Shown here: positions 1 through 64,000 of the stretch, in pieces
How positions within the stretch are numbered: position 1 is the stretch's first letter
How the letters are laid out: every line of letters starts with the position of its first letter
Origin: Methylobacterium oryzae
GTDB lineage: Bacteria; Pseudomonadota; Alphaproteobacteria; Rhizobiales; Beijerinckiaceae
Direction: 5' to 3'
DNA length: 64,000 bases
NCBI RefSeq assembly: GCF_021398735.1
Contig: NZ_CP090349.1
Span: 2,052,501 to 2,116,500 of the forward strand
Translations under genes and position numbers: made by a program
The notes under the pieces: model-generated
What the model was told of the DNA's origin: nothing
What the model saw: the letters and a program-made list of their open reading frames with translations, nothing else
Databases searched by the model: none

Positions 1-98
1 CCGGCGACTCCGTCCTGGTGCGCTACGGCGACGGCTCGAAGGGCGTGATGGCGGCGGAGGTGCGGCTGATCGACGGGACGATGCCCGCGTCCCATTGA
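1..98 (+). CDS. C-terminal end of a probable cold-shock-domain protein (partial)
   Basis: Only the last 31 codons are inside the window, in the frame beginning at base 3 and ending at TGA 96-98. The tail contains GSKGVMAAEVRLID, which resembles the end of a cold-shock domain, where a KG-x-A-x-x-V-x-L strand closes the beta-barrel. In Rhizobiales a cold-shock protein commonly precedes a DUF192 gene, which is what follows here. The visible part is too short for certainty; another OB-fold protein is possible. Confidence 0.5.
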   Translation, partial: GDSVLVRYGDGSKGVMAAEVRLIDGTMPASH

Positions 99-140
99 GG
101 CCGCGTTTCCCCGGCCCGGCATACCCCGTCCTATCTCCTT

Positions 141-180
141 GCCGATGCTCGGAAAATCCGGAGCCGGATTTCCCTTCGGC
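141..180 (+). terminator. Hairpin after the cold-shock gene
   Basis: An imperfect stem (GGAAAATCCG, loop GAGC, CGGATTTCC) is nested inside a second arm pair, GCCGA and TCGGC. It lies about 45 nt after the upstream stop codon. There is no U-tract, so it may be a structured 3' end or processing site rather than a classical terminator. Confidence 0.4.
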
Positions 181-248
181 ATGTCCTGGTCTATCACCGG
201 GCGACGGGCCTCACGGTCCGCGCGCCATCCCACGAGAGGCATGAGCCT

Positions 249-743
249 GTGAGACCCCTCCTTCGCACCGCCCGGGCGGCCGCCATCGCCTGCCTCGCCC
301 TGACCGCGATCGCCCCGGCGCCCGCCGTCGTGGCGCAGGCGGCCGCCCGGGCCGCCGCGACCAAGTCGGAGCCGCTGACGATCGTCACGAAGGCCGGGCC
401 GAAGCGCTTCGACGTCGAGGTGATGCGCGACGACGCCGCCCGCGCCCGCGGCCTCATGTTCCGCCGGCACATGGCGGCCGACCACGGCATGCTGTTCGAC
501 TTCGAGCAGAACCAGCCCGTCACGATGTGGATGAAGAACACCTACCTGCCGCTCGACATGGTGTTCATCCGGCCCGACGGGACGATCAGCCGGATCGCCG
601 CCGACACCGAGCCGCTCTCCACGGCGATCATCCCGTCGGGCGGCCCGGTCGTGGCGGTGCTCGAGCTGAACGCCGGCACCGCGGCGAAGCTCGGGATCGC
701 CCCGGGCGACCGGATCGAGCACGCCATGTTCAAGGCCCGCTGA
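249..743 (+). CDS. DUF192 family exported protein
   Basis: This 164-residue protein starts at GTG 249. Residues 1 to about 30 form a signal peptide (RR at the start, then a hydrophobic Ala/Leu stretch ending AVVAQ). The rest matches DUF192: a RARGLMFR-type motif, MLFDF, then MWMKNTYLPLDMVFI, followed by a VLELNAGTAAKLGI segment. The family has a small beta-rich fold and no settled biochemical role. The start is chosen because it gives a clean signal peptide. It sits between the cold-shock gene and a small cytoplasmic hypothetical, probably in one transcript. Confidence 0.85.
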   Translation: MRPLLRTARAAAIACLALTAIAPAPAVVAQAAARAAATKSEPLTIVTKAGPKRFDVEVMRDDAARARGLMFRRHMAADHGMLFDFEQNQPVTMWMKNTYLPLDMVFIRPDGTISRIAADTEPLSTAIIPSGGPVVAVLELNAGTAAKLGIAPGDRIEHAMFKAR

Positions 744-864
744 GGCGCGCCCGCGCGATTCGCGAACGCACCGGGAACAAGCGCCTTGACCACCGCCGAT
801 TTCCGCTCCAGTGTTCCGGCAATGTTCCGGTGCGCCGGAAGGCTGGTTCAGGGCGGAGGACCCG

Positions 865-1269
865 ATGGGCGACGCGGCTGAGGTCGAACTGTTCGGCAAC
901 GACGACTGGTCGGTGCAGGCGGACGGAATCGAGCACCGCCAGACCGGCTACTTCATCGCCCGCTCCGCGCTCGCGACGCGCCGGGCGGAGGGCCTGTGGG
1001 ACTGGCCGCTGCAGATGGCCGAGAAGCGCTGGTGCCGGCCGAGCCTGTTCCGCGAGGCGTTCCTCGCCGCTCTCGACCGGTTCGGCATCCCGCGGGACGC
1101 CGAGCTGATCCGCTCCTTCGCGCTGGGCTACGGCATCCGCGCCGTGATCTCGCCGGCCGCCGAGACCTTCGTGAGCCTGGGCGACATGCTGAAGCCCCGC
1201 GAGATCGCCGAGCCGGCGCGCGCCGCCAGCCCGCGGCCCGTCCGGGCCCTGGCGGCCGCTGGCGCCTGA
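865..1269 (+). CDS. Hypothetical protein, 134 aa
   Basis: I do not recognise this protein. ATG 865 is preceded by GGCGGAGGA about 5 nt upstream, a good ribosome binding site, so I prefer it over the GTG at 811. The product is acidic at the N-terminus, has no signal peptide or membrane segment, and contains Trp/Arg-rich stretches (GLWDWPLQMAEKRWC) ending in a variable Ala/Arg tail. It may be co-transcribed with the DUF192 gene 121 nt upstream. Function is unknown. Confidence 0.6.
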   Translation: MGDAAEVELFGNDDWSVQADGIEHRQTGYFIARSALATRRAEGLWDWPLQMAEKRWCRPSLFREAFLAALDRFGIPRDAELIRSFALGYGIRAVISPAAETFVSLGDMLKPREIAEPARAASPRPVRALAAAGA

Positions 1270-1349
1270 GGACCCGGCGACGGCAGCCGATTTGACCCGG
1301 GCGGCCGCCCGCGGATAGCCCTCAGCCTCGGAACGAGGGAGAGAGCACG

Positions 1350-2222
1350 ATGGCGGATCACGACCGGGCCGGACTCGACGGGTTGATCACGCCGCCCCTG
1401 TCGCGACGGGGCTTCGTGATGACGAGCCTGATGAGCGGGCTGACGCTCGCGACCACCCGCGTCGAGGCCCAGGTGATCCACACCGACAGTGCGGGCATCG
1501 AGGCCGGCGAGGTGAAGATCCCGGCCGCGGACGGGCCGATGCCGGCCTACCGCGCGGTTCCGGAGGGCGCGGGCCCGTTCCCGATCGTCCTGGTGATCGA
1601 GGAGATCTTCGGCGTCCACGACTACATCAAGGACATCTGTCGCAGGCTCGCGAAGGCCGGCTACTGCGCCGTGGCTCCCGAGCTCTACGCCCGCCAGGGC
1701 GACCTCTCGACCATGTCGGATCCGAAGCAGATCATCCGCGACGTCATCGCGAAGACGCCGGACGCGCAGTGGATCGGCGATCTCGACGCGACGGTGGCCT
1801 GGGCGGCCTCGGCGGCGAAAGGCGACCCGAACCGCCTCGGCGTCATGGGATGGTGCCGCGGCGGGCGCGCCACGTGGCTCTACGCGGCGCATCGTCGCGA
1901 CCTGAAGGCCGCCGTTGCCTGGTACGGGCCGGTCGGTGGCGAGCGGACCGACATCCAGCCGCGCACCGCCGGCGACGTGGCGGCCGAGATCCACGCGCCG
2001 CTCCTCGCCCTCTACGGCGGGGCCGATACCGGCATCCCCGTGGCGGCGGTCGAGGAGGCGCGCGACCGCGCCAGGGCGGCCGGCAAGAGCGTCGAACTCG
2101 TGGTTTACCCGGACGCGCCGCACGGCTTCCACGCGGATTATCGTCCGAGCTACCGCCGCGAGGCGGCGGAGGACGGCTGGAAGCGCGCGCTGGCCTTCCT
2201 GAAATCGCACGGCGTCGGCTGA
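1350..2222 (+). CDS. Dienelactone hydrolase family protein, Tat-exported
   Basis: A 290-residue alpha/beta hydrolase of the carboxymethylenebutenolidase family. The Cys-Asp-His triad is visible: Cys169 in GWCRGG, Asp226 in YGGADTG and His258 in PHGFHADY. The oxyanion-side glutamate motif EEIFG also matches the family. Residues 19-40 (SRRGFVMTSLMSGL) look like a twin-arginine signal, so the enzyme probably works in the periplasm. Known members hydrolyse cyclic dienelactones in aromatic catabolism, but many chromosomal paralogues have unknown substrates and no aromatic pathway genes are nearby. The GAGGGAGAGAGC before ATG 1350 is a good ribosome binding site. Confidence 0.88.
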   Translation: MADHDRAGLDGLITPPLSRRGFVMTSLMSGLTLATTRVEAQVIHTDSAGIEAGEVKIPAADGPMPAYRAVPEGAGPFPIVLVIEEIFGVHDYIKDICRRLAKAGYCAVAPELYARQGDLSTMSDPKQIIRDVIAKTPDAQWIGDLDATVAWAASAAKGDPNRLGVMGWCRGGRATWLYAAHRRDLKAAVAWYGPVGGERTDIQPRTAGDVAAEIHAPLLALYGGADTGIPVAAVEEARDRARAAGKSVELVVYPDAPHGFHADYRPSYRREAAEDGWKRALAFLKSHGVG

Positions 2223-2323
2223 ATAGTCGGCCCAGGACGCCCGATCGGGCGCGTTCCGGAGTGGCTGTGTTACCCAAGACACGGCCACAACTTCACAATC
2301 GTGCAAGGATCCAAGGAGGATCT

Positions 2324-2365
2324 GTGCCCGCGCGGGTCTGGCCCTTCGCGGCGCTCGGGCGTTGA
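2324..2365 (+). CDS. Candidate 13-aa leader peptide before the response regulator
   Basis: GTG 2324 follows a near-perfect AAGGAGG at about 2312-2319 and opens a 13-codon frame (MPARVWPFAALGR). Its TGA at 2363-2365 overlaps TTG 2362, an in-frame upstream start for the response regulator (TTGA overlap). This could be a leader that delivers ribosomes to the regulator, whose own ATG at 2413 has no visible ribosome binding site. No direct evidence of translation exists. Confidence 0.3.
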   Translation: MPARVWPFAALGR

Positions 2366-2412
2366 ACCGATCGAAGCGACCGCCGTTCAGCCCCTGTAGA
2401 GTGTCCTGGTCC

Positions 2413-2868
2413 ATGAGCGATTCGGTACAGCCTGGCCAGAAGCCCGTGATCCTCGTCGTGGAGGACCAGCCCGACGAGCGCTTCCTCGCGGCCACGCTGC
2501 TGGAGGATACCGGCTTCACGGTGATCGAGGCCGAGACCGCCGATCGCGCCCTGGCGATCCTCAACGATCGCGCGGACGAGGTCAGTGTCGTCTTCTCGGA
2601 CGTCCGCACGCCCGGACCGATCGGCGGCTTCGAGCTCGCGCGGATCATCGGCGTGACTTGGCCGCGCGTGCGGGTCCTGCTGACCTCGGGCGACGCGGGC
2701 GACCAGCCGAGCGACCTGCGCGTCTCGGCGACCTTCATCCCGAAGCCGTGGCGCGCCGAAGACATCCTCGCCTGGGTGGAGCAGGCGGCCGGGCGACCCT
2801 CGGCCGGGTCGGGACCGTCCGTTATCGGACCGGGCGGCAAAATAATCCCGTCCGGCTTGGAAACCTGA
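2413..2868 (+). CDS. Single-domain response regulator (receiver)
   Basis: A CheY-like receiver domain fills almost the whole 151-residue product. The acidic pocket is in VILVVEDQPDE, the phospho-acceptor is Asp63 in VVFSDVRTPG, the conserved Thr/Ser is in LLTSGD, and the Lys is in FIPKPW. There is no output domain, so it likely acts by protein-protein contact. A longer form from TTG 2362 adds 17 residues and would be coupled to the preceding mini-ORF. A NepR-like gene 78 nt downstream suggests a role in general stress signalling; that link is inference. Confidence 0.88.
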   Translation: MSDSVQPGQKPVILVVEDQPDERFLAATLLEDTGFTVIEAETADRALAILNDRADEVSVVFSDVRTPGPIGGFELARIIGVTWPRVRVLLTSGDAGDQPSDLRVSATFIPKPWRAEDILAWVEQAAGRPSAGSGPSVIGPGGKIIPSGLET

Positions 2869-2946
2869 GGCGGCCGCACAGTTGTACGCCACTCCGGAGC
2901 GCGCCGCGCCCGGACTTCCGCAGTACAACCGATCCCCGACGCCGCC

Positions 2947-3147
2947 ATGAAGATTGTCGCAACCAACCACGCCGATTCACTCCGACGCCCCGGTTCGCGG
3001 GATTCGGCGGAATCCGCCGTTCTCGACACGGTCCGGGAGGGGCTGCTCAGTGTCTACGGCACGGCGGATCGCGACCTGCCGGCGGAATTGGCGGCGCTGG
3101 CGCGGCAGCTCGACCGTCCGGGTCCCGCGGGCTGCGGCCCGACCTAG
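2947..3147 (+). CDS. NepR-like anti-sigma factor (putative)
   Basis: A 66-residue protein. Its C-terminal half, GLLSVYGTADRDLPAELAALARQLD, fits the NepR pattern: a helix ending in VYD-like residues, an acidic linker, then LPxxLxxLxxQLD. NepR binds the EcfG sigma factor and is displaced by phosphorylated PhyR in the alphaproteobacterial general stress response. Neither phyR nor ecfG is adjacent; the neighbour is a stand-alone receiver. Size and position fit an orphan NepR paralogue. The assignment rests on a short motif, so confidence is moderate. Confidence 0.55.
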   Translation: MKIVATNHADSLRRPGSRDSAESAVLDTVREGLLSVYGTADRDLPAELAALARQLDRPGPAGCGPT

Positions 3148-3262
3148 CTTCCGCCGCGGAACCTTGACAGGAGACTGCGCCAGCGGGTCGCCAAGACGAG
3201 AGAATCTGCTATTCAGCGCATTCTGACCTGCCGACGCAGTGCGTCTCTCAGTCGAGTCCCGG

Positions 3263-4438
3263 ATGCGTCTCACAGTTCTTCGCGGATCGCTCACCGCCGC
3301 CGCGATCCTGACCCTGGCCGGTCTCGCGTCCGTTCAGGCGGCGACCCCGCCGGCCCAGCCCGCCGACGGCGCGGGCGGTGTGGGTGACCGCAAGGCGACG
3401 GTGACCAAGCGGCTGCTCGGGCGCGGCACGGCCTCGACTTACGCGTTCTACGCCGCGGGCGCGGCCCCCGAGAAGGGCCGGCCGGTCGCGATCGTCCTGC
3501 ACGGGTGGGGCGCGGTCAATCCGCAGAGCTACGGCGGCTGGATCGATCATCTCGCCCGCCAGGGCTGGCTCATCTTGTATCCACGATTTCAGGAGGTGAA
3601 CCGGACCCGCCCGGCCGACGCCCCGGCCATCGCGGAATCCCTCGTCAAGGCGGCCCTCGCCGAGATCGCGACGGACGGCGAGGCGAAGCCCGACCTCGGC
3701 CGCGTCGCGATGATCGGCCACCTCGCCGGGGCTCCGCTCGCCATGGATCTGGCTGCCGCGGCCAAGGCCCAGGGCCTGCCGGTGCCGAAGCTGATCTTCG
3801 CAGTGATGCCTGGCGGCATCGCCAGCGGGCCGAAATCCCGCGGCATCGCCCTCAACGACCTGTCGGCGATCGATCCCGCGACGCTGATCGTGACCATGGT
3901 CGGCGACAAGGACACGCGGGCCGCCGATCTCGCGGCCAAGCGCCTCCTGCGCGAGGCGAGTGCCGTGCCGCTGGAGCGCAAGCTCTTCGTGCGGGCGCTG
4001 TCGGACGATCACGGCTTCCCGGCCCTGACGGCGACCCTGGCGGCCCCGGCCGGCGTGGACACGGCCTACGACGGCGGCGCCATCAAGCCGGGCCCTGAGC
4101 CGAAGGACGCGCCCAAGGACGCGACGAAGCCGCCGCCGTTCCGCTGGTCCGCCGACATGGCGCTGTCCGGCGAGCAGCAGACCCTGGTCTCGCAGATCAA
4201 CCTCGCCCGGGTCGACGCACTCGATTATCTCGGTTTCTGGAAGACCTTCGACCTCGCCGCCGCGGCGGCCTTCGCCGGATCGGACGCGACGGCGCTGAAG
4301 AACAATCCGCGCCTCGCCGACATGGAGCGCTGGAGCGACGGCTGGCCGGTGAAGCGGCTCGCCGTCGAGACGCCGCGGCCCACGCCGGCCGCGCAGGCCG
4401 GGACGCCGGCGCCGGCACCCGCCGGACGCAAGCGCTGA
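3263..4438 (+). CDS. Exported alpha/beta-hydrolase-like protein lacking the nucleophile Ser
   Basis: A 391-residue protein with a signal peptide (MRLTVLRGSLTAAAILTLAG, cut after about VQA). The hydrolase core has the oxyanion strand AIVLHGWGA, the acid region VGDKDTR with Asp217, and the His region DDHGFPAL with His250. The nucleophile elbow reads GHLAGA, so the expected serine is Leu154 (codon CTC at 3722). The C-terminal 120 residues after a Pro/Lys linker are unlike standard lipases. It may be a non-catalytic binding or scaffold protein. ATG 3263 is preferred to GTG 3239 because it gives the clean signal peptide. Confidence 0.7.
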   Translation: MRLTVLRGSLTAAAILTLAGLASVQAATPPAQPADGAGGVGDRKATVTKRLLGRGTASTYAFYAAGAAPEKGRPVAIVLHGWGAVNPQSYGGWIDHLARQGWLILYPRFQEVNRTRPADAPAIAESLVKAALAEIATDGEAKPDLGRVAMIGHLAGAPLAMDLAAAAKAQGLPVPKLIFAVMPGGIASGPKSRGIALNDLSAIDPATLIVTMVGDKDTRAADLAAKRLLREASAVPLERKLFVRALSDDHGFPALTATLAAPAGVDTAYDGGAIKPGPEPKDAPKDATKPPPFRWSADMALSGEQQTLVSQINLARVDALDYLGFWKTFDLAAAAAFAGSDATALKNNPRLADMERWSDGWPVKRLAVETPRPTPAAQAGTPAPAPAGRKR

Positions 4439-4512
4439 GGTCGGACGGCCCGGCAGCTTGGCCTTGGCGCGCGGCTTGCTAATCTCTCCCCGTTCGACAC
4501 GGGAGGGAGATC

Positions 4513-4713
4513 ATGCCCGAGTTCGTCGCCAGCCTGCTCGCCGCCGCGGCCTTCTGCCTGACGTTGCTCGCGCTGAACGCGCTGACACGGCTGCTGATCC
4601 AGGCGCATATCGCCCCCTCGGATCTCGGCGAGACCGGCTTCCTGCAGGTCGGCGGTGCGCTCCTGATGGCCCGGGCGGCCTACCGGCGGGCGCCCCAGCG
4701 CCGACCGGGCTGA
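4513..4713 (+). CDS. Small single-span membrane protein, hypothetical
   Basis: A 66-residue product with a strong ribosome binding site (GGGAGGGAGATC before ATG 4513). Residues 4-28 are a hydrophobic helix and the C-terminus is Arg-rich, predicted cytoplasmic. I do not recognise a family. It ends 3 nt before the stop of the convergent beta-propeller gene. Confidence 0.6.
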   Translation: MPEFVASLLAAAAFCLTLLALNALTRLLIQAHIAPSDLGETGFLQVGGALLMARAAYRRAPQRRPG

Positions 4714-4716
4714 CGC

Positions 4717-5673
4717 TCAGCGCAGGAACGCGCCGAACGAGCGTGGGCCGTTGCCCGTCGGGATGGTCGCCAGCACCTTGAGCGTCTTCGAATCGAGAAC
4801 GCTCAGCGTGTTGTCGCCCCAGTTGGCGACGTAGAGGCGTCCGTCGGGATCCGCGGCGATCCCTTCAGGGTGGTCGCCGACATCGACATCGGCGATCGGC
4901 TTGAGCGTGGCGAGGTCGAACGCCGTGACGCTGCCGGCATACTGGTCCGTCACGAAGCCGCGCCCGCCGGCGAGGGCGATGACGTAGGGCCGGCGGCCGG
5001 TCGGGATGCGGCCGATCTCGCGCCCTGTCTTCAGATCCAGCACCGAGACGTCGTCGCCGGTCACGTTGGCCGTGTAGGCGCGCCCCGCCGCGGCATCGAG
5101 CGTGATTCCGAACGGATGCTGCCCCACCGGGATGACCTTGGTCTCCCGCCGGGTCGCGGCGTCCACGACCGAGACCGTGTCGGCCTCGCGGTTGGCGACG
5201 TAGAGCGTCGCCCCGTCGGGGCTGACGGCGATCCCCGAGGGCGAAGCGCCGACGGCGATCTCGCCGTCCGGAACCAGGGTGCCGTCGCGCTCGGTCAGCA
5301 CGAACAGGCGGTGCCCGTACCAGTCGGCCACGTAGACCGCGCCGCCCCGCGGGTCGGAAGCGACGCCGAGCGGGCCGCCGGGCAGCGGCACCTCGGACAG
5401 GACCTTGCCGGCGTCGAGGTCGAGGATCGCGAGGCCGTGCCCCTCCGGCCGCGTGACGTAGGCCCGCCGGCGATCGGGCGACAGGGCGATCCCAGCCGGG
5501 GCCCCGTCGACGGGGATGCGGCGCACCACCTTCCCGGCGGCCAGGTCGACGATCTCGACCGCGCCGCCGAGCTGGGCGGTGACGATGGCCTCCCGGGCCG
5601 GTTCGGCGCGGGAGGCGGTCGCCACGAGGACGAGGCCGGCGACGAGGGTCGCGCGGCCCCGAGCCGGGCTCAC
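4717..5673 (-). CDS. YVTN-family beta-propeller protein, exported
   Basis: A 318-residue protein read from GTG 5673, which overlaps the TGA of the upstream SRPBCC gene (GTGA). After a short signal sequence it has about seven repeats of the form ATLYVANREADTVSVVDAAT, typical of YVTN/NHL-like periplasmic propellers. It is a likely paralogue of the lutB propeller at 11784. Such propellers accompany PQQ alcohol dehydrogenase systems, and here the gene closes an operon of C1-cofactor and MxaD-like genes. Its ligand is unknown. Confidence 0.82.
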   Translation of the reverse strand: MSPARGRATLVAGLVLVATASRAEPAREAIVTAQLGGAVEIVDLAAGKVVRRIPVDGAPAGIALSPDRRRAYVTRPEGHGLAILDLDAGKVLSEVPLPGGPLGVASDPRGGAVYVADWYGHRLFVLTERDGTLVPDGEIAVGASPSGIAVSPDGATLYVANREADTVSVVDAATRRETKVIPVGQHPFGITLDAAAGRAYTANVTGDDVSVLDLKTGREIGRIPTGRRPYVIALAGGRGFVTDQYAGSVTAFDLATLKPIADVDVGDHPEGIAADPDGRLYVANWGDNTLSVLDSKTLKVLATIPTGNGPRSFGAFLR

Positions 5674-6203
5674 GAGCCCTTCTCGACCTTGGCCTTCAGG
5701 TTGGCGAGGCTCGCCTTGATCCAGTCGCCGACGCCCTTCTCGGAGGCCTCGTCGTTCAGATCCGGCGGCGGGTCGTTGTTCATGTAGCCGCGATAGAACG
5801 CCGCCTTCCACTCGACCTTCGACTTGGCGTTGCCCTCGGGCTCGACCGTGATGGTCGCCGAGTAGTCGTTCGCCGGAAGATCCTTCACGTCGACCTTGTC
5901 GATGTAGTAGGAGAACAGCTTGTCCTCCGGCTTGTACTTGTTGCTGGTCTCGGAGATCTGATTCCCGTTCTTGAGCGTCAGCACACGCTTGAACTTGCCG
6001 GCCGGGTCGCCGTTGAGCTCCGTCTTGGTGACGTTCTGCATCCAGTCGGAATTCTTCAGGTCGCCGACCACGGCCCAGACCTTGTCGGCGGGGGCGTTGA
6101 TCTCGATCGACTCGGTGATCTTGCGCCGGGTCGGGCCGTGGGCCTGCGCGGTCGCCGCCACCAGGGCCGCCGTGGCCGCCAGGGCCAGGGTGATTTTCTT
6201 CAT
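5670..6203 (-). CDS. MxaD-like SRPBCC family periplasmic protein
   Basis: A 177-residue protein with a classic signal peptide (MKKITLALAATAALVAATAQA) followed by a START/SRPBCC-type domain: VWAVVGDLKNSDWMQNV, then strands to VEWKAAFYRGYMNNDPP. Its size and architecture match MxaD, which in methylotrophs aids electron transfer between methanol dehydrogenase and its cytochrome c. No dehydrogenase structural genes are adjacent, so this is either a dispersed accessory or a lanthanide-system counterpart. It begins 21 nt after the DUF447 gene ends and overlaps the propeller gene by 4 nt. Confidence 0.75.
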   Translation of the reverse strand: MKKITLALAATAALVAATAQAHGPTRRKITESIEINAPADKVWAVVGDLKNSDWMQNVTKTELNGDPAGKFKRVLTLKNGNQISETSNKYKPEDKLFSYYIDKVDVKDLPANDYSATITVEPEGNAKSKVEWKAAFYRGYMNNDPPPDLNDEASEKGVGDWIKASLANLKAKVEKGS

Positions 6204-6224
6204 CTTGTCCTTCTCCTCCCGCCC

Positions 6225-6815
6225 TCAGCGGTCGTCGCGATCGAGGACGCGCGCCTCGGGGCCGAGGGCCGCCGCGACCTTGTCCTCGATCCAACCCCAG
6301 GCCTCGCGCTCGCGCGGTCCCGCGGTCTTGCCAATGGCGATGGCGAGGTAGGCCATCTCCGTCAACACCTTCTCGGGCTCCAGCATGTGGAGCCGGGTCG
6401 AAAGAATGGCGGCCTCGAGGACCGCCGCCTGCGCGCGGTTGAAGCCGATGAACGGCGAATGCGCGGCGCTGTGGACCATCCGGCCACGGAAGCGAGGCCG
6501 AGTCTCGTGGGCTTCGACGGAGGCGACCGCGAATTCCGCGTGGCCGAAACTGTCGGCGAGGCGGCGGCCCTCGATCGCCGCGCACGGCAGCGTCGGCCAC
6601 TCGCGCCGGCCCGTCACCGCGCCGGCGATCACCCGGATGTCGCGCGGGCTCGAGGCCGCGAAGCAGGGATTGGCCTCCAGGTTGACGATCGTCGGCGATG
6701 GCCGGAACGGCGCGAGGACGTAGCCCTCATCCTCGCCGATCAGCCCGAACGGGACGAGGTGCAGCTCGCCCGCCGGGGACAAGGTGGTGACGATGGTCTC
6801 GAGAATCAGCGGCAT
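6225..6815 (-). CDS. DUF447 family protein (C1-carrier cofactor cluster)
   Basis: A 196-residue protein that opens with PLILETIVTTLSPAGELHLV, the recognisable DUF447 N-terminus, and continues with a flavin-reductase-like split barrel. DUF447 genes occur in archaeal and methylotroph clusters for methanopterin/methanofuran metabolism; the exact reaction is unsettled. Its start lies 4 nt after the stop of the DHPS-like gene, so the two are surely co-translated. No signal peptide; cytoplasmic. Confidence 0.82.
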   Translation of the reverse strand: MPLILETIVTTLSPAGELHLVPFGLIGEDEGYVLAPFRPSPTIVNLEANPCFAASSPRDIRVIAGAVTGRREWPTLPCAAIEGRRLADSFGHAEFAVASVEAHETRPRFRGRMVHSAAHSPFIGFNRAQAAVLEAAILSTRLHMLEPEKVLTEMAYLAIAIGKTAGPREREAWGWIEDKVAAALGPEARVLDRDDR

Positions 6816-6819
6816 GGCC

Positions 6820-8382
6820 TCACGCCTTGTCGGCGGGGACGAGGCGCCCGCAGACCAGCTTCGACGGCGGATCCTGCGGGCGCTCGGGCGCGACCGCGGC
6901 GCGCGCCGCGGCCTCCGGGACGGTCTCGGGCGGGCTCGCGCCGGCCTCGGGCCCGGCCAGGCGCGCGTCGCGGGTCCCGGGCGGGGGCGCGTCGGGTCCG
7001 GAATGGCGGGTGTGGCCGGCCTTCTTGAAGGCGGTGGCATCCTCGATGTCGGCGTCGGCCGCGCAGCCCCAGTCGAGGGCCTCGTCCTGAACGTAGCGCT
7101 TGCCGAGCCGCCACGCCGTCTCGGCCTTGGCGAGTTCGGCGCCGAGATAGAAGGCGTGGGCGCCGTCGCTCGCCACGTCGAGGTCGGGGAAGAAGGCCAT
7201 CGCGTCGGTGCCGACCCTGTGGATGTCGCGGTTGTAGAGGTGGATCCCGTCCTCGGCGATCACGATCCGGTAATTTGGGTCACGCACCTCGGCGGCGGCC
7301 TGGGCGATCTCGTCGGCGGTCTGCACGAACGGGCGCTTGTCGTGAAGGGCGAGGAGCGCCCGGCCGTAGCCCTTCGGCAGCGCCGAATCGGCCTTGGCCG
7401 CGTACATGACCCGCCGGGCGGCGTCGTGCTCCTCGACGGTGCGGCGGGTGTGGTTGGAGACCTGCACGATCAGCACGTTGCGGATCGACAGCTCCGAGCA
7501 CATCCCGACGAGCAGCGCCGTGACGCCCAGGGAATCGGCCTCGGTCAGCTCGGTGAGGTTGCCGGTGCCCATCATCATGTCGATCTCGGGCCAGCGGACG
7601 CGGGTGTCGCGGTAGCGCGCGATCGAGTCGACGAAGCCGTGGTGGATCGGCTCGAGGATCGGGTCGGCCAGGAACGGCCGCCCCGCCTTGAGCATGCGCT
7701 CGATCGCGCGATCGAGGGAGGGCAGGTCGTCCGGCCGCATCGGCACGAGGATCGGCATCGCGTCGGTCTCGAAGGCGAGATCGAGGGTCTCCTCGTTCAG
7801 GCTCAGCAGGAAGTCGGCGCCGGCGCCGGCGCCCCGGACCAGTTCCTCGCGGGAGAAGGAATCGACGCTGACCCTCAGGCCGGCGCCCTTCAGGGCCCGC
7901 ACGGAATCCTCGAGGTGCGGGAACGAGGTATCGGGCAGACCGCCGAGATCGATGACGTCCGCGCCGCGCCCGGCGAGATCGAGCCCCTTGGCGAGGATCT
8001 GGTCGACGCTCATCTTCGACGCGTCTACGATCTCCGAGAAGATCCGGAGGTCGTGCCGGGACAGGTCGACCTTGCGGGCGGTCAGGCCGAGCCAGGCCGG
8101 CAGGTCGACCACCTCGTCGGGGCCGCGCTCCACGGGGACGCCGAAATGCGCCGCGAGGTGCTCGGGATTGGCCCGGCACCGGCCCGGCAGGACGATCCGC
8201 GTGGCGCCCTCGGGCAGCACGACCCGCCGGCGGATGATCTCCTCGGTCATCAGCGCCGCGACCTTCACGCCGGCATCCGCGATGCTCCAGTGGAGGGTCT
8301 GCGGGAGCCCCGCCGCGACCTTCTCGAGCCGCGCCCGGGCGAGGCGGCCGGTGACGAAGACGATGTGCTCGGCGGTGCTCAC
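6820..8382 (-). CDS. Dihydropteroate-synthase-like protein (DUF6513), tetrahydromethanopterin pathway
   Basis: A 520-residue protein. An N-terminal DUF6513-like region (VFVTGRLARARLEK) is followed at about 150-400 by a DHPS TIM barrel with DVIDLGGLPDTSF and LRVSVDSFSREE. Known relatives sit in H4MPT biosynthesis clusters and are proposed to handle the pterin / beta-ribofuranosyl-aminobenzene part. The C-terminal tail past about 455 is low-complexity Pro/Ala. The start is GTG 8382, whose GTGA overlaps the mfnE-like stop. Cytoplasmic. Confidence 0.85.
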   Translation of the reverse strand: MSTAEHIVFVTGRLARARLEKVAAGLPQTLHWSIADAGVKVAALMTEEIIRRRVVLPEGATRIVLPGRCRANPEHLAAHFGVPVERGPDEVVDLPAWLGLTARKVDLSRHDLRIFSEIVDASKMSVDQILAKGLDLAGRGADVIDLGGLPDTSFPHLEDSVRALKGAGLRVSVDSFSREELVRGAGAGADFLLSLNEETLDLAFETDAMPILVPMRPDDLPSLDRAIERMLKAGRPFLADPILEPIHHGFVDSIARYRDTRVRWPEIDMMMGTGNLTELTEADSLGVTALLVGMCSELSIRNVLIVQVSNHTRRTVEEHDAARRVMYAAKADSALPKGYGRALLALHDKRPFVQTADEIAQAAAEVRDPNYRIVIAEDGIHLYNRDIHRVGTDAMAFFPDLDVASDGAHAFYLGAELAKAETAWRLGKRYVQDEALDWGCAADADIEDATAFKKAGHTRHSGPDAPPPGTRDARLAGPEAGASPPETVPEAAARAAVAPERPQDPPSKLVCGRLVPADKA

Positions 8383-8954
8383 GCGGCGGCCCTCGTCTCG
8401 ACCGCGACGCGGCGGTGCGGTCCCCAGACCTCGATCGTCCCCCCGAAACATGCCGCGAAGCCCGGGAAGGCGGCATCCACGATCCGGTCCCGCGCCAGCG
8501 CGGCGGGGTCGACGCCCGGCGGCGCATCGACGGATTTCACCAGGACGCAGCGCTCCGCCCCGACCCGCGCGGCGAGCCAGAGGGCGAGGCTGTCCGAGGT
8601 GACGTCCCAGGTCTCCGGGATGTCCGGGTGGCCGGCTCGGAGAGCGCGCGGGTTCCAGACCCGAATCCGCGCGGGCGCCGTCTCAGCCCAGGGCTCCAGG
8701 CTCTGCACGAGCCGCGGCTCGATCCCGCGGAAGATGCCGGCCGCGTCGCTCATGGCGTCGAGCGCCCGGCGATGGGCCTCGGCGTCGCCGAAGCGCTCCC
8801 GCGCCTGCGCGGCCCGGACGGCGTCCGCGAAGGCGCCGCCGCCCGGCACCACGATGCAGCGCCCGTGCGTGCCGTCGCCGATCGCTTCCAGCAGGGCGCG
8901 GCGGCGATGCGGATCCGCCTCGAGGCTGCCGCCGATCTTGATGACGCTCGTCAC
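8379..8954 (-). CDS. mfnE: MfnE-like amino-acid-kinase-family protein (furan phosphate kinase)
   Basis: A 191-residue member of the aspartokinase/uridylate-kinase fold, with IKIGGSLE at the N-terminus, VVPGGGAFADAV as the nucleotide loop and CVLVKSVDAPPG near the C-terminus. Archaeal MfnE phosphorylates aminomethylfuran methyl phosphate in methanofuran synthesis; the methylotroph homologue would serve methylofuran. Start GTG 8954 overlaps the mfnB stop by 4 nt, and its own stop overlaps the next start by 4 nt. The function is by homology and context. Confidence 0.78.
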   Translation of the reverse strand: MTSVIKIGGSLEADPHRRRALLEAIGDGTHGRCIVVPGGGAFADAVRAAQARERFGDAEAHRRALDAMSDAAGIFRGIEPRLVQSLEPWAETAPARIRVWNPRALRAGHPDIPETWDVTSDSLALWLAARVGAERCVLVKSVDAPPGVDPAALARDRIVDAAFPGFAACFGGTIEVWGPHRRVAVETRAAA

Positions 8955-9652
8955 GCCGCGTCCTGCCGGCTCGGCCGCAGGGCGCGCAGGGCCTCGGCCA
9001 CGCGCAGCGGATCGATGCCGTTGCGGCGGTCGAAGTCCCGGCACAGGCCGCCGCGGAAGCCGAGGTAATCCGGCCGATGCGCGCAGAGGCCGGGGATGTC
9101 GATGACCCGCAGCGACCCGGCGAGGCCGCTCATCAGGCCGTTCGCCCGGCAGGCGGTGGTGAAGGCCGAGAGGTCCGAGGGCGCGGCGAGGTCGGGCAGG
9201 CGGGCGCCGGTCTTGCCGGCGGTGTCGATCATGGCGCCGGCAAAGCCGGCCGCCGCCAGGGCGGGCACATGCGGGGCCGCCGGCCCGTCCTCGGCGAACA
9301 GCACGGCGATCAGCCGGCCCGGCGCGGCCGCGACGCGATCGGCCAGCGTCGCCGCGTCCCGGATCTCGGCAGGACGTAGACCGACCTTCACCCAGTCGAC
9401 GCCGGTCCGGGCCAGGGCGGCGACGGATCCGGCCGCCGGATCGGCCACCGCGCTCGTCGCGGCACCGCCGGACACGCGGGCGACGATCTCCCGCACGACG
9501 TCCTCGTCCAGGGCGCCGAGCGCCCCGCGCTCCGGGTCCTTGGCGTCGATCAGGTCGGCGCCGGCGAGGCGGGCTGCCTCGGCCTCGGCCGGATCGCGAA
9601 CGCTGACGAGGAGCCGGGGCAGGGGGTCTTGCTGGATGGTGGACGCGGGCAC
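8951..9652 (-). CDS. mfnB: MfnB-like (5-formylfuran-3-yl)methyl phosphate synthase
   Basis: A 233-residue TIM-barrel protein of the DUF556 / MfnB family. The N-terminal LLVSVRDPAEAEAARLAGAD followed by LIDAKDPERGALGA matches archaeal MfnB, with Lys38 in DAKDP as the expected Schiff-base lysine. MfnB condenses two glyceraldehyde-3-phosphates into the furan precursor of methanofuran; in methylotrophs it would supply methylofuran for the formyltransferase/hydrolase complex. It starts at GTG 9652, 27 nt after the preceding gene stops. Confidence 0.85.
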   Translation of the reverse strand: MPASTIQQDPLPRLLVSVRDPAEAEAARLAGADLIDAKDPERGALGALDEDVVREIVARVSGGAATSAVADPAAGSVAALARTGVDWVKVGLRPAEIRDAATLADRVAAAPGRLIAVLFAEDGPAAPHVPALAAAGFAGAMIDTAGKTGARLPDLAAPSDLSAFTTACRANGLMSGLAGSLRVIDIPGLCAHRPDYLGFRGGLCRDFDRRNGIDPLRVAEALRALRPSRQDAA

Positions 9653-9679
9653 GAAACACTCGAACTTGAACGGGCCGTC

Positions 9680-10204
9680 TCAGGACTTCCCGGGCAGCGG
9701 CTCGGCGAGCAGGCGGTTCTTGACCACCCAACGCATCGCATGCGCCCAGGTATCGTCGGTGTCGGCCCGGATCGTCACCTGCCCGCCGCGCACCACCTTG
9801 CCGGTATCGGCTTCGGCGATCGCGACGCTCAGGTTGAAGATCTGGCCGGACCCCTTCTCCACATAACCGGTCACGACGAGGTCCGCACCCAGGCTCTTGG
9901 CGATGTCGGCCGCGCAGCCGTTGCATTTGTAGAGCGGCCCCTCCTTGGCCACGACGTCGGCCTTGGGCGCGGTATCGACGATCTCCAGACCGGCCTTGTC
10001 GCGCAGGGCGTTGCGCAACTCGTCGGTGACGAGGGCGAGCTTCCGGGCGTCCACCGGCCGCGTCCGGGATCCGTAGGCGGCACCGGGATCGAACAGCTCG
10101 ACCGGGAAGACGGCGGCCTTCTCGGCGGCGCCGGCCGCACCGGGCAGGGTGGTCCACAGGACGACGCCGCAGGCGAGCGCGGCGCGGAGAGACGTGTGGC
10201 GCAT
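9680..10204 (-). CDS. DUF2380/DUF3280-type exported protein
   Basis: A 174-residue protein with a signal peptide (residues 1 to about 28, ending AAGAAEK). The mature part reads AVFPVELFDPGAA, LALVTDELRNAL, then DLVVTGYVEKGSGQIFNLSV, which fits the DUF2380/DUF3280 group of periplasmic proteins with a TolB-N-like fold. Two cysteines (CNGC) are present. It is the first gene of the minus-strand cofactor operon and shares its promoter region with lutA. Role unknown. Confidence 0.75.
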   Translation of the reverse strand: MRHTSLRAALACGVVLWTTLPGAAGAAEKAAVFPVELFDPGAAYGSRTRPVDARKLALVTDELRNALRDKAGLEIVDTAPKADVVAKEGPLYKCNGCAADIAKSLGADLVVTGYVEKGSGQIFNLSVAIAEADTGKVVRGGQVTIRADTDDTWAHAMRWVVKNRLLAEPLPGKS

Positions 10205-10276
10205 CGGCGGGAGCTTCCTCTCGAGGCGTTCGACCGCCCGAGGCGGCGGCATCGTTCCCGCCATAGGTCGGGCGAA

Positions 10277-10293
10277 GGGACAATTTGGCAATG
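10277..10293 (-). promoter_or_regulatory. Candidate operator, site 1 (lutA / cofactor operon)
   Basis: On the minus strand this reads CATTGCCAAATTGTCCC. It matches the site upstream of lutH at 15815-15831 in 16 of 17 positions. It lies 73 nt before the minus-strand operon start and about 98 nt before lutA, so it could control both. Its TTGCCA may also serve as a -35 element for the minus operon. Confidence 0.55.
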
Positions 10294-10390
10294 TACTTCC
10301 GCGCCCGCCTATCCCACGACGGTAACGTGAACGTCGGGACGAGACGCCGCGGTTGAGCGGCCTGAGCGGAAGCTGATAGAGGCCGCGCGC

Positions 10391-11662
10391 ATGCACCATC
10401 CTGCACCCGACACGGCCCTCCGGCACAAGACGCGCCCGTCCTGGCTGCGCGCGGCCGCCGTCGCGCTCGCCATCGCCCCGGCGGCGGCGCGGGCCGAGGA
10501 CCCGGCGCCGGCCGCGGCGGCGCAGCCGGCCCAGGCCGCCGCTCCGCAGGCGCTCGAGACCCATGTCGGCCTGATCTACCGGCCGCAGTCCGCCCCGTCC
10601 TCGTACGATGCCGAGGCGGCGCCGGAGGACGAGGGCCTGGCCGGCGCCAAGATGGGCATCGCCGACAACAACACCACCGGCCGCTTCACCAAGCAGACCT
10701 ACGTCCTGGACGAAGTCGCCCTGACCGACGACAAGCCGGACGCCGTGGCGGCGGCCAAGGAGCTGATCGGCAAGGGCGTGCGCTACTTGGTCCTGGCGCT
10801 CCCCGCCGACGCGGTTCTGGCCGTGGCCGACGCCGTCAAGGACACGGGCGCGGTCGTGCTCAACGCGGGGGCGCCCGACGATCGTCTGCGCGGCGCCGAG
10901 TGCCGCGCCAACGTGTTCCACATCCTGCCGTCGCGGGCGATGCTCACCGACGCCCTGGCGCAGTACCTGACCGTGATGCGCTGGCGGAAGCTCTTCCTGA
11001 TCGTCGGCCCGACCGACGCCGACAAGGCCTACGCCGACGCGATGCGCAACTCGGCGCGGAAGTTCGCGCTGAAGATCACCGCCGAGAAGCCCTGGACCTT
11101 CGGCCCCCTCGCCAAGGCGCGCGGCGACACGCCGACCCGCGCCGAGGCGATGGTCTTCACCCGGGGCCTCGACTACGACATGGCCATCGTGGCCGACGAG
11201 GAGGGCGACTGGGGCGACTACGTGCCCTACCGCACCGTCGATCCGCGCCCCGTCGGCGGCACGCAGGCGCTGACGCCGACGACCTGGTCCCCCGTGCTGG
11301 AGACCTGGGGCGCCGCGCAGGCCCAGAACCGGTTCCGGCGGCTCGCCTCCCGGCTGATGCGCCCGCTGGACTATCAGGTCTGGGCCGCGGTGCGGACGGT
11401 GGGCGAGGCCGTGACGGCCAAGAAGACCAACGACCCGGCCGTGATCGCCCCGTACCTCGTCGAGCCCGCCTTCACGCTGCCGGCCTACAAGGGCGTGCCG
11501 CTGAGCTTCCGGCCCTGGGACCACCAGCTCCGGCAGGCGATCATCGTGGTACAGCCGAAGGCGCTGGTCTCCGTCGCGCCGGAGCAGGGTTTCCTGCACC
11601 AGCGCACGCCCCTCGACACGCTGGGCGTCGACCTCCCCGAGACCACCTGCAAGTTCAAGTGA
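10391..11662 (+). CDS. lutA: Periplasmic ABC-type binding protein of the lanthanide-uptake cluster (LutA-like)
   Basis: A 423-residue exported protein. The signal peptide ends around ARAED, followed by an Ala/Pro/Gln linker to about residue 57. The body is a two-lobe periplasmic binding fold of the PQQ-alcohol-dehydrogenase-associated substrate-binding family: TKQTYVLDEVAL, then LVLALPADAVLAVADAVKDT, then RKLFLIVGPTDADKAYADAM. In M. extorquens the gene at this position (lutA) is needed for lanthanide transport into the cytoplasm. The assignment rests on family plus the exact eight-gene order here. ATG 10391 is used. Confidence 0.85.
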   Translation: MHHPAPDTALRHKTRPSWLRAAAVALAIAPAAARAEDPAPAAAAQPAQAAAPQALETHVGLIYRPQSAPSSYDAEAAPEDEGLAGAKMGIADNNTTGRFTKQTYVLDEVALTDDKPDAVAAAKELIGKGVRYLVLALPADAVLAVADAVKDTGAVVLNAGAPDDRLRGAECRANVFHILPSRAMLTDALAQYLTVMRWRKLFLIVGPTDADKAYADAMRNSARKFALKITAEKPWTFGPLAKARGDTPTRAEAMVFTRGLDYDMAIVADEEGDWGDYVPYRTVDPRPVGGTQALTPTTWSPVLETWGAAQAQNRFRRLASRLMRPLDYQVWAAVRTVGEAVTAKKTNDPAVIAPYLVEPAFTLPAYKGVPLSFRPWDHQLRQAIIVVQPKALVSVAPEQGFLHQRTPLDTLGVDLPETTCKFK

Positions 11663-11783
11663 ACCCGCGGCCTGCGGCGATGGCGAGCGGCCAAGGCCCT
11701 CGCAACGCGCGGAAATCGCACTACAAACGTCCCCCGAGAACGTCCGCCCAGGGCGCCGGGCCGTCGCAAGGGAAGGAAACCGT

Positions 11784-12767
11784 ATGAGCCGCCGCGTCGA
11801 GGCATGTCTGAGTGGGGTCGCCCTCGGTGCGTGGTTCGCCCTGTGCGGGCCGGCCGCCGCCTTCACCGCCTACGTGACGAACGAGAAGGGCAACTCGGTC
11901 AGCGTCATCGACACCAACACGATGGCGGTGACGGCGACGTGGAAGGTCGGGCGGCGCCCGCGCGGTGTGACCGTCTCCAAGGATGGCAAGGAGCTGTTCG
12001 TCTGCGCGAGCGACGACGACCGGATCGACGTGCTCGACACCAGTTCCGGAAAGGTGGTGCGCTCGCTGCGCTCCGGGCCGGATCCGGAGCAGTTCATCCT
12101 CGACGCCTCCGGGAACCCGCTCTACGTGGCCAACGAGGACGACAGCCAGGTCACGATCATCGACATCGAGAAGAACAAGGTGCTCGCCGAGGTACCGGTG
12201 GGCGTCGAGCCGGAGGGCATGGGCCTGTCGCCGGACGGGAAGATCCTCGTCAACACCTCCGAGACGACCAACATGGCCCACTTCATCGATACGAAGACAT
12301 TCCAGGTCATCGACAACGTGCTGGTCGACGCCCGGCCGCGCTTCGCCGAGTTCACCGCCGACGGCAAGTTCCTGTGGGTCTCGGCGGAGGTCGGCGGCAC
12401 GGTGAGCGTGATCGACGTCGCCCAGCGCCGCGTGATCAGGAAGATCACCTTCAAGATCCCGGGCGTGAACGACGAGGCGATCCAGCCGGTGGGCATCCGG
12501 ATCACCAAGGACGGATCCAAGGCCTTCGTGGCCCTCGGGCCGGCGAACCGCGTCGCCGTGATCGACGCCAAGACCTACGCGGTCGAGAAGTATCTGCCGG
12601 TCGGCCAGCGGGTCTGGCAGCTCGCCTTCACGCCTGACCAGAAGCAGCTCTTCACCACGAACGGCACCTCTAACGACGTCTCGGTGATCGACGTGGCCGC
12701 CGAGAAGGTGGTGAAGAGCATCCCGGTCGGGCTCCTGCCTTGGGGCGTGGCGATCTCGCCGAACTGA
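11784..12767 (+). CDS. lutB: YVTN beta-propeller protein of the lut cluster (LutB-like)
   Basis: A 327-residue exported propeller. The signal peptide runs to about residue 27 (GPAAAF). About seven repeats follow, such as AYVTNEKGNSVSVIDTNT and LYVANEDDSQVTIIDIEK. It belongs to the PQQ-dependent-catabolism-associated beta-propeller family. It lies 121 nt after lutA, has a ribosome binding site GGAAGGAAA, and probably acts in the periplasm with the binding protein. No direct metal-binding residues can be assigned. Confidence 0.82.
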   Translation: MSRRVEACLSGVALGAWFALCGPAAAFTAYVTNEKGNSVSVIDTNTMAVTATWKVGRRPRGVTVSKDGKELFVCASDDDRIDVLDTSSGKVVRSLRSGPDPEQFILDASGNPLYVANEDDSQVTIIDIEKNKVLAEVPVGVEPEGMGLSPDGKILVNTSETTNMAHFIDTKTFQVIDNVLVDARPRFAEFTADGKFLWVSAEVGGTVSVIDVAQRRVIRKITFKIPGVNDEAIQPVGIRITKDGSKAFVALGPANRVAVIDAKTYAVEKYLPVGQRVWQLAFTPDQKQLFTTNGTSNDVSVIDVAAEKVVKSIPVGLLPWGVAISPN

Positions 12768-12798
12768 TCCGCGCGACCTCCGGGCGCCGAGCGAGGAC

Positions 12799-12817
12799 GG
12801 CCGCGCGCGACGCGGCC
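12799..12817 (+). other. Intercistronic hairpin between lutB and lutC
   Basis: Perfect 7-bp stem GGCCGCG / CGCGGCC with loop CGCGA, 18 nt before the lutC start. No U-tract. It may slow or process the message between lutB and lutC. Confidence 0.35.
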
Positions 12818-12834
12818 CTAGGGTGGAACACGAC

Positions 12835-13269
12835 ATGACACGCATGTTTCGAACGGCGGCCCTCGGCTTGGCAGGGCTGCTCGCCGCGGCACCGGCCAGT
12901 GCCCTCGACCTGACCAAGAAGCGGGAGAACCTGCCCGACCTCGTCCTGGGCGACGATCAGGGCAACGACTTCGTGGTCGAGAACAAGGACATCACGCTGG
13001 AATCCGGCAAGGCCTACCGGCTACGGATCGTCGCCAAGGGGCGCCAGGAATACAAATTCTACGCGCCGGAGTTCTTCCGCTACATCTGGTTCAACCAGAT
13101 CGTGATCGAGCACAAGGAGATCCACGGCGGCGGCCCACCCGATCACCTGGAGTTCGACGATCCCGGTGAGATCGCCATCGAGTTCGTCGCGATCAAGCCC
13201 GGCACCTACACGTGGTCGGTGCACGGCCTGGAGTCCAAGGGCATGACCGGCACGCTGACGGTGAAGTGA
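12835..13269 (+). CDS. lutC: Cupredoxin-like exported protein of the lut cluster (LutC-like)
   Basis: A 144-residue protein with a signal peptide to about residue 25 (PASALD). The mature domain is cupredoxin-like: FYAPEFFRYIWFNQIVI, then AIEFVAIKPGTYTWSVHG, then GMTGTLTV. The closing strand keeps the Met of the usual Cys-His-Met copper loop (SKGMTG), but the Cys position is Ser/Val, so a type-1 copper site is unlikely. The many Asp/Glu residues could bind another metal; that is inference. Its TGA shares a base with the lutD ATG (TGATG). Confidence 0.78.
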   Translation: MTRMFRTAALGLAGLLAAAPASALDLTKKRENLPDLVLGDDQGNDFVVENKDITLESGKAYRLRIVAKGRQEYKFYAPEFFRYIWFNQIVIEHKEIHGGGPPDHLEFDDPGEIAIEFVAIKPGTYTWSVHGLESKGMTGTLTVK

Positions 13270-13511
13270 TGCGCATCCTCCTCCTCTCCGCCTGCCTCCT
13301 CGCCGCCGGCCCGGCCCTCGCGGCCGACGACGCCTCGTCCTGCGCCGAGGGCATCACGATGATCCGCGACGCCCTCGCCCTGAACCCGCCCGAGACGGCG
13401 GTGCCGAAGCTCAGGGAGGCCCTGCGGGTGGCCGAGCGGGAGCAGAAGGAGGGCGAGTTCGACGAGTGCCTCGACGCCGTCTCCGACGCCCGGAAGGTCC
13501 TGGGCCGATGA
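13269..13511 (+). CDS. lutD: Small exported two-cysteine protein (LutD-like)
   Basis: An 80-residue protein with a signal peptide (MRILLLSACLLAAGPALA). The mature part has one Cys just after cleavage (DDASSCAEG) and one near the end (EFDECLDAV), separated by two amphipathic helices. A helical hairpin held by a disulfide is plausible. It resembles the protein at 18831-19184 in Cys placement and C-terminal helix. No function is known. It overlaps lutC by 1 nt and lutE by 4 nt. Confidence 0.72.
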   Translation: MRILLLSACLLAAGPALAADDASSCAEGITMIRDALALNPPETAVPKLREALRVAEREQKEGEFDECLDAVSDARKVLGR

Positions 13512-14257
13512 GCGCGACCGAGCCGGCGGCCCTCCTGATCGAGCATGTCGGCCACAAGTTCGGCGCCCGCGCCGCGCTGAACGACGTCTCGATCACGGTG
13601 GAGCGTGGCCACTTCGCCGCGCTGCTGGGGCCGAACGGCGCCGGCAAGACGACGCTGTTCTCGGTTATCACCCGGCTCTACAACAACCAGACCGGGCGGG
13701 TTTCGATCTTCGGCCACGCCCTGGATCGCGAGCCGTCCCGGGCGCTGGCGCGGCTCGGCGTCGTGTTCCAGGCCCGCACCCTCGACACCGATCTCACCGT
13801 CGAGCAGAATCTCCTCTACCACGCGAGCCTGCACGGCATCGCCCGCGGCGCCGCCAAGGTCCGTGTGGGCGAGCTGCTCGACCGCGTCGGACTCGCGGAC
13901 CGCCGCCACGACAAGGTGCGCACACTCTCGGGCGGCCAGTCGCGCCGGATCGAGATCGCCCGCTCGCTGATCCACCGCCCGGACCTGCTGCTCCTCGACG
14001 AGCCCACCGTCGGCCTCGACCTCGAGTCGCGGGCCGACATCGTGGCGATCGTCCGCGCCCTGGTGCGGGAGGAGGGCTTGTCGGTGCTCTGGGCGACCCA
14101 CATCTTCGAGGAGATCGCGGACGACGACGACGCCGTGGTGCTGCACCGGGGCCGGATCGTCGCCCGGGGCCGGGCCGGCGGGATCGGCAGGCCCGGCGAG
14201 GCCCTCGCCGACGCGTTCCGCCGCTTGGTCGCCGAGCCGGGGAGGGCGGCGGCATGA
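13508..14257 (+). CDS. lutE: ABC transporter ATP-binding protein (LutE-like)
   Basis: A 249-residue ATPase with Walker A GPNGAGKT, Q-loop VVFQARTLD, signature LSGGQSRR, Walker B LLLLDEP and the H-loop LWATHIFEE. It belongs to the ATPase family of PQQ-dependent alcohol dehydrogenase ABC systems. ATG 13508 overlaps the lutD stop (ATGA) and its own stop overlaps lutF, so D-E-F are translationally coupled. It should drive the LutF permease at the inner membrane. Confidence 0.9.
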   Translation: MSATEPAALLIEHVGHKFGARAALNDVSITVERGHFAALLGPNGAGKTTLFSVITRLYNNQTGRVSIFGHALDREPSRALARLGVVFQARTLDTDLTVEQNLLYHASLHGIARGAAKVRVGELLDRVGLADRRHDKVRTLSGGQSRRIEIARSLIHRPDLLLLDEPTVGLDLESRADIVAIVRALVREEGLSVLWATHIFEEIADDDDAVVLHRGRIVARGRAGGIGRPGEALADAFRRLVAEPGRAAA

Positions 14258-15147
14258 CGAACCCGACGCCCCTCGCCACCCGGATCGGCACCGCCCCGCC
14301 GCGCGGCCAGGCCGCGCGGATCGGCCGCCTCGATGCGGTCGGCTACCTGATCTGCCTCGGCGGCATCGTCCGCCGCGAGCTGCTGCGATTCTTCAATCAG
14401 AAGGAGCGGTTCTTCTCGGCGCTGGTCCGGCCGCTGGTCTGGCTGTTCATCTTCGCGGCCGGCTTCCGCAACACACTCGGCGTGTCCATCGAGCCGCCCT
14501 ACCAGACCTACGTGCTCTACGAGGTCTACGTGGTGCCGGGCCTCGCCGTGATGATCCAGCTGTTCAACGGCATGCAATCGTCGCTGTCCATGGTCTACGA
14601 CCGCGAGGTCGGCTCGATGAAGGTGCTGCTCACCTCGCCCTATCCGCGGTGGCTGCTCCTGCTCGCCAAGCTGATCGCCGGCGTCGCCGTGTCGATCGTG
14701 CAGGCCTACGCGTTCCTGGCCGTGGCGTATTTCTGGGAGAGCGACATCCCGTGGCTGGGCTACCTCGCGGCCCTGCCGGCCTTCCTGGCCACGGGGCTGA
14801 TGCTGGGGGCGATCGGGCTGTTCCTGTCCTCGCTGGTCCGCCAGCTCGAGAACTTCGCCAGCGTGATGAACTTCGTGATCTTCCCGATGTTCTTCGCCTC
14901 GTCGGCCCTCTACCCCCTGTGGCGGATCCGGGAATCCTCCGAGACCCTCTACTGGATCTGCGAGCTGAACCCGTTCAGCCACGCGGTCCAGCTCGTCCGC
15001 TACGCCCTCTACCTCCAGTTCGAGCCGGTCGCCTGCGCCGTGGTGCTGGGCGTGGGGCTCGCCTTCTTCGGCATGGCGGTGGTCGCCTACGACCCCGGCC
15101 GCGGCATCATGGCCCGGCGCGGCGGCCCGGCCGGCGACAACACCTGA
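14254..15147 (+). CDS. lutF: ABC-2 type permease (LutF-like)
   Basis: A 297-residue membrane protein with about six transmembrane spans, starting after the amphipathic RRELLRFFNQKERFFSALVR. The ABC-2 permease signature region GIMVYDREVGSMKVLLTSP-like (here MVYDREVGSMKVLLTSPYP) is intact. Partner of the ATPase encoded just upstream with a 4-nt overlap. ABC-2 permeases are more often exporters, so the transport direction of this system is not obvious from sequence; lut genetics in M. extorquens supports uptake. Confidence 0.88.
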   Translation: MTNPTPLATRIGTAPPRGQAARIGRLDAVGYLICLGGIVRRELLRFFNQKERFFSALVRPLVWLFIFAAGFRNTLGVSIEPPYQTYVLYEVYVVPGLAVMIQLFNGMQSSLSMVYDREVGSMKVLLTSPYPRWLLLLAKLIAGVAVSIVQAYAFLAVAYFWESDIPWLGYLAALPAFLATGLMLGAIGLFLSSLVRQLENFASVMNFVIFPMFFASSALYPLWRIRESSETLYWICELNPFSHAVQLVRYALYLQFEPVACAVVLGVGLAFFGMAVVAYDPGRGIMARRGGPAGDNT

Positions 15148-15160
15148 TGGAGTCCGCCCA

Positions 15161-15799
15161 ATGAACGTCCTCCTGACCCGCATCGTCGGCCCGGCGCTCG
15201 GGCTCGTGATCCTCGCCGGTCCAGCCCTGGCGCAGCCGAAACAGGATCCGGATTGGCCCTGCGTCCAGCGCAAGGTCGCCACACTCAGTCCCGGCCAGTT
15301 CTGGACCGGCCCCGACGTGGAGGCCGCCGGCGACTGGGGCAGCGACAACGACGCCGCCGTCCTGGCGCAGAAGATCGCGTCGCGCCGCACCGACCTCTCG
15401 CAGGTCGGCCCGCTCCTCGACACGTTCGCGGAGAAGTTCGGCTCCGACAAGGACGCGAAGGACAAGGCCCTGACCCGCGTCTACTCTGGCGTGTTCGAGG
15501 TGCTGAACGGCGAGCGCAACAAGGTGGTCGGCGGCATCGCGCGCTACGCGCAGGGCCAGCGCCGTATGGCCGAGCGGATCCGCGACGAGGCCGACAAGAT
15601 CAGTCAGGTGAAGGACGCGCCGAGCGCCTCCGACGCCACGGAACTCCCGAAAGACCAGTCCGAGCTGGAGACGAAGTTCGCCTGGGATCGCCGGATCTTT
15701 CAGGAGCGGAGCCAGTCGCTGACCTATGTCTGCGAGGTTCCGCAGCTGCTCGAGCAGCGGCTCGGCGAGATCGCGCGCCTGATTCAGGCACGGCTCTGA
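15161..15799 (+). CDS. lutG: Exported helical protein of the lut cluster (LutG-like)
   Basis: A 212-residue protein with a signal peptide (to about GPALAQ). The mature part is mostly helical and charged, with two cysteines far apart (DWPCVQRK and TYVCEV). Acidic clusters (GDWGSDNDAA, FGSDKDAKDKAL) are visible but do not form EF-hand loops. I know no biochemical role. It starts 13 nt after lutF and is followed by a 247-nt AT-richer gap before the receptor gene. Confidence 0.72.
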   Translation: MNVLLTRIVGPALGLVILAGPALAQPKQDPDWPCVQRKVATLSPGQFWTGPDVEAAGDWGSDNDAAVLAQKIASRRTDLSQVGPLLDTFAEKFGSDKDAKDKALTRVYSGVFEVLNGERNKVVGGIARYAQGQRRMAERIRDEADKISQVKDAPSASDATELPKDQSELETKFAWDRRIFQERSQSLTYVCEVPQLLEQRLGEIARLIQARL

Positions 15800-15814
15800 C
15801 CACGCGCCGGCGAT

Positions 15815-15831
15815 CATTGCCAAATTATCCC
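15815..15831 (+). promoter_or_regulatory. Candidate operator, site 2a (lutH upstream)
   Basis: CATTGCCAAATTATCCC, 16 of 17 identical to the minus-strand site at 10277-10293. It lies in the 247-nt gap before lutH, which is clearly richer in A/T than the coding DNA around it. Confidence 0.55.
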
Positions 15832-15837
15832 GGGTAG

Positions 15838-15852
15838 ATTGCCGAAATATCC
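15838..15852 (+). promoter_or_regulatory. Candidate operator, site 2b (lutH upstream)
   Basis: ATTGCCGAAATATCC, 13 of 15 identical to the core of site 2a and starting exactly 22 bp after it (15816 to 15838), about two helical turns. The tandem would let two regulator dimers bind the same DNA face. Confidence 0.5.
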
Positions 15853-16046
15853 TTAAGTGGCTGAAATCTTTACCGAAACTGTTGCTGTTTAACCACGTGG
15901 CGGCGGCTTCGCTCGGCGCAGGCCGGAAATGAGGCCGAAACGCGTCTCACGTGTTCTTGAACCAATTGTGCGCGTTCCCGGCACCCTCCAAGAAAGACCC
16001 AAGCTCGGCAGTCACGAGCACGTGTTTGGGTTTGAGGGGGTTGGGG

Positions 16047-18617
16047 ATGTCACTTCGGGCGCTTCGGAGCGGCCTGGTCGCGTCGGCATCGGTTCTCGCC
16101 GGGACGGTTCTCCCGGCGGCGGTGCAGGCTCAGCAATCGGTCACGCTCGGCGAGATCAGCGTCGTCTCGACGTCGCCGGTCGGGTCCGGCGGCGGAAATT
16201 CGAGCCAGGCGCAGATCTTCAACGGTCCCGGACCGGTGCCGCCGGCCGGCTCCCTGGGACCGAGCACCGGCGTGCGGCTGCGCGGCTCCGAGCAGCCGCT
16301 CTACAAGATCCCCAGCACCGTCGAATCGGTCACGGCGAGCGATATCACGATCGATCGCGCCAGCGACAACCTGACCACGACGCTGGCCCGGCGCACGCCC
16401 GGCATCAACGTCTCCGACTCGCAGGGCAACAACAACCGCGTCGACATCACCTACCGCGGCTTCACGGCCTCGCCCGTGCAGGGCGTGCCGCAGGGCCTCG
16501 CCGTGTATCAGAATGGCGTGCGCATCAACGAGGCCTTCGGCGACATCGTCAACTTCGACCTGATCCCGCCGCAGGCGATCCAGCGCATCGACGTGGTCAC
16601 CGGCAACCCGGTCTTCGGCCTCAACGCGCTCGGAGGCGCGGTCAACATCCAGATGAAGAACGGCTTCACCTGGCAGGGCACCGAGATCTCGGCCTGGGGC
16701 GGCTCGGACGCGCGCACCGCCGGCTATCTCGAGTACGGTAAGGTCTCCGGCCCGTGGAGCGTCTACTTCACCGGCGACGGCCTGAACGACCGCGGCTGGC
16801 GCTACGAGAGCCCGAGCACGATCGGCCGCCTCTACGGTGACATCGGCTACCGCTCGCAGGATGCGGAGTTCCACCTGATCGGGCTCGCCGCCCGCAGCTT
16901 CTTCGGCGCGGCCGCGGCCACGCCGGTGGACTTCACCCACCGCGACCCGCGGGCGATCTTCACCTTCCCGCAGACCACCACCACCGAGGTCGGCACGCTC
17001 CAGCTGACCGGCCGGGTCGACATCTCGCCGACCTGGGATCTCGCCGGCAACGCCTATTTCCGCCGCTTCAGCCAGACCTACGTCGACGGCAACGACGGCA
17101 ACTTCGAGAACTGCAGCACGCGCTCCAGCTTCCGCGGCAACCTCTGCTTCGAGGATGACGGGTTCAGCCCGGCGGCCGGACAGTCGCAGCTCGCCTTCCG
17201 CAACCAGTTCCTGATCCTGGGGCAGCAGAACCAGCGCATCCCGTTCCGGGCGGGCATCCCGTACGGCACGCTTGACACGACCCGAACGGAAGCCACCGGC
17301 TTCGGCGGCTCGCTCCAGGCCGCCAATCGCGACCGGATCTTCGGCCTGTCCAACACCTTCGTGGTCGGCGGCAGCATCGACGCGGCCAATTACGGCTTCA
17401 AGTCGTCCAGCACGCTCGGCGTCATCAACCCGGATCTGTCGATCACGACCAACCCGAGCAACCCGTTCTACGGCAACGTCCCGGGCCTCGGCACGCCGCA
17501 GCTGCGGACCGCCGGCGCGCTCGGCATCGCGCCGAGCTCGGTCAACGGCTCCAACCTCTACATGGGCCTCTACACCCTCGACACGCTCGACGTGACCGAC
17601 CGGCTGTCGCTGACCGCCGGCGCCCGGCTCAACTTCGCGCGCATCCAGAGCGAGGACCTGACCGGCTTCTCGCCGGACGTAACCGGCACGCACTACTTCA
17701 ACAAGATCAACCCGGTCGCCGGCCTGACCTACCGGTTCTTCGACGCGCTGAACCTCTACGGCAGCTACTCGGAGTCGAACCGCGCCCCGACCCCGCTGGA
17801 GCTGGCCTGCGCCAACCCGGACCGGCCGTGCCTGCTGCCGAACTCGCTGGTGGCCGACCCACCGCTCAAGCAGGTCACCGGGCGGACCTACGAGGTCGGC
17901 TTCCGCGGCCAGCTGCCGAACACCTATGACGGCGGCATCATCACCTACAAGATCGGCGCCTTCCGCACCGATCTCGCCAACGACATCCTGTCGCTGGCCA
18001 CCCCCGGCAACACCGCCCGCGCCTACTTCGTCAACGTGCCGTCGACGCAGCGGCAGGGCATCGAGGTCGGCGGCGAGTACACGGCCGATTACCTGCGGGT
18101 CTACGCCAACTACGCGCTGGTCGACGCGACCTTCCAGTTCAACGGCACCCTGTCGTCGCCCAACAACCCGCTCGCGGATGACGGCGCGATCCAGGTCCGC
18201 AAGGGCAACGTCGTGCCGCTGGTGCCGACCCACCAGATCAAGGCCGGGTTCGACTACTTCGTCACGCCCAACTGGCAGTTCGGCCTCTACCTCCAGGCCT
18301 TCTCCTCGTCCTACTTCCGCGGCGACGAGTCGAACCTGAACCGCAAGCTGCCGCCCTACTACGTTCTGAACTTCCAGACGAAGTATCAGGTGACGAAGAA
18401 CCTCGAGGTCTTCGGCCTCATCACCAACCTGACCAACAACCGCTACACCACGTTCGGCACCTACGCCGAGCCGGGCGCGGTGGCGGGCAACCTGCGGATC
18501 AGCGATCCGCGGACCACGACCCTGGCGCAGCCCTTCTCGGTCTACGCCGGCATCCGCTACGCCTTCGGCGCCGATCCGGTGCCGATGTCGCCGGAGCCGA
18601 TCATCCGGAAGTACTGA
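16047..18617 (+). CDS. lutH: TonB-dependent outer-membrane receptor (LutH-like)
   Basis: An 856-residue receptor. A signal peptide (MSLRALRSGLVASASVLAGT, cut near VQAQQ) is followed by a TonB-box-like TLGEISVVS, an extended Gly/Ser/Pro linker, a plug domain (GINVSDSQGNNNRVDITYRG, VTGNPVFGLNALGGAVNIQM) and a long beta-barrel with alternating aromatic strands ending in an aromatic residue. In M. extorquens the receptor at this place imports lanthanides, presumably as a chelate. ATG 16047 is preferred over upstream GTG 15951 because the signal peptide begins there. Confidence 0.87.
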   Translation: MSLRALRSGLVASASVLAGTVLPAAVQAQQSVTLGEISVVSTSPVGSGGGNSSQAQIFNGPGPVPPAGSLGPSTGVRLRGSEQPLYKIPSTVESVTASDITIDRASDNLTTTLARRTPGINVSDSQGNNNRVDITYRGFTASPVQGVPQGLAVYQNGVRINEAFGDIVNFDLIPPQAIQRIDVVTGNPVFGLNALGGAVNIQMKNGFTWQGTEISAWGGSDARTAGYLEYGKVSGPWSVYFTGDGLNDRGWRYESPSTIGRLYGDIGYRSQDAEFHLIGLAARSFFGAAAATPVDFTHRDPRAIFTFPQTTTTEVGTLQLTGRVDISPTWDLAGNAYFRRFSQTYVDGNDGNFENCSTRSSFRGNLCFEDDGFSPAAGQSQLAFRNQFLILGQQNQRIPFRAGIPYGTLDTTRTEATGFGGSLQAANRDRIFGLSNTFVVGGSIDAANYGFKSSSTLGVINPDLSITTNPSNPFYGNVPGLGTPQLRTAGALGIAPSSVNGSNLYMGLYTLDTLDVTDRLSLTAGARLNFARIQSEDLTGFSPDVTGTHYFNKINPVAGLTYRFFDALNLYGSYSESNRAPTPLELACANPDRPCLLPNSLVADPPLKQVTGRTYEVGFRGQLPNTYDGGIITYKIGAFRTDLANDILSLATPGNTARAYFVNVPSTQRQGIEVGGEYTADYLRVYANYALVDATFQFNGTLSSPNNPLADDGAIQVRKGNVVPLVPTHQIKAGFDYFVTPNWQFGLYLQAFSSSYFRGDESNLNRKLPPYYVLNFQTKYQVTKNLEVFGLITNLTNNRYTTFGTYAEPGAVAGNLRISDPRTTTLAQPFSVYAGIRYAFGADPVPMSPEPIIRKY

Positions 18618-18638
18618 TCCGTCAGCGGCGTCGAGAGG

Positions 18639-18678
18639 CGGGCGCCTCCCGCGGCCAGAAGGCCGCGCGGGGCGCCCG
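18639..18678 (+). terminator. Hairpin downstream of lutH
   Basis: An 18-nt arm pair (18639-18656 and 18661-18678) with two mismatches and an AGAA tetraloop, 21 nt after the lutH stop. Very stable; only a weak T-run follows. It probably ends or stabilises the lut message. Confidence 0.55.
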
Positions 18679-18830
18679 TCGCGTTTCCGCACTACCGCAT
18701 GCGGCCTCCTGTCTCGGGAACGGGCCCGTTCGCCCGGCGTCTCCCCGGTAGCCGCACCGGCGCATTACCGTCCGCTCATGCATGAGGGGTCGGCGCCGGC
18801 CGCATCCCGACACCGTGGAGCCTCGTCCCG

Positions 18831-19184
18831 ATGATCATGCGTTTCGCCGTTGCAGCCCTGGCCCTGGCGGCCGCTACGCCAGCCCTGGCGACCCCGTGCG
18901 CCGACGAGGTCGACACGCTGCAGCGGCGGCTGGACAGCGCCGGCGCGGCCTCGGTGACCGGCACGACGCCGCCCGGCGGCACCACGTCCTCGAACTCGCC
19001 CAAGGCGCTCGACACGCCGCCAGCGCTCACCAAGTCGGACGCCGCCGTGAAGCCCACCGCCGCGGGCGTCGAGGAAGCCAAGAAGCTGGTCGCGCTGGCG
19101 CGCCAGCAGGACAAGGGCGGCGACGCCCAGGGCTGCCGCGACACGATCCTGAAGGCCAAGGAGAAGGCCGGCGCGCTGCCGTAG
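18831..19184 (+). CDS. Small exported two-cysteine protein, LutD-like
   Basis: A 117-residue protein; the signal peptide ends about TPALATP. It has one Cys right after cleavage (TPCADEV) and one near the end (AQGCRDTI). A Gly/Thr/Ser/Pro-rich linker lies between residues 40 and 75, and a C-terminal helix EEAKKLVALARQQDKGGD follows. The pattern parallels LutD. It occupies the place after lutH where M. extorquens encodes lanmodulin, but no EF-hand is present. ATG 18837 is an alternative start. Function unknown. Confidence 0.65.
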   Translation: MIMRFAVAALALAAATPALATPCADEVDTLQRRLDSAGAASVTGTTPPGGTTSSNSPKALDTPPALTKSDAAVKPTAAGVEEAKKLVALARQQDKGGDAQGCRDTILKAKEKAGALP

Positions 19185-19193
19185 CGCGCTTCC

Positions 19194-19218
19194 GGCCGGC
19201 ACCGCTCCGGTGCCGGCC
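19194..19218 (+). terminator. Bidirectional hairpin between convergent genes
   Basis: Perfect 11-bp stem GGCCGGCACCG / CGGTGCCGGCC with a 3-nt loop CTC, placed 9 nt after the plus-strand stop and 7 nt before the minus-strand stop. Suited to end both transcripts. Confidence 0.6.
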
Positions 19219-19225
19219 CTTCCGC

Positions 19226-20743
19226 TCAGTAGGCGTTCTCGGTCTTGAACAGCGCGAACGGCGTGGTCAGCAAGATCTGCAGATCGAGCAGCACCGACCA
19301 GTTCTCAATGTAGTAGAGGTCGTGCTCGACGCGCCGCTGCAGCTTCTCTGAGGTGTCGGTCTCGCCACGCCAGCCGTTGACCTGCGCCCATCCGGTGATG
19401 CCGGGCTTGACCTTGTGGCGCGCGAAGTACCCGTCGACCACTTGGTCGTAGAGCGTGTTGGCGGCTTTGGCCTGCAACGCGTGCGGGCGCGGGCCGACCA
19501 GCGACAGGTCGCCCTTGAGCACGTTGAACAGCTGCGGCAGCTCGTCGAGCGAGGTCTTCCGGATGAAGCGCCCGACCGGCGTGACCCGGGGATCGCCCCG
19601 TGTCACCATCTTGGCCGCGCCGGCGTCGCACTGATCCACGTACATCGAGCGGAACTTGTAGACCTCGATCAGCTCGTTGTTGAACCCGTGGCGCTTCTGC
19701 CGGAACAGCACCGGCCCGCGCGATGTCAGCCGGACCGCGAGGGCGATGACCAGCATGAGCGGCGATAGCGCCAGCAGCATCATCAGGCCGACGCAGCGGT
19801 CGAACAGCGCCTTCACCACGACGTCCCAGTCGGCGATCGGACGGTCGAACACATCCAGCACCGGGACGGAGCCCAGATACGAGTAGCTGCGCGGGCGCAG
19901 GCGCAGCTTTGCGGCGTGCGCCGAGAGGCGGATGTCGATCGGCAGGACCCAGAGCTTGGCGAGCATCTGGAGGATCCGGGCCTCCGCGGTGATCGGGATC
20001 GTGAAGACGATCAGGTCGAGCCGGGCGTGTCGCGCGTAGGCGACGAGGTCGTCGACGTTGCCGAGCTTCGGGTGCCCCGCCACCACGTCCGAAGAGCGAT
20101 CGGCATTGCGGTCGTCGAACACCCCGACGATGCGGATGCCGCTCTCGCTCTGCGTCTCCAGGGCGGCGATCAGGTCCTCCGCGGGCTGCCCGCCGCCCAC
20201 GATCGCGGTGCGCCGGTCGAACCGTCCTGCCCGGGTCTGGGCATCGATGATGCGGAACAGGACGAAGCGGCCGACCAGCAGCATCACGAGGCCGGTGCCG
20301 AAGAAGGTCGCGAGCCAGAGGCGCGAGTAGTGGTCGGCGACCTTGGCCAGCACGAGGCCGGCGGCGACCATCAAGAATGTCATCGACCACGCCGCGATCA
20401 GCCGGACGGCGGTCTTGAAGAAGCTCCGGAAGGCAGCGACCCGGTAGCCGCCGGACGCCTGGATCAGCGTCACCGTGATCACCGCGATCATGCCGATCGC
20501 GCCCGCGTAGGTCAGTCCGAACGGGACGCGGCCGCGGAGCATCAGCACGTGCAGCAATGCGCCCAAGCCGAAGATGAGCGCGCATTCCAGCCCGCGCACC
20601 AGACCGGCCACCACGACGGGCGAGATCGCCGTCGGGCCGGGGACGGCGGTCTCGGCGAGGGGCACGCTGCCCGCGGCCGGGGTCGAGGACGCCTCCATCG
20701 GGACGGCGGCCTCGAGAAGATCGCGAATGTCGAACGCGCTCAT
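19226..20743 (-). CDS. Exopolysaccharide polyprenyl glycosylphosphotransferase (WcaJ/PssA-like)
   Basis: A 505-residue membrane enzyme. An N-terminal block of four to five transmembrane helices (about 25-160) is followed by a CoA-binding-like region (AIVGGGQPAEDLIAAL). The C-terminal bacterial sugar transferase domain contains LFDRCVGLMMLLALSPLM, KFRSM, TSLDELPQLFNVLKGDLSLV and GPRPHA. It transfers a sugar-1-phosphate to undecaprenyl phosphate and starts exopolysaccharide synthesis at the inner membrane. ATG 20743 has GGGGGAG upstream. A glycosyltransferase gene lies just upstream on the same strand. Confidence 0.9.
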   Translation of the reverse strand: MSAFDIRDLLEAAVPMEASSTPAAGSVPLAETAVPGPTAISPVVVAGLVRGLECALIFGLGALLHVLMLRGRVPFGLTYAGAIGMIAVITVTLIQASGGYRVAAFRSFFKTAVRLIAAWSMTFLMVAAGLVLAKVADHYSRLWLATFFGTGLVMLLVGRFVLFRIIDAQTRAGRFDRRTAIVGGGQPAEDLIAALETQSESGIRIVGVFDDRNADRSSDVVAGHPKLGNVDDLVAYARHARLDLIVFTIPITAEARILQMLAKLWVLPIDIRLSAHAAKLRLRPRSYSYLGSVPVLDVFDRPIADWDVVVKALFDRCVGLMMLLALSPLMLVIALAVRLTSRGPVLFRQKRHGFNNELIEVYKFRSMYVDQCDAGAAKMVTRGDPRVTPVGRFIRKTSLDELPQLFNVLKGDLSLVGPRPHALQAKAANTLYDQVVDGYFARHKVKPGITGWAQVNGWRGETDTSEKLQRRVEHDLYYIENWSVLLDLQILLTTPFALFKTENAY

Positions 20744-20887
20744 CGATCGGCTCCCCCCGAGCCTTGCGGTCGCTGCCTCGGCGAAACCCTGGCACGGGGC
20801 GTTGTGGGAACATTTAAGAGCGCGGGCGCCGCCGCCTTTTCCACCGCGGCGCACAGGCCCCCGTTCCTCTTGCTGCTGGTCTCGTCG

Positions 20888-22129
20888 TCAGGCGGTCCGG
20901 GCCCCGGCGATCGCGCGCGGTGCGGGATCGCGGCGCTCCGCGCGGGCCTCGAAGGCCGCGGCGTAGCCGGAGATCACCTCGCTGCCCATGCGTTCCAGGG
21001 AGAAGCGCTGCCGGATCGAGGCGCTCAGACTCTGCGTCCGCTCGGCCAGGGCCTCCGGCGCGGCGTCGAGGACCCGTCGGATCCCCTCCACGAGCGCCGC
21101 CGGGTCGCGCGACGGCACGAGGTCGCGCGCGGCCGCGCCGAAGATCTCCGGGATTCCGCCGACCCGAGTGGCGACCAGGGGCTGCGCCGCCGCGGCAGCT
21201 TCCAGCACGACGTAGGGCAGCGACTCCGCGAGCGACGGGACAACGAGGATCCGCCCGCGGGCGAGCACGGAGCGGATCGCCTGCGGCGGCTCGAACGCCA
21301 CCGCGTCGGCGAGGCCGAGCCGCGCCACGGTGTCGCGAAGGATCTCGGCATCCGGTCCCGACCCAACGAGGAGCAGGCGCAGCGCCCGGCCCTCGGCCCG
21401 CAGCCGGACGAGGGCCTCGAGCAGGTAGGGCAGGCCCTTGGCCTCCCGCAGCTCGCCGACGTAGAGCAGGTCGAAGGGCTCGGCGACGCGGTCCAGCGGC
21501 GCGAACTCGGCCTCGGCGATGCCGTTGTGCACGATCCGCGTCACCCGCTCGGGACCGCCGACGAAGCTCCGATGGCGGCCGGCGACGTACTCGCTCTCGA
21601 ACAGGAACGCGTCGGTGCGGCGGGCGAGCACCGCCTCGGCACCCATGTAGAGGCGGTGCAGCGGGCTGCCCGGCCGGTAATTGTAGCTGCCGCCGTGCGG
21701 CGTGTAGGCGCGGATCGCCGGACCTGCCGCGGCGAGCCGGGCATAGGCGCCGCCCTTGGCGCCGTGTCCGTGCAGGACCTCCGCGCCGACCTCCGCGGCC
21801 CTCTGCGCCACGGCCCGGAGGCAGGACCAGTCCGACGGATGCGGATTGCGGCGCATCGGCAGCCGGACAAGGCCGAGGTCCAGGCAGGGCACCAGGTCCG
21901 CCAGGGCGCCCGCAGCGCGGTCGCCGCCGGTGCTGGAATCACAGATGAGACCGACATGGTGCCCCGCGGCCGCCTGGAGGCGAGCGAGATCCATCACGTG
22001 CCGAAACAAGCCGCCCACCGGCGCGCGGAACACGTGCAGGATCCGGTAACGCTGAGCGATGCCAGAGTCGTTCGTCTTCGGGACCAAGGTCCAGCTCCCG
22101 GGAATATCAGTCCCTAGGTTGTGGTTCAC
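20888..22129 (-). CDS. Glycosyltransferase, family 4-like
   Basis: A 413-residue GT-B enzyme. The acceptor lobe has HVFRAPVGGLFRHVMDLARL; the donor lobe has FDLLYVGELREAKGLPYLLE, LLLVGSGPD, VPSLAESLPYVVLEAAA and TRVGGIPEIF, the usual GT4 nucleotide-sugar motif with ExxxxxxxE. It likely adds a sugar to the lipid-linked repeat begun by the neighbouring glycosylphosphotransferase. The start GTG 22129 is uncertain; the recognisable fold begins about 28 residues later. Confidence 0.85.
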   Translation of the reverse strand: MNHNLGTDIPGSWTLVPKTNDSGIAQRYRILHVFRAPVGGLFRHVMDLARLQAAAGHHVGLICDSSTGGDRAAGALADLVPCLDLGLVRLPMRRNPHPSDWSCLRAVAQRAAEVGAEVLHGHGAKGGAYARLAAAGPAIRAYTPHGGSYNYRPGSPLHRLYMGAEAVLARRTDAFLFESEYVAGRHRSFVGGPERVTRIVHNGIAEAEFAPLDRVAEPFDLLYVGELREAKGLPYLLEALVRLRAEGRALRLLLVGSGPDAEILRDTVARLGLADAVAFEPPQAIRSVLARGRILVVPSLAESLPYVVLEAAAAAQPLVATRVGGIPEIFGAAARDLVPSRDPAALVEGIRRVLDAAPEALAERTQSLSASIRQRFSLERMGSEVISGYAAAFEARAERRDPAPRAIAGARTA

Positions 22130-22228
22130 CCGTGGTCGCAGGAAACTTAAAGCAGGTCGCCGCGTCTCGACCTTTCCATCAGGACGGTAACCGGAATTTT
22201 ACGCGCACGATCGCAATCGATCCCAACG

Positions 22229-22912
22229 CTAAGTCATCGGCGAGCCGTTCAGGCTGGCCCAGATCGTCCCGTAGTGGCAGGCCGTGGCGGCGAGGACGAA
22301 GCCGTGCCAGATCGCGTTCTGGAAGGGCAGGGTCCGCCAGATGTGGAACACGACGCCGATCGAATAGAGCGCTCCGCCCATTCCCAAGAGCCACAGGGCG
22401 GTCGGCTGAAGCGCCGCGATCACTGATTCGTAGGCGAACAACCCGCTCCAGCCGAGCAACAGGTAGAGCCCGATCGACAGGCGGTCGAACCGGCCCGGCA
22501 GAACCAGCTTCACGGCGATCCCGATGAGGGCCACGACCCAGATCATCGCCAGGAGCGCGTAGGCCCGCGGGCCCGACCCGACGAGGGCCACCAGCGGCGT
22601 GTAGGTCCCGGCGATCATCAGGTAGATCAGCGCGTGATCGGCGCGGCGCAGGAGCCATTTGCGCGGGCTCACAGGGTAGAGATTGTAGACGGCCGAGACG
22701 CCGAGCATCAGGACGAGGGCCGTGGCGTACACGACAACGGCCGCACGTTCGCCGAGCCCGAGATGCGCCGTGACCGCGGTCGCCACCAGGGCAACGGCAC
22801 CGGCGAGGCCGAGCACCACGCCGAGACCGTGGATCACGCCATCCGCCATGATCTCCCGCGGCGTGTAGTGCCAGGTCAGGGAGAGCGGTCGACCATCCTC
22901 CGCGAGAGACAT
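22229..22912 (-). CDS. Hemolysin III family membrane protein
   Basis: A 227-residue protein with seven transmembrane helices, of the HlyIII/PAQR type. The metal-site motifs are visible: EIMADGVIHGLG early on, SAVYNLYPVSPRKWLLRRAD with HALIYLMIAGTYTP in the middle, and WHGFVLAATACHYGTIW at the end. The three conserved His residues are kept. The cellular role in bacteria is unclear; the name does not imply haemolysis here. Confidence 0.87.
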   Translation of the reverse strand: MSLAEDGRPLSLTWHYTPREIMADGVIHGLGVVLGLAGAVALVATAVTAHLGLGERAAVVVYATALVLMLGVSAVYNLYPVSPRKWLLRRADHALIYLMIAGTYTPLVALVGSGPRAYALLAMIWVVALIGIAVKLVLPGRFDRLSIGLYLLLGWSGLFAYESVIAALQPTALWLLGMGGALYSIGVVFHIWRTLPFQNAIWHGFVLAATACHYGTIWASLNGSPMT

Positions 22913-23022
22913 CTTGAAGCCTCCTGCAACGCGTGCAGCTTAAAGCTTGAGAAGTCTTAGTCGTTCCATGTGCAGATTGCTGATGGGGAGTTATCCCAAG
23001 GTTCCACTGAAAGCGGTAAAAG

Positions 23023-23060
23023 TCTCGTGCGGCGCAGCAAGGCCGCTGCACCGCACGAGA
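23023..23060 (-). terminator. Intrinsic terminator of ctaA
   Basis: A 16-bp stem with a single G-T type mismatch (23023-23038 and 23045-23060), loop AAGGCC, beginning 2 nt after the ctaA stop and followed on the minus strand by CTTTTA. Confidence 0.75.
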
Positions 23061-23062
23061 GC

Positions 23063-24166
23063 CTAGATGCGGCCGGCGGCGAGCCCCTCGAAGCCCAGCG
23101 GCGGCTCGGCGGCTGCGGGCTCGACCAAGCCGGATCCCCGGCCGAGGCGGGCATGGACGGTGGCCATCGTGAGCACCGCCATGGCGAGCACCTGATGCGC
23201 GAGCGCCGCCCAGAGGGGCACGGCGAGGAGCAGCGTCGCGATCCCAAGCGCCATCTGGGCGAGGACGAGGATGACGACCCCCGTGGCCCGCCCGGCCGCG
23301 CTCTTCGGGCCGGTGAGCCAGGCGTCGACGGCGTGCAGCACCGCCACGACGAAGACGAGGTAGGCCGTCACCCGGTGGTCGAACTGAACCAAGGCGTGGT
23401 TGTCGATGAAATTCTCGATCCACGGCCGGATCGCGAACAGGCTGTCCAACGGAGGGACGAGATGGCCGTCCATGGTCGGCCATGTGTTGTAGACGAGGCC
23501 GGCATGCGAGCCGGCGACGAGGCCACCGAGGAAGATCTGCACCAGGACCAGGATCGGCAGCAGCAGGGCGGTCGCCCGCAGGCGCGCCGGGGCGGGCGCC
23601 AGGACGCCGGGGCGCTGGCCCGCGGCCAGCCAGACCAGCCCGGCCAGGATCAGGCTCGCGGTGGTGAGGTGCAGGGCGAGCTTGAGCGGCGCCACGGCCG
23701 TCATGCCGGGCTGGAGGCCCGAGGCGACCATGATCCAGCCGATGGCGCCCTGGAGGCCGCCGAGCGCGCCTAGACCGAGCAGGCCGAGGCCGAGCCGCCG
23801 GCTGATCCGGCCCTGCCACCAGAACACGATTAGCGGCAGGAAGAACACGAGGCCGATCACCCGGCCGAGCAGGCGATGGCCCCATTCCCAGCCGTACAGC
23901 ACCTTGAAGGCGGACAATCCCATCCCCTGGTTGAGGATGTTGTATTGCGGCGTGTCCTTGTACTTGGCGAACTCGGCCGCCCAGTCTGCCTCCGTCAGCG
24001 GCGGGATCGCGCCCGTGACGGGGCGCCACTCGGTGATCGACAGGCCGGACCCGGTCAGCCGCGTCGCACCGCCGACCGCCACCATGGCGACCACCAGGGC
24101 CGCGACCACGTAGAGCCAGGTTCGCACCGCCCCCGACCGCCGGTCGCCCGCGCCGCTCATGTCCAT
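23063..24166 (-). CDS. ctaA: Heme A synthase (COX15/CtaA)
   Basis: A 367-residue inner-membrane protein with eight transmembrane helices in two related halves. The heme-ligand histidines lie in EWGHRLLGRVIGL, KLALHLTTASL, FDHRVTAYLVF and LAHQVLAMAVL. GGATRLTGSGLSITEWRPV is the family hallmark. It oxidises heme O to heme A for cytochrome aa3 oxidase. Starts at 24166 and 24160 are both possible; GGAAGGGAC favours 24166. The divergent DUF2842 gene is a usual alphaproteobacterial neighbour. Confidence 0.93.
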   Translation of the reverse strand: MDMSGAGDRRSGAVRTWLYVVAALVVAMVAVGGATRLTGSGLSITEWRPVTGAIPPLTEADWAAEFAKYKDTPQYNILNQGMGLSAFKVLYGWEWGHRLLGRVIGLVFFLPLIVFWWQGRISRRLGLGLLGLGALGGLQGAIGWIMVASGLQPGMTAVAPLKLALHLTTASLILAGLVWLAAGQRPGVLAPAPARLRATALLLPILVLVQIFLGGLVAGSHAGLVYNTWPTMDGHLVPPLDSLFAIRPWIENFIDNHALVQFDHRVTAYLVFVVAVLHAVDAWLTGPKSAAGRATGVVILVLAQMALGIATLLLAVPLWAALAHQVLAMAVLTMATVHARLGRGSGLVEPAAAEPPLGFEGLAAGRI

Positions 24167-24376
24167 ACACGTCCCTTCCGCGGATGCCGGGATGCCCCCC
24201 GCAGTGCCCGGGTTAGGGGATGTCCGGTCGCCCATCAACGGCGCCGGCGCCGCAGCCCGCGTCAGCGGGCGCGTTGCCAACCGGGTTCTAGGACGGTAGC
24301 CGTCGCCCGTCCGAGCCCGCGGCGCCGCCCGCGGGACCAGGAGTACTTTTCGAAGACACGGTCCAGGAACACAGCA

Positions 24377-24583
24377 ATGCGCCGCCGCACCCGGACCCTG
24401 ATCGGCACCCTCGCCATCCTGGTCTTCGTCTGCCTCTACGGGCCGCTGGCGATGACCCTGGCCGATAGCCGCATCTCGGAGACGCCGGCGGCGGTGCAGG
24501 CGGTGATCTACTCGATCCTCGGCATCGCGTGGATCTTCCCACTGATGCCGCTGATCCGGTGGATGGAGCGGCCCGATCGCTGA
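24377..24583 (+). CDS. DUF2842 family small membrane protein
   Basis: A 68-residue protein with two transmembrane helices (about 8-28 and 40-60) and the motif YSILGIAWIFPLMPLIRWM. DUF2842 proteins are about this size and are commonly encoded beside ctaA in alphaproteobacteria. A role in oxidase or heme metabolism is only implied by that linkage. Confidence 0.82.
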   Translation: MRRRTRTLIGTLAILVFVCLYGPLAMTLADSRISETPAAVQAVIYSILGIAWIFPLMPLIRWMERPDR

Positions 24584-24649
24584 GGCCGACCCTCGATTTT
24601 GCCGCACTCGGGGATCACAAGCCTGCCGTCGCCGCTCGAGACCCCCTCC

Positions 24650-25015
24650 GTGCACCGCCCGACTCTCTGCCTCAAGCCGCTGGCCGCTCTCGTCGTGCTA
24701 CTCGCGCCCCTGCCGGCCCTGGCGCAGGGGACACCGCGCTCCATCGGTGAATGCGAGCGTCTCAAGAACGACCTCGCCTACAACCAGTGTCTCGCGATGT
24801 TCGGACCGGCGGCCAAGAACGTCGCCGGGGGCTACGCCTCGGCCGATACGGCGGTCGCCATGGCGGCGACGCCCGCGGCGGCTATGGCCGAGCCGATCCC
24901 GCAGGTGGAGGAGTCGGTCGAGGCCAGCACCAGCCGGCGTCGGCGCTACCGGTCCGTGCGCGGCCGTCAATACGCCTCGTTCTCGACCGGCTACCGCCAC
25001 CGGCGTCGGCGCTAG
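24650..25015 (+). CDS. Small exported hypothetical protein with Arg-rich tail
   Basis: A 121-residue protein from GTG 24650, chosen because it gives a clean signal peptide (to PALAQG); TTG 24599 is upstream. The mature part has two Cys (IGECERL and NQCLAMF), then an Ala-rich stretch and a strongly basic C-terminus (SRRRRYRSVRGRQ, ending in RHRRRR). I do not recognise it. The basic tail suggests nucleic acid or cell-envelope anion contact. Confidence 0.6.
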   Translation: MHRPTLCLKPLAALVVLLAPLPALAQGTPRSIGECERLKNDLAYNQCLAMFGPAAKNVAGGYASADTAVAMAATPAAAMAEPIPQVEESVEASTSRRRRYRSVRGRQYASFSTGYRHRRRR

Positions 25016-25039
25016 CGGCCACCGGCCCGCGTCACTGCA

Positions 25040-25723
25040 CTAACGGCGATCCGGAGCTTCGAGCGCCTCGAGGACCCGCGTACCCGGAACCGAACCGTCG
25101 CCGGGCCAGACGTTCCAGTCGGCGACCTGATCGAGAGCCTCGGCGAGGCGGCGCTTGTAGACGTGGCGCGGCACCTCCTCGGCACCGAACTGCGACAGGT
25201 GGTCGGTGACGAATTGGGTATCGGCGAGCCGGTAGCGCCCGGCGCGCAGGCGGGCCATCAGGTGGACGAGGGCGACCTTCGAGGCGTCGCGGACCTCGTG
25301 GAACATGCTCTCGCCGAAGAAGGCCGCCCCCAGCGAGACGCCGTACAGGCCGCCGACGAGCCGGCCGTCCGCGCCCGCGTAGACCTCGACCGTGTGGACG
25401 TGGCCGATGTCGAACAGGGCGCCGTAGAGCTCGCGGATCCGCCCGTTGATCCAGGTGCGCTCGCTGTCCCGCCGGGGCGCAGCGCAGCCGTCGATCACCC
25501 CGTCGAAATCGGTGTCGCAGCGGACCACGAACTGGTCGGACCGCACCGTCCGGGCGAGGCGCCGGGGAACGCGGAACGTGTCGAGGGGCAGAACGCCGCG
25601 CGCCTTGGGTTCGACCCAGTAGAGCGTGGGATCGTCGGCATCCTCCGCCATCGGGAAGATGCCCGCCGCGTAGGCCTTCAGCAGGATCTCAGGGGTGATG
25701 TCCACGCGGGCGGTGTCGTGCAT
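25040..25723 (-). CDS. aat: Leucyl/phenylalanyl-tRNA--protein transferase
   Basis: A 227-residue cytoplasmic enzyme with [58 protein letters not shown] and [11 protein letters not shown], all hallmark Aat segments. It adds Leu or Phe to N-terminal Lys/Arg of proteins for N-degron decay by ClpAP. The gene follows accB-accC on the same strand, the standard alphaproteobacterial arrangement. Confidence 0.95.
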
Positions 25724-25802
25724 GCCGTGAATGTCGCGCGCGGACGGCGCGAAGACCAGATCCCGCGCGCGCCGCGCTCGCCGCAGCCCCGCCCAGGTCC
25801 GG

Positions 25803-27155
25803 TCAGGCTTTCATGCCGCCGTCTTCCAGGAAATGCTCCAGCCAGTGAATGTCGTAAAGGCCGTTTTGCACGTCCGGGTTGCGGACCAGCGTCCGGAACA
25901 GCGGCAGCGTCGTGTCGATCCCGTCGATGACGAACTCGTCCAGGGCGCGCCGCAGGCGCATCAGGCACTCGTTGCGGGTCCGGCCGTGGACGATCAGCTT
26001 GCCGATCAGCGAATCGTAGTTCGGCGGGATGCGATAGCCCTGGAACGCGGCCGAATCGACCCGGACGCCGAGGCCGCCGGGCGTGTGGTAGTGGGTGATC
26101 TCGCCGGGCGACGGCCGGAAGGTCTCCGGGTGCTCGGCGTTGATCCGGCACTCGATGGCGTGGCCCTCGACCTTGATGTCCGCCTGGCTCACCGACAGCG
26201 GGCCGCCCGAGGCGACCTGGATCTGCTCGATGACGAGGTCGATCCCGGTGATCATCTCGGTGACCGGATGCTCGACCTGGATGCGGGTGTTCATCTCGAT
26301 GAAGTAGAAGCGTCCGTCCTCGTAGAGGAACTCGATGGTTCCGGCGCCGAGGTAGCCGAGCTCCTTCATGGCGTTGGCGCAGATGCCGCCGATCTCGGCG
26401 CGCATCGACTCGTTGAGGGCCGGCGAGCCGCCTTCCTCCCAGACCTTCTGGTGTCGGCGCTGGAGGGAGCAGTCGCGCTCGGCGAGGTGCACGGCGCCGC
26501 CGCGGCCGTCGCCGAGCACCTGCACCTCGATGTGCCGGGGCTTCTCCAGGTATTTCTCGAGATAGACCGCGTCGTCGCCGAAGGCGGCCTTGGCCTCGGA
26601 CTTGGCCATGCCGATCGCCTGCTCGAGGTCGGCCTCGGAGCGCGCGACCTTCATGCCGCGGCCGCCGCCGCCAGCCGCCGCCTTGACGAGCACCGGGTAG
26701 CCGATCCCGGCAGCCACGCGCTTGGCCGTGTCGATGTCGTCGACGCCACCCTCGGAGCCCGGCACGCACGGGATGCCGAGCTTCAGCGCCGTGCGCTTGG
26801 CCTCGATCTTGTCGCCCATGGTGCGGATGTGCTGCGCCTTGGGTCCGATGAAGCCGATCTGGTGATGGGCCAGAACCTCGGCGAAGCGGGCATTCTCCGA
26901 CAGGAAGCCGTAGCCGGGATGCACGGCATCGGCCCCGGTGATCTCGCAGGCCGCGATGATCGACGGGATGTTGAGGTAGCTGTCGCGGGCGGCCGGTGGC
27001 CCGATGCAGACGCTCTCGTCGGCGAGGCGCACGTGCATCGCGTCCGCGTCGGCGGTGGAGTGGACCGCCACGGTAGCGATCCCGAGCTCCTTCGCCGCCC
27101 GCAGGATGCGCAGGGCGATCTCGCCGCGGTTCGCGATCAGGATCTTGTCGAACAT
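25803..27155 (-). CDS. accC: Acetyl-CoA carboxylase, biotin carboxylase subunit
   Basis: A 450-residue ATP-grasp enzyme. It has the N-terminal [82 protein letters not shown] and the C-terminal [12 protein letters not shown]. It carboxylates biotin on AccB in the first step of fatty acid synthesis. Length is standard. It lies 104 nt downstream of accB. Confidence 0.96.
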
Positions 27156-27259
27156 CGGACCCGTTAGGGCGTCCTGGCGATCCCGGACCGCGCAGGATGC
27201 TCTATCCTCTCGTGTTGCGGCGTCGTCCGGGACTGGGCGGCGGGCGCCCGGCGGACGTC

Positions 27260-27736
27260 CTAGGTGATGACGAGCAGGGCCTCGCCGAACTCGACCGGCT
27301 GACCGTCCTCGACGAAGATGGCGCTGATCGTGCCGGCGCGGGGCGCCACGATCTCGTTGAAGGTCTTCATCGCCTCGATCAGCAGCAGCTTGTCGCCGAC
27401 CGCGACCGTCGAGCCGACATCCACGAAGGCCTTGGCGTCGGGCGAGGGGCGGAGATAGGCGGTCCCGACCATCGGCGAGGGCACGGTGCCGGGCTGCGCG
27501 CGGGCCGGCTCGGCCGGGGCGAGGGGAGACGACGCGGCGGGCGCGGAAACCGGAGGCGGGGCGACGGCCGCGAGCGGCGCGGGCGCCGCGACCTGCACGC
27601 TCACGGGCTCGAGCCGCCGCGCCACGCGGATGCGCAGGTCGCCCTTCTCGACCTCGATCTCGGACAGGCCGGTCTCGGTCACGAGGTTGGCGAGCTCGCG
27701 CACGAGCTCGGGATCGATGGCGTCGTTCTTTGGCAT
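27260..27736 (-). CDS. accB: Acetyl-CoA carboxylase, biotin carboxyl carrier protein
   Basis: A 158-residue protein. The N-terminal domain (residues 1-50) is followed by an Ala/Pro-rich flexible hinge (about 55-85) and a biotinyl domain with the attachment motif IEAMKTFNE. It is the substrate of AccC. aroQ, which usually sits directly upstream of accB in Rhizobiales, is missing here; a dsbA-like gene follows after 156 nt. Confidence 0.95.
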
Positions 27737-27892
27737 CCGGCCTACTTCGTCTCGCGGCACGTCGGTGCGTACATCCGGGCTCGGCCCTGGACCCCACCGC
27801 GGCCCTGCGGCTGGCGGCTCTTAGACGAAGGCGCCCCGGCGCGACAAGGCTGCGCGGACCGCCTTCGGGGTTCCTCGGCCCGATCCGTCAGC

Positions 27893-28675
27893 TCAGCAGG
27901 AGGCGTGGCCGCACTGGCGCACGTCGGCGATGGTCTTGCGCATCGGCTCGACGCCGACGGCGCCCGGGATCACCTCGTCGCCGATGATGAAAGCCGGCGT
28001 GCCCGACAGGCCCAGGCGGTCGCCGAGGCCGCGGTTCTCGCTGAGCGCGGCCTTCACCTCGGGGGAGGCCATGTCCTTCTGCAGCTTGGCCGTGTCGACG
28101 CCCATGTCCTTGGCGACCTGGATCGCGCGGGCGCCGTTCACCCGGCCCTTGGTCTCCAGAAGCTTCTGATGAAACTCGAACAGCTTGTCGCCCTTCAGCT
28201 GCTGGCGCACCGCGACGGCGACCTGGCTGGCCTCCAGCGATTCCGGGCCGAGGACCGGGAAGTCCTTGATGACCACCCGCAGCTTCGGGTCGGATTTGAT
28301 CAGCGCCTGGATGTCGCCTAGGGCCTTGCGGCAGTAGCCGCAATTGTAATCGAAGAACTCGACCAGCGTGACGTCGCCCGACGGGTTGCCGGCAACGACG
28401 TCGTGGGGACCGTTGTGGAGAGCCTCGCGCGACTCCTTGAGGGCGGCGGCCTGGGCCAGGCGCTGCGTCTCGGCCTGCTGCTTCTCGGCCTCGGCGAGGG
28501 CCTCCTGGAGCACCTCGGGATGCTTGATCAGGTAGTCCTTGACGATCGCCTCGATGCCGGCGCGCTGCGCGTCGGTGAACGGCGCGGCGGGGGGCGTCGC
28601 GGTCTGCGCGAGGGCCGGGACGGCGACGAGGCCGAGCGCCAGGACCAGCGCGGGCAGGGGGCGGATGAAGGGCAT
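27893..28675 (-). CDS. DsbA/ScsC-like periplasmic thiol-disulfide protein
   Basis: A 260-residue protein with a signal peptide (to LAQTA), an N-terminal helical region (AIVKDYLIKHPEVLQEALAE, similar to the oligomerisation part of ScsC/Com1-type proteins) and a thioredoxin-DsbA domain. The active site is FFDYNCGYCRKA and the cis-Pro loop is SGTPAFIIG. It catalyses disulfide formation or isomerisation in the periplasm. An extra CxxxxC lies at the extreme C-terminus (QCGHASC). Confidence 0.9.
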   Translation of the reverse strand: MPFIRPLPALVLALGLVAVPALAQTATPPAAPFTDAQRAGIEAIVKDYLIKHPEVLQEALAEAEKQQAETQRLAQAAALKESREALHNGPHDVVAGNPSGDVTLVEFFDYNCGYCRKALGDIQALIKSDPKLRVVIKDFPVLGPESLEASQVAVAVRQQLKGDKLFEFHQKLLETKGRVNGARAIQVAKDMGVDTAKLQKDMASPEVKAALSENRGLGDRLGLSGTPAFIIGDEVIPGAVGVEPMRKTIADVRQCGHASC

Positions 28676-28858
28676 AGATCCTCGCTTGCGCGGCGGGGCG
28701 GCCCGCGCGTGGCGCGAGCGGTAGGGGCTGGGTTAGGCGTTTTCGCGGCGTCCGGTCAATTCCCGCGGCGAGGGCGGCGTGCGCCGCCGGCTTGAGGCGG
28801 GAAGGGGGAGCGTCTAACCCCCGGAGGCTCCAGCGTCGTCCGGCTCAGAGCAGACCCC

Positions 28859-30013
28859 ATGATCCCGATCTCCCGGCGCGCCGCCGCCGTCCAGCCGTTC
28901 CTCGCGATGGATGTCATGGCCGCCGCCGCCGCCAAGGCGCGGGCCGGCAGCGACGTGGTGCGGATGGAGGTCGGCCAGCCGTCGGCGCCGGCGCCCCGGG
29001 CGGTCATCGCGGCCGCGCAGGGGGCGCTCGCGACCGGCCGCGTGCCCTACACCGAGGCCCTGGGCCTGCCGTCCCTGCGCGCCCGCATCGCCCGGGACTA
29101 CGCGGAGCGGCACGGCGTCGCGGTGAGCCCGGAGCGCGTGGTGATCACCACCGGATCCTCGGCCGGCTTCATCCTCGCCTTCATGAGCCTGTTCGACTCC
29201 GGCGCCCGGGTCGCCGTCCCGCAGCCCGGCTATCCCGCCTATCGCAGCATCCTGGCCGCCCTCGACCTCGTGCCGGCGCCGATGGTGCTGCGCGCCGAGG
29301 ACCGCTTCGCGCCGACCGCCGCCCTGCTGCGCGAGACCCACGCCCGCGCGCCAGTCTCCGGGGCACTGGTGATGAGCCCGGCGAACCCCTCCGGCACAGT
29401 CATTACGGAGGGCGCCCTGCAGGATCTCTGCGCGGCGGCGCGCGGCCTCGGCCTGCCGCTGATCTCCGACGAGATCTATCACGGCCTCAGCTACGGCGAG
29501 CCCACCGTCACGGCCCTGCGCTTCGACCCCGACGCGGTCGTGATCAACTCGTTCTCGAAGTACCACTGCATGACCGGCTGGCGCGTCGGCTGGATGGTCG
29601 TGCCGGAGGCGCTGGTCCGCCCGATCGAGCGGCTGGCCCAGAACCTCTACATCTCGGCGCCGTACCTGTCGCAGGTCGGCGCCCTGGCGGCCTTCGATGC
29701 GACGGACGAACTCGACGCCGTTCGCGACGGCTACGCACGCAACCGCGCGATCCTCCTGGACGCGCTGCCGGCCCTCGGCCTCGGCCGCGTCCACCCGGCC
29801 GACGGCGCCTTCTACCTCTACGCGGACGTCTCGAACCTCACCAACGACGCCTCGGACTTCTGCCGGCGCATGCTCGACGAGGCGCACGTCGCGGCGACGC
29901 CGGGCCTCGATTTCGATCCGGACGTGGGCAACCATCACGTCCGCTTCTCCTTCGCGGGCTCGGAGACCGAGTGCCGCGAGGCGGCGCGGCGCCTGAAGGC
30001 GTGGCTGCGCTGA
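28859..30013 (+). CDS. Pyridoxal-phosphate aminotransferase, class I/II
   Basis: A 384-residue fold-type I enzyme. GSSAGFILAFMSLF forms the phosphate loop, MSPANPSGTV matches the NP-x-G motif, ISDEIYHGLSYG carries the PLP Asp and Tyr, and FSKYHCMTGWRVGWM contains the Schiff-base Lys. The C-terminal Arg for substrate carboxylate is in VRFSFAG. The substrate is probably aspartate or an aromatic or branched amino acid, but the sequence alone does not decide. Convergent with gph. Confidence 0.92.
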   Translation: MIPISRRAAAVQPFLAMDVMAAAAAKARAGSDVVRMEVGQPSAPAPRAVIAAAQGALATGRVPYTEALGLPSLRARIARDYAERHGVAVSPERVVITTGSSAGFILAFMSLFDSGARVAVPQPGYPAYRSILAALDLVPAPMVLRAEDRFAPTAALLRETHARAPVSGALVMSPANPSGTVITEGALQDLCAAARGLGLPLISDEIYHGLSYGEPTVTALRFDPDAVVINSFSKYHCMTGWRVGWMVVPEALVRPIERLAQNLYISAPYLSQVGALAAFDATDELDAVRDGYARNRAILLDALPALGLGRVHPADGAFYLYADVSNLTNDASDFCRRMLDEAHVAATPGLDFDPDVGNHHVRFSFAGSETECREAARRLKAWLR

Positions 30014-30017
30014 CAGG

Positions 30018-30710
30018 TCAGGCCACCGGCACGAGCGCGCCGACCGCCTCGACCAGCTCCGAGAAGTGCTCGATCACCCGGTCGGGCCCGAGCTCGGCGA
30101 CCGGGCGGTCGGTGTAGCCGAAGGTGACCGCCACCACCGGGATCCCGGCGGCCTTGGCGGTGTCGATGTCGGTGCGGGAATCGCCCACCATCACGGCGCG
30201 GGCCGGATCGCCGTCGGCGCGGGCGATGGTGCCGGTCAGGTGGCGGGGGTCGGGCTTCGACTGCGGGAAGGTGTCCCGACCGCAGATCGCCGCGAAGCGG
30301 TGGCCGATGCCGAGGAGGCGCAGCAGCTCGACCGACTGCCCCTCGTACTTGTTGGTGCAGACCGCGAGCCGGAAACCCGCCGCCTCGAGGGCGTCGAGCG
30401 CCTCGACGACGCCCGGGAAGAGGTGGGACGTGTCGGCGAGGTGCGCCCCGTAATGGGCAATGAAGGCGTCGAACAGCCGGTCGTGGTCCTCCGGCGAGAG
30501 TGGCCGGCCCTCGGCCTCGAAACCCCGCCGGATCAGCGCCCGGGCGCCGGCGCCGATCAGCCCGCGCGCCTGCGAGAGGGGCAGCTCGGCCAATCCCTCG
30601 CGCTTCATCAGCACGTTGAGGGTGCCGATAAGGTCGCCCGCGGTCTCAGCGAGCGTCCCGTCCAGGTCGAAAACGGCGATCGGGGGCTTGCGCGTCGATT
30701 CGGTAGACAT
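30018..30710 (-). CDS. gph: Phosphoglycolate phosphatase (HAD superfamily)
   Basis: A 230-residue HAD hydrolase: motif I FDLDGTLAET, motif II LAVCTNKYEG, motif III Lys in SKPDPRHL and motif IV MVGDSRTDIDTAKAAGIP. It would dephosphorylate 2-phosphoglycolate. The helical cap region is of normal length. Other HAD phosphatases of this subgroup cannot be excluded. Confidence 0.87.
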   Translation of the reverse strand: MSTESTRKPPIAVFDLDGTLAETAGDLIGTLNVLMKREGLAELPLSQARGLIGAGARALIRRGFEAEGRPLSPEDHDRLFDAFIAHYGAHLADTSHLFPGVVEALDALEAAGFRLAVCTNKYEGQSVELLRLLGIGHRFAAICGRDTFPQSKPDPRHLTGTIARADGDPARAVMVGDSRTDIDTAKAAGIPVVAVTFGYTDRPVAELGPDRVIEHFSELVEAVGALVPVA

Positions 30711-30882
30711 GCCTGGGCGGTTCCGTGCTCGGCGGGATCTCGAACGGCGTCGCTATCGGGGCCGGGCACCCGGGGCAAGCCGACCGGCGCAGCACGGCGG
30801 ATGCGCGGATCGTCTCACCGGGCGCCCCAGACTCGCCCGAAAGCGCAGCGAAAGGCAGCGCGTACCAGCCCCGGGACCCGCG

Positions 30883-31347
30883 ATGAAACTCTTCCTGCCC
30901 CTCCTGGCCGCCTGCGCCGCGCTGCAAGCCCTGCCGGCGGCGGCGACCTCCTTCGAGTTCGTGCCCGCCCCGCAGACCGACCTGAACCGGATGTACCGAG
31001 TCGACAAGGTGACCGGCGAGGTGACCTCTTGCCAGTACGGCCTCCAGGAATCGGCGGGCGGCATCGGCCAGACGGTCTGCTTCGGATCGGGAGAGGGCGC
31101 CGGGCCGCAGACCCCGTCCGAATACGGGCTGGTGGCGAGCCGGCATACCCGCGAGGCCGGCGTCTTCCGGGTGAACTACCGCACCGGCGAGATGAGCATC
31201 TGTTTCGTGCTGGTGAAGAAGGAGCAGGTCGTCTGCACCCAGCAGGGCAAGCCGGGCGCCGAGGGCGCGTCCGACGCGCCGCTGACCGGTCCGGCCCCGG
31301 GTCGCGCGGGCGCCAGCGCCACCCCGACACAGGGCGGCCGTCCGTGA
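30883..31347 (+). CDS. Exported hypothetical protein
   Basis: A 154-residue protein with a signal peptide (MKLFLPLLAACAALQALPAA). The mature domain repeats a short beta pattern twice: MYRVDKVTGEVTSCQYG, and VFRVNYRTGEMSICFV. Four Cys are present, two in each half, so two internal disulfides are likely. The C-terminus is a Pro/Gly/Ala tail. I do not recognise a family; the repeated YRxxxxTGExxxC pattern is its main trait. Confidence 0.65.
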   Translation: MKLFLPLLAACAALQALPAAATSFEFVPAPQTDLNRMYRVDKVTGEVTSCQYGLQESAGGIGQTVCFGSGEGAGPQTPSEYGLVASRHTREAGVFRVNYRTGEMSICFVLVKKEQVVCTQQGKPGAEGASDAPLTGPAPGRAGASATPTQGGRP

Positions 31348-31429
31348 CGCGGCCGTGCGGGCGGGGCGTTCCGGTCGGCCCGGTCCCGTGCTAGGGGCCG
31401 CCCGACGCCCACGGAAAGACCGGCTGCCC

Positions 31430-31480
31430 ATGACCCGCGCTCCCTCGCTCCCCCTCGCCGACCGGGCCGTGTCCCGGTGA
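31430..31480 (+). CDS. Candidate 16-aa upstream ORF overlapping the rpiA start
   Basis: ATG 31430 opens a 16-codon frame ([16 protein letters not shown]) whose TGA at 31478-31480 overlaps the rpiA GTG (GTGA). rpiA has no ribosome binding site of its own, so this mini-ORF could feed it ribosomes. GGAAAG lies about 11 nt before the ATG, a weak site. Not proven. Confidence 0.28.
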
Positions 31481-32190
31481 GTGGGCCGGACCTGCGGCGG
31501 GCCGCGGCCGCCCGCGCCCTCGACCTCGTCGAACCGGGCATGCGGCTCGGCCTCGGCACGGGCTCCACGGCGGCGGCCTTCGTGGCGCTCCTCGGCGAGC
31601 GCGTCCGCGCCGGCCTCGACATCGTCGGCGTCCCGACCTCCGAGGCCACGCGCGCGCAGGCCGAGGGCCTGGGCATCCGCCTCGCGACCCTGGACGAGCA
31701 GCCCGAGCTCGACCTGACCATCGACGGCGCCGACGAGGTCGACGACCGGCTGCGCCTGATCAAGGGCGGCGGCGCGGCACTCCTGCGCGAGAAGATCGTC
31801 GCCTGCGCGAGCCATCGCATGGTGGTGATCGCCGACGCGGCCAAGCACGTGGCGCGGCTGGGCGCCTTCCCGCTCCCGATCGAGGTCAATCCCTTCGGCC
31901 TCAAGGCCACGCACCGGGCCGTCGAGGCCGCAATCGCCGGGACCGGCTGCTCCGGCGAGGTCCGGCTGCGCGCCCTGACGGATGGCAAGCCCCTGGTCAC
32001 CGACGGAGGCCATTACATCCTCGACGCGCGCCTCGGAGCGATTCCTGATCCGGAGGCCCTCGGCGCCGCCCTCTGGGCCGTGCCGGGCGTCGTCGAGCAC
32101 GGTCTGTTCCTCGGCATCGCCGACGCCGCGATCCTGGCGGCGGCGCGGGACGGGCAGGCCGAGGTCACCGTTCTCGGCAGCCTCACCTGA
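31477..32190 (+). CDS. rpiA: Ribose-5-phosphate isomerase A
   Basis: A 237-residue enzyme with [42 protein letters not shown] and VEVNPFG-like (IEVNPFG), the standard RpiA motifs. It interconverts ribose-5-phosphate and ribulose-5-phosphate in the pentose phosphate route. GTG 31477 gives the usual N-terminal length. Confidence 0.94.
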
Positions 32191-32234
32191 GGCGCCGCCC
32201 TCCATCGCCGGCCATCCTCGCAAGAAAGTCCAGC

Positions 32235-32828
32235 ATGTCCCGTCGCCTCACCGCCGTGCCAGGCCTCGCGCTCAGCCTCGCGCTCGGCCTCGCGCTCCCG
32301 GCGCTCCCCCACGCGGCGGTCGCGCAGCCGCAGAAGGCCGCGCAGGCCAAGCCGGCGGCGCAGCCGGCCGCCGGCGCCCCCGCGGCCAACAGCCCGGCCG
32401 CGGCCACCTACACGCCGGCCCACCTCGCCCTGGCCCGCGAGGTGATGCTCAGCTCCGGCATCGCCCGGTCGTTCGACTCGGTGCTGCCGGCCTTCGCCGA
32501 CCAGATCCGCAAGCAGGCGGTCACCCGTCCCGAGCTGTCCAAGGACCTCGAGGAGGTCCTGGCCTCCCTGCAGCCGGAGATGGAACTGCAGAAGCAGCGC
32601 ATGATCGACATCGCGGCGCGCACCTACGCGTCGAAGTTCTCGGAAACCGAGTTGAAGGAGATCGCAACCTTCTTCCGCTCGCCCGCCGGCAAGCACTACG
32701 TCGAGGCGCAGCCGCAGCTCCTCGACGAGATGGTGCAGGAGATGCAGGACTGGACGCAGGACGTCTCCGAATACGTCATGGTCCGCGTCCGTGCCGAGAT
32801 GGGCAAGCGCGGACACCAGATGCAGTGA
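32235..32828 (+). CDS. DUF2059 domain exported protein
   Basis: A 197-residue protein with a signal peptide (to about AVAQPQ), an Ala/Pro/Gln low-complexity linker (30-60), and a helical DUF2059 domain: YASKFSETELKEIATFFRSP with GKHYVEAQPQL. DUF2059 proteins are exported and of unknown role. It lies 44 nt after rpiA and may share its transcript. Confidence 0.85.
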   Translation: MSRRLTAVPGLALSLALGLALPALPHAAVAQPQKAAQAKPAAQPAAGAPAANSPAAATYTPAHLALAREVMLSSGIARSFDSVLPAFADQIRKQAVTRPELSKDLEEVLASLQPEMELQKQRMIDIAARTYASKFSETELKEIATFFRSPAGKHYVEAQPQLLDEMVQEMQDWTQDVSEYVMVRVRAEMGKRGHQMQ

Positions 32829-32870
32829 GGGCAGCCGCTCCCGGGGGCGGATCGCCGTGAGAGGTCGTCC

Positions 32871-34091
32871 ATGAGAGCGGCCGGCCGCATGTACGCGGCG
32901 GGCGGCGCGCTCCTCGCGGCCATGCCGCTCGCCATGGTGCTGGCCAACCGGTCGAGCCCGCTGGTCGTCGGGCTGGCGGCGCTCGCCTTCCTGGCCGGAC
33001 GATGGGCGGAGGACGCGTCCGCCCTGCGCCGCGCGCTGCTGTCCCCGCTGCGGACGCCGCTCGCCGGGGCGGCGCTCGCCTTCCTGGCCTGGGCGCTGGT
33101 CTCGCTGGCCTGGAGCCCGTTCGAGGCGGCCTCCCTGCGGGTGCTGGGCGAATTCATCCCGACGCTGCTTGCCGCCTACCTGCTGGCCTGCCTCGCGCCC
33201 GGCCGGATCCCGGCCTTCGCGCCGCGGCTCGGCGCGATCGCGATCGCGCTGGCGGGACTCCTGATCGCGGTGGATCTCGCCTCGGATCTGGCCCTGGAGC
33301 GAGCCCTCGGGCGCCGGGTCGCGGCCTTCGTGCACAACCGGCCGGCCCTGACCCTCGACCTCGTGGCCGGCCCGCTGGCCCTCGTCCTCTGGAAGGACCG
33401 CGCCCGCGGCCTCGCCGCCGCGACGCTCGCCTTCGCGAGCCTCGGCGTGGTCCGCTCGATCAGCGGCGCCGCCCAGCTCGGTCTCCTGGCGGGCGCCGCG
33501 ATGGCGACCCTCGCGCTTTCGCTGCCCAGGCGGGTCGGCATAGGCCTCGCCGGACTCGGTCTCGGCCTCGCGCTGGTCCTCGCCCCGGTCGAGGGTGACC
33601 TCCTCGCCCGCGCCATGCCGGAGGCCGCCCACGAGCGCCTCGTCCAGTCCTCGTCCCGGGCCCGAGTCGCGATCGCGCGCAGCTTCGGGGCCGCGGTGGC
33701 GGCCGATCCCTGGCGCGGCGCGGGCGTCGGCACCAGCGCGCGCTTCGCCGAGACAGCCGTCGCGCAGACGGTGCCGCCGGAGATGCGCGTTCTCCTCGGG
33801 GTCGGGCACCCGCACAACAGCTTCCTGCAGGTCTGGGCCGAACTCGGCCTGCCCGGCGCGATCCTCGCTGCGCTGACCGCGATGCTGATGCTCGCCCGGA
33901 TCGCGCGGCTGCCGCGGCCGGACCGCGCGGCGGCGCTCGGCCTCGTGGCCTGCGCGGCTTCGATCGCCTTCGTCGAGCACAACGGCTGGGCCGCGTGGTG
34001 GACGGCGGGGCTCGGCGCTGCCATCACCTGGATGCGCGCGGCCCCTCGGGGCGGCGCGATCGTGAGATCCGAGCGGGACGGTCCGGCATGA
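32871..34091 (+). CDS. O-antigen-ligase-like polytopic membrane protein
   Basis: A 406-residue protein with ten to twelve predicted transmembrane helices. A loop with GVGHPHNSFLQVWAELGLPG matches the Wzy_C / O-antigen ligase consensus (H-x-N-x-x-L). It likely joins or ligates surface polysaccharide at the inner membrane's outer face. Its stop overlaps the gor start (ATGA), an unexpected pairing with a redox enzyme. Confidence 0.75.
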   Translation: MRAAGRMYAAGGALLAAMPLAMVLANRSSPLVVGLAALAFLAGRWAEDASALRRALLSPLRTPLAGAALAFLAWALVSLAWSPFEAASLRVLGEFIPTLLAAYLLACLAPGRIPAFAPRLGAIAIALAGLLIAVDLASDLALERALGRRVAAFVHNRPALTLDLVAGPLALVLWKDRARGLAAATLAFASLGVVRSISGAAQLGLLAGAAMATLALSLPRRVGIGLAGLGLGLALVLAPVEGDLLARAMPEAAHERLVQSSSRARVAIARSFGAAVAADPWRGAGVGTSARFAETAVAQTVPPEMRVLLGVGHPHNSFLQVWAELGLPGAILAALTAMLMLARIARLPRPDRAAALGLVACAASIAFVEHNGWAAWWTAGLGAAITWMRAAPRGGAIVRSERDGPA

Positions 34092-35470
34092 GCGCGTTCG
34101 ACGTCGACCTCTTCGTCATCGGCGGCGGGTCCGGTGGTGTCCGCGCGGCGCGGATCGCGGCCGGGTACGGCGCGCGGGTGATGCTGGCCGAGGAGTACCG
34201 GGTCGGCGGAACCTGCGTGATCCGCGGCTGCGTCCCGAAGAAGCTGATGGTCTATGCCGGCCGCTTCGCCGACGAGTTCGAGGACGCCGCGGGCTTCGGG
34301 TGGACGGTGGATAAGCCCCGCTTCGACTGGGGCACGCTCAAGACGCGGCGCGACGCGGAGGTGACCCGGCTCGAAGGCATCTACGACACCAACCTGATCC
34401 GCGCCGGCGTCGAGATCGTACCCGAGCGGGCGGTGATCGAGGATCCCCACACGATCCGCCTCGTCGCGTCCGGCCGCACCATCCGGGCCGAGCGGATCCT
34501 GGTGGCGGTCGGCGCGCACCCCGTGAAGGAGCCGGCGGTGCCGGGCATCGACTTAGCGATCACCTCCAACGAGGTGTTCGAGCTGGAGCGCCTGCCGGAC
34601 CGGATCCTGGTGATCGGCGGCGGCTACATCGCGGTGGAGTTCGCCGGCGTCTTCGCGGCGCTCGGCAGCCGCACGACGCTGCTGCACCGGGGCGACAGGT
34701 TGCTGCGCGGGTTCGACGACGAGATCCGCGACGCTCTGGCCGAAGCCTACGCCCAGCGCATGGACCTGCGGCTCGGGCGCACGCTGCGGCGCATCGAGCG
34801 CCGGGACGGCGACCTCTGCGCGCAGCTCGACGACGGCGACGAGATCCTGGTGGACGAGGTGCTCGTCGCCACGGGGCGGCGGCCGAACGTCGAGGGCCTC
34901 GGCCTCGACCGGGTCGGCATAGAGACCGACGCCGCCGGCGCGATCCCGGTCGACGCCTACTCGCAGACCAAGGTGCCGTCGATCTACGCGGTGGGCGACG
35001 TGACCAACCGCGCCAACCTGACGCCGGTGGCGATCCGCGAGGGTCACGCCTTCGCCGACACGGTCTACGGCGGCAAGCCGGCCTGCGTCGACCATCGCCT
35101 GATCCCGACCGCGGTGTTCTCGACCCCCGAGATCGGCGTCGTCGGCCACAACGAGGCGGCCGCCCGGGCGATCTACGGCAAGATCGACGTCTACAAGGCG
35201 CGCTTCCGCCCGATGAAGGCGACCCTGTCCGGCCGCGAGGAGCGGATCTTCATCAAGGTGCTGGTCGACTGCGCCAGCGACCGCGTGGTCGGCGTCCACA
35301 TCTTCGGCCACGATGCCGGGGAGGTGATCCAGGCGGTGGGCATCGCCGTGACCATGGGCGCCACGAAGGCCGATTTCGACCGGACCATCGCGGTCCACCC
35401 GACAGCCGCCGAGGAGCTGGTGACCATGCGCGTCCCGGAGGTCACCAAGCACCCGGTCGGCGTCGGCTGA
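34088..35470 (+). CDS. gor: Glutathione-disulfide reductase
   Basis: A 460-residue flavoprotein with FAD loop GGGSGGVRAARIAA, redox disulfide GGTCVIRGCVPKK, NADPH loop GGGYIAVEFAG, second FAD site YAVGDVTNRANLTPVA and the catalytic C-terminal HPTAAEELVTM. It reduces glutathione disulfide with NADPH in the cytosol. It belongs to the plant/alphaproteobacterial Gor type. Confidence 0.94.
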   Translation: MSAFDVDLFVIGGGSGGVRAARIAAGYGARVMLAEEYRVGGTCVIRGCVPKKLMVYAGRFADEFEDAAGFGWTVDKPRFDWGTLKTRRDAEVTRLEGIYDTNLIRAGVEIVPERAVIEDPHTIRLVASGRTIRAERILVAVGAHPVKEPAVPGIDLAITSNEVFELERLPDRILVIGGGYIAVEFAGVFAALGSRTTLLHRGDRLLRGFDDEIRDALAEAYAQRMDLRLGRTLRRIERRDGDLCAQLDDGDEILVDEVLVATGRRPNVEGLGLDRVGIETDAAGAIPVDAYSQTKVPSIYAVGDVTNRANLTPVAIREGHAFADTVYGGKPACVDHRLIPTAVFSTPEIGVVGHNEAAARAIYGKIDVYKARFRPMKATLSGREERIFIKVLVDCASDRVVGVHIFGHDAGEVIQAVGIAVTMGATKADFDRTIAVHPTAAEELVTMRVPEVTKHPVGVG

Positions 35471-35525
35471 GACCTCCGCCGCGGCCGGGGCTCGACGCGG
35501 TGCGCGACCGAGCCATATCAGGGTC

Positions 35526-35843
35526 ATGGGCAAGCAGGGCACCGGCAAGGGACGACGCGAGGACGACGCGCACGCGCGGCGGCAGGCGATCATCGACGGC
35601 CTGCTGGAGGATGCCCTGCGGCCGGCCTTCCACCGGCCGCCGAGCCACGAGGCCCTCTCCCCCGACATCCGGCATGCGATCGACCGCCTCCTCGCCAAAG
35701 CTGAGGCGCAGCGCAGCCGCAACCTGACCTACGACGACCTCGAGGAGGCGCTGCCGCCCCGGGACGTCTCGGCCGAGGATCTGGAGGCGATCTTCTGGAT
35801 TCTGGCCGAGCACGGGATCGAGGTCGAGGACGGCGAGGCCTGA
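35526..35843 (+). CDS. Small protein resembling sigma-70 region 1.1
   Basis: A 105-residue protein. Residues 60-103 include LTYDDLEEALPPRDVSAEDL and IFWILAEHGIEVED, which closely follow RpoD region 1.1 (E. coli LTYAEVNDHLP... and ...INDMGIQV). No other sigma region is present. Region 1.1 is an acidic DNA mimic that occupies the RNA polymerase cleft, so a free copy might regulate polymerase or sigma. The N-terminal 50 residues are basic and unrelated. Confidence 0.6.
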   Translation: MGKQGTGKGRREDDAHARRQAIIDGLLEDALRPAFHRPPSHEALSPDIRHAIDRLLAKAEAQRSRNLTYDDLEEALPPRDVSAEDLEAIFWILAEHGIEVEDGEA

Positions 35844-35970
35844 TCCGAGACCTGAATCCGGGACGCGCCTGCCCCCCGGTTCACGGCACTCGCCAGTGTA
35901 GAGGAACCTCTCTATAAGCCGCGCTTCGCGCGTAGGCGCGATCGCACGAAGAGGTGCGCGGAGAGAGACC

Positions 35971-37353
35971 ATGGGCGAGCGTTGGACACCGAAGAGCTGG
36001 AGACATCTGCCGATCGAGCAGGTCCCCACCTATCCGGACGCCGCCAGCCTCGGTGCCGTCGAGTCGCAGATCGCGAGCTTTCCGCCGCTGGTCTTTGCCG
36101 GTGAGGCCCGCAAGCTGAAGGCCGCGCTCGGGCGCGTCGCCGCGGGCCAGGCCTTCCTGCTCCAGGGCGGCGACTGCGCCGAGAGCTTCGACGAGCACTC
36201 TGCCGACAACATCCGCGACTTCTTCCGGGTGTTCCTGCAGATGGCGATGGTGCTGACCTTCGCGGGCGGTTCGCCCGTGGTGAAGGTCGGGCGCATCGCC
36301 GGGCAGTTCGCCAAGCCGCGCTCGTCGCCGACCGAGACCCTCGAGGGCGTGAGCCTGCCGAGCTACCGGGGCGACATCATCAACGGCATCGGCTTCACCG
36401 AGGAGTCGCGGGTGCCGGATCCGCGCCGCCAGCTCGAGGCGTACCGGCAATCGGCCGCGACGCTGAACCTGCTGCGCGCCTTCGCAACCGGCGGTTACGC
36501 GAACCTCGAGAATGCGCATCGCTGGATGCTGGGCTTCGTGAAGGATTCGCCGCAATCCTCGCGTTACCAGGACGTGGCCGGCCGCATGACCGACGCGCTC
36601 GACTTCATGCGGGCGATCGGCATCAACCCGGAGACCCATCCGGAGGTGCGGACCACCGACTTCTACACCAGTCACGAGGCCCTGCTGCTCGGCTACGAGG
36701 AGGCGCTGACCCGCGTCGATTCGACGACCGGCGACTGGTACGCGACCTCCGGCCACATGCTGTGGATCGGCGACCGGACCCGGCAGCCGGACCACGCCCA
36801 CGTCGAGTACGCCCGCGGCATCAAGAACCCGATCGGCCTCAAGTGCGGCCCGTCCATGAAGGCGGAGGGCCTGATCCGGCTCATCGACCTGCTCAACCCG
36901 GAGAACGAGCCGGGGCGCCTCAGCCTGATCTGCCGCTTCGGCGCCGACAAGGTCGGTGACCACCTGCCGGCGCTGATTCGGGCGGTCGAGCGGGAAGGGC
37001 GCTCGGTCGTGTGGATCTGCGATCCGATGCACGGCAACACGATCCCGGCCGGCCGCTACAAGACCCGGCCGTTCGAGCGGGTGATGCAGGAGATCGAGGG
37101 CTTCTTCGGCGTCCACCGCGCCGAGGGCACCTTCGCGGGCGGCATCCACCTGGAGATGACCGGCAAGGACGTGACCGAGTGCACGGGCGGCGCCCGGGCA
37201 CTGACGGCGGACGACCTGCAGGACCGCTACCACACCTACTGCGACCCGCGTCTCAACGCGGAGCAGGCGCTGGAGGTGGCGTTTCGCACGGCCGAGCTGG
37301 TCAAGGCCGAGCGCAGCCACATCGAGCGCCCGCGCCTCGACGCGGCCGAGTAG
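35971..37353 (+). CDS. aroG: Class II (plant-type) DAHP synthase
   Basis: A 460-residue type II 3-deoxy-7-phosphoheptulonate synthase. It contains [69 protein letters not shown] and [18 protein letters not shown]. It condenses PEP and erythrose-4-phosphate in the first step of the shikimate pathway. GGAGAGAG precedes ATG 35971. The symbol for type II enzymes varies (aroG or aroH). Confidence 0.94.
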
Positions 37354-37390
37354 GGCGGATCTCCGACCGGTCATCCGACCGGCCAACGAC

Positions 37391-37420
37391 GCGCGCTGTC
37401 CCCTCGCGGGGGCGGCGCGC
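37391..37420 (+). terminator. Hairpin between convergent DAHP synthase and GGDEF-EAL genes
   Basis: Arms GCGCGCTGTCCCC and GGGGGCGGCGCGC pair at 10 of 13 positions around a TCGC loop, in the 87-nt gap between two convergent stops. No U-tract, so moderate confidence. Confidence 0.45.
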
Positions 37421-37440
37421 ACCGCCGGACGCCACGATGG

Positions 37441-40323
37441 TCAGGCGATCGCCCGGAGCGTGCCGTTCCAGCGGCGGATGACCGAGGCGACCTCCGAGAC
37501 GGGGACGGCGCGGCTGAACAGGTAGCCCTGGACCTCGTCGCAGCCCTCGGCACGCAGTTGCGCGAGTTGCGCCTCCGTCTCGACGCCCTCGGCGGTCGTC
37601 GTCATGCCGAGGCTGGCACCGAGACCGATCACCGCCCGAACGATGAAATCGGTCCCGTCCTTCACGCACAGGTCGCGCACGAAGGACTGGTCGATCTTGA
37701 TCTTGTCGAACGGGAAGGAGCGCAGGTAGCTGAGCGACGAGTAGCCGGTGCCGAAATCGTCCATCGCCACGCGCACGCCCAGCGCGCGCAGGCTATGCAG
37801 GATCGCCGTCGTCGCACCGGGATTGGCCACCAGGACCGTCTCGGTGATCTCCAGCTCCAGGCGCCGGCCCGGCAACCCGGTCCGCCGCAGCGCCTCGCGC
37901 ACGGCGGTGACGAGGCTCGCCGAGGTGAACTGCACGGCCGAGACGTTGACGGCGACCTTGAGCTCGTCCGGCCAGCGGGCGGCCTCCTCGCAGGCGCGGC
38001 GCAGCACCCACTCGCCGAGCGGCACGATCAGCCCGAGCTCCTCGGCGATCGGGATGAATTCGGCCGGCGAGACGGAGCCGCGGACCGCGTGGTTCCAGCG
38101 CAGCAGCGCCTCGAAGCCGCAGATCCGGTCCGTCTCGAGGCTGTAGATCGGCTGGTAGTAGACCTCGAACGCCTCCCGGGCGAGGGCGTCACGCAGGTCG
38201 CGCTCCATGATCCGCCGGGCCATGAGGCGGGCATCCATGGCCGGCTCGAAGAAGCGGAACGCGCCCCGCGCCTCGGCCTTGCCCCGGTCGAGGGCGACCT
38301 CGGCGTTCTTCAGGAGCTTGTCCGCGTCGGACCCGTCGCTCGGGGCGAGGGTGATGCCGATGGTGAGCCCGACGCAGATCGTGTGGTGGGTGAGGCTGTA
38401 GGGCGCGCCGACGACCTCGATGATGCGCCGGGCGAGGATGGCGGCGTCCTCGGGCCGGTCGACGCCGCGCTGGACCACGATGAACTCGTCGGCTCCGAGG
38501 CGCGCGACGCAGTCGATCTCGCGCACGCAGGCGGTGAGCCGATTCGCGACCGCGACGAGCAGCTCGTCGCCGATCCCGTGGCCCAGGGTCTCGTTGACCG
38601 GCCGGAAGTCGTCGAGGTCGATGGCGAAGACCGCGAAGCCCTGGTCGCGCCCGGCCTGCGCCACGGCCACGTCGATCTGCTGCCCCACCGCCACCCGGTT
38701 AGGCAGGCCGGTCAGCATGTCGTGATGCGCCAGGAAGGCGATGCGGGCCTCGGCCCGGCGGCGCTCCGTGACGTCCTCGTAGGTGGCCACGAAGCCGCCA
38801 TCGGCGGCCTCTCGCCGGTCGATGGCGACGATTCGGCCGTTGCTCAGCTCCTGGAAATGCGTCTGCCAAACGCCGTTGCTGAAGGCGTCCCGCTGCTGGC
38901 GCAGCAGCGCTTCGAGATCGCAGCCGGGATGGTTGCCGGCCGCGAGACTGGCGCTCAGGATCTCGAGGGCCGTCATGCCGGGTACGACCGTGCCGGGCGG
39001 CAGGCCGTAGATCTCGCCGTAGCGCCGGTTGACCACCATCAACCGATGCTGCGCGTCGTACAGGCAGAGCCCCTGGGACATGGTGTCGAGGGCCGCATCG
39101 AGGCGCAGGTTGGTCCGGGTCAGGAAATGCTCCTGCTCCTTGAGCAGGCTGATATCGCTGCACACCGCGATGAAGCCGCCCTGCCGGGTCGCGGTGCGGC
39201 TCACCCGCAGCCAGCGGCCGTCGGCCAACCGGACGTCGCCGTCCCGGGCCAGGGCTCCGAAGCGATCCTCCGGGACATCCGAGCGGTAGTCCTGCGGCTC
39301 GTGCGCAACCTTCGTCAGCGACAGACCGGCCTCGATGGCAGCGTCGAGCCCGTCGAAGAAGCGCAGGGCCTGCGCGTTGGCCAGGGTGATCCGGCCGTCG
39401 GCATCGACCACGACGACGCCTTCCCGTGCTGTCTGCAGCGCGTCCGTCACCTGCGTCTCGGTGCCCCGGCGCTGGCTGCCCTCGCGGAGCGTGAGAGCCC
39501 GGATGGTCGACCGCATCGCCGCGACGGCGTTCAGCAGCCGGCTCAACCGGTCGCGGCCGCCGGTGGGGATCCGATCGTCGCGCTGGCCGCCCGCGATCCG
39601 TTCGGCCGCCTCGGCCGCCGCGCCGACCGATCCGCCGATGTGGCGGGTGAGCAGCCAGGCGATCAGCCCGCAGGCGATGATCACGAGGGCCGCCGCGATG
39701 GCGTGCCACCGGACGACGCCCCGCACGCGCTGCCGCGCAGCCTGTCGGAAGGTGAAGCCGTCGCCGGCCATGACGTTGATCAGGAGATCGATCTGGCCTT
39801 CGATTGCGTCGGCCTGCCGTTCGAGAGACGCCTTCTGATCCGGCCGCACCGTCACGGGATCGAAAGCGCGGCGCAGGCTCTCCCAGGACGCCACGCTGGT
39901 CTGGACGGCCTCGGCCGTCCGCGCCGCCCGCTCGGACTGGGCCCGCTCGGCCGCGATGGTGAGATCCTCGGCCAGGATCGCCGAGAGGTCGGTGATGTCC
40001 GCATCCCGCTTCGCCACCTCGGCAGCGTCGCCGGTCTGCATCCGCCGGACGAGGGCAGCGCGCATCTTCGCGAAGTCGGCCGCCACCGCGCGGGCGAAGC
40101 TGATCGAGGTCAGGGATTCGTCGTAGGTCCGTGTGACGAGCGTGCCGACCTGCGTGATCGCCACACCAGCCGAGAGCGCGAGCGCGCCGAGGAGAAGACC
40201 GACACAGAGGAAGGCGACGCTGACCGCGGCGCGGATCGATGTGATACGGCCCGTCCGCGTGGCGGCCGCGCGGGTGTGCCCGGCTCGGTCCGCGCACGCC
40301 GTCGGTGTCTCGGGATCTCGCAT
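37441..40323 (-). CDS. Membrane PAS-GGDEF-EAL c-di-GMP protein
   Basis: A 960-residue protein. TM helix about 33-55, periplasmic helical sensor, TM about 207-228, HAMP-like segment, two PAS domains (about 290-530), GGDEF (540-700) and EAL (710-955). The cyclase signature reads RLGADEFIVV, with Ala in place of the second Gly. The EAL domain keeps FEALLRWNH, LEITETVL, MDDFGTGYSSL and TAEGVETEAQL, so phosphodiesterase activity is likely. Starts at ATG 40323 or GTG 40368; neither has a clear ribosome binding site. Confidence 0.9.
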   Translation of the reverse strand: MRDPETPTACADRAGHTRAAATRTGRITSIRAAVSVAFLCVGLLLGALALSAGVAITQVGTLVTRTYDESLTSISFARAVAADFAKMRAALVRRMQTGDAAEVAKRDADITDLSAILAEDLTIAAERAQSERAARTAEAVQTSVASWESLRRAFDPVTVRPDQKASLERQADAIEGQIDLLINVMAGDGFTFRQAARQRVRGVVRWHAIAAALVIIACGLIAWLLTRHIGGSVGAAAEAAERIAGGQRDDRIPTGGRDRLSRLLNAVAAMRSTIRALTLREGSQRRGTETQVTDALQTAREGVVVVDADGRITLANAQALRFFDGLDAAIEAGLSLTKVAHEPQDYRSDVPEDRFGALARDGDVRLADGRWLRVSRTATRQGGFIAVCSDISLLKEQEHFLTRTNLRLDAALDTMSQGLCLYDAQHRLMVVNRRYGEIYGLPPGTVVPGMTALEILSASLAAGNHPGCDLEALLRQQRDAFSNGVWQTHFQELSNGRIVAIDRREAADGGFVATYEDVTERRRAEARIAFLAHHDMLTGLPNRVAVGQQIDVAVAQAGRDQGFAVFAIDLDDFRPVNETLGHGIGDELLVAVANRLTACVREIDCVARLGADEFIVVQRGVDRPEDAAILARRIIEVVGAPYSLTHHTICVGLTIGITLAPSDGSDADKLLKNAEVALDRGKAEARGAFRFFEPAMDARLMARRIMERDLRDALAREAFEVYYQPIYSLETDRICGFEALLRWNHAVRGSVSPAEFIPIAEELGLIVPLGEWVLRRACEEAARWPDELKVAVNVSAVQFTSASLVTAVREALRRTGLPGRRLELEITETVLVANPGATTAILHSLRALGVRVAMDDFGTGYSSLSYLRSFPFDKIKIDQSFVRDLCVKDGTDFIVRAVIGLGASLGMTTTAEGVETEAQLAQLRAEGCDEVQGYLFSRAVPVSEVASVIRRWNGTLRAIA

Positions 40324-40717
40324 CGCACAGGTCGCTGGGTCACACGTCCGGCCAGCGATAAATGTCACTTGTTAAGAGGCAATTAGCTGGCTTGTCTCAG
40401 ATCACGGATCAGCTGTGCGCGACCGTCACGGAGCAATCGGCGGATCGTGCACAGTCGACCGCACGATCGGTGAAATCTTCGGCACCGCGCTTGTGCCGGC
40501 GAGCGGATCCCGTCGATTGAACGCAACCTTTCATTACGAGTGGCGCGCATTTGAGCAACGGAGCCGACCGGCGCGATGCTCATGTCGCCAGCTCGGCACC
40601 GATATACCGACCGGTTTCCGACAGCTCAGAGGCCGTATCCGCGCGCCGGCCCGCCGTCGCGACGCGGTCCGCGGCCGGCGCGCCCGAATGATTCCCGCGG
40701 TCGAGTGTTTCCCGCGT
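40324..40717. other. 394-nt intergenic stretch
   Basis: I see no convincing gene. On the minus strand TTGCCT (about 40375-40380) with TATCGC some 16 nt downstream could be a weak promoter for the GGDEF-EAL gene. The middle part has short inverted repeats and is somewhat AT-richer (ATTGAACGCAACCTTTCATT). No RNA gene or riboswitch fold was recognised. Confidence 0.4.
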
Positions 40718-41992
40718 TCACCGCTGCGCCGAGCGGAGCGGCCCGGGCGGAGGCGGTGACTTCAGGGGCTCGACCGACTGGCCGTCCCGCAGATCCGGGG
40801 CGGGGCTGTAGATGATCCGGCTGTCGGCGGGCAGCCCCGAGTCGAGCTCCAGCGTGCGCCCGAGATCGCGCCGGACGCGGATCGTCCGCCACGTCACCCG
40901 GTCGTCGTCGCTGAGGGTGGCGACCCTGAGGTCGTTGCCGTCGAACACCGTCGCCTCGGCGGGGATCGACACGCCGGGCTCGGCCCGGGGGATCTTGAGG
41001 GTGACGTAGGCGTACAGCCCGGCCCGCAGCGCCCGGTCGGCGTTGGGGACGTCCACCTGGGTGGTCAGCGTGCGCGACGCCGCGTTCAGCGCGACGGAGC
41101 TGCGCTCCACGTAGCCTTCGAAGCGCCGCCCCGGCATCTGCGGCACAGTGATCTCGGCCCGCACCCCGGGTTTGACGCCGACGGCATCCTTCTGCGGCAC
41201 GTTGACGGTGATGCGCAGCAGGCTGTCCTGATCCATGGTCAGCAGCGGCGTGCCCCCGTTGTCGGCGCGGACGAGGTCGCCGACATCGACGTTGCGCACG
41301 GTCACGACCCCGTCGAACGGCGCCACGACACGCTCGAAGGCGGTGAGCGCCTTCAGGCGGTCGACCACGGCCTCCTGCGCCTTGATGTTGGCGGTGGCGA
41401 CCTTCACGCCGGCCTCGGCGGCGGCGAGCGCGGCAGCTTGGCTCAGCACGCCCGCCTTGGTGTTGTCGGCGTTCTGCCGCGAGGCCCAGCCCTGCACGGC
41501 CAGGGTGCTGGTGCGGTTGTTGGTGAGGTTGGCGAGGTTCACATTCGCGCGGGCCTGCTCGACCTGCGCCTGCGCCTGGAGCAGCTGCGCCTTCAGCTGG
41601 CCGACCTGCGCCTCGGCCTGCGAGAGCTGCTGGTCGAGATCCGGTGCGGCGATGCGCAGAAGGAGGCCGCCCGCCTTGACCCGGGATCCGATATCAACCC
41701 GGCGCTCCGCGATGTAGCCAGTGGCGCGCGCGGCGATCGCCGCCGTGGTGAAGGCCTGGATCTCGCCGGGAAGCACGAGATCGAGGGGGCCCTCGGCCCG
41801 CTCGGCGGCCACGGTGCGCACCTGCGGCACGAGGGTCTTGATCCGCTCCAGCGTCGCGGTCGCCTCCACGTCGCGCTGCCAGTGACCGTAGGCACCCCAG
41901 GCGAGCAGGCCGAGTCCGGCGAGGCCGACCAGCAGGAACGGGGCCTTGCCGGGCGGCGGAGGGACGTCCGAGCCCGCGTCGTGCGCCTTCAT
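40718..41992 (-). CDS. RND efflux periplasmic adaptor (membrane-fusion protein)
   Basis: A 424-residue protein. An N-terminal anchor helix (about 20-38) is followed by a biotinyl/lipoyl half (IAARATGYIAERRVDIGSRV), a coiled-coil hairpin rich in Gln/Ala (about 115-200), VVAPFDGVVTVRNVDVGD, and a beta-barrel domain. It would join an RND pump to an outer-membrane channel, but neither is nearby. ATG 41992 has GGAGAG 8 nt upstream and is preferred to 42016. Confidence 0.87.
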   Translation of the reverse strand: MKAHDAGSDVPPPPGKAPFLLVGLAGLGLLAWGAYGHWQRDVEATATLERIKTLVPQVRTVAAERAEGPLDLVLPGEIQAFTTAAIAARATGYIAERRVDIGSRVKAGGLLLRIAAPDLDQQLSQAEAQVGQLKAQLLQAQAQVEQARANVNLANLTNNRTSTLAVQGWASRQNADNTKAGVLSQAAALAAAEAGVKVATANIKAQEAVVDRLKALTAFERVVAPFDGVVTVRNVDVGDLVRADNGGTPLLTMDQDSLLRITVNVPQKDAVGVKPGVRAEITVPQMPGRRFEGYVERSSVALNAASRTLTTQVDVPNADRALRAGLYAYVTLKIPRAEPGVSIPAEATVFDGNDLRVATLSDDDRVTWRTIRVRRDLGRTLELDSGLPADSRIIYSPAPDLRDGQSVEPLKSPPPPGPLRSAQR

Positions 41993-42093
41993 CGATCGGC
42001 TCTCCGCCCCGGACATCCGGCCAAGTCACGGTGAGGGTAGCGCCCGGCGGGCCGGCCGGCCAGCGTGTGCATTGGCCGCATCGGCGCGTCGGC

Positions 42094-42795
42094 CTAACGC
42101 GCTGGCCCGGCCACCAGCGGGCGCCGGCTGAGGCGCTTGTGCAGGTGGACCATCAGGGCGATACCGAAGAGGGGCGTCAGCAGGTTGAGGACCGGGACGA
42201 TCATCAGGCCGGCCAGGAGGCACCCGGCGCCGAGCGTCCGGACCGAGAAGGCGCGGCGCATCTCGGCGGCCTCGGGAAGGGGGCGGAACCGGGCCGCCGC
42301 CATCTCGAAGTACTCGCGGGACAGCAGGTAGGCGTTGGCGGCGAAGAAAGCCGCGATCCCGATGACGGGAACGAAGAAGATCACTAGGGCCGCGAGGTTC
42401 ACCAGCAGCGTCACACCGGCGAAGCGCAGGGCGTAGAGCATGGCGGTCCCGAACGGCATGGCGCGTCCGGGCGGCTCGTTCGGGAAATCGGTACGCTCGA
42501 CGATCTCGGCCGCGTCGTCGAGGAAGAAGCCCGCCACCAGGATCGAGACCGCCGGCATCAGGTAGGCGAGGGCCACGACCAGACCGAAACCCGCGAGGTA
42601 GTAGGCGAGGCTGTCGAGGATCGGGTACTGGGCGGAAATGTGGTGGCTCGCCTGGAAGGCCTGGATCAGCCGGGTCAGGCCGAGCCAGATCAGGAGCAGG
42701 AGCCCGACCGTCAGGCCGAGGGACTTCCACAGGATCGCGCGCAGCGGCGGCGAGAAGGTCTGGCGCAAAGCCGCCGCGGCGGACTCAACGAGCAT
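42094..42795 (-). CDS. EI24 / CysZ-like membrane protein
   Basis: A 233-residue protein with four to five transmembrane segments, the EI24 domain pattern with DSLAYYLAGFGLVVALAYLM, an amphipathic DDAAEIVERTDFP loop and NAYLLSREYFEMAAARFR. CysZ in E. coli moves sulfate; alphaproteobacterial members are annotated as sulfate-transporter family but untested. Start ATG 42795 is chosen because upstream residues are unlike the family. Confidence 0.8.
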   Translation of the reverse strand: MLVESAAAALRQTFSPPLRAILWKSLGLTVGLLLLIWLGLTRLIQAFQASHHISAQYPILDSLAYYLAGFGLVVALAYLMPAVSILVAGFFLDDAAEIVERTDFPNEPPGRAMPFGTAMLYALRFAGVTLLVNLAALVIFFVPVIGIAAFFAANAYLLSREYFEMAAARFRPLPEAAEMRRAFSVRTLGAGCLLAGLMIVPVLNLLTPLFGIALMVHLHKRLSRRPLVAGPAR

Positions 42796-42908
42796 CGGGC
42801 GAGAATTCCGGCCTGCGCCGGAAGCGGCGCTGGCGCGTTGTGGAGCGGTGCGGCGACCGGTGCAAGATCGGGCTCCGTCGCAGGGGCGGCAGGGTGCGGG
42901 GAGCACGC

Positions 42909-44285
42909 GTGCAGGACACGACAGGACAGGTCTCGGCGCCGCGGGCGCCCGATCACCGGTGGAGCGACCCGGTCGTCCGGCCCACCTACAGGCCGCGCCT
43001 CGCGCCTCTACCCGAGAAGCCCGAGGTGCTGGTGATCGGCGCGGGCGCCGCCGGCATCGGCGCGGCCCGCAACCTCGCGGCCCGGGGCGTGTCCGTCGCG
43101 GTGCTGGAGGCGCGGGAGCGCGTCGGCGGCCGCGCCCTGACGGTGACCCTGCGCGGCCACGCCCTCGATCTCGGGGCTCACTGGCTCCATGCCGGGCCGA
43201 TCAACCCCCTGGTGGCGCTCGGCCGGGCGCGCGGCGAGCGGCTCCGCCGGGCCGCGCAGGAGAGCCATGTCTGGGTCGGGGGCCGGCCGGGCCGCGCCGA
43301 CGACGTCCGGGCCAACGCGCGCGCCTTCGACCGCGCGGACCGCGCCATGACCCGTGGCGCCGCGCAGCCCGGCCCCGACCGGCCGGCCGCCAGCGCGCTG
43401 CCGCCCGGGCTCGGTGCCTGGGGCGACCGGGTCGCGCAGGTCCACGGCCTCGTCTCGGGCCGACCGCTGGAGGCGGTCTCGCTCCACGACTTCCCCAGCA
43501 TGGAGTACGGCGACAACTACTTCCTGGCCGACGGCTACGGCAGCTACGTCGCCCGACTGGCGGACGGCCTGCCGGTGGCGCTCGCGTCGCCGGTGACCCG
43601 GATCGACTGGTCGGATGGCCGCGTCCGCGCGACAGGCGCGGACGGGACGGTCTACGCCGCCCGCGCGGTGATCGTGACGGTTCCGATGATGGTGCTCCGG
43701 GACGGGCCGGCCTTCACGCCGCCGCTGCCGAACGCGGTGCGCGCCGCCATCGACGGCTTCACCACCGGCATCTACGAGCACGCGGTGCTGCACTGGCCAT
43801 CGAGCCCGTTCCGCGGCCGCGACCGGCTGGCGGCGATCCACGGCGGGCGGCGCGCCCCGCCGGGCCTCCTCACCCGCATCGACGACACGCCCTTCCACTA
43901 CTACGAGCTCGACCTGCACGAGGCGGCGGCGATCGACGCCGCGGGATCCGGCGCGGACGGCGTGCGCCGCCATGTCCGCGCGGTCCTGGGCGAGCATTTC
44001 GGCCGGGCGCGGCTGCGCGACCTGACGATCCCCGCGGTGAGCGCGTGGCGCCACGACCGGTGGTCGCGCGGCTCGTGGGCCGTGGTCCCGCCGGGCCACG
44101 CGCCGGCGCGACAGGCCCTCCGCGCCGCCGTCGCCGACACCGTCTGGTTCGCCGGCGAGGCGCTGTCCCGGGAGCAGTGGGGCACGGTCGGGGGCGCCTA
44201 CGCGGAGGGCGTCCGGGCCGCCGAGGCCGTGTCCGCCGTCGTACAGACGGGCGCCGGCGAGCGTATCCGGGCGGGCACAGGCTGA
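42909..44285 (+). CDS. Flavin-containing amine oxidase family protein
   Basis: A 458-residue FAD enzyme with VLVIGAGAAGIGAARNLAAR, the second flavin loop RVGGRALTV, LDLGAHWLH, and the C-terminal FAGEALSREQWGTVGGAYAE. It belongs to the monoamine/polyamine oxidase group; the substrate is unknown. The start GTG 42909 is preceded by GGGGAG. An alternative start further upstream cannot be excluded, but those codons look like shadow sequence. Confidence 0.85.
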   Translation: MQDTTGQVSAPRAPDHRWSDPVVRPTYRPRLAPLPEKPEVLVIGAGAAGIGAARNLAARGVSVAVLEARERVGGRALTVTLRGHALDLGAHWLHAGPINPLVALGRARGERLRRAAQESHVWVGGRPGRADDVRANARAFDRADRAMTRGAAQPGPDRPAASALPPGLGAWGDRVAQVHGLVSGRPLEAVSLHDFPSMEYGDNYFLADGYGSYVARLADGLPVALASPVTRIDWSDGRVRATGADGTVYAARAVIVTVPMMVLRDGPAFTPPLPNAVRAAIDGFTTGIYEHAVLHWPSSPFRGRDRLAAIHGGRRAPPGLLTRIDDTPFHYYELDLHEAAAIDAAGSGADGVRRHVRAVLGEHFGRARLRDLTIPAVSAWRHDRWSRGSWAVVPPGHAPARQALRAAVADTVWFAGEALSREQWGTVGGAYAEGVRAAEAVSAVVQTGAGERIRAGTG

Positions 44286-44372
44286 AGCGCGCGCGGCGCG
44301 GAACCTGCCGGAACGCTTGCCGCAGCCGGACAAGACAGGCATCCCCCGGCCGAAACGCGACAGGGGGCGGCG

Positions 44373-44999
44373 ATGGATTGGGTCGAGGGCATCGGCTATC
44401 TCGGGACGGCGCTGACCATCACGGCGACGGCCATGAGCACGATGATCCCGCTGCGGATCATCTCGCTCTGCGCGAGCTGCGCCGTGATCACCTACGGCAT
44501 CATGATCGGCAGCATGCCGGTGGTGCTGACCGAATTGATCCAGATGCCGTTCAATGCCTACCGGCTCTGGCAGATGCTGCGCCTCGTTCGAGACGTGGAG
44601 ACGGCCGCCGAGAACGACCTGTCCCTGGAATGGCTCCGACCCTTCGGCTCCCGACGCCCGTTCGGCATCGGCGAGGTGGTGTTCCGCAAGGGGGATCTCG
44701 CCGCCGAGATGTACTACATCGAGAGCGGCGTGTTCCGGATCCCGGAGGTCGACCTCGAGGTGCGCCAGGGCGGGATCGTCGGCGAGCTCGGGCTCCTGTC
44801 GCCCGGCAACGCCCGCACCGCCTCGCTGGTCTGCGTCGAGGCGGGACACGCGCTGTGCGTGTCCTACTCGGACGTGAAGCAGCTCTACTACCAGAACCCC
44901 GAATTCGGGTTCTACTTCCTCAAGCTGACCAGTGAGCGGCTCTTCCAGGGTGTGCAGGGCATGTCCAAGCCCCAGGCGGTGGCCGGCGACGCCCTGTGA
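44373..44999 (+). CDS. YgjV/Popeye-like membrane protein with cyclic-nucleotide-binding domain
   Basis: A 208-residue protein. Three hydrophobic helices (about 5-70) with the YgjV-like pattern GYLGTALTITAT, PLRIISLCASCAVITYG, PFNAYRLWQML precede a cNMP-binding beta-roll (about 95-200). The phosphate cassette VGELGLLSPGNARTASL keeps the Glu and Arg. This mirrors eukaryotic Popeye proteins: three spans then a cNMP domain. It probably senses a cyclic nucleotide at the inner membrane. GGGGGCGG precedes ATG 44373. Confidence 0.78.
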   Translation: MDWVEGIGYLGTALTITATAMSTMIPLRIISLCASCAVITYGIMIGSMPVVLTELIQMPFNAYRLWQMLRLVRDVETAAENDLSLEWLRPFGSRRPFGIGEVVFRKGDLAAEMYYIESGVFRIPEVDLEVRQGGIVGELGLLSPGNARTASLVCVEAGHALCVSYSDVKQLYYQNPEFGFYFLKLTSERLFQGVQGMSKPQAVAGDAL

Positions 45000-45031
45000 G
45001 GCGCCGCCGTCCGCTGCTCAGTGTCTGCCGC

Positions 45032-46030
45032 TCAGAGCATGCTCGGCAGGATGCGGTCCGGCGGCCGGTGTCCGTCCATGAAGGTCTTGATGTTGATGAT
45101 GACCTTCTCGCCCATGTCGGTGCGGCTCTCGTAGGTCGCCGAGCCCATGTGGGGCAGGAGGACGACCTTGCCCTGGCGGGCGAGCTTGACGAGGCGCGGG
45201 CTGACGGCGGGCTCCTGCTCGAACACGTCGAGGCCGGCCGCCGAGACCTCCCCGCCCTCGATCAGGCGCGCCAGGGCGTTCTCGTCGATCACCTCGCCGC
45301 GGGCCGTGTTGACCACGATCGCCTCGGGCTTGAGCAGCTTGAGGCGTCGGGCCGAGAGCAGATGATACGTGGCGGGCGTGTGCGGGCAGTTCACCGACAC
45401 GATGTCGACGCGCGCCAGCATCTGGTCGAGGGATTCCCAGTAGGTCGCGTCCAGCGCGCTCTCGATGGCGGCCGGCACCCGGCGGCGGTTGTGGTAGTGC
45501 ACCTGCAGTCCGAAGGCGCGGGCGCGCTTGGCCAGCGCCTGGCCGATCCGGCCCATGCCGACGATGCCGAGGCGCTTGCCGGTGATGCGCCGGCCGAGCA
45601 TCCAGGTCGGCGACCAGCCGGTGGTCCACTCGTCGTCCGGGATGATCCGCGCGCCCTCGGTGACCCGGCGGGCCACCGCGAGGATCAACGCCATGGTCAT
45701 GTCGGCGGTGTCCTCGGTCAGCACGCCGGGCGTGTTGGTGACCGTGATGCCGCGCTCCAGCGCCGCCGCCACGTCGATATGGTCGACGCCGTTGCCGAAA
45801 TTGGCGATCAGGCGGAGGTTCGGGCCGGCCTGGGCGATCAGCCCGGCATCGATCTCGTCGGTCACGGTGGGGACGAGCACGTCGGCCTCGCGCAGGGCCG
45901 ACGCCATGGCGTCCGGCGCCATCGGCGCGTCCTCGGAATTGAGCCGGACGTCGAACAGCTCGCGCATCCGCGTCTCGACGGCATCCGGCAGGCGCCGCGT
46001 CACGACCACCAGCGGCTTGCGCTTCGACAC
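45032..46030 (-). CDS. D-2-hydroxyacid dehydrogenase (glyoxylate/hydroxypyruvate reductase type)
   Basis: A 332-residue NAD(P)-dependent enzyme. Rossmann loop GIVGMGRIGQAL, catalytic Arg in VNTARGEVID, Glu in FEQEPAVS and His in LLPHMGSAT. It likely reduces glyoxylate or hydroxypyruvate, which fits serine-cycle physiology, but the serine-cycle enzyme HprA proper lies in another subfamily. Start GTG 46030 follows GGAGAGAGAC. Confidence 0.86.
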   Translation of the reverse strand: MSKRKPLVVVTRRLPDAVETRMRELFDVRLNSEDAPMAPDAMASALREADVLVPTVTDEIDAGLIAQAGPNLRLIANFGNGVDHIDVAAALERGITVTNTPGVLTEDTADMTMALILAVARRVTEGARIIPDDEWTTGWSPTWMLGRRITGKRLGIVGMGRIGQALAKRARAFGLQVHYHNRRRVPAAIESALDATYWESLDQMLARVDIVSVNCPHTPATYHLLSARRLKLLKPEAIVVNTARGEVIDENALARLIEGGEVSAAGLDVFEQEPAVSPRLVKLARQGKVVLLPHMGSATYESRTDMGEKVIINIKTFMDGHRPPDRILPSML

Positions 46031-46300
46031 GTCTCTCTCCCCGTCAGCCCAGCGGCCTTGATAGCGGCTCGCGCCCGGTGGCTCCCGCCCGGACCGCGTC
46101 CCGCAAGCGTCCGTTAACCGAACTCGGCCAGACAGGATCGGTCACGGGGCGCCGGTTCCGGAGCCCGTTCCGACCCATCGGCCTCTCTACCAGAGGTGGG
46201 CCGGAACACAATCGGATGCGGGCTGGTCCGCGTGTCGAACCGGCCCCGCTTTCGACATGTCCGGCGCCCAGCAACGCCACGTCTGGATAGGGAGACGACC

Positions 46301-46864
46301 ATGCGCGTGTCATGCCTCAGCCTCGCCGTCGCGGCGGTGCTGGCCGGCGGCCTCGCGACCGGTGCCCGCGCGGCGCCGCCGACCGGCCCCGAGGCCGGGG
46401 TCGGGCCGGTGACCAAGCTGCCGCTGCCGCGCTACGCGAGCCTGAAGACCGATCGCGTCAACCTCCGCGAAGGCCCCTCGAAGGATCACAGGACGCTCTG
46501 GGTGTTCCAGCGGGCCGGCCTGCCGGTCGAGATCGTGGGCGAGTTCGAAACCTGGCGCAGGATCCGCGATTCGGAGGGCACCGAGGGCTGGGTGCTGCAC
46601 TCGCTGCTGTCCGGGCGCCGCACCGCCATCGTGAATGCCGGCCCCGACAAGGGTGTCGAGAAGGCGGCCGTGTCGCTGCGGGCCAAGGCCGACGACGGCG
46701 CCGACGACGAGGCCAAGCTCCAGACCGGCGTGATCGGCAGCGTCAAGAGCTGCACCGGCACGTGGTGCCGCATGATCGTCGCGCTTCCCAACAAGCGGGA
46801 CGTCGACGGCTACATTCGCCAGAATCGCCTGTGGGGCGTCTACCCGAACGAGGTCGTGGAATAG
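46301..46864 (+). CDS. Exported SH3 (bacterial SH3b) domain protein
   Basis: A 187-residue protein with a signal peptide (to RAAPPT) and two SH3b-like units: YASLKTDRVNLREGPSKDHR with WRRIRDSEGTEGWVLHSLLS, and GVIGSVKSCTGTWCRMIVA with GYIRQNRLWGVYP. SH3b domains in this setting bind peptidoglycan or proteins in the periplasm. Start ATG 46301 follows GGGAGACGACC. Confidence 0.85.
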   Translation: MRVSCLSLAVAAVLAGGLATGARAAPPTGPEAGVGPVTKLPLPRYASLKTDRVNLREGPSKDHRTLWVFQRAGLPVEIVGEFETWRRIRDSEGTEGWVLHSLLSGRRTAIVNAGPDKGVEKAAVSLRAKADDGADDEAKLQTGVIGSVKSCTGTWCRMIVALPNKRDVDGYIRQNRLWGVYPNEVVE

Positions 46865-46943
46865 CGGTCCGGGCGCCCCGACGGCGCCCGTCCGTCATTC
46901 CGGGCGGCGGCGGCGCGCCAGCTCCCGGCACGCCGGCAGCCCG

Positions 46944-46974
46944 AAAAAGCGAAGGCCCGGACGATGTCGGGCCT
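46944..46974 (-). terminator. Intrinsic terminator of irr
   Basis: On the minus strand a 7-bp stem (AGGCCCG / CGGGCCT) with an 8-nt loop is followed by TCGCTTTTT. It lies about 34 nt after the irr stop. Confidence 0.7.
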
Positions 46975-47007
46975 CGCGTCGCTCGCGTACTGCGTTGGAC
47001 GCGGGCC

Positions 47008-47523
47008 TCAGCCCTGACGGCGGCCCGCCGGACGGCTGCGGCGCAGGCGCACGATCACCTCGACCCCGGCGATCTCCATGCCCTCGGGCGCCTCCGGCAG
47101 CGAATCGACCGTGATGCCGCAATCCGGCATGTCGATCACCTGGCTCTCGTCCTCCAGGTAGAAATGGTGGTGCTCGGTCGGGTTCGTGTCGAAATAGGCC
47201 TTCGACCCGTCGAGCGCGAGCTGGCGCAGGAGCCCGGCCTCGGTGAACTGGTGCAGCGTGTTGTAGACGGTCGCCAGCGAGACCGGCACCTTGGCGCGCA
47301 TCGCCTCGTCGTACAGCATCTCCGCCGTCAGGTGGCGGTCGCCGCGGCCGAAGAGCAGCCAGCCCAGGGACAGGCGCTGCCGCGTCGGGCGCAGGCCGGC
47401 CCGACGCAGACGGTCGCGCAGGTCGGACAGCGGACAGCCGCGGCGCGGAGTCCCGTTGGCCTCCAACTGGGGGGCGGGGACCCGGCCGTTGAAGACGGCC
47501 TGGAATGGCACCGGTTCGGACAT
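47008..47523 (-). CDS. irr: Iron response regulator Irr (Fur family)
   Basis: A 171-residue regulator. RRGCPLSDLRDRL carries the Cys-Pro heme regulatory motif, followed by a winged helix (RPTRQRLSLGWLLF, VSLATVYNTLHQFTEAGLL) and the triple-His stretch TEHHHFYLEDE, both hallmarks of Irr. It controls heme and iron genes in Rhizobiales and is inactivated by heme. It is divergent from fabA, a common arrangement. Start ATG 47523 is chosen by family length. Confidence 0.9.
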   Translation of the reverse strand: MSEPVPFQAVFNGRVPAPQLEANGTPRRGCPLSDLRDRLRRAGLRPTRQRLSLGWLLFGRGDRHLTAEMLYDEAMRAKVPVSLATVYNTLHQFTEAGLLRQLALDGSKAYFDTNPTEHHHFYLEDESQVIDMPDCGITVDSLPEAPEGMEIAGVEVIVRLRRSRPAGRRQG

Positions 47524-47738
47524 CGCTGGACTGAACGCTCGACGAGGGGCCTGAAGGAACGGATGTCTCCTCAGTATATTGAAGTGGTCGGACAGTCGCA
47601 ACCCGAGCGTTGCCGCATACCCGCGGCTGCAGGCTTTGAAGGCGCGGCGCCCCGTGCTAACCCGCGCGCCAGCCGATGGGCCGAGTATAGTCGCCCGCGA
47701 CGCGAAGATCGCGCACATCCGAGGAAACAGCCAACGCA

Positions 47739-48275
47739 ATGCCGCCAGACGCCGAGACACAAGCGCAGGGTGCGAACCGCCGGTCGCACTATTCCTACGA
47801 GGATCTTCTGGCCTGCGGGCGCGGCGAACTCTTCGGATCCGGCAACGCGCAGTTGCCGCTGCCGCCGATGCTGATGTTCGACCGGATCACGTCCATCGGG
47901 ACCGAGGGCGGCGCCCACGGCAAGGGGCACGTGACGGCCGAGCTCGATATCCGGCCGGACCTCTGGTTCTTCCCCTGCCATTTCCAGGGCGACCCGGTGA
48001 TGCCGGGCTGCCTCGGCCTCGACGCCCTGTGGCAGATGCTGGGCTTCCATCTCGGCTGGCTCGGCTCGCCGGGTCGCGGCCGCGCCCTGGGCGTGGGCGA
48101 GGTGAAGCTCGCGGGCCAGGTGCTGCCGACGATCAAGAAGGTCGTCTACAATGTCGACGTGAAGCGGGTCCGTCAGGGCAAGCTCGTGCTCGGCATCGGC
48201 GACGGCTGGCTCGAGGCCGACGGCGAGCGCGTCTATCAGGTCCAGGACATGCGGGTCGGCCTGTTCCAGAGCTGA
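47739..48275 (+). CDS. fabA: 3-hydroxydecanoyl-ACP dehydratase
   Basis: A 178-residue enzyme with [14 protein letters not shown], the active-site [20 protein letters not shown] (His and the later Asp) and [13 protein letters not shown]. It dehydrates and isomerises C10 acyl-ACP, so the cell makes unsaturated fatty acids anaerobically-style (FabA/FabB route). fabB and fabI follow. Confidence 0.96.
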
Positions 48276-48346
48276 GCCGCAGCCGCCGCGCGTCCAGTTC
48301 GCGGCTTGGCCGCAACGCCGGACGGTCTCGGCGGTTGTGATTGTGT

Positions 48347-48375
48347 CCGCGTCACCTTAGCTGACCGTGACGCGG
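48347..48375 (+). other. Hairpin in the fabA-fabB gap
   Basis: Perfect 9-bp stem CCGCGTCAC / GTGACGCGG with an 11-nt loop, 41 nt before the fabB start. No T-run follows; it may attenuate or protect the message. Confidence 0.4.
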
Positions 48376-48415
48376 CCCGGGCGACCGGGACCGCGACGGA
48401 GGTAGTGTCACCATC

Positions 48416-49642
48416 ATGCGCCGTGTCGTCATCACCGGGATGGGCATCGTCTCGTCCATCGGCAACAACACGCAGGAGGTGCTCGCCTCCCTGCGCGAGG
48501 CCCGCTCGGGCATCGCGCGCGACGCCAGCTACGCCGAGCACGGCTTCCGCAGCCAGGTCTCCGGCGCGCCCACCCTCGATCCCGAGGGCGTGGTGGACCG
48601 GCGCGCGATGCGCTTCCACGGCGGCGGGACCGCCTGGAACCACGTCGCCATGGATCAGGCGATCCAGGATGCCGGCCTGGATCAGGGCGACATCTCGAAC
48701 GAGCGCACCGGCATCATCATGGGCTCGGGCGGTCCCTCGACCCGCGTGATCGTGGAGGCCGCCGGCATCGCGCGGGACAAGGGTCCCAAGCGCATCGGCC
48801 CGTTCGCCGTGCCGAAGGCGATGTCGTCGACCGCCTCGGCAACGCTCGCGACGTGGTTCAAGATCCGCGGCGTGAACTACTCGATTTCCTCCGCCTGCGC
48901 GACCTCGAACCACTGCATCGGCAACGCCGCCGAGATCATCCAGGGCGGCCGGCAGGACATCATCTTCGCGGGCGGCTGCGAGGATCTCGACTGGACGCTC
49001 TCGGTGCTGTTCGACGCCATGGGCGCCATGTCGTCGAAGTACAACGACACGCCGTCCCGTGCCTCCCGCGCCTACGACGCCAACCGCGACGGTTTCGTCA
49101 TCGCGGGCGGCGCCGGCGTGCTGGTCCTCGAGGAGCTGGAGCACGCCAAGGCGCGCGGCGCCCGGATCTACGGCGAGGTTGCGGGCTACGGCGCCACCTC
49201 GGACGGCCACGACATGGTCGCGCCGTCGGGCGAGGGCGCCGTGCGCTGCATGCGCCAGGCGCTGGACGGGCTGAAGGGCGCGCGGATCGACTACATCAAC
49301 CCGCACGCCACCTCGACGCCGGTCGGCGACGACAAGGAGATCGAGGCGATCCGCGAGGTGTTCGGCCGCGGCGAGGATTGCCCGCCGATCTCGGCCACCA
49401 AGTCGCTGACCGGCCATTCCCTGGGCGCCACCGGCGTGCAGGAGGCGATCTACAGCCTGCTGATGATGAACAACGGCTTCATCTGCGAGAGCGCGCACAT
49501 CGACACGCTCGACCCGGCCTTCGCCGACATGCCGATCCTGCAACAGCGCCGGGACGACGCGCAGCTCGGCCACGTGCTGACCAATTCCTTCGGCTTCGGC
49601 GGCACCAACGCCACCCTGGTCCTGAAGCACGTCGACGCCTGA
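48416..49642 (+). CDS. fabB: Beta-ketoacyl-ACP synthase I
   Basis: A 408-residue condensing enzyme. Nucleophile Cys in [12 protein letters not shown], catalytic His in [11 protein letters not shown] and in [12 protein letters not shown]. The length and the FabA neighbour identify FabB rather than FabF. It elongates unsaturated acyl chains after FabA. ACGGAGGTAG is a strong ribosome binding site. Confidence 0.95.
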
Positions 49643-49658
49643 TCGCCCGGCGCGGAAC

Positions 49659-49680
49659 CGCCGGCCACAGGCCGGCGTTT
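49659..49680 (+). terminator. Hairpin after fabB
   Basis: Perfect 8-bp stem CGCCGGCC / GGCCGGCG, 3-nt loop ACA, then TTT, 16 nt after the fabB stop. It likely gives partial termination before fabI. Confidence 0.6.
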
Positions 49681-49707
49681 ACCCGCTGTTGAGATCTGGT
49701 GGTGGCG

Positions 49708-49824
49708 ATGGGGACTTTCATCTTCGGAACATTGGGCGGCCTCATGATCGCCGGTGTCGCGGCGATCTACGCGAAGCAGGCCGCGCTGGAAGAAGCGGAT
49801 TCCCACACGGACGGGCATTTCTGA
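49708..49824 (+). CDS. Predicted 38-aa single-span membrane peptide
   Basis: ATG 49708 opens a 38-codon frame with a hydrophobic helix (TFIFGTLGGLMIAGVAAIYA) followed by an acidic/His tail ending DSHTDGHF. Ribosome binding is weak (GGTGGTGG). It is bracketed by terminators at 49659-49680 and 49847-49874, so it would be a monocistronic unit between fabB and fabI. Too short for homology; treat as a candidate. Confidence 0.45.
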   Translation: MGTFIFGTLGGLMIAGVAAIYAKQAALEEADSHTDGHF

Positions 49825-49846
49825 GCCCGGCCGCCGCGCCACCATC

Positions 49847-49874
49847 GCCCCGCCCGCCGGCGGGGCTTTTTTTT
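49847..49874 (+). terminator. Strong intrinsic terminator
   Basis: Perfect 8-bp stem GCCCCGCC / GGCGGGGC with a 4-nt loop followed by eight T residues. It ends the unit carrying the 38-aa peptide and separates it from fabI. Confidence 0.85.
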
Positions 49875-50009
49875 GCCCGTTGCAGGACACCGCTGCGTTT
49901 GGAACGCGGCGCGAGCCGCGTTAAGGCAGCCTGCCGCGGTTCGCTCGTCGCGACCCCGGTCCGGGCCCGCTTCGCGGGTCCGGCGTGCTCGGTCAGGATG
50001 TGAGTCGGC

Positions 50010-50840
50010 ATGACGGGTTTGATGGCGGGCAAGCGCGGCCTGATCATGGGCGTCGCGAACGATCACTCGATCGCCTGGGGGATCGCCAAGGCGCTGCACG
50101 CCCAGGGCGCGCGACTGGCCTTCACGTACCAGGGCGAGGCCCTGGGCCGCCGGGTGGCGCCCCTCGCCGCCAAGCTCGATTCGGACATCGTCCTGCCCTG
50201 CGACGTCGAGGATCTGGCCTCGGTCGACGCGACCTTCGAGGCCCTGGACGCCCGATTCGATGGCGGCCTCGACTTCGTGGTCCACGCCATCGGCTTCTCC
50301 GACAAGGCGCAGCTCAAGGGCCGCTACGTCGACGTGACGACGCGCGAGAATTTCGTGCGCACGATGACGATCTCGTGCTTCTCGTTCACCGAGATCGCGC
50401 AGCGCGCGGCCAAGCGGATGCACCAGGGCGGCTCGCTGCTGACCCTGACCTACGGCGGCGCGACCCGGGTCATGCCGAACTACAACGTCATGGGCGTCGC
50501 CAAGGCGGCGCTCGAGGCCTCGGTGCGCTACCTGGCGAGCGACCTGGGCCCGGACGGGATCCGGGTGAACGCGCTCTCCGCCGGCCCGATGCGGACGCTG
50601 GCGGGCGCCGGGATCGCCGACGCGCGGCTGATGTTCAACCACCAGCGGGCACACGCACCGCTGCGCCGCACGGTCAGCCTGGAGGATGTCGGCGGTTCGG
50701 CCCTCTACCTGCTGTCGCCGCTCTCGGGCGGCGTCACCGGCGAGGTCCACTTCGTCGATGCCGGCTACAACATCATCTCGATGCCGCGCCCGGACGTGCT
50801 GCAGGCGCAGGACGAGGCCGGCGTCGTCGGGGACGCCTGA
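50010..50840 (+). CDS. fabI: Enoyl-ACP reductase I
   Basis: A 276-residue SDR-type enzyme with GLIMGVANDHSIAWGIAKAL, the active-site Tyr/Lys in YNVMGVAKAALEASVRY (Y-x6-K) and the C-terminal GEVHFVDAGYNI. It reduces trans-2-enoyl-ACP in the last step of each elongation cycle and belongs to the irr-fab block. Confidence 0.95.
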   Translation: MTGLMAGKRGLIMGVANDHSIAWGIAKALHAQGARLAFTYQGEALGRRVAPLAAKLDSDIVLPCDVEDLASVDATFEALDARFDGGLDFVVHAIGFSDKAQLKGRYVDVTTRENFVRTMTISCFSFTEIAQRAAKRMHQGGSLLTLTYGGATRVMPNYNVMGVAKAALEASVRYLASDLGPDGIRVNALSAGPMRTLAGAGIADARLMFNHQRAHAPLRRTVSLEDVGGSALYLLSPLSGGVTGEVHFVDAGYNIISMPRPDVLQAQDEAGVVGDA

Positions 50841-50846
50841 GGCGCC

Positions 50847-51098
50847 TCACTCCTCCGGGATGCGCCCCGGGGGCAGGGGACCGGCCGGCGAACCGCGCTC
50901 GCCGCGGACCGAGCGCCGCTCCCGGGCGGCGCGCGCCTCCTCCGCGGTCGGCGGCGCCGAGGGATAGTTCGACGCGAAGGGGTTGGGCGGCGCCCCGCGC
51001 CCGGAGCCGCCGAACAGCTTGTCGAGGAAGCCCTCCTCGGCGCTCGCGGGTCGGGCGACCAGGAGAAGGGCGAGGGCGAGGATCGGGCGAAGCTGCAT
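50847..51098 (-). CDS. Small exported hypothetical protein
   Basis: An 83-residue product from ATG 51098 with a short signal peptide (MQLRPILALALLLVARPASA). The mature part reads EEGFLDKLFGGSGRG and is then Pro/Arg-rich without structure. I do not recognise it. Such disordered small exported proteins are frequent in this genus. Confidence 0.55.
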   Translation of the reverse strand: MQLRPILALALLLVARPASAEEGFLDKLFGGSGRGAPPNPFASNYPSAPPTAEEARAARERRSVRGERGSPAGPLPPGRIPEE

Positions 51099-51235
51099 CG
51101 TCGTCGTCTGCGTGCCGGGACCGTGCCGGGTTAGGGCCACTTTCCGGCGGATCGGAGGCCGAGTCCCCGTCGCCTGGAACCCCGGCGCGTCCGGCGGGTT
51201 CGCGGTCAACGATGAGGGCGCGTACAGGAGGCGTG

Positions 51236-51475
51236 ATGTCCGAGGTTACCTATCGCATCGTCGAGCACGACGGCGGATTCGCCTATAAGGTCGGCGACGT
51301 GTTCTCCGAGACGTTCCCGAGCCGCGAGGAGGCGCTGCAGGCGGCGCAGGCCGCGGCGGCGGAGCAGCAGGTCCCCGGGTCGACCGAGGGGATCCGCTAC
51401 CAGGATCAGGCCGGCGGCTGGCACGACGAGACGGCGCAGGGCAGCGACCGGCCCCGCGCCCGGGTCGTGGAGTAG
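51236..51475 (+). CDS. DUF2188-like small protein
   Basis: A 79-residue protein with a perfect AGGAGG before ATG 51236. The segment YRIVEHDGGFAYKVGDVFSE with SREEALQAAQAAAAEQ fits the DUF2188 pattern (a two- or three-strand sheet with a helix). Function unknown; members are often stress-linked, but nothing here proves it. Confidence 0.7.
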   Translation: MSEVTYRIVEHDGGFAYKVGDVFSETFPSREEALQAAQAAAAEQQVPGSTEGIRYQDQAGGWHDETAQGSDRPRARVVE

Positions 51476-51527
51476 CCGCGGCGGACGGGACGGACATGCG
51501 CGATCGTCCGCAACGGCGGGAAATCTC

Positions 51528-53039
51528 GTGGCGCGTGCGCGGCGCGTAACCCCGGCCGCGGCGCCGACCGGTCGCAGGGCGCCCGCCCTGCCGAAGGGCG
51601 CACGCCGCACGACCCCGTCGCCGGAGACGCTGGCGTCGCTCGGCCCGGACCGGCTGATCGCGCTGATCCTCGGCGAGACCGGGCGCAACCCGGCCTTCAA
51701 GAAGCTGGTGAGCGCCGCGCTCGCCTCGCTCCAGGGCCCCGAGGCCGTCGCGGCGATCGTCGACCGGCGGCTGACGGCCCTCGAGGGCGCCCAGGGCTAC
51801 ATCGACTGGCAGAAGCGCCGGACCTTCGCGGCCGACCTCAACACCACCGTGACGGTGATCCTCAACGAGCTGCGGCCCCTCGATCCGGGGGCCGCGCTCG
51901 ACCGGCTCCGCCGCTTCCTCGACGGCGCCGACGCGGTCCTGAACCGCGTCGACGACAGCACCGGCGCCGTGCAGGGCGTGTTCGACCGCGCCGCCGCGGC
52001 GTTCGTGGAGATCGCCGGCGCCCTGCCGCCGGAGGACGCTGCCCGGGTAGCGGCGCGCCTCGTCGAGCCGTTCGCGGCGGATCCGTTCGGCCCACTCGGA
52101 ACCGTCCTCGGCGAGATGATCCCGGCGCTGCCCGAGCCATCCCTCGCGGAGATCGACGACCGGCTCGCCGCCGCCGAGGCGGCCCTGCCGCAGGGCGGGG
52201 ATCCCCGCCGCGACGCGACCCACCACCGGCAGGCGGCCCGGATCCAGATCCTGCGCCTGCGCCAGGCCGTCGCCGACCGGCGCGGCGACACCGACACCTT
52301 CATCGCCCTGGAGCGGGCGACCTTGCCGGGGCGGGAGAACCGCGTCGCGATTGCCCGGCGGCTCCTCGGCGCGGGGCGCGCCGCCGAGGCGCTGGACTGG
52401 ATCCGACGCATGCAGGATCCGGGTCTGCGCATCGCCACCCGGGCCGACCTGATCGCCGGCTTCGACCTGCGCGGACCCGAGCGGGAACGGCAGGCGCTGG
52501 AGATCGAGATCCTCGACGCGCTCGGCCGGGGCGATGAGGCGCAGGCCCTGCGCTGGGGGCGGTTCGAGCGCGAACTCGACGCGGCGATGCTGCGCACCTT
52601 CCTCGCCAAGCTTCCGGATTTCGAGGACGAGGAGGCGCTACGGCGCGCCCTCGACCACGCCGAGGCCTTCCCGCAGCCGCACCGGGCGCTCGCCTTCCTG
52701 GCGGCCTGGCCGGATCTGCGCCGTGCGGCCGCGCTGGTCGTCGCGCGGCCTGAGACCTGGCAGGGCGACCAGTACGCGGTGCTGGCGCCGGTCGCCGAGG
52801 CGCTGGCGCAGGATCACCCCCGGGCCGCGACGATCCTGTATCGCCGGCTCCTCAACTCGATCCTCGAGACCGGCCGCAGCGCCGCCTACCCGCACGGCGC
52901 GCGCTACCTCGCGGAGCTCGACGCCCTGGCGGGGCGCCTCGCGACCGGCGACGTCGATCCGGATCCGCAGGCCTACCGCGCTGCTCTGCGGCGGGCGCAC
53001 GGCCGCAAGCACGGGTTCTGGAGCCTCGTGCGCGACTGA
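51528..53039 (+). CDS. DUF6880-like helical repeat protein
   Basis: A 503-residue cytoplasmic protein, nearly all alpha-helical, with tandem helix pairs such as LERATLPGRENRVAIARRLL and AAEALDWIRRMQDPG. This fits the DUF6880 group often found beside SWIM zinc-finger proteins, but no SWIM gene is near. Ends in RAHGRKHGFWSLV. Start GTG 51528 is provisional; the first 25 residues are basic and variable. Confidence 0.65.
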   Translation: MARARRVTPAAAPTGRRAPALPKGARRTTPSPETLASLGPDRLIALILGETGRNPAFKKLVSAALASLQGPEAVAAIVDRRLTALEGAQGYIDWQKRRTFAADLNTTVTVILNELRPLDPGAALDRLRRFLDGADAVLNRVDDSTGAVQGVFDRAAAAFVEIAGALPPEDAARVAARLVEPFAADPFGPLGTVLGEMIPALPEPSLAEIDDRLAAAEAALPQGGDPRRDATHHRQAARIQILRLRQAVADRRGDTDTFIALERATLPGRENRVAIARRLLGAGRAAEALDWIRRMQDPGLRIATRADLIAGFDLRGPERERQALEIEILDALGRGDEAQALRWGRFERELDAAMLRTFLAKLPDFEDEEALRRALDHAEAFPQPHRALAFLAAWPDLRRAAALVVARPETWQGDQYAVLAPVAEALAQDHPRAATILYRRLLNSILETGRSAAYPHGARYLAELDALAGRLATGDVDPDPQAYRAALRRAHGRKHGFWSLVRD

Positions 53040-53057
53040 ACCGGATGCGCGGCCGGC

Positions 53058-53420
53058 TCAGTCCTCCAGCACGATGGCGTCGACCCGGTCCGGGTAGAAA
53101 GCCACGTGGTCGCGGATTGCCGCGACGGCCGGGTACGGGTCGCCGTAGCTCCAGACCGCGTCGGGGCGCCGATCGCCGTCGACGACGAGGTCGAAATAGT
53201 GGGCGTCGCCCTTGTACGGGCAGTGGCTCGTCCGCGCCGAGGCGACGAAACAATCGGCGCGGATGTCGCTTCGCGGCACGTAGAAGACCGGTGGGTACCG
53301 AGCCTCCTGCAGCCGCAGGGCGTTCCGGGTCTCGGCGACCGCGGCGCCCGCCACGACGACGCGGACGCGGCGGGACTCGGGCTCGACGGTGATCGGGTGG
53401 TCCGGTCCGGGCAGCTTCAT
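53058..53420 (-). CDS. DUF427 domain protein
   Basis: A 120-residue protein with VAGAAVAETRNALRLQE, PPVFYVPRSDIRADC, and SHCPYKGDAHYFDLVV, the classic DUF427 core. The role is unknown. Its ATG overlaps the stop of the methyltransferase gene by 4 nt, so the two are co-translated. Confidence 0.87.
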   Translation of the reverse strand: MKLPGPDHPITVEPESRRVRVVVAGAAVAETRNALRLQEARYPPVFYVPRSDIRADCFVASARTSHCPYKGDAHYFDLVVDGDRRPDAVWSYGDPYPAVAAIRDHVAFYPDRVDAIVLED

Positions 53421-54307
53421 GGCGTGTTCCCTCCCTCGGGCTTCAACTCGACGGTCCCGAGCGCGTCGGCGAGGCGCGTCTTCGCGGTCCCGGGCCGCAG
53501 GGGCTTCTGCTGGGTCTCGTGCGGCACCCAGCCCGAGAGCCACAGCACCTCGAAGGTCGCCCGCACGCGACCGTCCGGGTCCGAGAACCGCTCGGCGTAG
53601 ATCTCGGCCATGCGCAGCAACGTCGCCCGCCGCAGCGGAGTCCGCCGCCGCTCGGTGAGCACGTTGGTCATGCCCATGGCCCGCAGGTCGCGCATCAGGC
53701 CGAACGGGTCGGCGTAGCGGACCGTCAGCGTGTCGGTATCGGCCACCGGCAGCGCGAAGCCCGCCCGCTGCAGCAGGCCGCCGGCCTCGCGCACCGCCGC
53801 GAAGGGCGCCACGCGGGGGCTGACCCCACCCTCGACCTCGCTCTCGGCCTGGGCGAAGCTCTGGCGCAGCTCCGTCAGCGTCGCGCCGCCGAGCAGGCAG
53901 CCGACGAACAGCCCATCCGGACGGAGGGCGCGGCGCAGCTGGATCAGCGTGCCGGGGAGGTCGTTCACGGCGTGGAGGGCCAGCAGCGACACGGCGAGGT
54001 CCAGGCTCCCGGTCGCCAGCGGCAGCGCTTCGGGATCTCCGACGATCAGGTCGCCGCCCGGCTCTGGCAGGGCCGCGAGGCGGACATGCCGCGCCGCCGG
54101 ATAGCGGGCGGCGAGCAGCCGGGTCGCCACGGGACGCGGCGTGGCGAGGTCGAGAACAGAGACGAAGCTGCGCAGGACGGCGCCGAGCCGGTCGTCGAGA
54201 TCCTCGGCGAGGCGGTCGAGGAGGAAGCCCGGGTAGCCGAGGCGCCCGGCACGGGCGAGGCGGCGGCGGGCGAGGCGCGTGTCGAACAGGGCGGCGGGAG
54301 CATCCAT
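53417..54307 (-). CDS. SAM-dependent methyltransferase (NDUFAF5/BioC-like)
   Basis: A 296-residue protein. DRLAEDLDDRLGAVLRSF, VLDLATPRP, ALPLATGSLDLAVSLLALH and LRPDGLFVGCLLGGATLTEL are typical of the alphaproteobacterial relatives of NDUFAF5, a complex I assembly factor. Motif I (VLDLATP) lacks the usual Gly-rich GxGxG, and SAM binding may be altered. The 4-nt overlap couples it to DUF427. Confidence 0.8.
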   Translation of the reverse strand: MDAPAALFDTRLARRRLARAGRLGYPGFLLDRLAEDLDDRLGAVLRSFVSVLDLATPRPVATRLLAARYPAARHVRLAALPEPGGDLIVGDPEALPLATGSLDLAVSLLALHAVNDLPGTLIQLRRALRPDGLFVGCLLGGATLTELRQSFAQAESEVEGGVSPRVAPFAAVREAGGLLQRAGFALPVADTDTLTVRYADPFGLMRDLRAMGMTNVLTERRRTPLRRATLLRMAEIYAERFSDPDGRVRATFEVLWLSGWVPHETQQKPLRPGTAKTRLADALGTVELKPEGGNTP

Positions 54308-54456
54308 CGGGGGGCAGATGGCATCTGCGGTCGCGTCGCGCCACCGTCGCCGCGCACGGTCTCGTGAGCTGCGCTAGGATGCTGGAACGACTCGGGAGCG
54401 TCGCTGTTCCTGCTGCAACCGGCCCAACGGCCGAGATTCCTCAGGGAGCACACATC

Positions 54457-54702
54457 ATGAAGCGCATGCTCGTCGGGGCCGCCGTGGCCCTCACCACCCT
54501 GGCCGCCGCGGGCGGCGCCGAGGCGAAGGGCTGCATCAAGGGCGCCATCGTCGGCGGCATCGCGGGTCACTACGCCGGCCATCACGGCCTCGTCGGTGCC
54601 GCGGCCGGCTGCGCCATCGGCCGCCACCGCGCCAACGCGCGCGACCGTCAGGTCGAGCGGCAGCAGATGGCGCCGCAGGCGCGCCCCGTCTCGGCCCAGT
54701 AA
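54457..54702 (+). CDS. Glycine-zipper exported small protein
   Basis: An 81-residue protein. The signal peptide ends AEAKG; then KGAIVGGIAGHYAGHHGLVG with AAAGCAIGRHRA forms a glycine-zipper membrane-insertion motif, common in small outer-envelope proteins. Two Cys flank the zipper. CAGGGAGC precedes ATG 54457. Confidence 0.72.
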   Translation: MKRMLVGAAVALTTLAAAGGAEAKGCIKGAIVGGIAGHYAGHHGLVGAAAGCAIGRHRANARDRQVERQQMAPQARPVSAQ

Positions 54703-54730
54703 GCCAGCTCTGCGGGAGCGCGTCGCGCGC

Positions 54731-55492
54731 ATGACGGCCTTCCAGGCCGTCGCCACGGCCCTGCGCGGTCTGCCGCGCGGGGTCGTCTCCCTGATCTACC
54801 CGCCCACCTGCGCGGGCTGCGGCGGCGCCACCGCCGACCCGGGCGCCCTCTGTCCGTCCTGCTGGTCGAGCCTGCGCCTGATCGAGGAACCGGTGTGCCA
54901 GCGCTACGGTACACCCTTCGCGGTCGACCTCGGGGTCGGCCCGCTGGTGTCGCCCCGGGCCATCGCGGAACCGCCGGTCTTCGGCCGCGCCCGGGCGGTC
55001 GCCCTCTACGATTCCGTGGCGCGGCGGCTCGTCCATCGCCTGAAATACGAGGACCGGCTCGATCTCGCCGGCGTGATGGCCCGGATGATGGCCGCGAGCG
55101 GCCGGACTCTGATCGCCGAGGCCGAGTGCCTCGTGCCGGTACCGCTCCATCGCGGACGCCTGTGGCGGCGGCGCTTCAACCAGTCCGCCCTGCTGGCGCG
55201 GGCGATCGCGGATGCGGCAGGGCGGCCGTGCGTCGCCACGGCCCTGGTGCGCGTGCGCGCCACGCGATCCCAGGTCGGCCTGAGCCGCGCGGCGCGGGCC
55301 GAGAACCTGAGCGGCGCCTTCCGGGTCGCTTCCGCCGAGCAGCACCGCGTCCGCGGGCGCCGGGTCCTTCTCGTGGACGACGTCATGACCACCGGCGCCA
55401 CCGGCAACGCCGCCGCCCGCGCGCTCCTGCGCGGCGGGGCGACGTCCGTGGATCTCCTGACCTTCGCCCTCGTCGGCGAGATCGCCGGCTGA
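54731..55492 (+). CDS. comF: ComF family phosphoribosyltransferase-like protein
   Basis: A 253-residue protein. An N-terminal zinc-ribbon (PPTCAGCGG, LCPSCWSS) is followed by a PRTase fold with LVPVPLHRGRLWRRRFNQS and the PRPP loop LLVDDVMTTGAT. ComF relatives help DNA uptake or repair; in non-competent bacteria the role is open. Starts upstream would run into the glycine-zipper gene, so ATG 54731 is used. Confidence 0.87.
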   Translation: MTAFQAVATALRGLPRGVVSLIYPPTCAGCGGATADPGALCPSCWSSLRLIEEPVCQRYGTPFAVDLGVGPLVSPRAIAEPPVFGRARAVALYDSVARRLVHRLKYEDRLDLAGVMARMMAASGRTLIAEAECLVPVPLHRGRLWRRRFNQSALLARAIADAAGRPCVATALVRVRATRSQVGLSRAARAENLSGAFRVASAEQHRVRGRRVLLVDDVMTTGATGNAAARALLRGGATSVDLLTFALVGEIAG

Positions 55493-55501
55493 AGCCTGCC
55501 T

Positions 55502-56095
55502 TCAGCGCCCGGCCTGCACCCGCTCCGGGAAGCCCGCCGCCAGGGTGAAGTCGAACGCCTCCGCGATCCCCTCGTACCAGAGCGAGAACGGCGTCGGACG
55601 CGCGAGGTGCAGGGCGCCCTCGGTCTCGCGCCCCTCGTGCTGGAGGGCCGCCCCGTGCTTGGCCGCGAGCCGCAGCATGGGCCCGTTTCCCGACAGGCAG
55701 CGGACGTGGAGATCCTTGACGCCGCGATGCCGCGCCGCGCGGGCGATCCGGGCGAACAGGGCGGCCCCGATCCCCTTCCGGCGGAAGGTCTGCTCGACCG
55801 CGAAGGCCGCCTCAGCGTGCGGCCCCAGGGCGTAGCGGGACGCGCCCGGCCCCATCGGCCGCAACTCGGCGAGACCGCGCAACACGCCGCCCACGAAGGC
55901 GCCGTACATCACGCCCTCCGCGGTCAGCGCCTGCGCGGCGTAGGCCCGGACTCCGGCCTCGCTGACATTGCCCATGAAGCGGCTCGCCCGGGTCTCCGGA
56001 TCCAGCCGCAGGAAATAGTCGAGGACCGCAGCGCGGTCCGCCGGCCAGAGACGCCGGATGGTGTGGGTCGGCCCATCGAGGGCTTGTACCGCCAT
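55502..56095 (-). CDS. GNAT family N-acetyltransferase
   Basis: A 197-residue acetyltransferase with TIRRLWPADRAAVLDYF, GAFVGGVLRGLAELRP, and the acetyl-CoA loop FRRKGIGAALFARIA (R-x-x-G-x-G/A). The substrate is unknown. ATG 56095 is chosen; upstream residues look like shadow sequence. Confidence 0.83.
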   Translation of the reverse strand: MAVQALDGPTHTIRRLWPADRAAVLDYFLRLDPETRASRFMGNVSEAGVRAYAAQALTAEGVMYGAFVGGVLRGLAELRPMGPGASRYALGPHAEAAFAVEQTFRRKGIGAALFARIARAARHRGVKDLHVRCLSGNGPMLRLAAKHGAALQHEGRETEGALHLARPTPFSLWYEGIAEAFDFTLAAGFPERVQAGR

Positions 56096-56417
56096 GATGA
56101 AGCTCCGGTTCGTGCGCGCTGCCGCGCGGAGTGATCCGGACGCTCCTCCCAAGAGACCGCCGGGATGTCGCATCCCCGTATTCATTGTGCAATGCAGCAG
56201 AGTGCGGGGCCGGCCGGCCGCGGGCCTGCCATGCGTGGGACCGATGCGAGGCTTCGATGGGACGCCTCAATGGGACGCTTGCCCGCGGCTGTTCGGCCGC
56301 GGGCTTGATTCAGGCCGAGCTTGCGCGGCACTGGAACAGGCCCCGGGTCGTTGACCGCCGACGCGGGTGCAGGGGGTGCCGAACCGGTACCGCGATCAGC
56401 AGCGAGGAACCGGCGGC
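56096..56417. other. 322-nt divergent region between GNAT gene and zapE
   Basis: No convincing gene. It carries a short tandem repeat ATGGGACGC spaced 14 bp (56257-56278) and a 9-bp hairpin at 56281-56304. Promoters for both neighbours must lie here but no clear -35/-10 pair stands out. Confidence 0.4.
56281..56304 (+). terminator. Hairpin in the region upstream of zapE
   Basis: Perfect 9-bp stem GCCCGCGGC / GCCGCGGGC, loop TGTTCG, followed by TTGATT. It sits 113 nt before zapE, so it could end a short upstream RNA or act as an attenuator. Confidence 0.4.
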
Positions 56418-57650
56418 GTGAACGACAGATCCGGCAAGCCCATAGCTTCGTCGCCGGCGGCGCTCGCCGGTGCGGTCTCGCCAGGCCCGGTCCACGAGCG
56501 CTACGAGGCGCTGGTCGCCACCGGCGCCATCGAGCGCGATCCCGCCCAGGCGCACCTCGTGCGCGCCCTCGACCGGCTGGTCGTCGACCTCCAGCGCCGC
56601 AAGCGGGCCAGCAAGACGAGCGCCCTGGGGTGGCTGTTCCGTCGCAAGGACGAGGCCGAGGCGATCAAGGGCCTGTACATCTGGGGCTCGGTCGGGCGCG
56701 GGAAGACCATGCTGATGGACCTCTTCCACGAGGCGGCGCCGGAGCCGAAGCGGCGCGTCCATTTCCACGGTTTCCTGGCCGACGCGCACGAGCGGATCCA
56801 CGCCTACCGTCAGGCGCTGAAGGCCGGCACCGTCAAGGGCGACGACCCGATCGGACCGGTGGCCGACCAGCTGGCCGACGAGGCGACCCTGCTGTGCTTC
56901 GACGAGTTCACTGTCACCGACATCGCCGACGCGATGATCCTGGGTCGCCTGTTCAACCACCTGTTCCGGCGCGGCGTCACCGTCGTCGCGACCTCGAACG
57001 TCGAGCCCGACCGACTCTACGAGGGCGGCCTCAACCGGGCGCTGTTCCTGCCCTTCGTGGCGAACCTCCAGGAACGCGTGACCGTCGTCCGCCTCGACTC
57101 CCGGACGGATTTCCGGCTGGAGAAGCTCGGCGGCGCGGCGGTCTACCATGTCCCCGCCGACGCGGCGGCGCGCGCGGCCCTCGACGCCGCCTTCAAGGCC
57201 CTGACCGGCAAGGCTCGCGGCCTCCCAGCGACGGTCACGGTCCACGGCCGGGCCGTGGCGGTTCCCGAGCAGGCGACCGGCGTGGCCCGGTTCGGCTTCG
57301 ACGATCTCTGTCGCCAGCCCCTCGGCGCCTCCGACTACATGGCACTCGCCCGCGCCTACCACACGGTGATCCTCGACGGGATCCCGGTGATGGGCGAGGC
57401 GGAGCGGAACGAGGCCAAGCGCTTCATCACGCTGGTCGACACGCTCTACGACCGGCATGTGAAGCTCGTGGCCTCCGCGGCCGCCGAAGCGCAGGACCTC
57501 TACACCGCCCGGACCGGCCGCGAGGCCTTCGAGTTCGACCGGACCGTCTCGCGCCTCATCGAGATGCGGTCGCGGGAATATCTCGGCCAGCCGCACGGCC
57601 GGCCGGATTCCGAGGCGTCGGGCGCCACCACCGGGCTGGTGGAGACGTGA
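56418..57650 (+). CDS. zapE: ZapE / AFG1-like ATPase
   Basis: A 410-residue AAA-like ATPase. Walker [15 protein letters not shown], Walker [19 protein letters not shown], a [19 protein letters not shown] sensor region and [12 protein letters not shown] are diagnostic of AFG1/ZapE. ZapE acts at the division ring and in membrane-protein quality control. GTG 56418 has GAGGAA upstream. Its TGA overlaps the kinase gene start by 4 nt (GTGA), unlike the usual alphaproteobacterial zapE-mdh order. Confidence 0.9.
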
Positions 57651-60622
57651 GCGCCCCGTCGCGTGCCGGATCGATCTTCGGCCTGCGCCGGCGCAATTGG
57701 CGCGGCGCCGGCCCGCTGGGCTGGCTCCTCGGCTCGCCCGTCGCCTTCATCCTGCTGATCGTCGCCCTGGGCAGCGGCACGGCCAATTACGTGACCGGCG
57801 AGACCGACCGGGCCGCGACCGCCCGGGCGAACGCGACGATCGCCGGGATCGAGCGCCTGATCTCCGAGGTCAAGGACCTGGAGACCGGGGAGCGCGGCTT
57901 CGTGCTGGTCGGCAGCGAGGATTACCTCCGTCCCTACACGACCGCCCTCACCAAGATCGACACGGAGCTGACCGGCCTCGGCGCCGCCGCGCAGGAGTCG
58001 GTCCGAGCCGGCGGCCCGTCGCTCGCCGGGCTGATCGCGCAGAAGCGCGACTTCGCCGCCCGGGTGGTGGAGGCGCGGCGGAACCGGGGCTTCGACGCCG
58101 CCATCGACCTCGTCCGCACCGGCGAGGGCAAGCAGCTGATGGACGCGATCCGCGCCGAATCGGCGGCCCGGCAGGCCGCGACCCTGGAGCAGCTCGCGAC
58201 CATCCAGGCGCACGAAGCGTGGCGCGAACTCCTGCTGTTCCTCCTCTCCGCGGCGGCGGCCCTCGGAGCGATCGTGCTGCTGGCGCGCCTCGCCCTGGTG
58301 CGACGGCAGGAATCCCTGCGGATGTCCCGTCTCCTCGACGGGGTGCTGGCCAACGCGCCGGTGGGGCTCGGCTTCCTCGACCGTGACCTGAAAATCAGGC
58401 ACATGAACCGGGCGCTCGCCACCATGAGCGAGCGCGGCTTCGGGGCCGATCTCGGCGCGCCGATCTGGGCCATGCTCCCGACGCTGCGGGAGGAGCTGGC
58501 CCCGAAGCTGGCCGCGGCCCTGACGGAAGGCCTGGTCTCGCCGAACGTGCCGGTGGCGGTGCCGACCCCCTCGGCGCCGGGCGGCGTGCGGCATTTCTCG
58601 ATGAGCTTCTATCCGCTCCGGGGCGAGGAGAGCGCGGCGGCCGACCAGAGCGTCGAGGGCGTCGGCCTTGTGGTGGTCGACGAGACCATCCGCCACCTCG
58701 CGGAGGCCCGGCTGCGCCGGAGCGAGGAGCGCTTCCGCTCGCTGATCGAGGCGAGCGCCGCCATCGTCTGGACCGCCAACCCGGAAGGGAGCCTCCATCG
58801 CCGCCAGACGGCCTGGACCCGCTTCACCGGCCAGGACGAGGCCGCCTACGCGGGGCTCGGCTTCCTCGACGCGGTCCACCCGGAGGACCGTGCGCATACC
58901 CGCGCCGCGTGGACCCGCGCTGTCACCAGCCTGGAACCCTACGCCACCGAGCACCGGATCCGAGCCGCCTCCGGGACCTACCGGCACATGAGCGTGCGCG
59001 CCGTCCCGATCCTCGAACCCGACGGCACCCTGCGGGAGTGGGTCGGGACCCACACGGACATCACCGAGCGCAAGGAGGCCGAGGCCGCGATCGAGGCGGC
59101 GCGCGCGGCGGCCGAGGCCGCCAACGCGGCCAAGAGCCAGTTCCTGGCCAATATGAGCCACGAGCTGCGCACCCCGCTCTCGGCGGTGATCGGCTATTCC
59201 GAGATGGTGCAGGAGGAGTTGGAGGATATCGGCGAGGCCGATCTCGTCACCGACATGAAGAAGATCGAGACCAACGCCCGCCACCTCCTCGGCCTGATTA
59301 ACGACGTGCTCGACATCTCGAAGATCGAGGCCGACCGGGTCGAGATCTACGCGGAGGATTTCGAGGTCGCCGCCGTGGTGCAGGAGGTCGCGGTCACGGT
59401 CGAGGGTCTCGTCGCCAAGAAGGGCAACACCCTGGCGCTGGAGCTGGAGCCAGGCCTGGGCAGCGCGCATACCGACGTGACCAAGCTGCGGCAGTGCCTG
59501 ATCAATCTCCTGAGCAATGCCGCGAAGTTCACCGAGGATGGCCGGATCACCCTGGCGGTCGCCCGGGCGGACGGTGCGCTGCGCTTCTGCGTGACCGACA
59601 CCGGCATCGGCATGACGCGGGAGCAGGTCGGCAAGCTGTTCGAGCGGTTCACCCAGGCCGACGCCTCCACGACGCGCCGGTTCGGCGGCACCGGGCTCGG
59701 CCTCGCGATCACCCGGGCCTTCGCCGAGATGCTGGGCGGCTCGATCACCGTGGACAGCCGCGAGGGGCAGGGCACCACCTTCACGCTGACGTTGCCGGAC
59801 CGTTTCGAGGCCGCCGCGGCCGAGGACGCGGACCCGGCCGCATCGGGAGACGGCGACCGCGGGACGATCCTGGTGGTCGACGACGACGCCGCGACCCGCG
59901 ATCTGCTGGCGCGCTTCCTGGAGCGCGAGGGCTTCTCGGTGACGGTCGCCGAGGACGGGCGGCGCGGGCTCGATCTCGCTCGCAGCCTGCATCCGCGGGC
60001 CGTTCTCCTCGACGTCACCATGCCGCAGATGGACGGATGGGCGGTGCTGCGGGCCATCCGGGCCGATCCCGAGATCGGCGCGACGCCGATCGTGATGGTG
60101 ACGGTCCTGGACGAGCAGAACCTCGCCTTCTCCCTCGGCGCCACCGACTACCTGCAGAAGCCGATCGACTGGGGAAGCCTGCGCCAGATCGTCGACCGCT
60201 TCCGCCTCGCCTCGGGTGACGGCGCGATCCTCGTCGTCGAGGACGAGGCCGACGTCCGCGAGCACGTCTGCGCCTATCTCGCGCGCGAGGGCTTCCCGGT
60301 CCGCGAGGCCGAGAACGGCCTGCGCGCTCTGGCAGCCCTGGAGACGGAGCGCCCATCCCTCATCCTGCTCGACCTGATGATGCCCGAGATGGACGGATTC
60401 GCGTTCCTGCGGGCGCTGCGGGCCCGGCCTGACAGCCGCGACGTGCCGGTGGTAGTGCTCACCGCCAAGGACATCACGGCCGAGGACCGGCGCCGTCTGG
60501 CCGGTCAGGCCGACAGGGTGCTCGCCAAGGGCTCGACCGGGCTCAAGGAGCTGGCCCGCGAGCTGCGTGCCCTGGTCCCCGCGACGGAGGACGCGCCCGC
60601 CCAGGGACCCGGGCCCGGCTGA
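57647..60622 (+). CDS. Hybrid sensor histidine kinase with CHASE3, PAS and two receivers
   Basis: A 991-residue membrane kinase. TM about 28-48, CHASE3 (about 50-190, [20 protein letters not shown]), TM about 195-215, two PAS domains (about 225-480), HisKA with phospho-His in [13 protein letters not shown] (near 505), HATPase to about 720, and two receivers with Asp in [12 protein letters not shown] (about 787) and [13 protein letters not shown] (about 907). No output domain: it should pass phosphate to a separate phosphotransferase. Start GTG overlaps zapE. Confidence 0.92.
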
Positions 60623-60672
60623 GCGCCCGCGGACCACGGCGGTCCCGGTCCCGGATCGGGGATGGTGCCGCG

Positions 60673-62235
60673 TCAGAGACCCCGGAACGCCAGTATCAGC
60701 GCGCCGACGGCGATGCCCCACAAGGCCAGCGTCGACCAGATCGCGCGGTAGCGTTCGTTGCGGGCGAAGCGCTCCAGCCGGCGGGCATCGCCGGTGCCGG
60801 CCTCGTCGAGGCGGACCAGCACGCGCTTCAACCGTATGGCAAGGTCCGGGATGTCGCCGACGACGTCGGAGACGACCTTGAGGGCGTCCAGGCCGCTCTG
60901 CGCCCGGCCGACCGGCCCCATGTTGCGGGCGATCCAGGCGCGCACGACCGGCTCGGCCGTGGTCCACATATCGAGGCGCGGGTCGAGGGAGCGGGCGACG
61001 CCCTCCACCACCACCATGGTCTTCTGGAGCATCACCAGCTCGGTGCGGGTGCTCATGTCGAACAGGGCCGTGACGTCGAACAGCAGGGTCAGGACCTTGG
61101 CCATCGAGATCTCGTCGGCCCGGCGCTGGTGGATCGGCTCGCCGATGGCGCGGATCGCCTGCGCGAAATCCTCCACGGAGTGATGGGCCGGCACGTAGCC
61201 CGCCTCGAAATGGACCTTCGCCACCCGGCGGTAATCCCGCAGGATGAAGCCCAGCAGGATCTCGGCGAGAAACCGGCGCTCGTTCGGGCCGAGGCGGCCC
61301 ATGATGCCGAAATCGACCGCGACTAGCCGGCCCTCGGCATCGACCAGCAGGTTCCCCTGGTGCATGTCCGCGTGGAAGAAGCCGTCGCGGATCGCGTGCC
61401 GCAGGAAGCTCTGGATGACGGTCCGGCCGATTATCTGCGGATCATGCCCCCGGGCGGCGAGCTCCGCGGCGCTGTGCAGGCGGGTCCCCTCGATCCACTC
61501 GGCCGACAACACCTCACGGGCGGTCAGCTCCCATTCCGGCCTCGGCACACGGAAGTCCGGATCGTCCTTGGTGTTCTCGGCGAGCTCGGAGGCGGCCGCC
61601 GCCTCAAGGCGGAAATCCATCTCCATCAGCACCGAGCGCGCGAGGATCTCCACCACCTCGCGCGGGCGCAGCCGCTCCGCCTGCGGCGACAGGGCGTTCA
61701 CCACCCGCGCCATGAAGCGCATGACCTCGAGGTCGCGCATGAAGCGCTCGCGGACGCCAGGCCGCATCACCTTCACGGCGAGGGCGCGCTGCGTGCCGTC
61801 GGGATCCTGCACGATCGCCTTGTGGACCTGCGCGATCGAGGCGGCGGCGATCGGCTCGCTGAACGACACGAACAGGGCGCTCACGGGCTTGCCGAGGGCG
61901 GCCTCGACGGTGCGAAGCGCGACCGCCTGCGGGAAGGGCGGCACCCGGTCCTGCAGTTTCTCCAAGTCGAAGGCCGCGCGCATGCCGACGATGTCGGGCC
62001 GCGTCGCCAGGAACTGGCCGAATTTCACGTAGGACGGGCCGAGGCGCGTCATCGCCGCAGAGAGCCGGGCCGCCCCGTCGTCGAGGCCGGGCCGCTCGAG
62101 GGAGCGGCCGATCCGCAGGGCGAGGCGCAGGTGCGGGGGCAGCTCAGAGGGGTCGACGAGGGCGAGGGCGCCCTCGCGGGCCAGCACGAAGCCGACCCGC
62201 GCGCCGCGAAACAAGTTGACGGCGGCGCTGATCAC
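60673..62235 (-). CDS. ubiB: Ubiquinone biosynthesis atypical kinase UbiB
   Basis: A 520-residue ABC1/UbiB protein. KxGQ motif in SYVKFGQFLATRPDI, A-rich loop in PIAAASIAQVHKAIV, IKVMRPGV-like AVKVMRPGVRERFM, DMHQGNLLVDAEGRLVAVDFG, and two C-terminal transmembrane helices. It supports ubiquinone synthesis at the membrane. GTG 62235 starts it; ubiE lies 31 nt upstream. Confidence 0.94.
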   Translation of the reverse strand: MISAAVNLFRGARVGFVLAREGALALVDPSELPPHLRLALRIGRSLERPGLDDGAARLSAAMTRLGPSYVKFGQFLATRPDIVGMRAAFDLEKLQDRVPPFPQAVALRTVEAALGKPVSALFVSFSEPIAAASIAQVHKAIVQDPDGTQRALAVKVMRPGVRERFMRDLEVMRFMARVVNALSPQAERLRPREVVEILARSVLMEMDFRLEAAAASELAENTKDDPDFRVPRPEWELTAREVLSAEWIEGTRLHSAAELAARGHDPQIIGRTVIQSFLRHAIRDGFFHADMHQGNLLVDAEGRLVAVDFGIMGRLGPNERRFLAEILLGFILRDYRRVAKVHFEAGYVPAHHSVEDFAQAIRAIGEPIHQRRADEISMAKVLTLLFDVTALFDMSTRTELVMLQKTMVVVEGVARSLDPRLDMWTTAEPVVRAWIARNMGPVGRAQSGLDALKVVSDVVGDIPDLAIRLKRVLVRLDEAGTGDARRLERFARNERYRAIWSTLALWGIAVGALILAFRGL

Positions 62236-62266
62236 CGGTGCTGGCTCCCGTCGCGCGCGGCGGCGG

Positions 62267-63052
62267 TCAAGAGACCTTCCAGCCCGAATGGATCGCCACG
62301 ATCCCGCCCGTCAGCGCCCGGTCGGTGACGTGCCGGAAACCCGCGCGCTCGATCATGCCCGCGAAGGCGCCGCGGGTCGGGAACTTCCGGATCGACTCCA
62401 CGAGGTAGCGGTAGGACTCGGCGTCCCCGGCTACCCGGGCGCCGATGCGCGGGATCACGTTGAACGAGTAGGCGTCGTAGATGCGGTCGAGCAGCGGGAT
62501 GTCGACGGCCGAGAATTCCAGGCAGAGGAAGCGCCCACCGGGCTTCAGCACCCGCCGCGCCTCGGCCAGCGCCGTCTCGATCCGCGGCACGTTCCGGATG
62601 CCGAAGGCGATCGTGTAGGCGTCGAAGGACGCGTCCGGCAGCGGCAGCGCCTCGGCGTTGCCGGTCACGAAGGCGATCCGGTCGCCGGCCTCGTCGACCT
62701 TGCGCTCCCGTGCCCGCTCGGCGCCGACCCGCAGCATCGACTCGTTGATGTCGAGTACGGTGACGCGGGTGCGCGGACCGCCCGCGGCCAGCACCCGGAA
62801 GGCCACGTCGCCGGTGCCGCCGGCGACGTCGAGATGCGCGAAGGCGCGGTTCTGCGGCGGCCGCAGCATCGAGACGAGCTGCGCCTTCCAGGCCCGGTGC
62901 AGGCCCGCCGACATCAGGTCGTTCATGATGTCGTAGCGGCGGGCGACCGAGTGGAAGACGCTGTCGACGCGCCCCTGCTTCTCGTCGAGCGCCACGCGCT
63001 CGAAGCCGAAATCCGCGCTCGCGCGCTCAGACGCCCCGTCTCCGGCCTTCAT
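62267..63052 (-). CDS. ubiE: Ubiquinone/menaquinone C-methyltransferase UbiE
   Basis: A 261-residue SAM methyltransferase. [34 protein letters not shown] (motif I), [20 protein letters not shown] and [12 protein letters not shown] are diagnostic. It methylates the quinone ring. It is co-transcribed with ubiB. In many Rhizobiales mutM is divergent here; instead leuB lies upstream on the same strand. Confidence 0.95.
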
Positions 63053-63165
63053 GACGCTCCCAATCCTCGATGGGCGCGTCATAGCGAAGGTCGCGCCCGA
63101 CCGCCATGCGTCGAAACACGCGGCTGGGGACCGACCCCGGTGCTGCGACGCGCCGAAGACGTGTC

Positions 63166-64000
63166 TCAGCCGACCCGGGTGCGGAGCGCGTCCGCCACCG
63201 CGCTGGCCATGGCGCGCGTGCCCATCGGGTTCGTGCCCTCGCCGGCGATGTCGGCGGTGCGCGCGCCGCCCGCGAGGGCGTCGGTGATGGCGCCGTCGAG
63301 GGCGTCGGCCGCGTCGCCGAGGCCGAAGGAGTAGCGCAGGCACATGGCGAGCGAGCCGATCATGGCGATCGGGTTGGCCTTGTCCTGGCCGGCGATGTCG
63401 GGCGCCGAGCCGTGGACCGGCTCGTAGAGCGCGCGGCGCAGGCCGCTCGCGTCGACCGCGCCGAGGGAGGCCGACGGCAGCATGCCCAGCGAGCCGGTGA
63501 GCATGGCGGCGATGTCGGAGAGCACGTCGCCGAACAGGTTGTCGGTCACCAGCACGTCGAACTGCTTGGGCCGGCGCACCAGCTGCATGGCGCAGTTGTC
63601 GGCGAGGATGTGCTCGAGCTGCAGGTCGGCGTAGTGCGCGGCGTGCACCTTGGTGACGACCTCCTTCCAGAGAACGCCCGACTTCATCACGTTGTGCTTC
63701 TCGGCCGAGGCGACCCGGCCCGAGCGCTTGCCCGCGAGGTCGAAGGCCACGTGGGCGATCCGCTCGATCTCAGCCGTCGTGTAGACCTGGGTGTCGACCG
63801 CCCGCTTGGAGCCGTCCTCCAGCGTGGTGATCTCCTTCGGCTCGCCGAAATAGACGCCGCCGGTGAGCTCCCGGACGATCATGATGTCGAGCCCCTCGAC
63901 GAGTTCGCGCTTCAGCGCCGAGGCCTCGGCCAGCGCCGGGTAGCAGATCGCGGGCCGCAGGTTGGCGAAGAGGTCCAGCTCCTTGCGCAGGCGCAGCAGG
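63166..64000 (-). CDS. leuB: 3-isopropylmalate dehydrogenase, C-terminal part (cut by window edge)
   Basis: The reading frame runs off the right edge; about 277 C-terminal residues are present. Visible motifs: [90 protein letters not shown]. It oxidises 3-isopropylmalate in leucine synthesis. About 95 N-terminal residues are missing. Confidence 0.95.

Follow-up and report, generated by a model that had tools for sequence, protein, structure and literature searches.

A box of 15–18 bp, found in three copies in a 64-kb stretch of Methylobacterium oryzae DNA (hereafter the window), is a candidate operator of the switch between calcium- and lanthanide-dependent methanol dehydrogenases. Judged from sequence comparison, it probably serves one regulator whose targets extend well beyond the lut cluster. 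The lanthanide switch is already known genetically. The available part of the discussion of a 2022 study (PMC9260416) treats MxcQE and MxbDM as regulators whose ligands and target genes are still being sought. A defined site with a list of promoters makes this directly testable and offers a starting point for lanthanide-responsive promoters in biotechnology. No report of the box was found in the accessible portions of the open-access literature, a body that leaves most subscription papers and all preprints outside.

Box copies in the window and their flanking genes

A search of the window for CATTGCCAAATTRTCCC, allowing up to three mismatches, returned two matches, both exact, at positions 10277–10293 (minus strand) and 15815–15831 (plus strand). 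The same search in 100 dinucleotide shuffles gave a mean of 0.04 matches, and no shuffle held two. The sequence-only reading had described a 17-nt motif at both ends of the lut cluster and judged a chance match unlikely, and both statements hold. It had also seen a degenerate third copy at 15838–15852. A copy is indeed present (GATTGCCGAAATATCC, 15837–15852, plus strand), as a second box in direct repeat 22 bp after the one at 15815–15831, but it is not degenerate: by weight matrix the three copies score 26.3, 26.0 and 23.5. The next best score in the 64 kb is 10.7, in agreement with the earlier remark that no further copy was seen there. The matrix was trained only on upstream regions of receptor genes (TonB_Ln/LutH; 52 non-redundant regions), and the box consensus is NTTGCC[G/A]AATNNTCCCG.

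Two of the boxes precede the gene of a TonB-dependent receptor (16047..18617, plus strand), identified by sequence comparison. Box 1 (ATTGCCAAATTATCCCGG, 15816..15833, plus strand; score 26.3) corresponds to the de novo motif of the receptor upstream regions, and box 2 (ATTGCCGAAATATCCTTA, 15838..15855, plus strand; score 26.0) is its repeat. A −35-like element, AAGTGG (15855..15860, plus strand), has one base in common with box 2 and lies 39 bp from the start of box 1, the offset also found for AAGACA at mxaF (see below). The receptor had been called lutH. Since it shares only 36–41% identity with the receptor in the lut clusters of Methylorubrum, TonB_Ln type, a name inferred from papers, is the better designation.

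The remaining box (ATTGCCAAATTGTCCCTT, 10275..10292, minus strand; score 23.5, an exact match to the pattern) lies in the divergent gap between lutA and the DUF3280–methofuran operon. lutA (10391..11662, plus strand; TIGR03863, 473 bits) encodes the substrate-binding protein of a PQQ-alcohol-dehydrogenase ABC system. The first ORF of the divergent operon codes for a DUF3280 protein (9680..10204, minus strand; PF11684, E 2.9e-37) and the next one for the 4-HFC-P synthase of the methofuran pathway (8951..9649, minus strand; PF04476, E 5.6e-50). The minus-strand ATG at 10204 comes ~70 bp downstream of the box, and control of this C1-cofactor operon is suggested by that position only.

The receptor leader is ~200 nt long and conserved. 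RNAalifold predicted no pair over the whole leader in 21 TonB_Ln-type sequences; for 13 LutH-type leaders it gave 18 pairs whose covariation energy was close to nil (−0.08). The three Rfam matches in 9600–19000 were all below the gathering score and none fell in the receptor leader. The idea of a structured RNA leader was rejected on the RNAalifold results, and only a small hairpin (GCTCG-loop-CGAGC, 16003..16019, plus strand, 27 nt before the ATG) is supported: in the 21 sequences 86.7% of the cells are paired, with 12 double-changed cells and none of 500 shuffles reaching this level.

Distribution of the box in the genome and the genus

In the 6.65-Mb genome to which the window belongs, ATTGCCNAANTNTCC occurs exactly at three places, all of them the lut copies, and TTGCCNAATNATCCCG at three (mxaF, the receptor and xoxF1); the reversed-pattern controls gave none. 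Boxes are found in this genome at lutA, at two tonB_Ln genes (one weak; the box of the second tonB_Ln gene scores 13.3), at one of its two genes for a lanthanide-binding protein, lanM, and at the calcium- and lanthanide-dependent methanol dehydrogenase genes mxaF and xoxF1. At the lanM gene at 367379–367759 the sole match in the surroundings scores 12.2 and is 1.6 kb away, and no box lies near the mxcE-like and mxaB-like genes. A loose pattern with up to two mismatches proved too unspecific for use across the genome (109 places versus 63 in the control). Among 20 own-genome stretches with loose-pattern matches, three correspond to the second tonB_Ln gene, xoxF1 and mxaF; in the 16 stretches whose ORFs were examined, eight matches fall within an ORF as judged by codon composition, and the rest are at other genes.

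The genus scan lists 109 places in 64 of 111 genomes, versus 3 in the control. Sixty of these places are upstream of identified targets: lutA (19), TonB_Ln-type receptor (12), LutH-type receptor (2), lanM (17), mxaF (6) and xoxF1 (4). The other 49 are at other genes, which implies that the regulon is wider or mixed. As expected of an operator, the box is found at several unlinked promoters, well in excess of chance. That the lut boxes are functionless and kept by common descent of the loci, which are indeed related and whose lutA boxes vary by clade, is close to untenable, because the same box stands at unlinked, non-homologous genes, found there by a matrix not trained on them, and is common to two receptor types only 36–41% identical.

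The matrix finds a match upstream of 56 of 56 receptor loci, a circular count given the receptor training set; the counts for mxaF, xoxF1, lanM and lutA are not circular. A match precedes lutA in 38 of 80 lut loci. Conservation upstream of both genes in relatives, on which the earlier proposal was made to depend, is seen for the receptor and in part for lutA, which is the less conserved target because 42 of the 80 loci have no match. lanM genes within lut clusters have a box in 21 of 22 cases, the reversed matrix giving one match in 1.447 Mb. Receptor upstream regions from outside the genus had no match in 22 of 25, and the receptor box is reverse in genomes G004 and G005. The de novo top motif upstream of lutA, an 11-bp direct repeat (CTTAT-N6-CTTAT), is absent upstream of the window lutA and was set aside.

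Promoters were also tested gene by gene, in the 30 closest homologues of each query. The background was 2.2 matches per 73.5 kb in shuffles and 9 with the reversed matrix, above the shuffles. A box precedes mxaF in 28 homologues (2 without), always forward and at −250 to −268 relative to the first residue of the query. For xoxF1 the figure is 24 (6 without), of which 18 are reverse; four of the six forward matches are weak (12.9–15.8). lanM has a box in 11 of 15 homologues (4 without), a count that leaves out 15 of the 30 fetched loci, in which the assignment fell on the adjacent receptor gene and no upstream region could be used. One of the lanM misses, L276, was scored as such, yet the box beside that gene in L163 scores 28.9.

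Promoter geometry

At mxaF the best AAGACA-like hexamer is at offset 39 from the box start in 21 of 24 promoters, which places it 21 bp downstream of the box. A genome of another genus, whose MxaF is 83% identical, has AAGACG at the same offset. Receptor promoters have a similar layout: 36 of 55 have their best AAGTCA-like hexamer at one of two offsets, 39 or 40. In 54 non-redundant receptor promoters a second box (score above 10) is found at +23 in a fraction of 0.41 and at +22 in 0.39. Position and orientation are less uniform at lanM and xoxF1 than at mxaF: xoxF1 boxes are usually reverse and far upstream, while lanM boxes are of two kinds, some reverse and close beside the start, others forward, either alone or paired with an inverted copy.

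These arrangements bear on the reading of TTGCC[A/G] as an ordinary −35 element common to promoters of one type, the remainder of the match being chance. At the divergent operon ACCTAT follows TTGCCA after 17 bp (read by hand), and the box may overlap a −35 there. A bare −35 element would be a hexamer only, with a fixed distance to the −10 and a fixed orientation, and was rejected as very improbable: conservation spans ~15 bp, copies are tandem, inverted and reverse with an orientation to the gene that varies, mxaF has its separate AAGACA-like element downstream, and no sigma-70-like site was found in 15790–16060.

By eye, a single box has no dyad symmetry, which is unusual for a NarL-type dimer; inverted pairs are present at some lanM and xoxF1 loci.

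The proposed switch and its candidate regulators

In the mechanism that we favour, a single transcription factor of the Methylobacterium calcium/lanthanide switch would bind the box. The promoters of mxaF and of the uptake receptor, mostly active without lanthanide according to published work, have one or two boxes, as a rule forward and with an AAG[A/T]C-like −35 about 21 bp downstream, a place that would suit an activator. At xoxF1 and lanM, reported to be lanthanide-induced, the boxes differ in place and orientation, which might reflect repression or a different geometry of activation. Through the three copies in the window the switch would extend to the lanthanide ABC transporter, to the receptor and, judged by position, to the methofuran operon. 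Of the earlier proposal that one regulator governs lutA, the C1-cofactor operon and lutH, the conserved cis element stands; its scope was too narrow, as mxaF, xoxF1, lanM and the second tonB_Ln gene belong to the set. The sequences establish the sites, their conservation, the genes beside them and the mxaF geometry; that one protein binds all boxes, whether it activates or represses a given promoter, and which protein it is, we infer. More speculatively, and with rather less confidence than an even chance would warrant, one lanthanide-controlled response regulator might act through the same box, activating mxaF and the receptor and repressing xoxF1 and lanM. The whole switch, with uptake, storage and cofactor supply, would then be encoded in nothing but the position and orientation of the box. 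Fur-type metal uptake regulons are alike in that a metal-uptake receptor is shut down when its metal is plentiful. The box bears no evident resemblance to the Fur palindrome, and methanol dehydrogenases are not known as typical Fur targets.

The accessible portions of published work report that La represses the receptor (PMC7391723, PMC9301485) and mxa and raises xox (PMC5784242), and that lanM is induced by lanthanides, an induction that requires mxcQE but not mxbD (PMC9260416). They also report a 1.3-fold rise with La for the receptor gene of strain 22A (PMC9260416) and, in earlier work cited by PMC11317620, no response of lutH to soluble LaCl3. Control by MxcQE, MxbDM and MxaB in Methylobacterium has the same targets and lanthanide logic as the box genes (PMC5784242, PMC9260416, PMC11845868); the available parts of these three papers give no binding site, and the link to the box is putative. 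A similar logic is found in PedS2/PedR2 of Pseudomonas putida, where a LuxR-type response regulator represses the calcium enzyme and induces the lanthanide enzyme (PMC12997753), although for other genes and in another genus.

MxcE or a NarL/LuxR-type paralogue is the likeliest cognate protein, as a tentative assignment; MxbM comes second and is rather doubtful. All 22 genomes searched, of the 111, encode an MxcE-like protein (at least 50% identical to the MxaB-like protein of the window's genome), and within this sample it accompanies the box, also in mxaF-less genomes with boxes such as G027, G071 and G090. This does not apply to the MxaB-like copy at the mxa cluster, which lies ~10–12 kb from mxaF in 10 of the 22 genomes, all with mxaF, and is lacking in mxaF-less genomes with boxes. 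G024 and G106 have mxaF and no MxaB-like copy on the same contig. MxaB as sole regulator was set aside, as mxaF-less genomes have only a ~50–55% paralogue, except G051 (59%). The names MxcE-like and MxaB-like are inferred, without comparison to AM1 sequences.

The two proteins are related NarL/LuxR-type regulators (47–60% identity to the query), and several paralogues (MxcE, MxaB, MxbM and others) might read the same box at different genes. This is the alternative that survives best, at perhaps one chance in three; boxes in mxaF-less genomes without the MxaB-like copy are compatible with it, but a single universal paralogue would suffice. Somewhat less likely still, the box might be the site of a general activator of methylotrophy (methanol or C1 growth), the lanthanide response coming from a different site or protein. 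Boxes stand at mxaF and xoxF1, in the methofuran operon gap and, in one genome (L176), beside pqqB, and methanol raises both mxa and xox in the accessible portion of PMC5784242. However, among the targets with the most consistent boxes are the receptor and lanM, whose role lies with lanthanides and not with methanol itself, and boxes are kept in mxaF-less genomes. In G005 an MxcE-like regulator (Response_reg + GerE) is encoded next to the receptor gene.

The box in the lut clusters

Both 17-mers described in the sequence-only reading are present, one on the minus strand of the lutA gap (10277-10293) and one on the plus strand (15815-15831) before the TonB-dependent receptor gene (16047..18617, plus strand; TonB_Ln type, called lutH in that reading), and no other match occurs in the 64 kb with up to three mismatches allowed. 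Shuffles of the window give 0.04 expected matches, in agreement with the claim that a chance origin is unlikely. The third copy, regarded as degenerate, is no relic: GATTGCCGAAATATCC at 15837-15852 repeats the second box with a spacing of 22 bp. The 15-mer ATTGCCNAANTNTCC has three exact matches in the 6.65-Mb own genome, all in the window, and its reversed control has none; specificity is lost at two mismatches (109 matches versus 63 for the control).

An EM search supplied with no motif recovered TTGCCGAATNATCCCG from 52 non-redundant receptor upstream regions (score 538, versus 53 on shuffled input). The regions were taken from 80 named-record loci with lutA and from the window, wherever a receptor gene is present. 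A weight matrix built from receptor upstream regions only scores the three window copies 26.3, 26.0 and 23.5, the runner-up site in the 64 kb reaching 10.7. Over 81 loci (1.447 Mb, threshold 14) it matches at 56/56 receptors, which are its training set, at 21 of 22 lanM genes inside the lut cluster and at 38 of 80 lutA gaps; 29 further matches lie elsewhere and the reversed matrix gives one. In four loci scored as lutA misses (L056, L059, L065, L068), some of these 29 are boxes at a greater distance from lutA; others are a receptor box pair in L075, where the start of the receptor gene is unscored, and a pair close to the locus end in L094 that probably belongs to a receptor as well. The second box of receptor promoters is found at +23 in a fraction of 0.41 and at +22 in 0.39 (54 non-redundant promoters).

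A direct repeat CTTAT-N6-CTTAT with an 11-bp period, which we take to resemble an OmpR-type site, lies at −20 to −75 of lutA in L066, L076, L088 and other loci; it is found in Methylorubrum and other clades and is absent from the window. A small hairpin occupies 16003-16019 of the window, 27 nt upstream of the receptor start codon, and comparison of 21 relatives shows compensatory changes in it.

Targets beyond the lut genes

Across 111 genomes of the genus the 15-mer occurs at 109 places among the matches listed, versus three for the control. Sixty of these 109 are upstream of lutA (19), TonB_Ln-type (12) or LutH-type (2) receptors, lanM (17), mxaF (6) or xoxF1 (4), assigned from coordinates and from similarity to retrieved genes (15 lutA cases from coordinates alone); 49 are at other genes, eight of them MucR-type. 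The matrix was applied to genes it had not seen (threshold 12, up to 700 bp upstream, 30 closest homologues per query, 59 genomes). It matches in 28 of 30 mxaF homologues, every time forward and 250-268 bp before the query's first residue, in 24 of 30 xoxF1 homologues (18 reverse, around −620 and −525) and in 11 of 15 lanM upstream regions. The background on the same 73.5 kb is 22 matches in ten shuffles (2.2 each), and 9 for the reversed matrix. Methanol dehydrogenase subunit 1 and XoxF were identified via solved relatives, lanmodulin and PqqB via NCBIfam equivalogs; the receptor type names are inferred from PMC9301485 and PMC9260416.

Besides the box in the lutA gap and the two copies at the window's receptor, the own genome carries boxes at mxaF (277020), xoxF1 (4412037 and 4412133), one of its two lanM genes (5458026) and, weakly (13.3), a second TonB_Ln receptor (G000:C1:331063). 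Only three places there match the 16-mer TTGCCNAATNATCCCG exactly: mxaF, the receptor and xoxF1. We regard the site as a genuine operator-like element, and the predicted operator very likely belongs to the lanthanide switch. The sequence-only reading, with one regulator proposed for lutA, the cofactor operon and lutH, was of the right kind but drawn too narrowly, as boxes are also found at mxaF, xoxF1 and lanM.

Exact boxes adjoin MucR-type genes in eight genomes (L009, L135, L139, L148, L152, L160, L166, L188), lying inside the gene itself in L152. A divergent box pair 21 bp apart is located at the start of a ~95-aa protein with no Pfam family (L316:4731-5069, near xoxF1 of the own genome, and L016), and boxes 23 bp apart precede a ~160-aa protein, also with no Pfam family, in L124 and L186 (similar by eye). 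Other boxes adjoin members of a family that carries a Hint-like stretch (L010, L018, L140, L157; stretch by eye, family by homology) and near a glycosyltransferase-like family (L154, PF13524; L137 and L151, by eye). In L176 an exact box lies ~270 bp upstream of pqqB, where the pqqA gene would presumably be expected.

Promoter geometry and candidate regulator

When mxaF promoters are aligned on the box, the best AAGACA-like hexamer falls at an offset of precisely 39 bp, counted from the start of the box, in 21 of 24. The hexamer 18 bp further is TAGAAA in 10 promoters and TAAAAC in 7, while 3, including that of the own genome, have AATAAT. We take AAGACA/TAGAAA to be the −35/−10 of the AM1 mxaF promoter. 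Of 55 receptor promoters, 36 place the best AAGTCA-like hexamer at an offset of 39 or 40 bp (AAGTGG at 15855-15860 in the window), and the layout therefore resembles that of mxaF, with the difference that a second box occupies the gap between first box and hexamer; the receptor box is reverse in G004 and G005. At both genes the box is where an activator would sit. Receptor and mxaF are described as lanthanide-repressed in PMC7391723, PMC9301485 and PMC5784242, while PMC11317620 and PMC9260416 also cite data without receptor repression. PMC9260416 and PMC5784242 give lanM and xoxF1 as induced, and the box arrangements at these two genes are unlike the mxaF/receptor layout. According to PMC11845868, MxbM seems required to keep xox down without lanthanide, which likewise fits a possible dual role of one regulator, activating some of these promoters and repressing others. 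The lutA-gap box, read in the minus direction, has ACCTAT 17 bp after TTGCCA. The start codon of the DUF3280 gene, which precedes the 4-HFC-P synthase gene, is ~70 bp away, and the box may act on these genes.

In strain 22A, induction of lanM by La needs mxcQE and persists without mxbD, and tonB_Ln adjoins mxcQE (PMC9260416). After the receptor gene of the comparable genome G005 come a kinase-like ORF (by eye) and a regulator with Response_reg and GerE domains. Two relatives of this regulator occur in the own genome, one 60% identical and next to a kinase-like ORF (5228321), the other 47% identical, MxaB-like, at 264186, ~11 kb from mxaF. A search with the MxaB-like protein found a protein at least 50% identical in 22/22 chosen genomes. 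Ten of them, all having mxaF, carry a copy at the mxa cluster, mxaF-less ones have a ~50-55% paralogue only (59% in G051), and G024 and G106 have mxaF and no MxaB-like copy on its contig. The xoxF1 boxes are retained in mxaF-less G027, G071 and G090. Given this regulator distribution and the boxes kept by mxaF-less genomes, MxcE or a relative ranks as first candidate for the putative cognate regulator. Around the own mxcE-like and mxaB-like genes no box was detected. In G031, G105, G106 and G051 the genes for an MxcE-like regulator and for the TonB_Ln-type receptor are ~1.5-2 kb apart, a proximity also reported for strain 22A.

Distribution outside the genus

The 16-mer is found in 6 of 232 genomes outside the genus (family sample; 1 for the control) versus 8 of 16 inside, and the matrix matches at 3 of 25 outside receptors. 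The box is thus largely confined to this genus as tool-defined, Methylorubrum included. One of the six outside matches is at mxaF of G329 (MxaF 83% identical), with AAGACG at the same offset as AAGACA of the genus. In this genome, which belongs to another genus, the box (locus L333) scores 28.1 and has the mxaF geometry.
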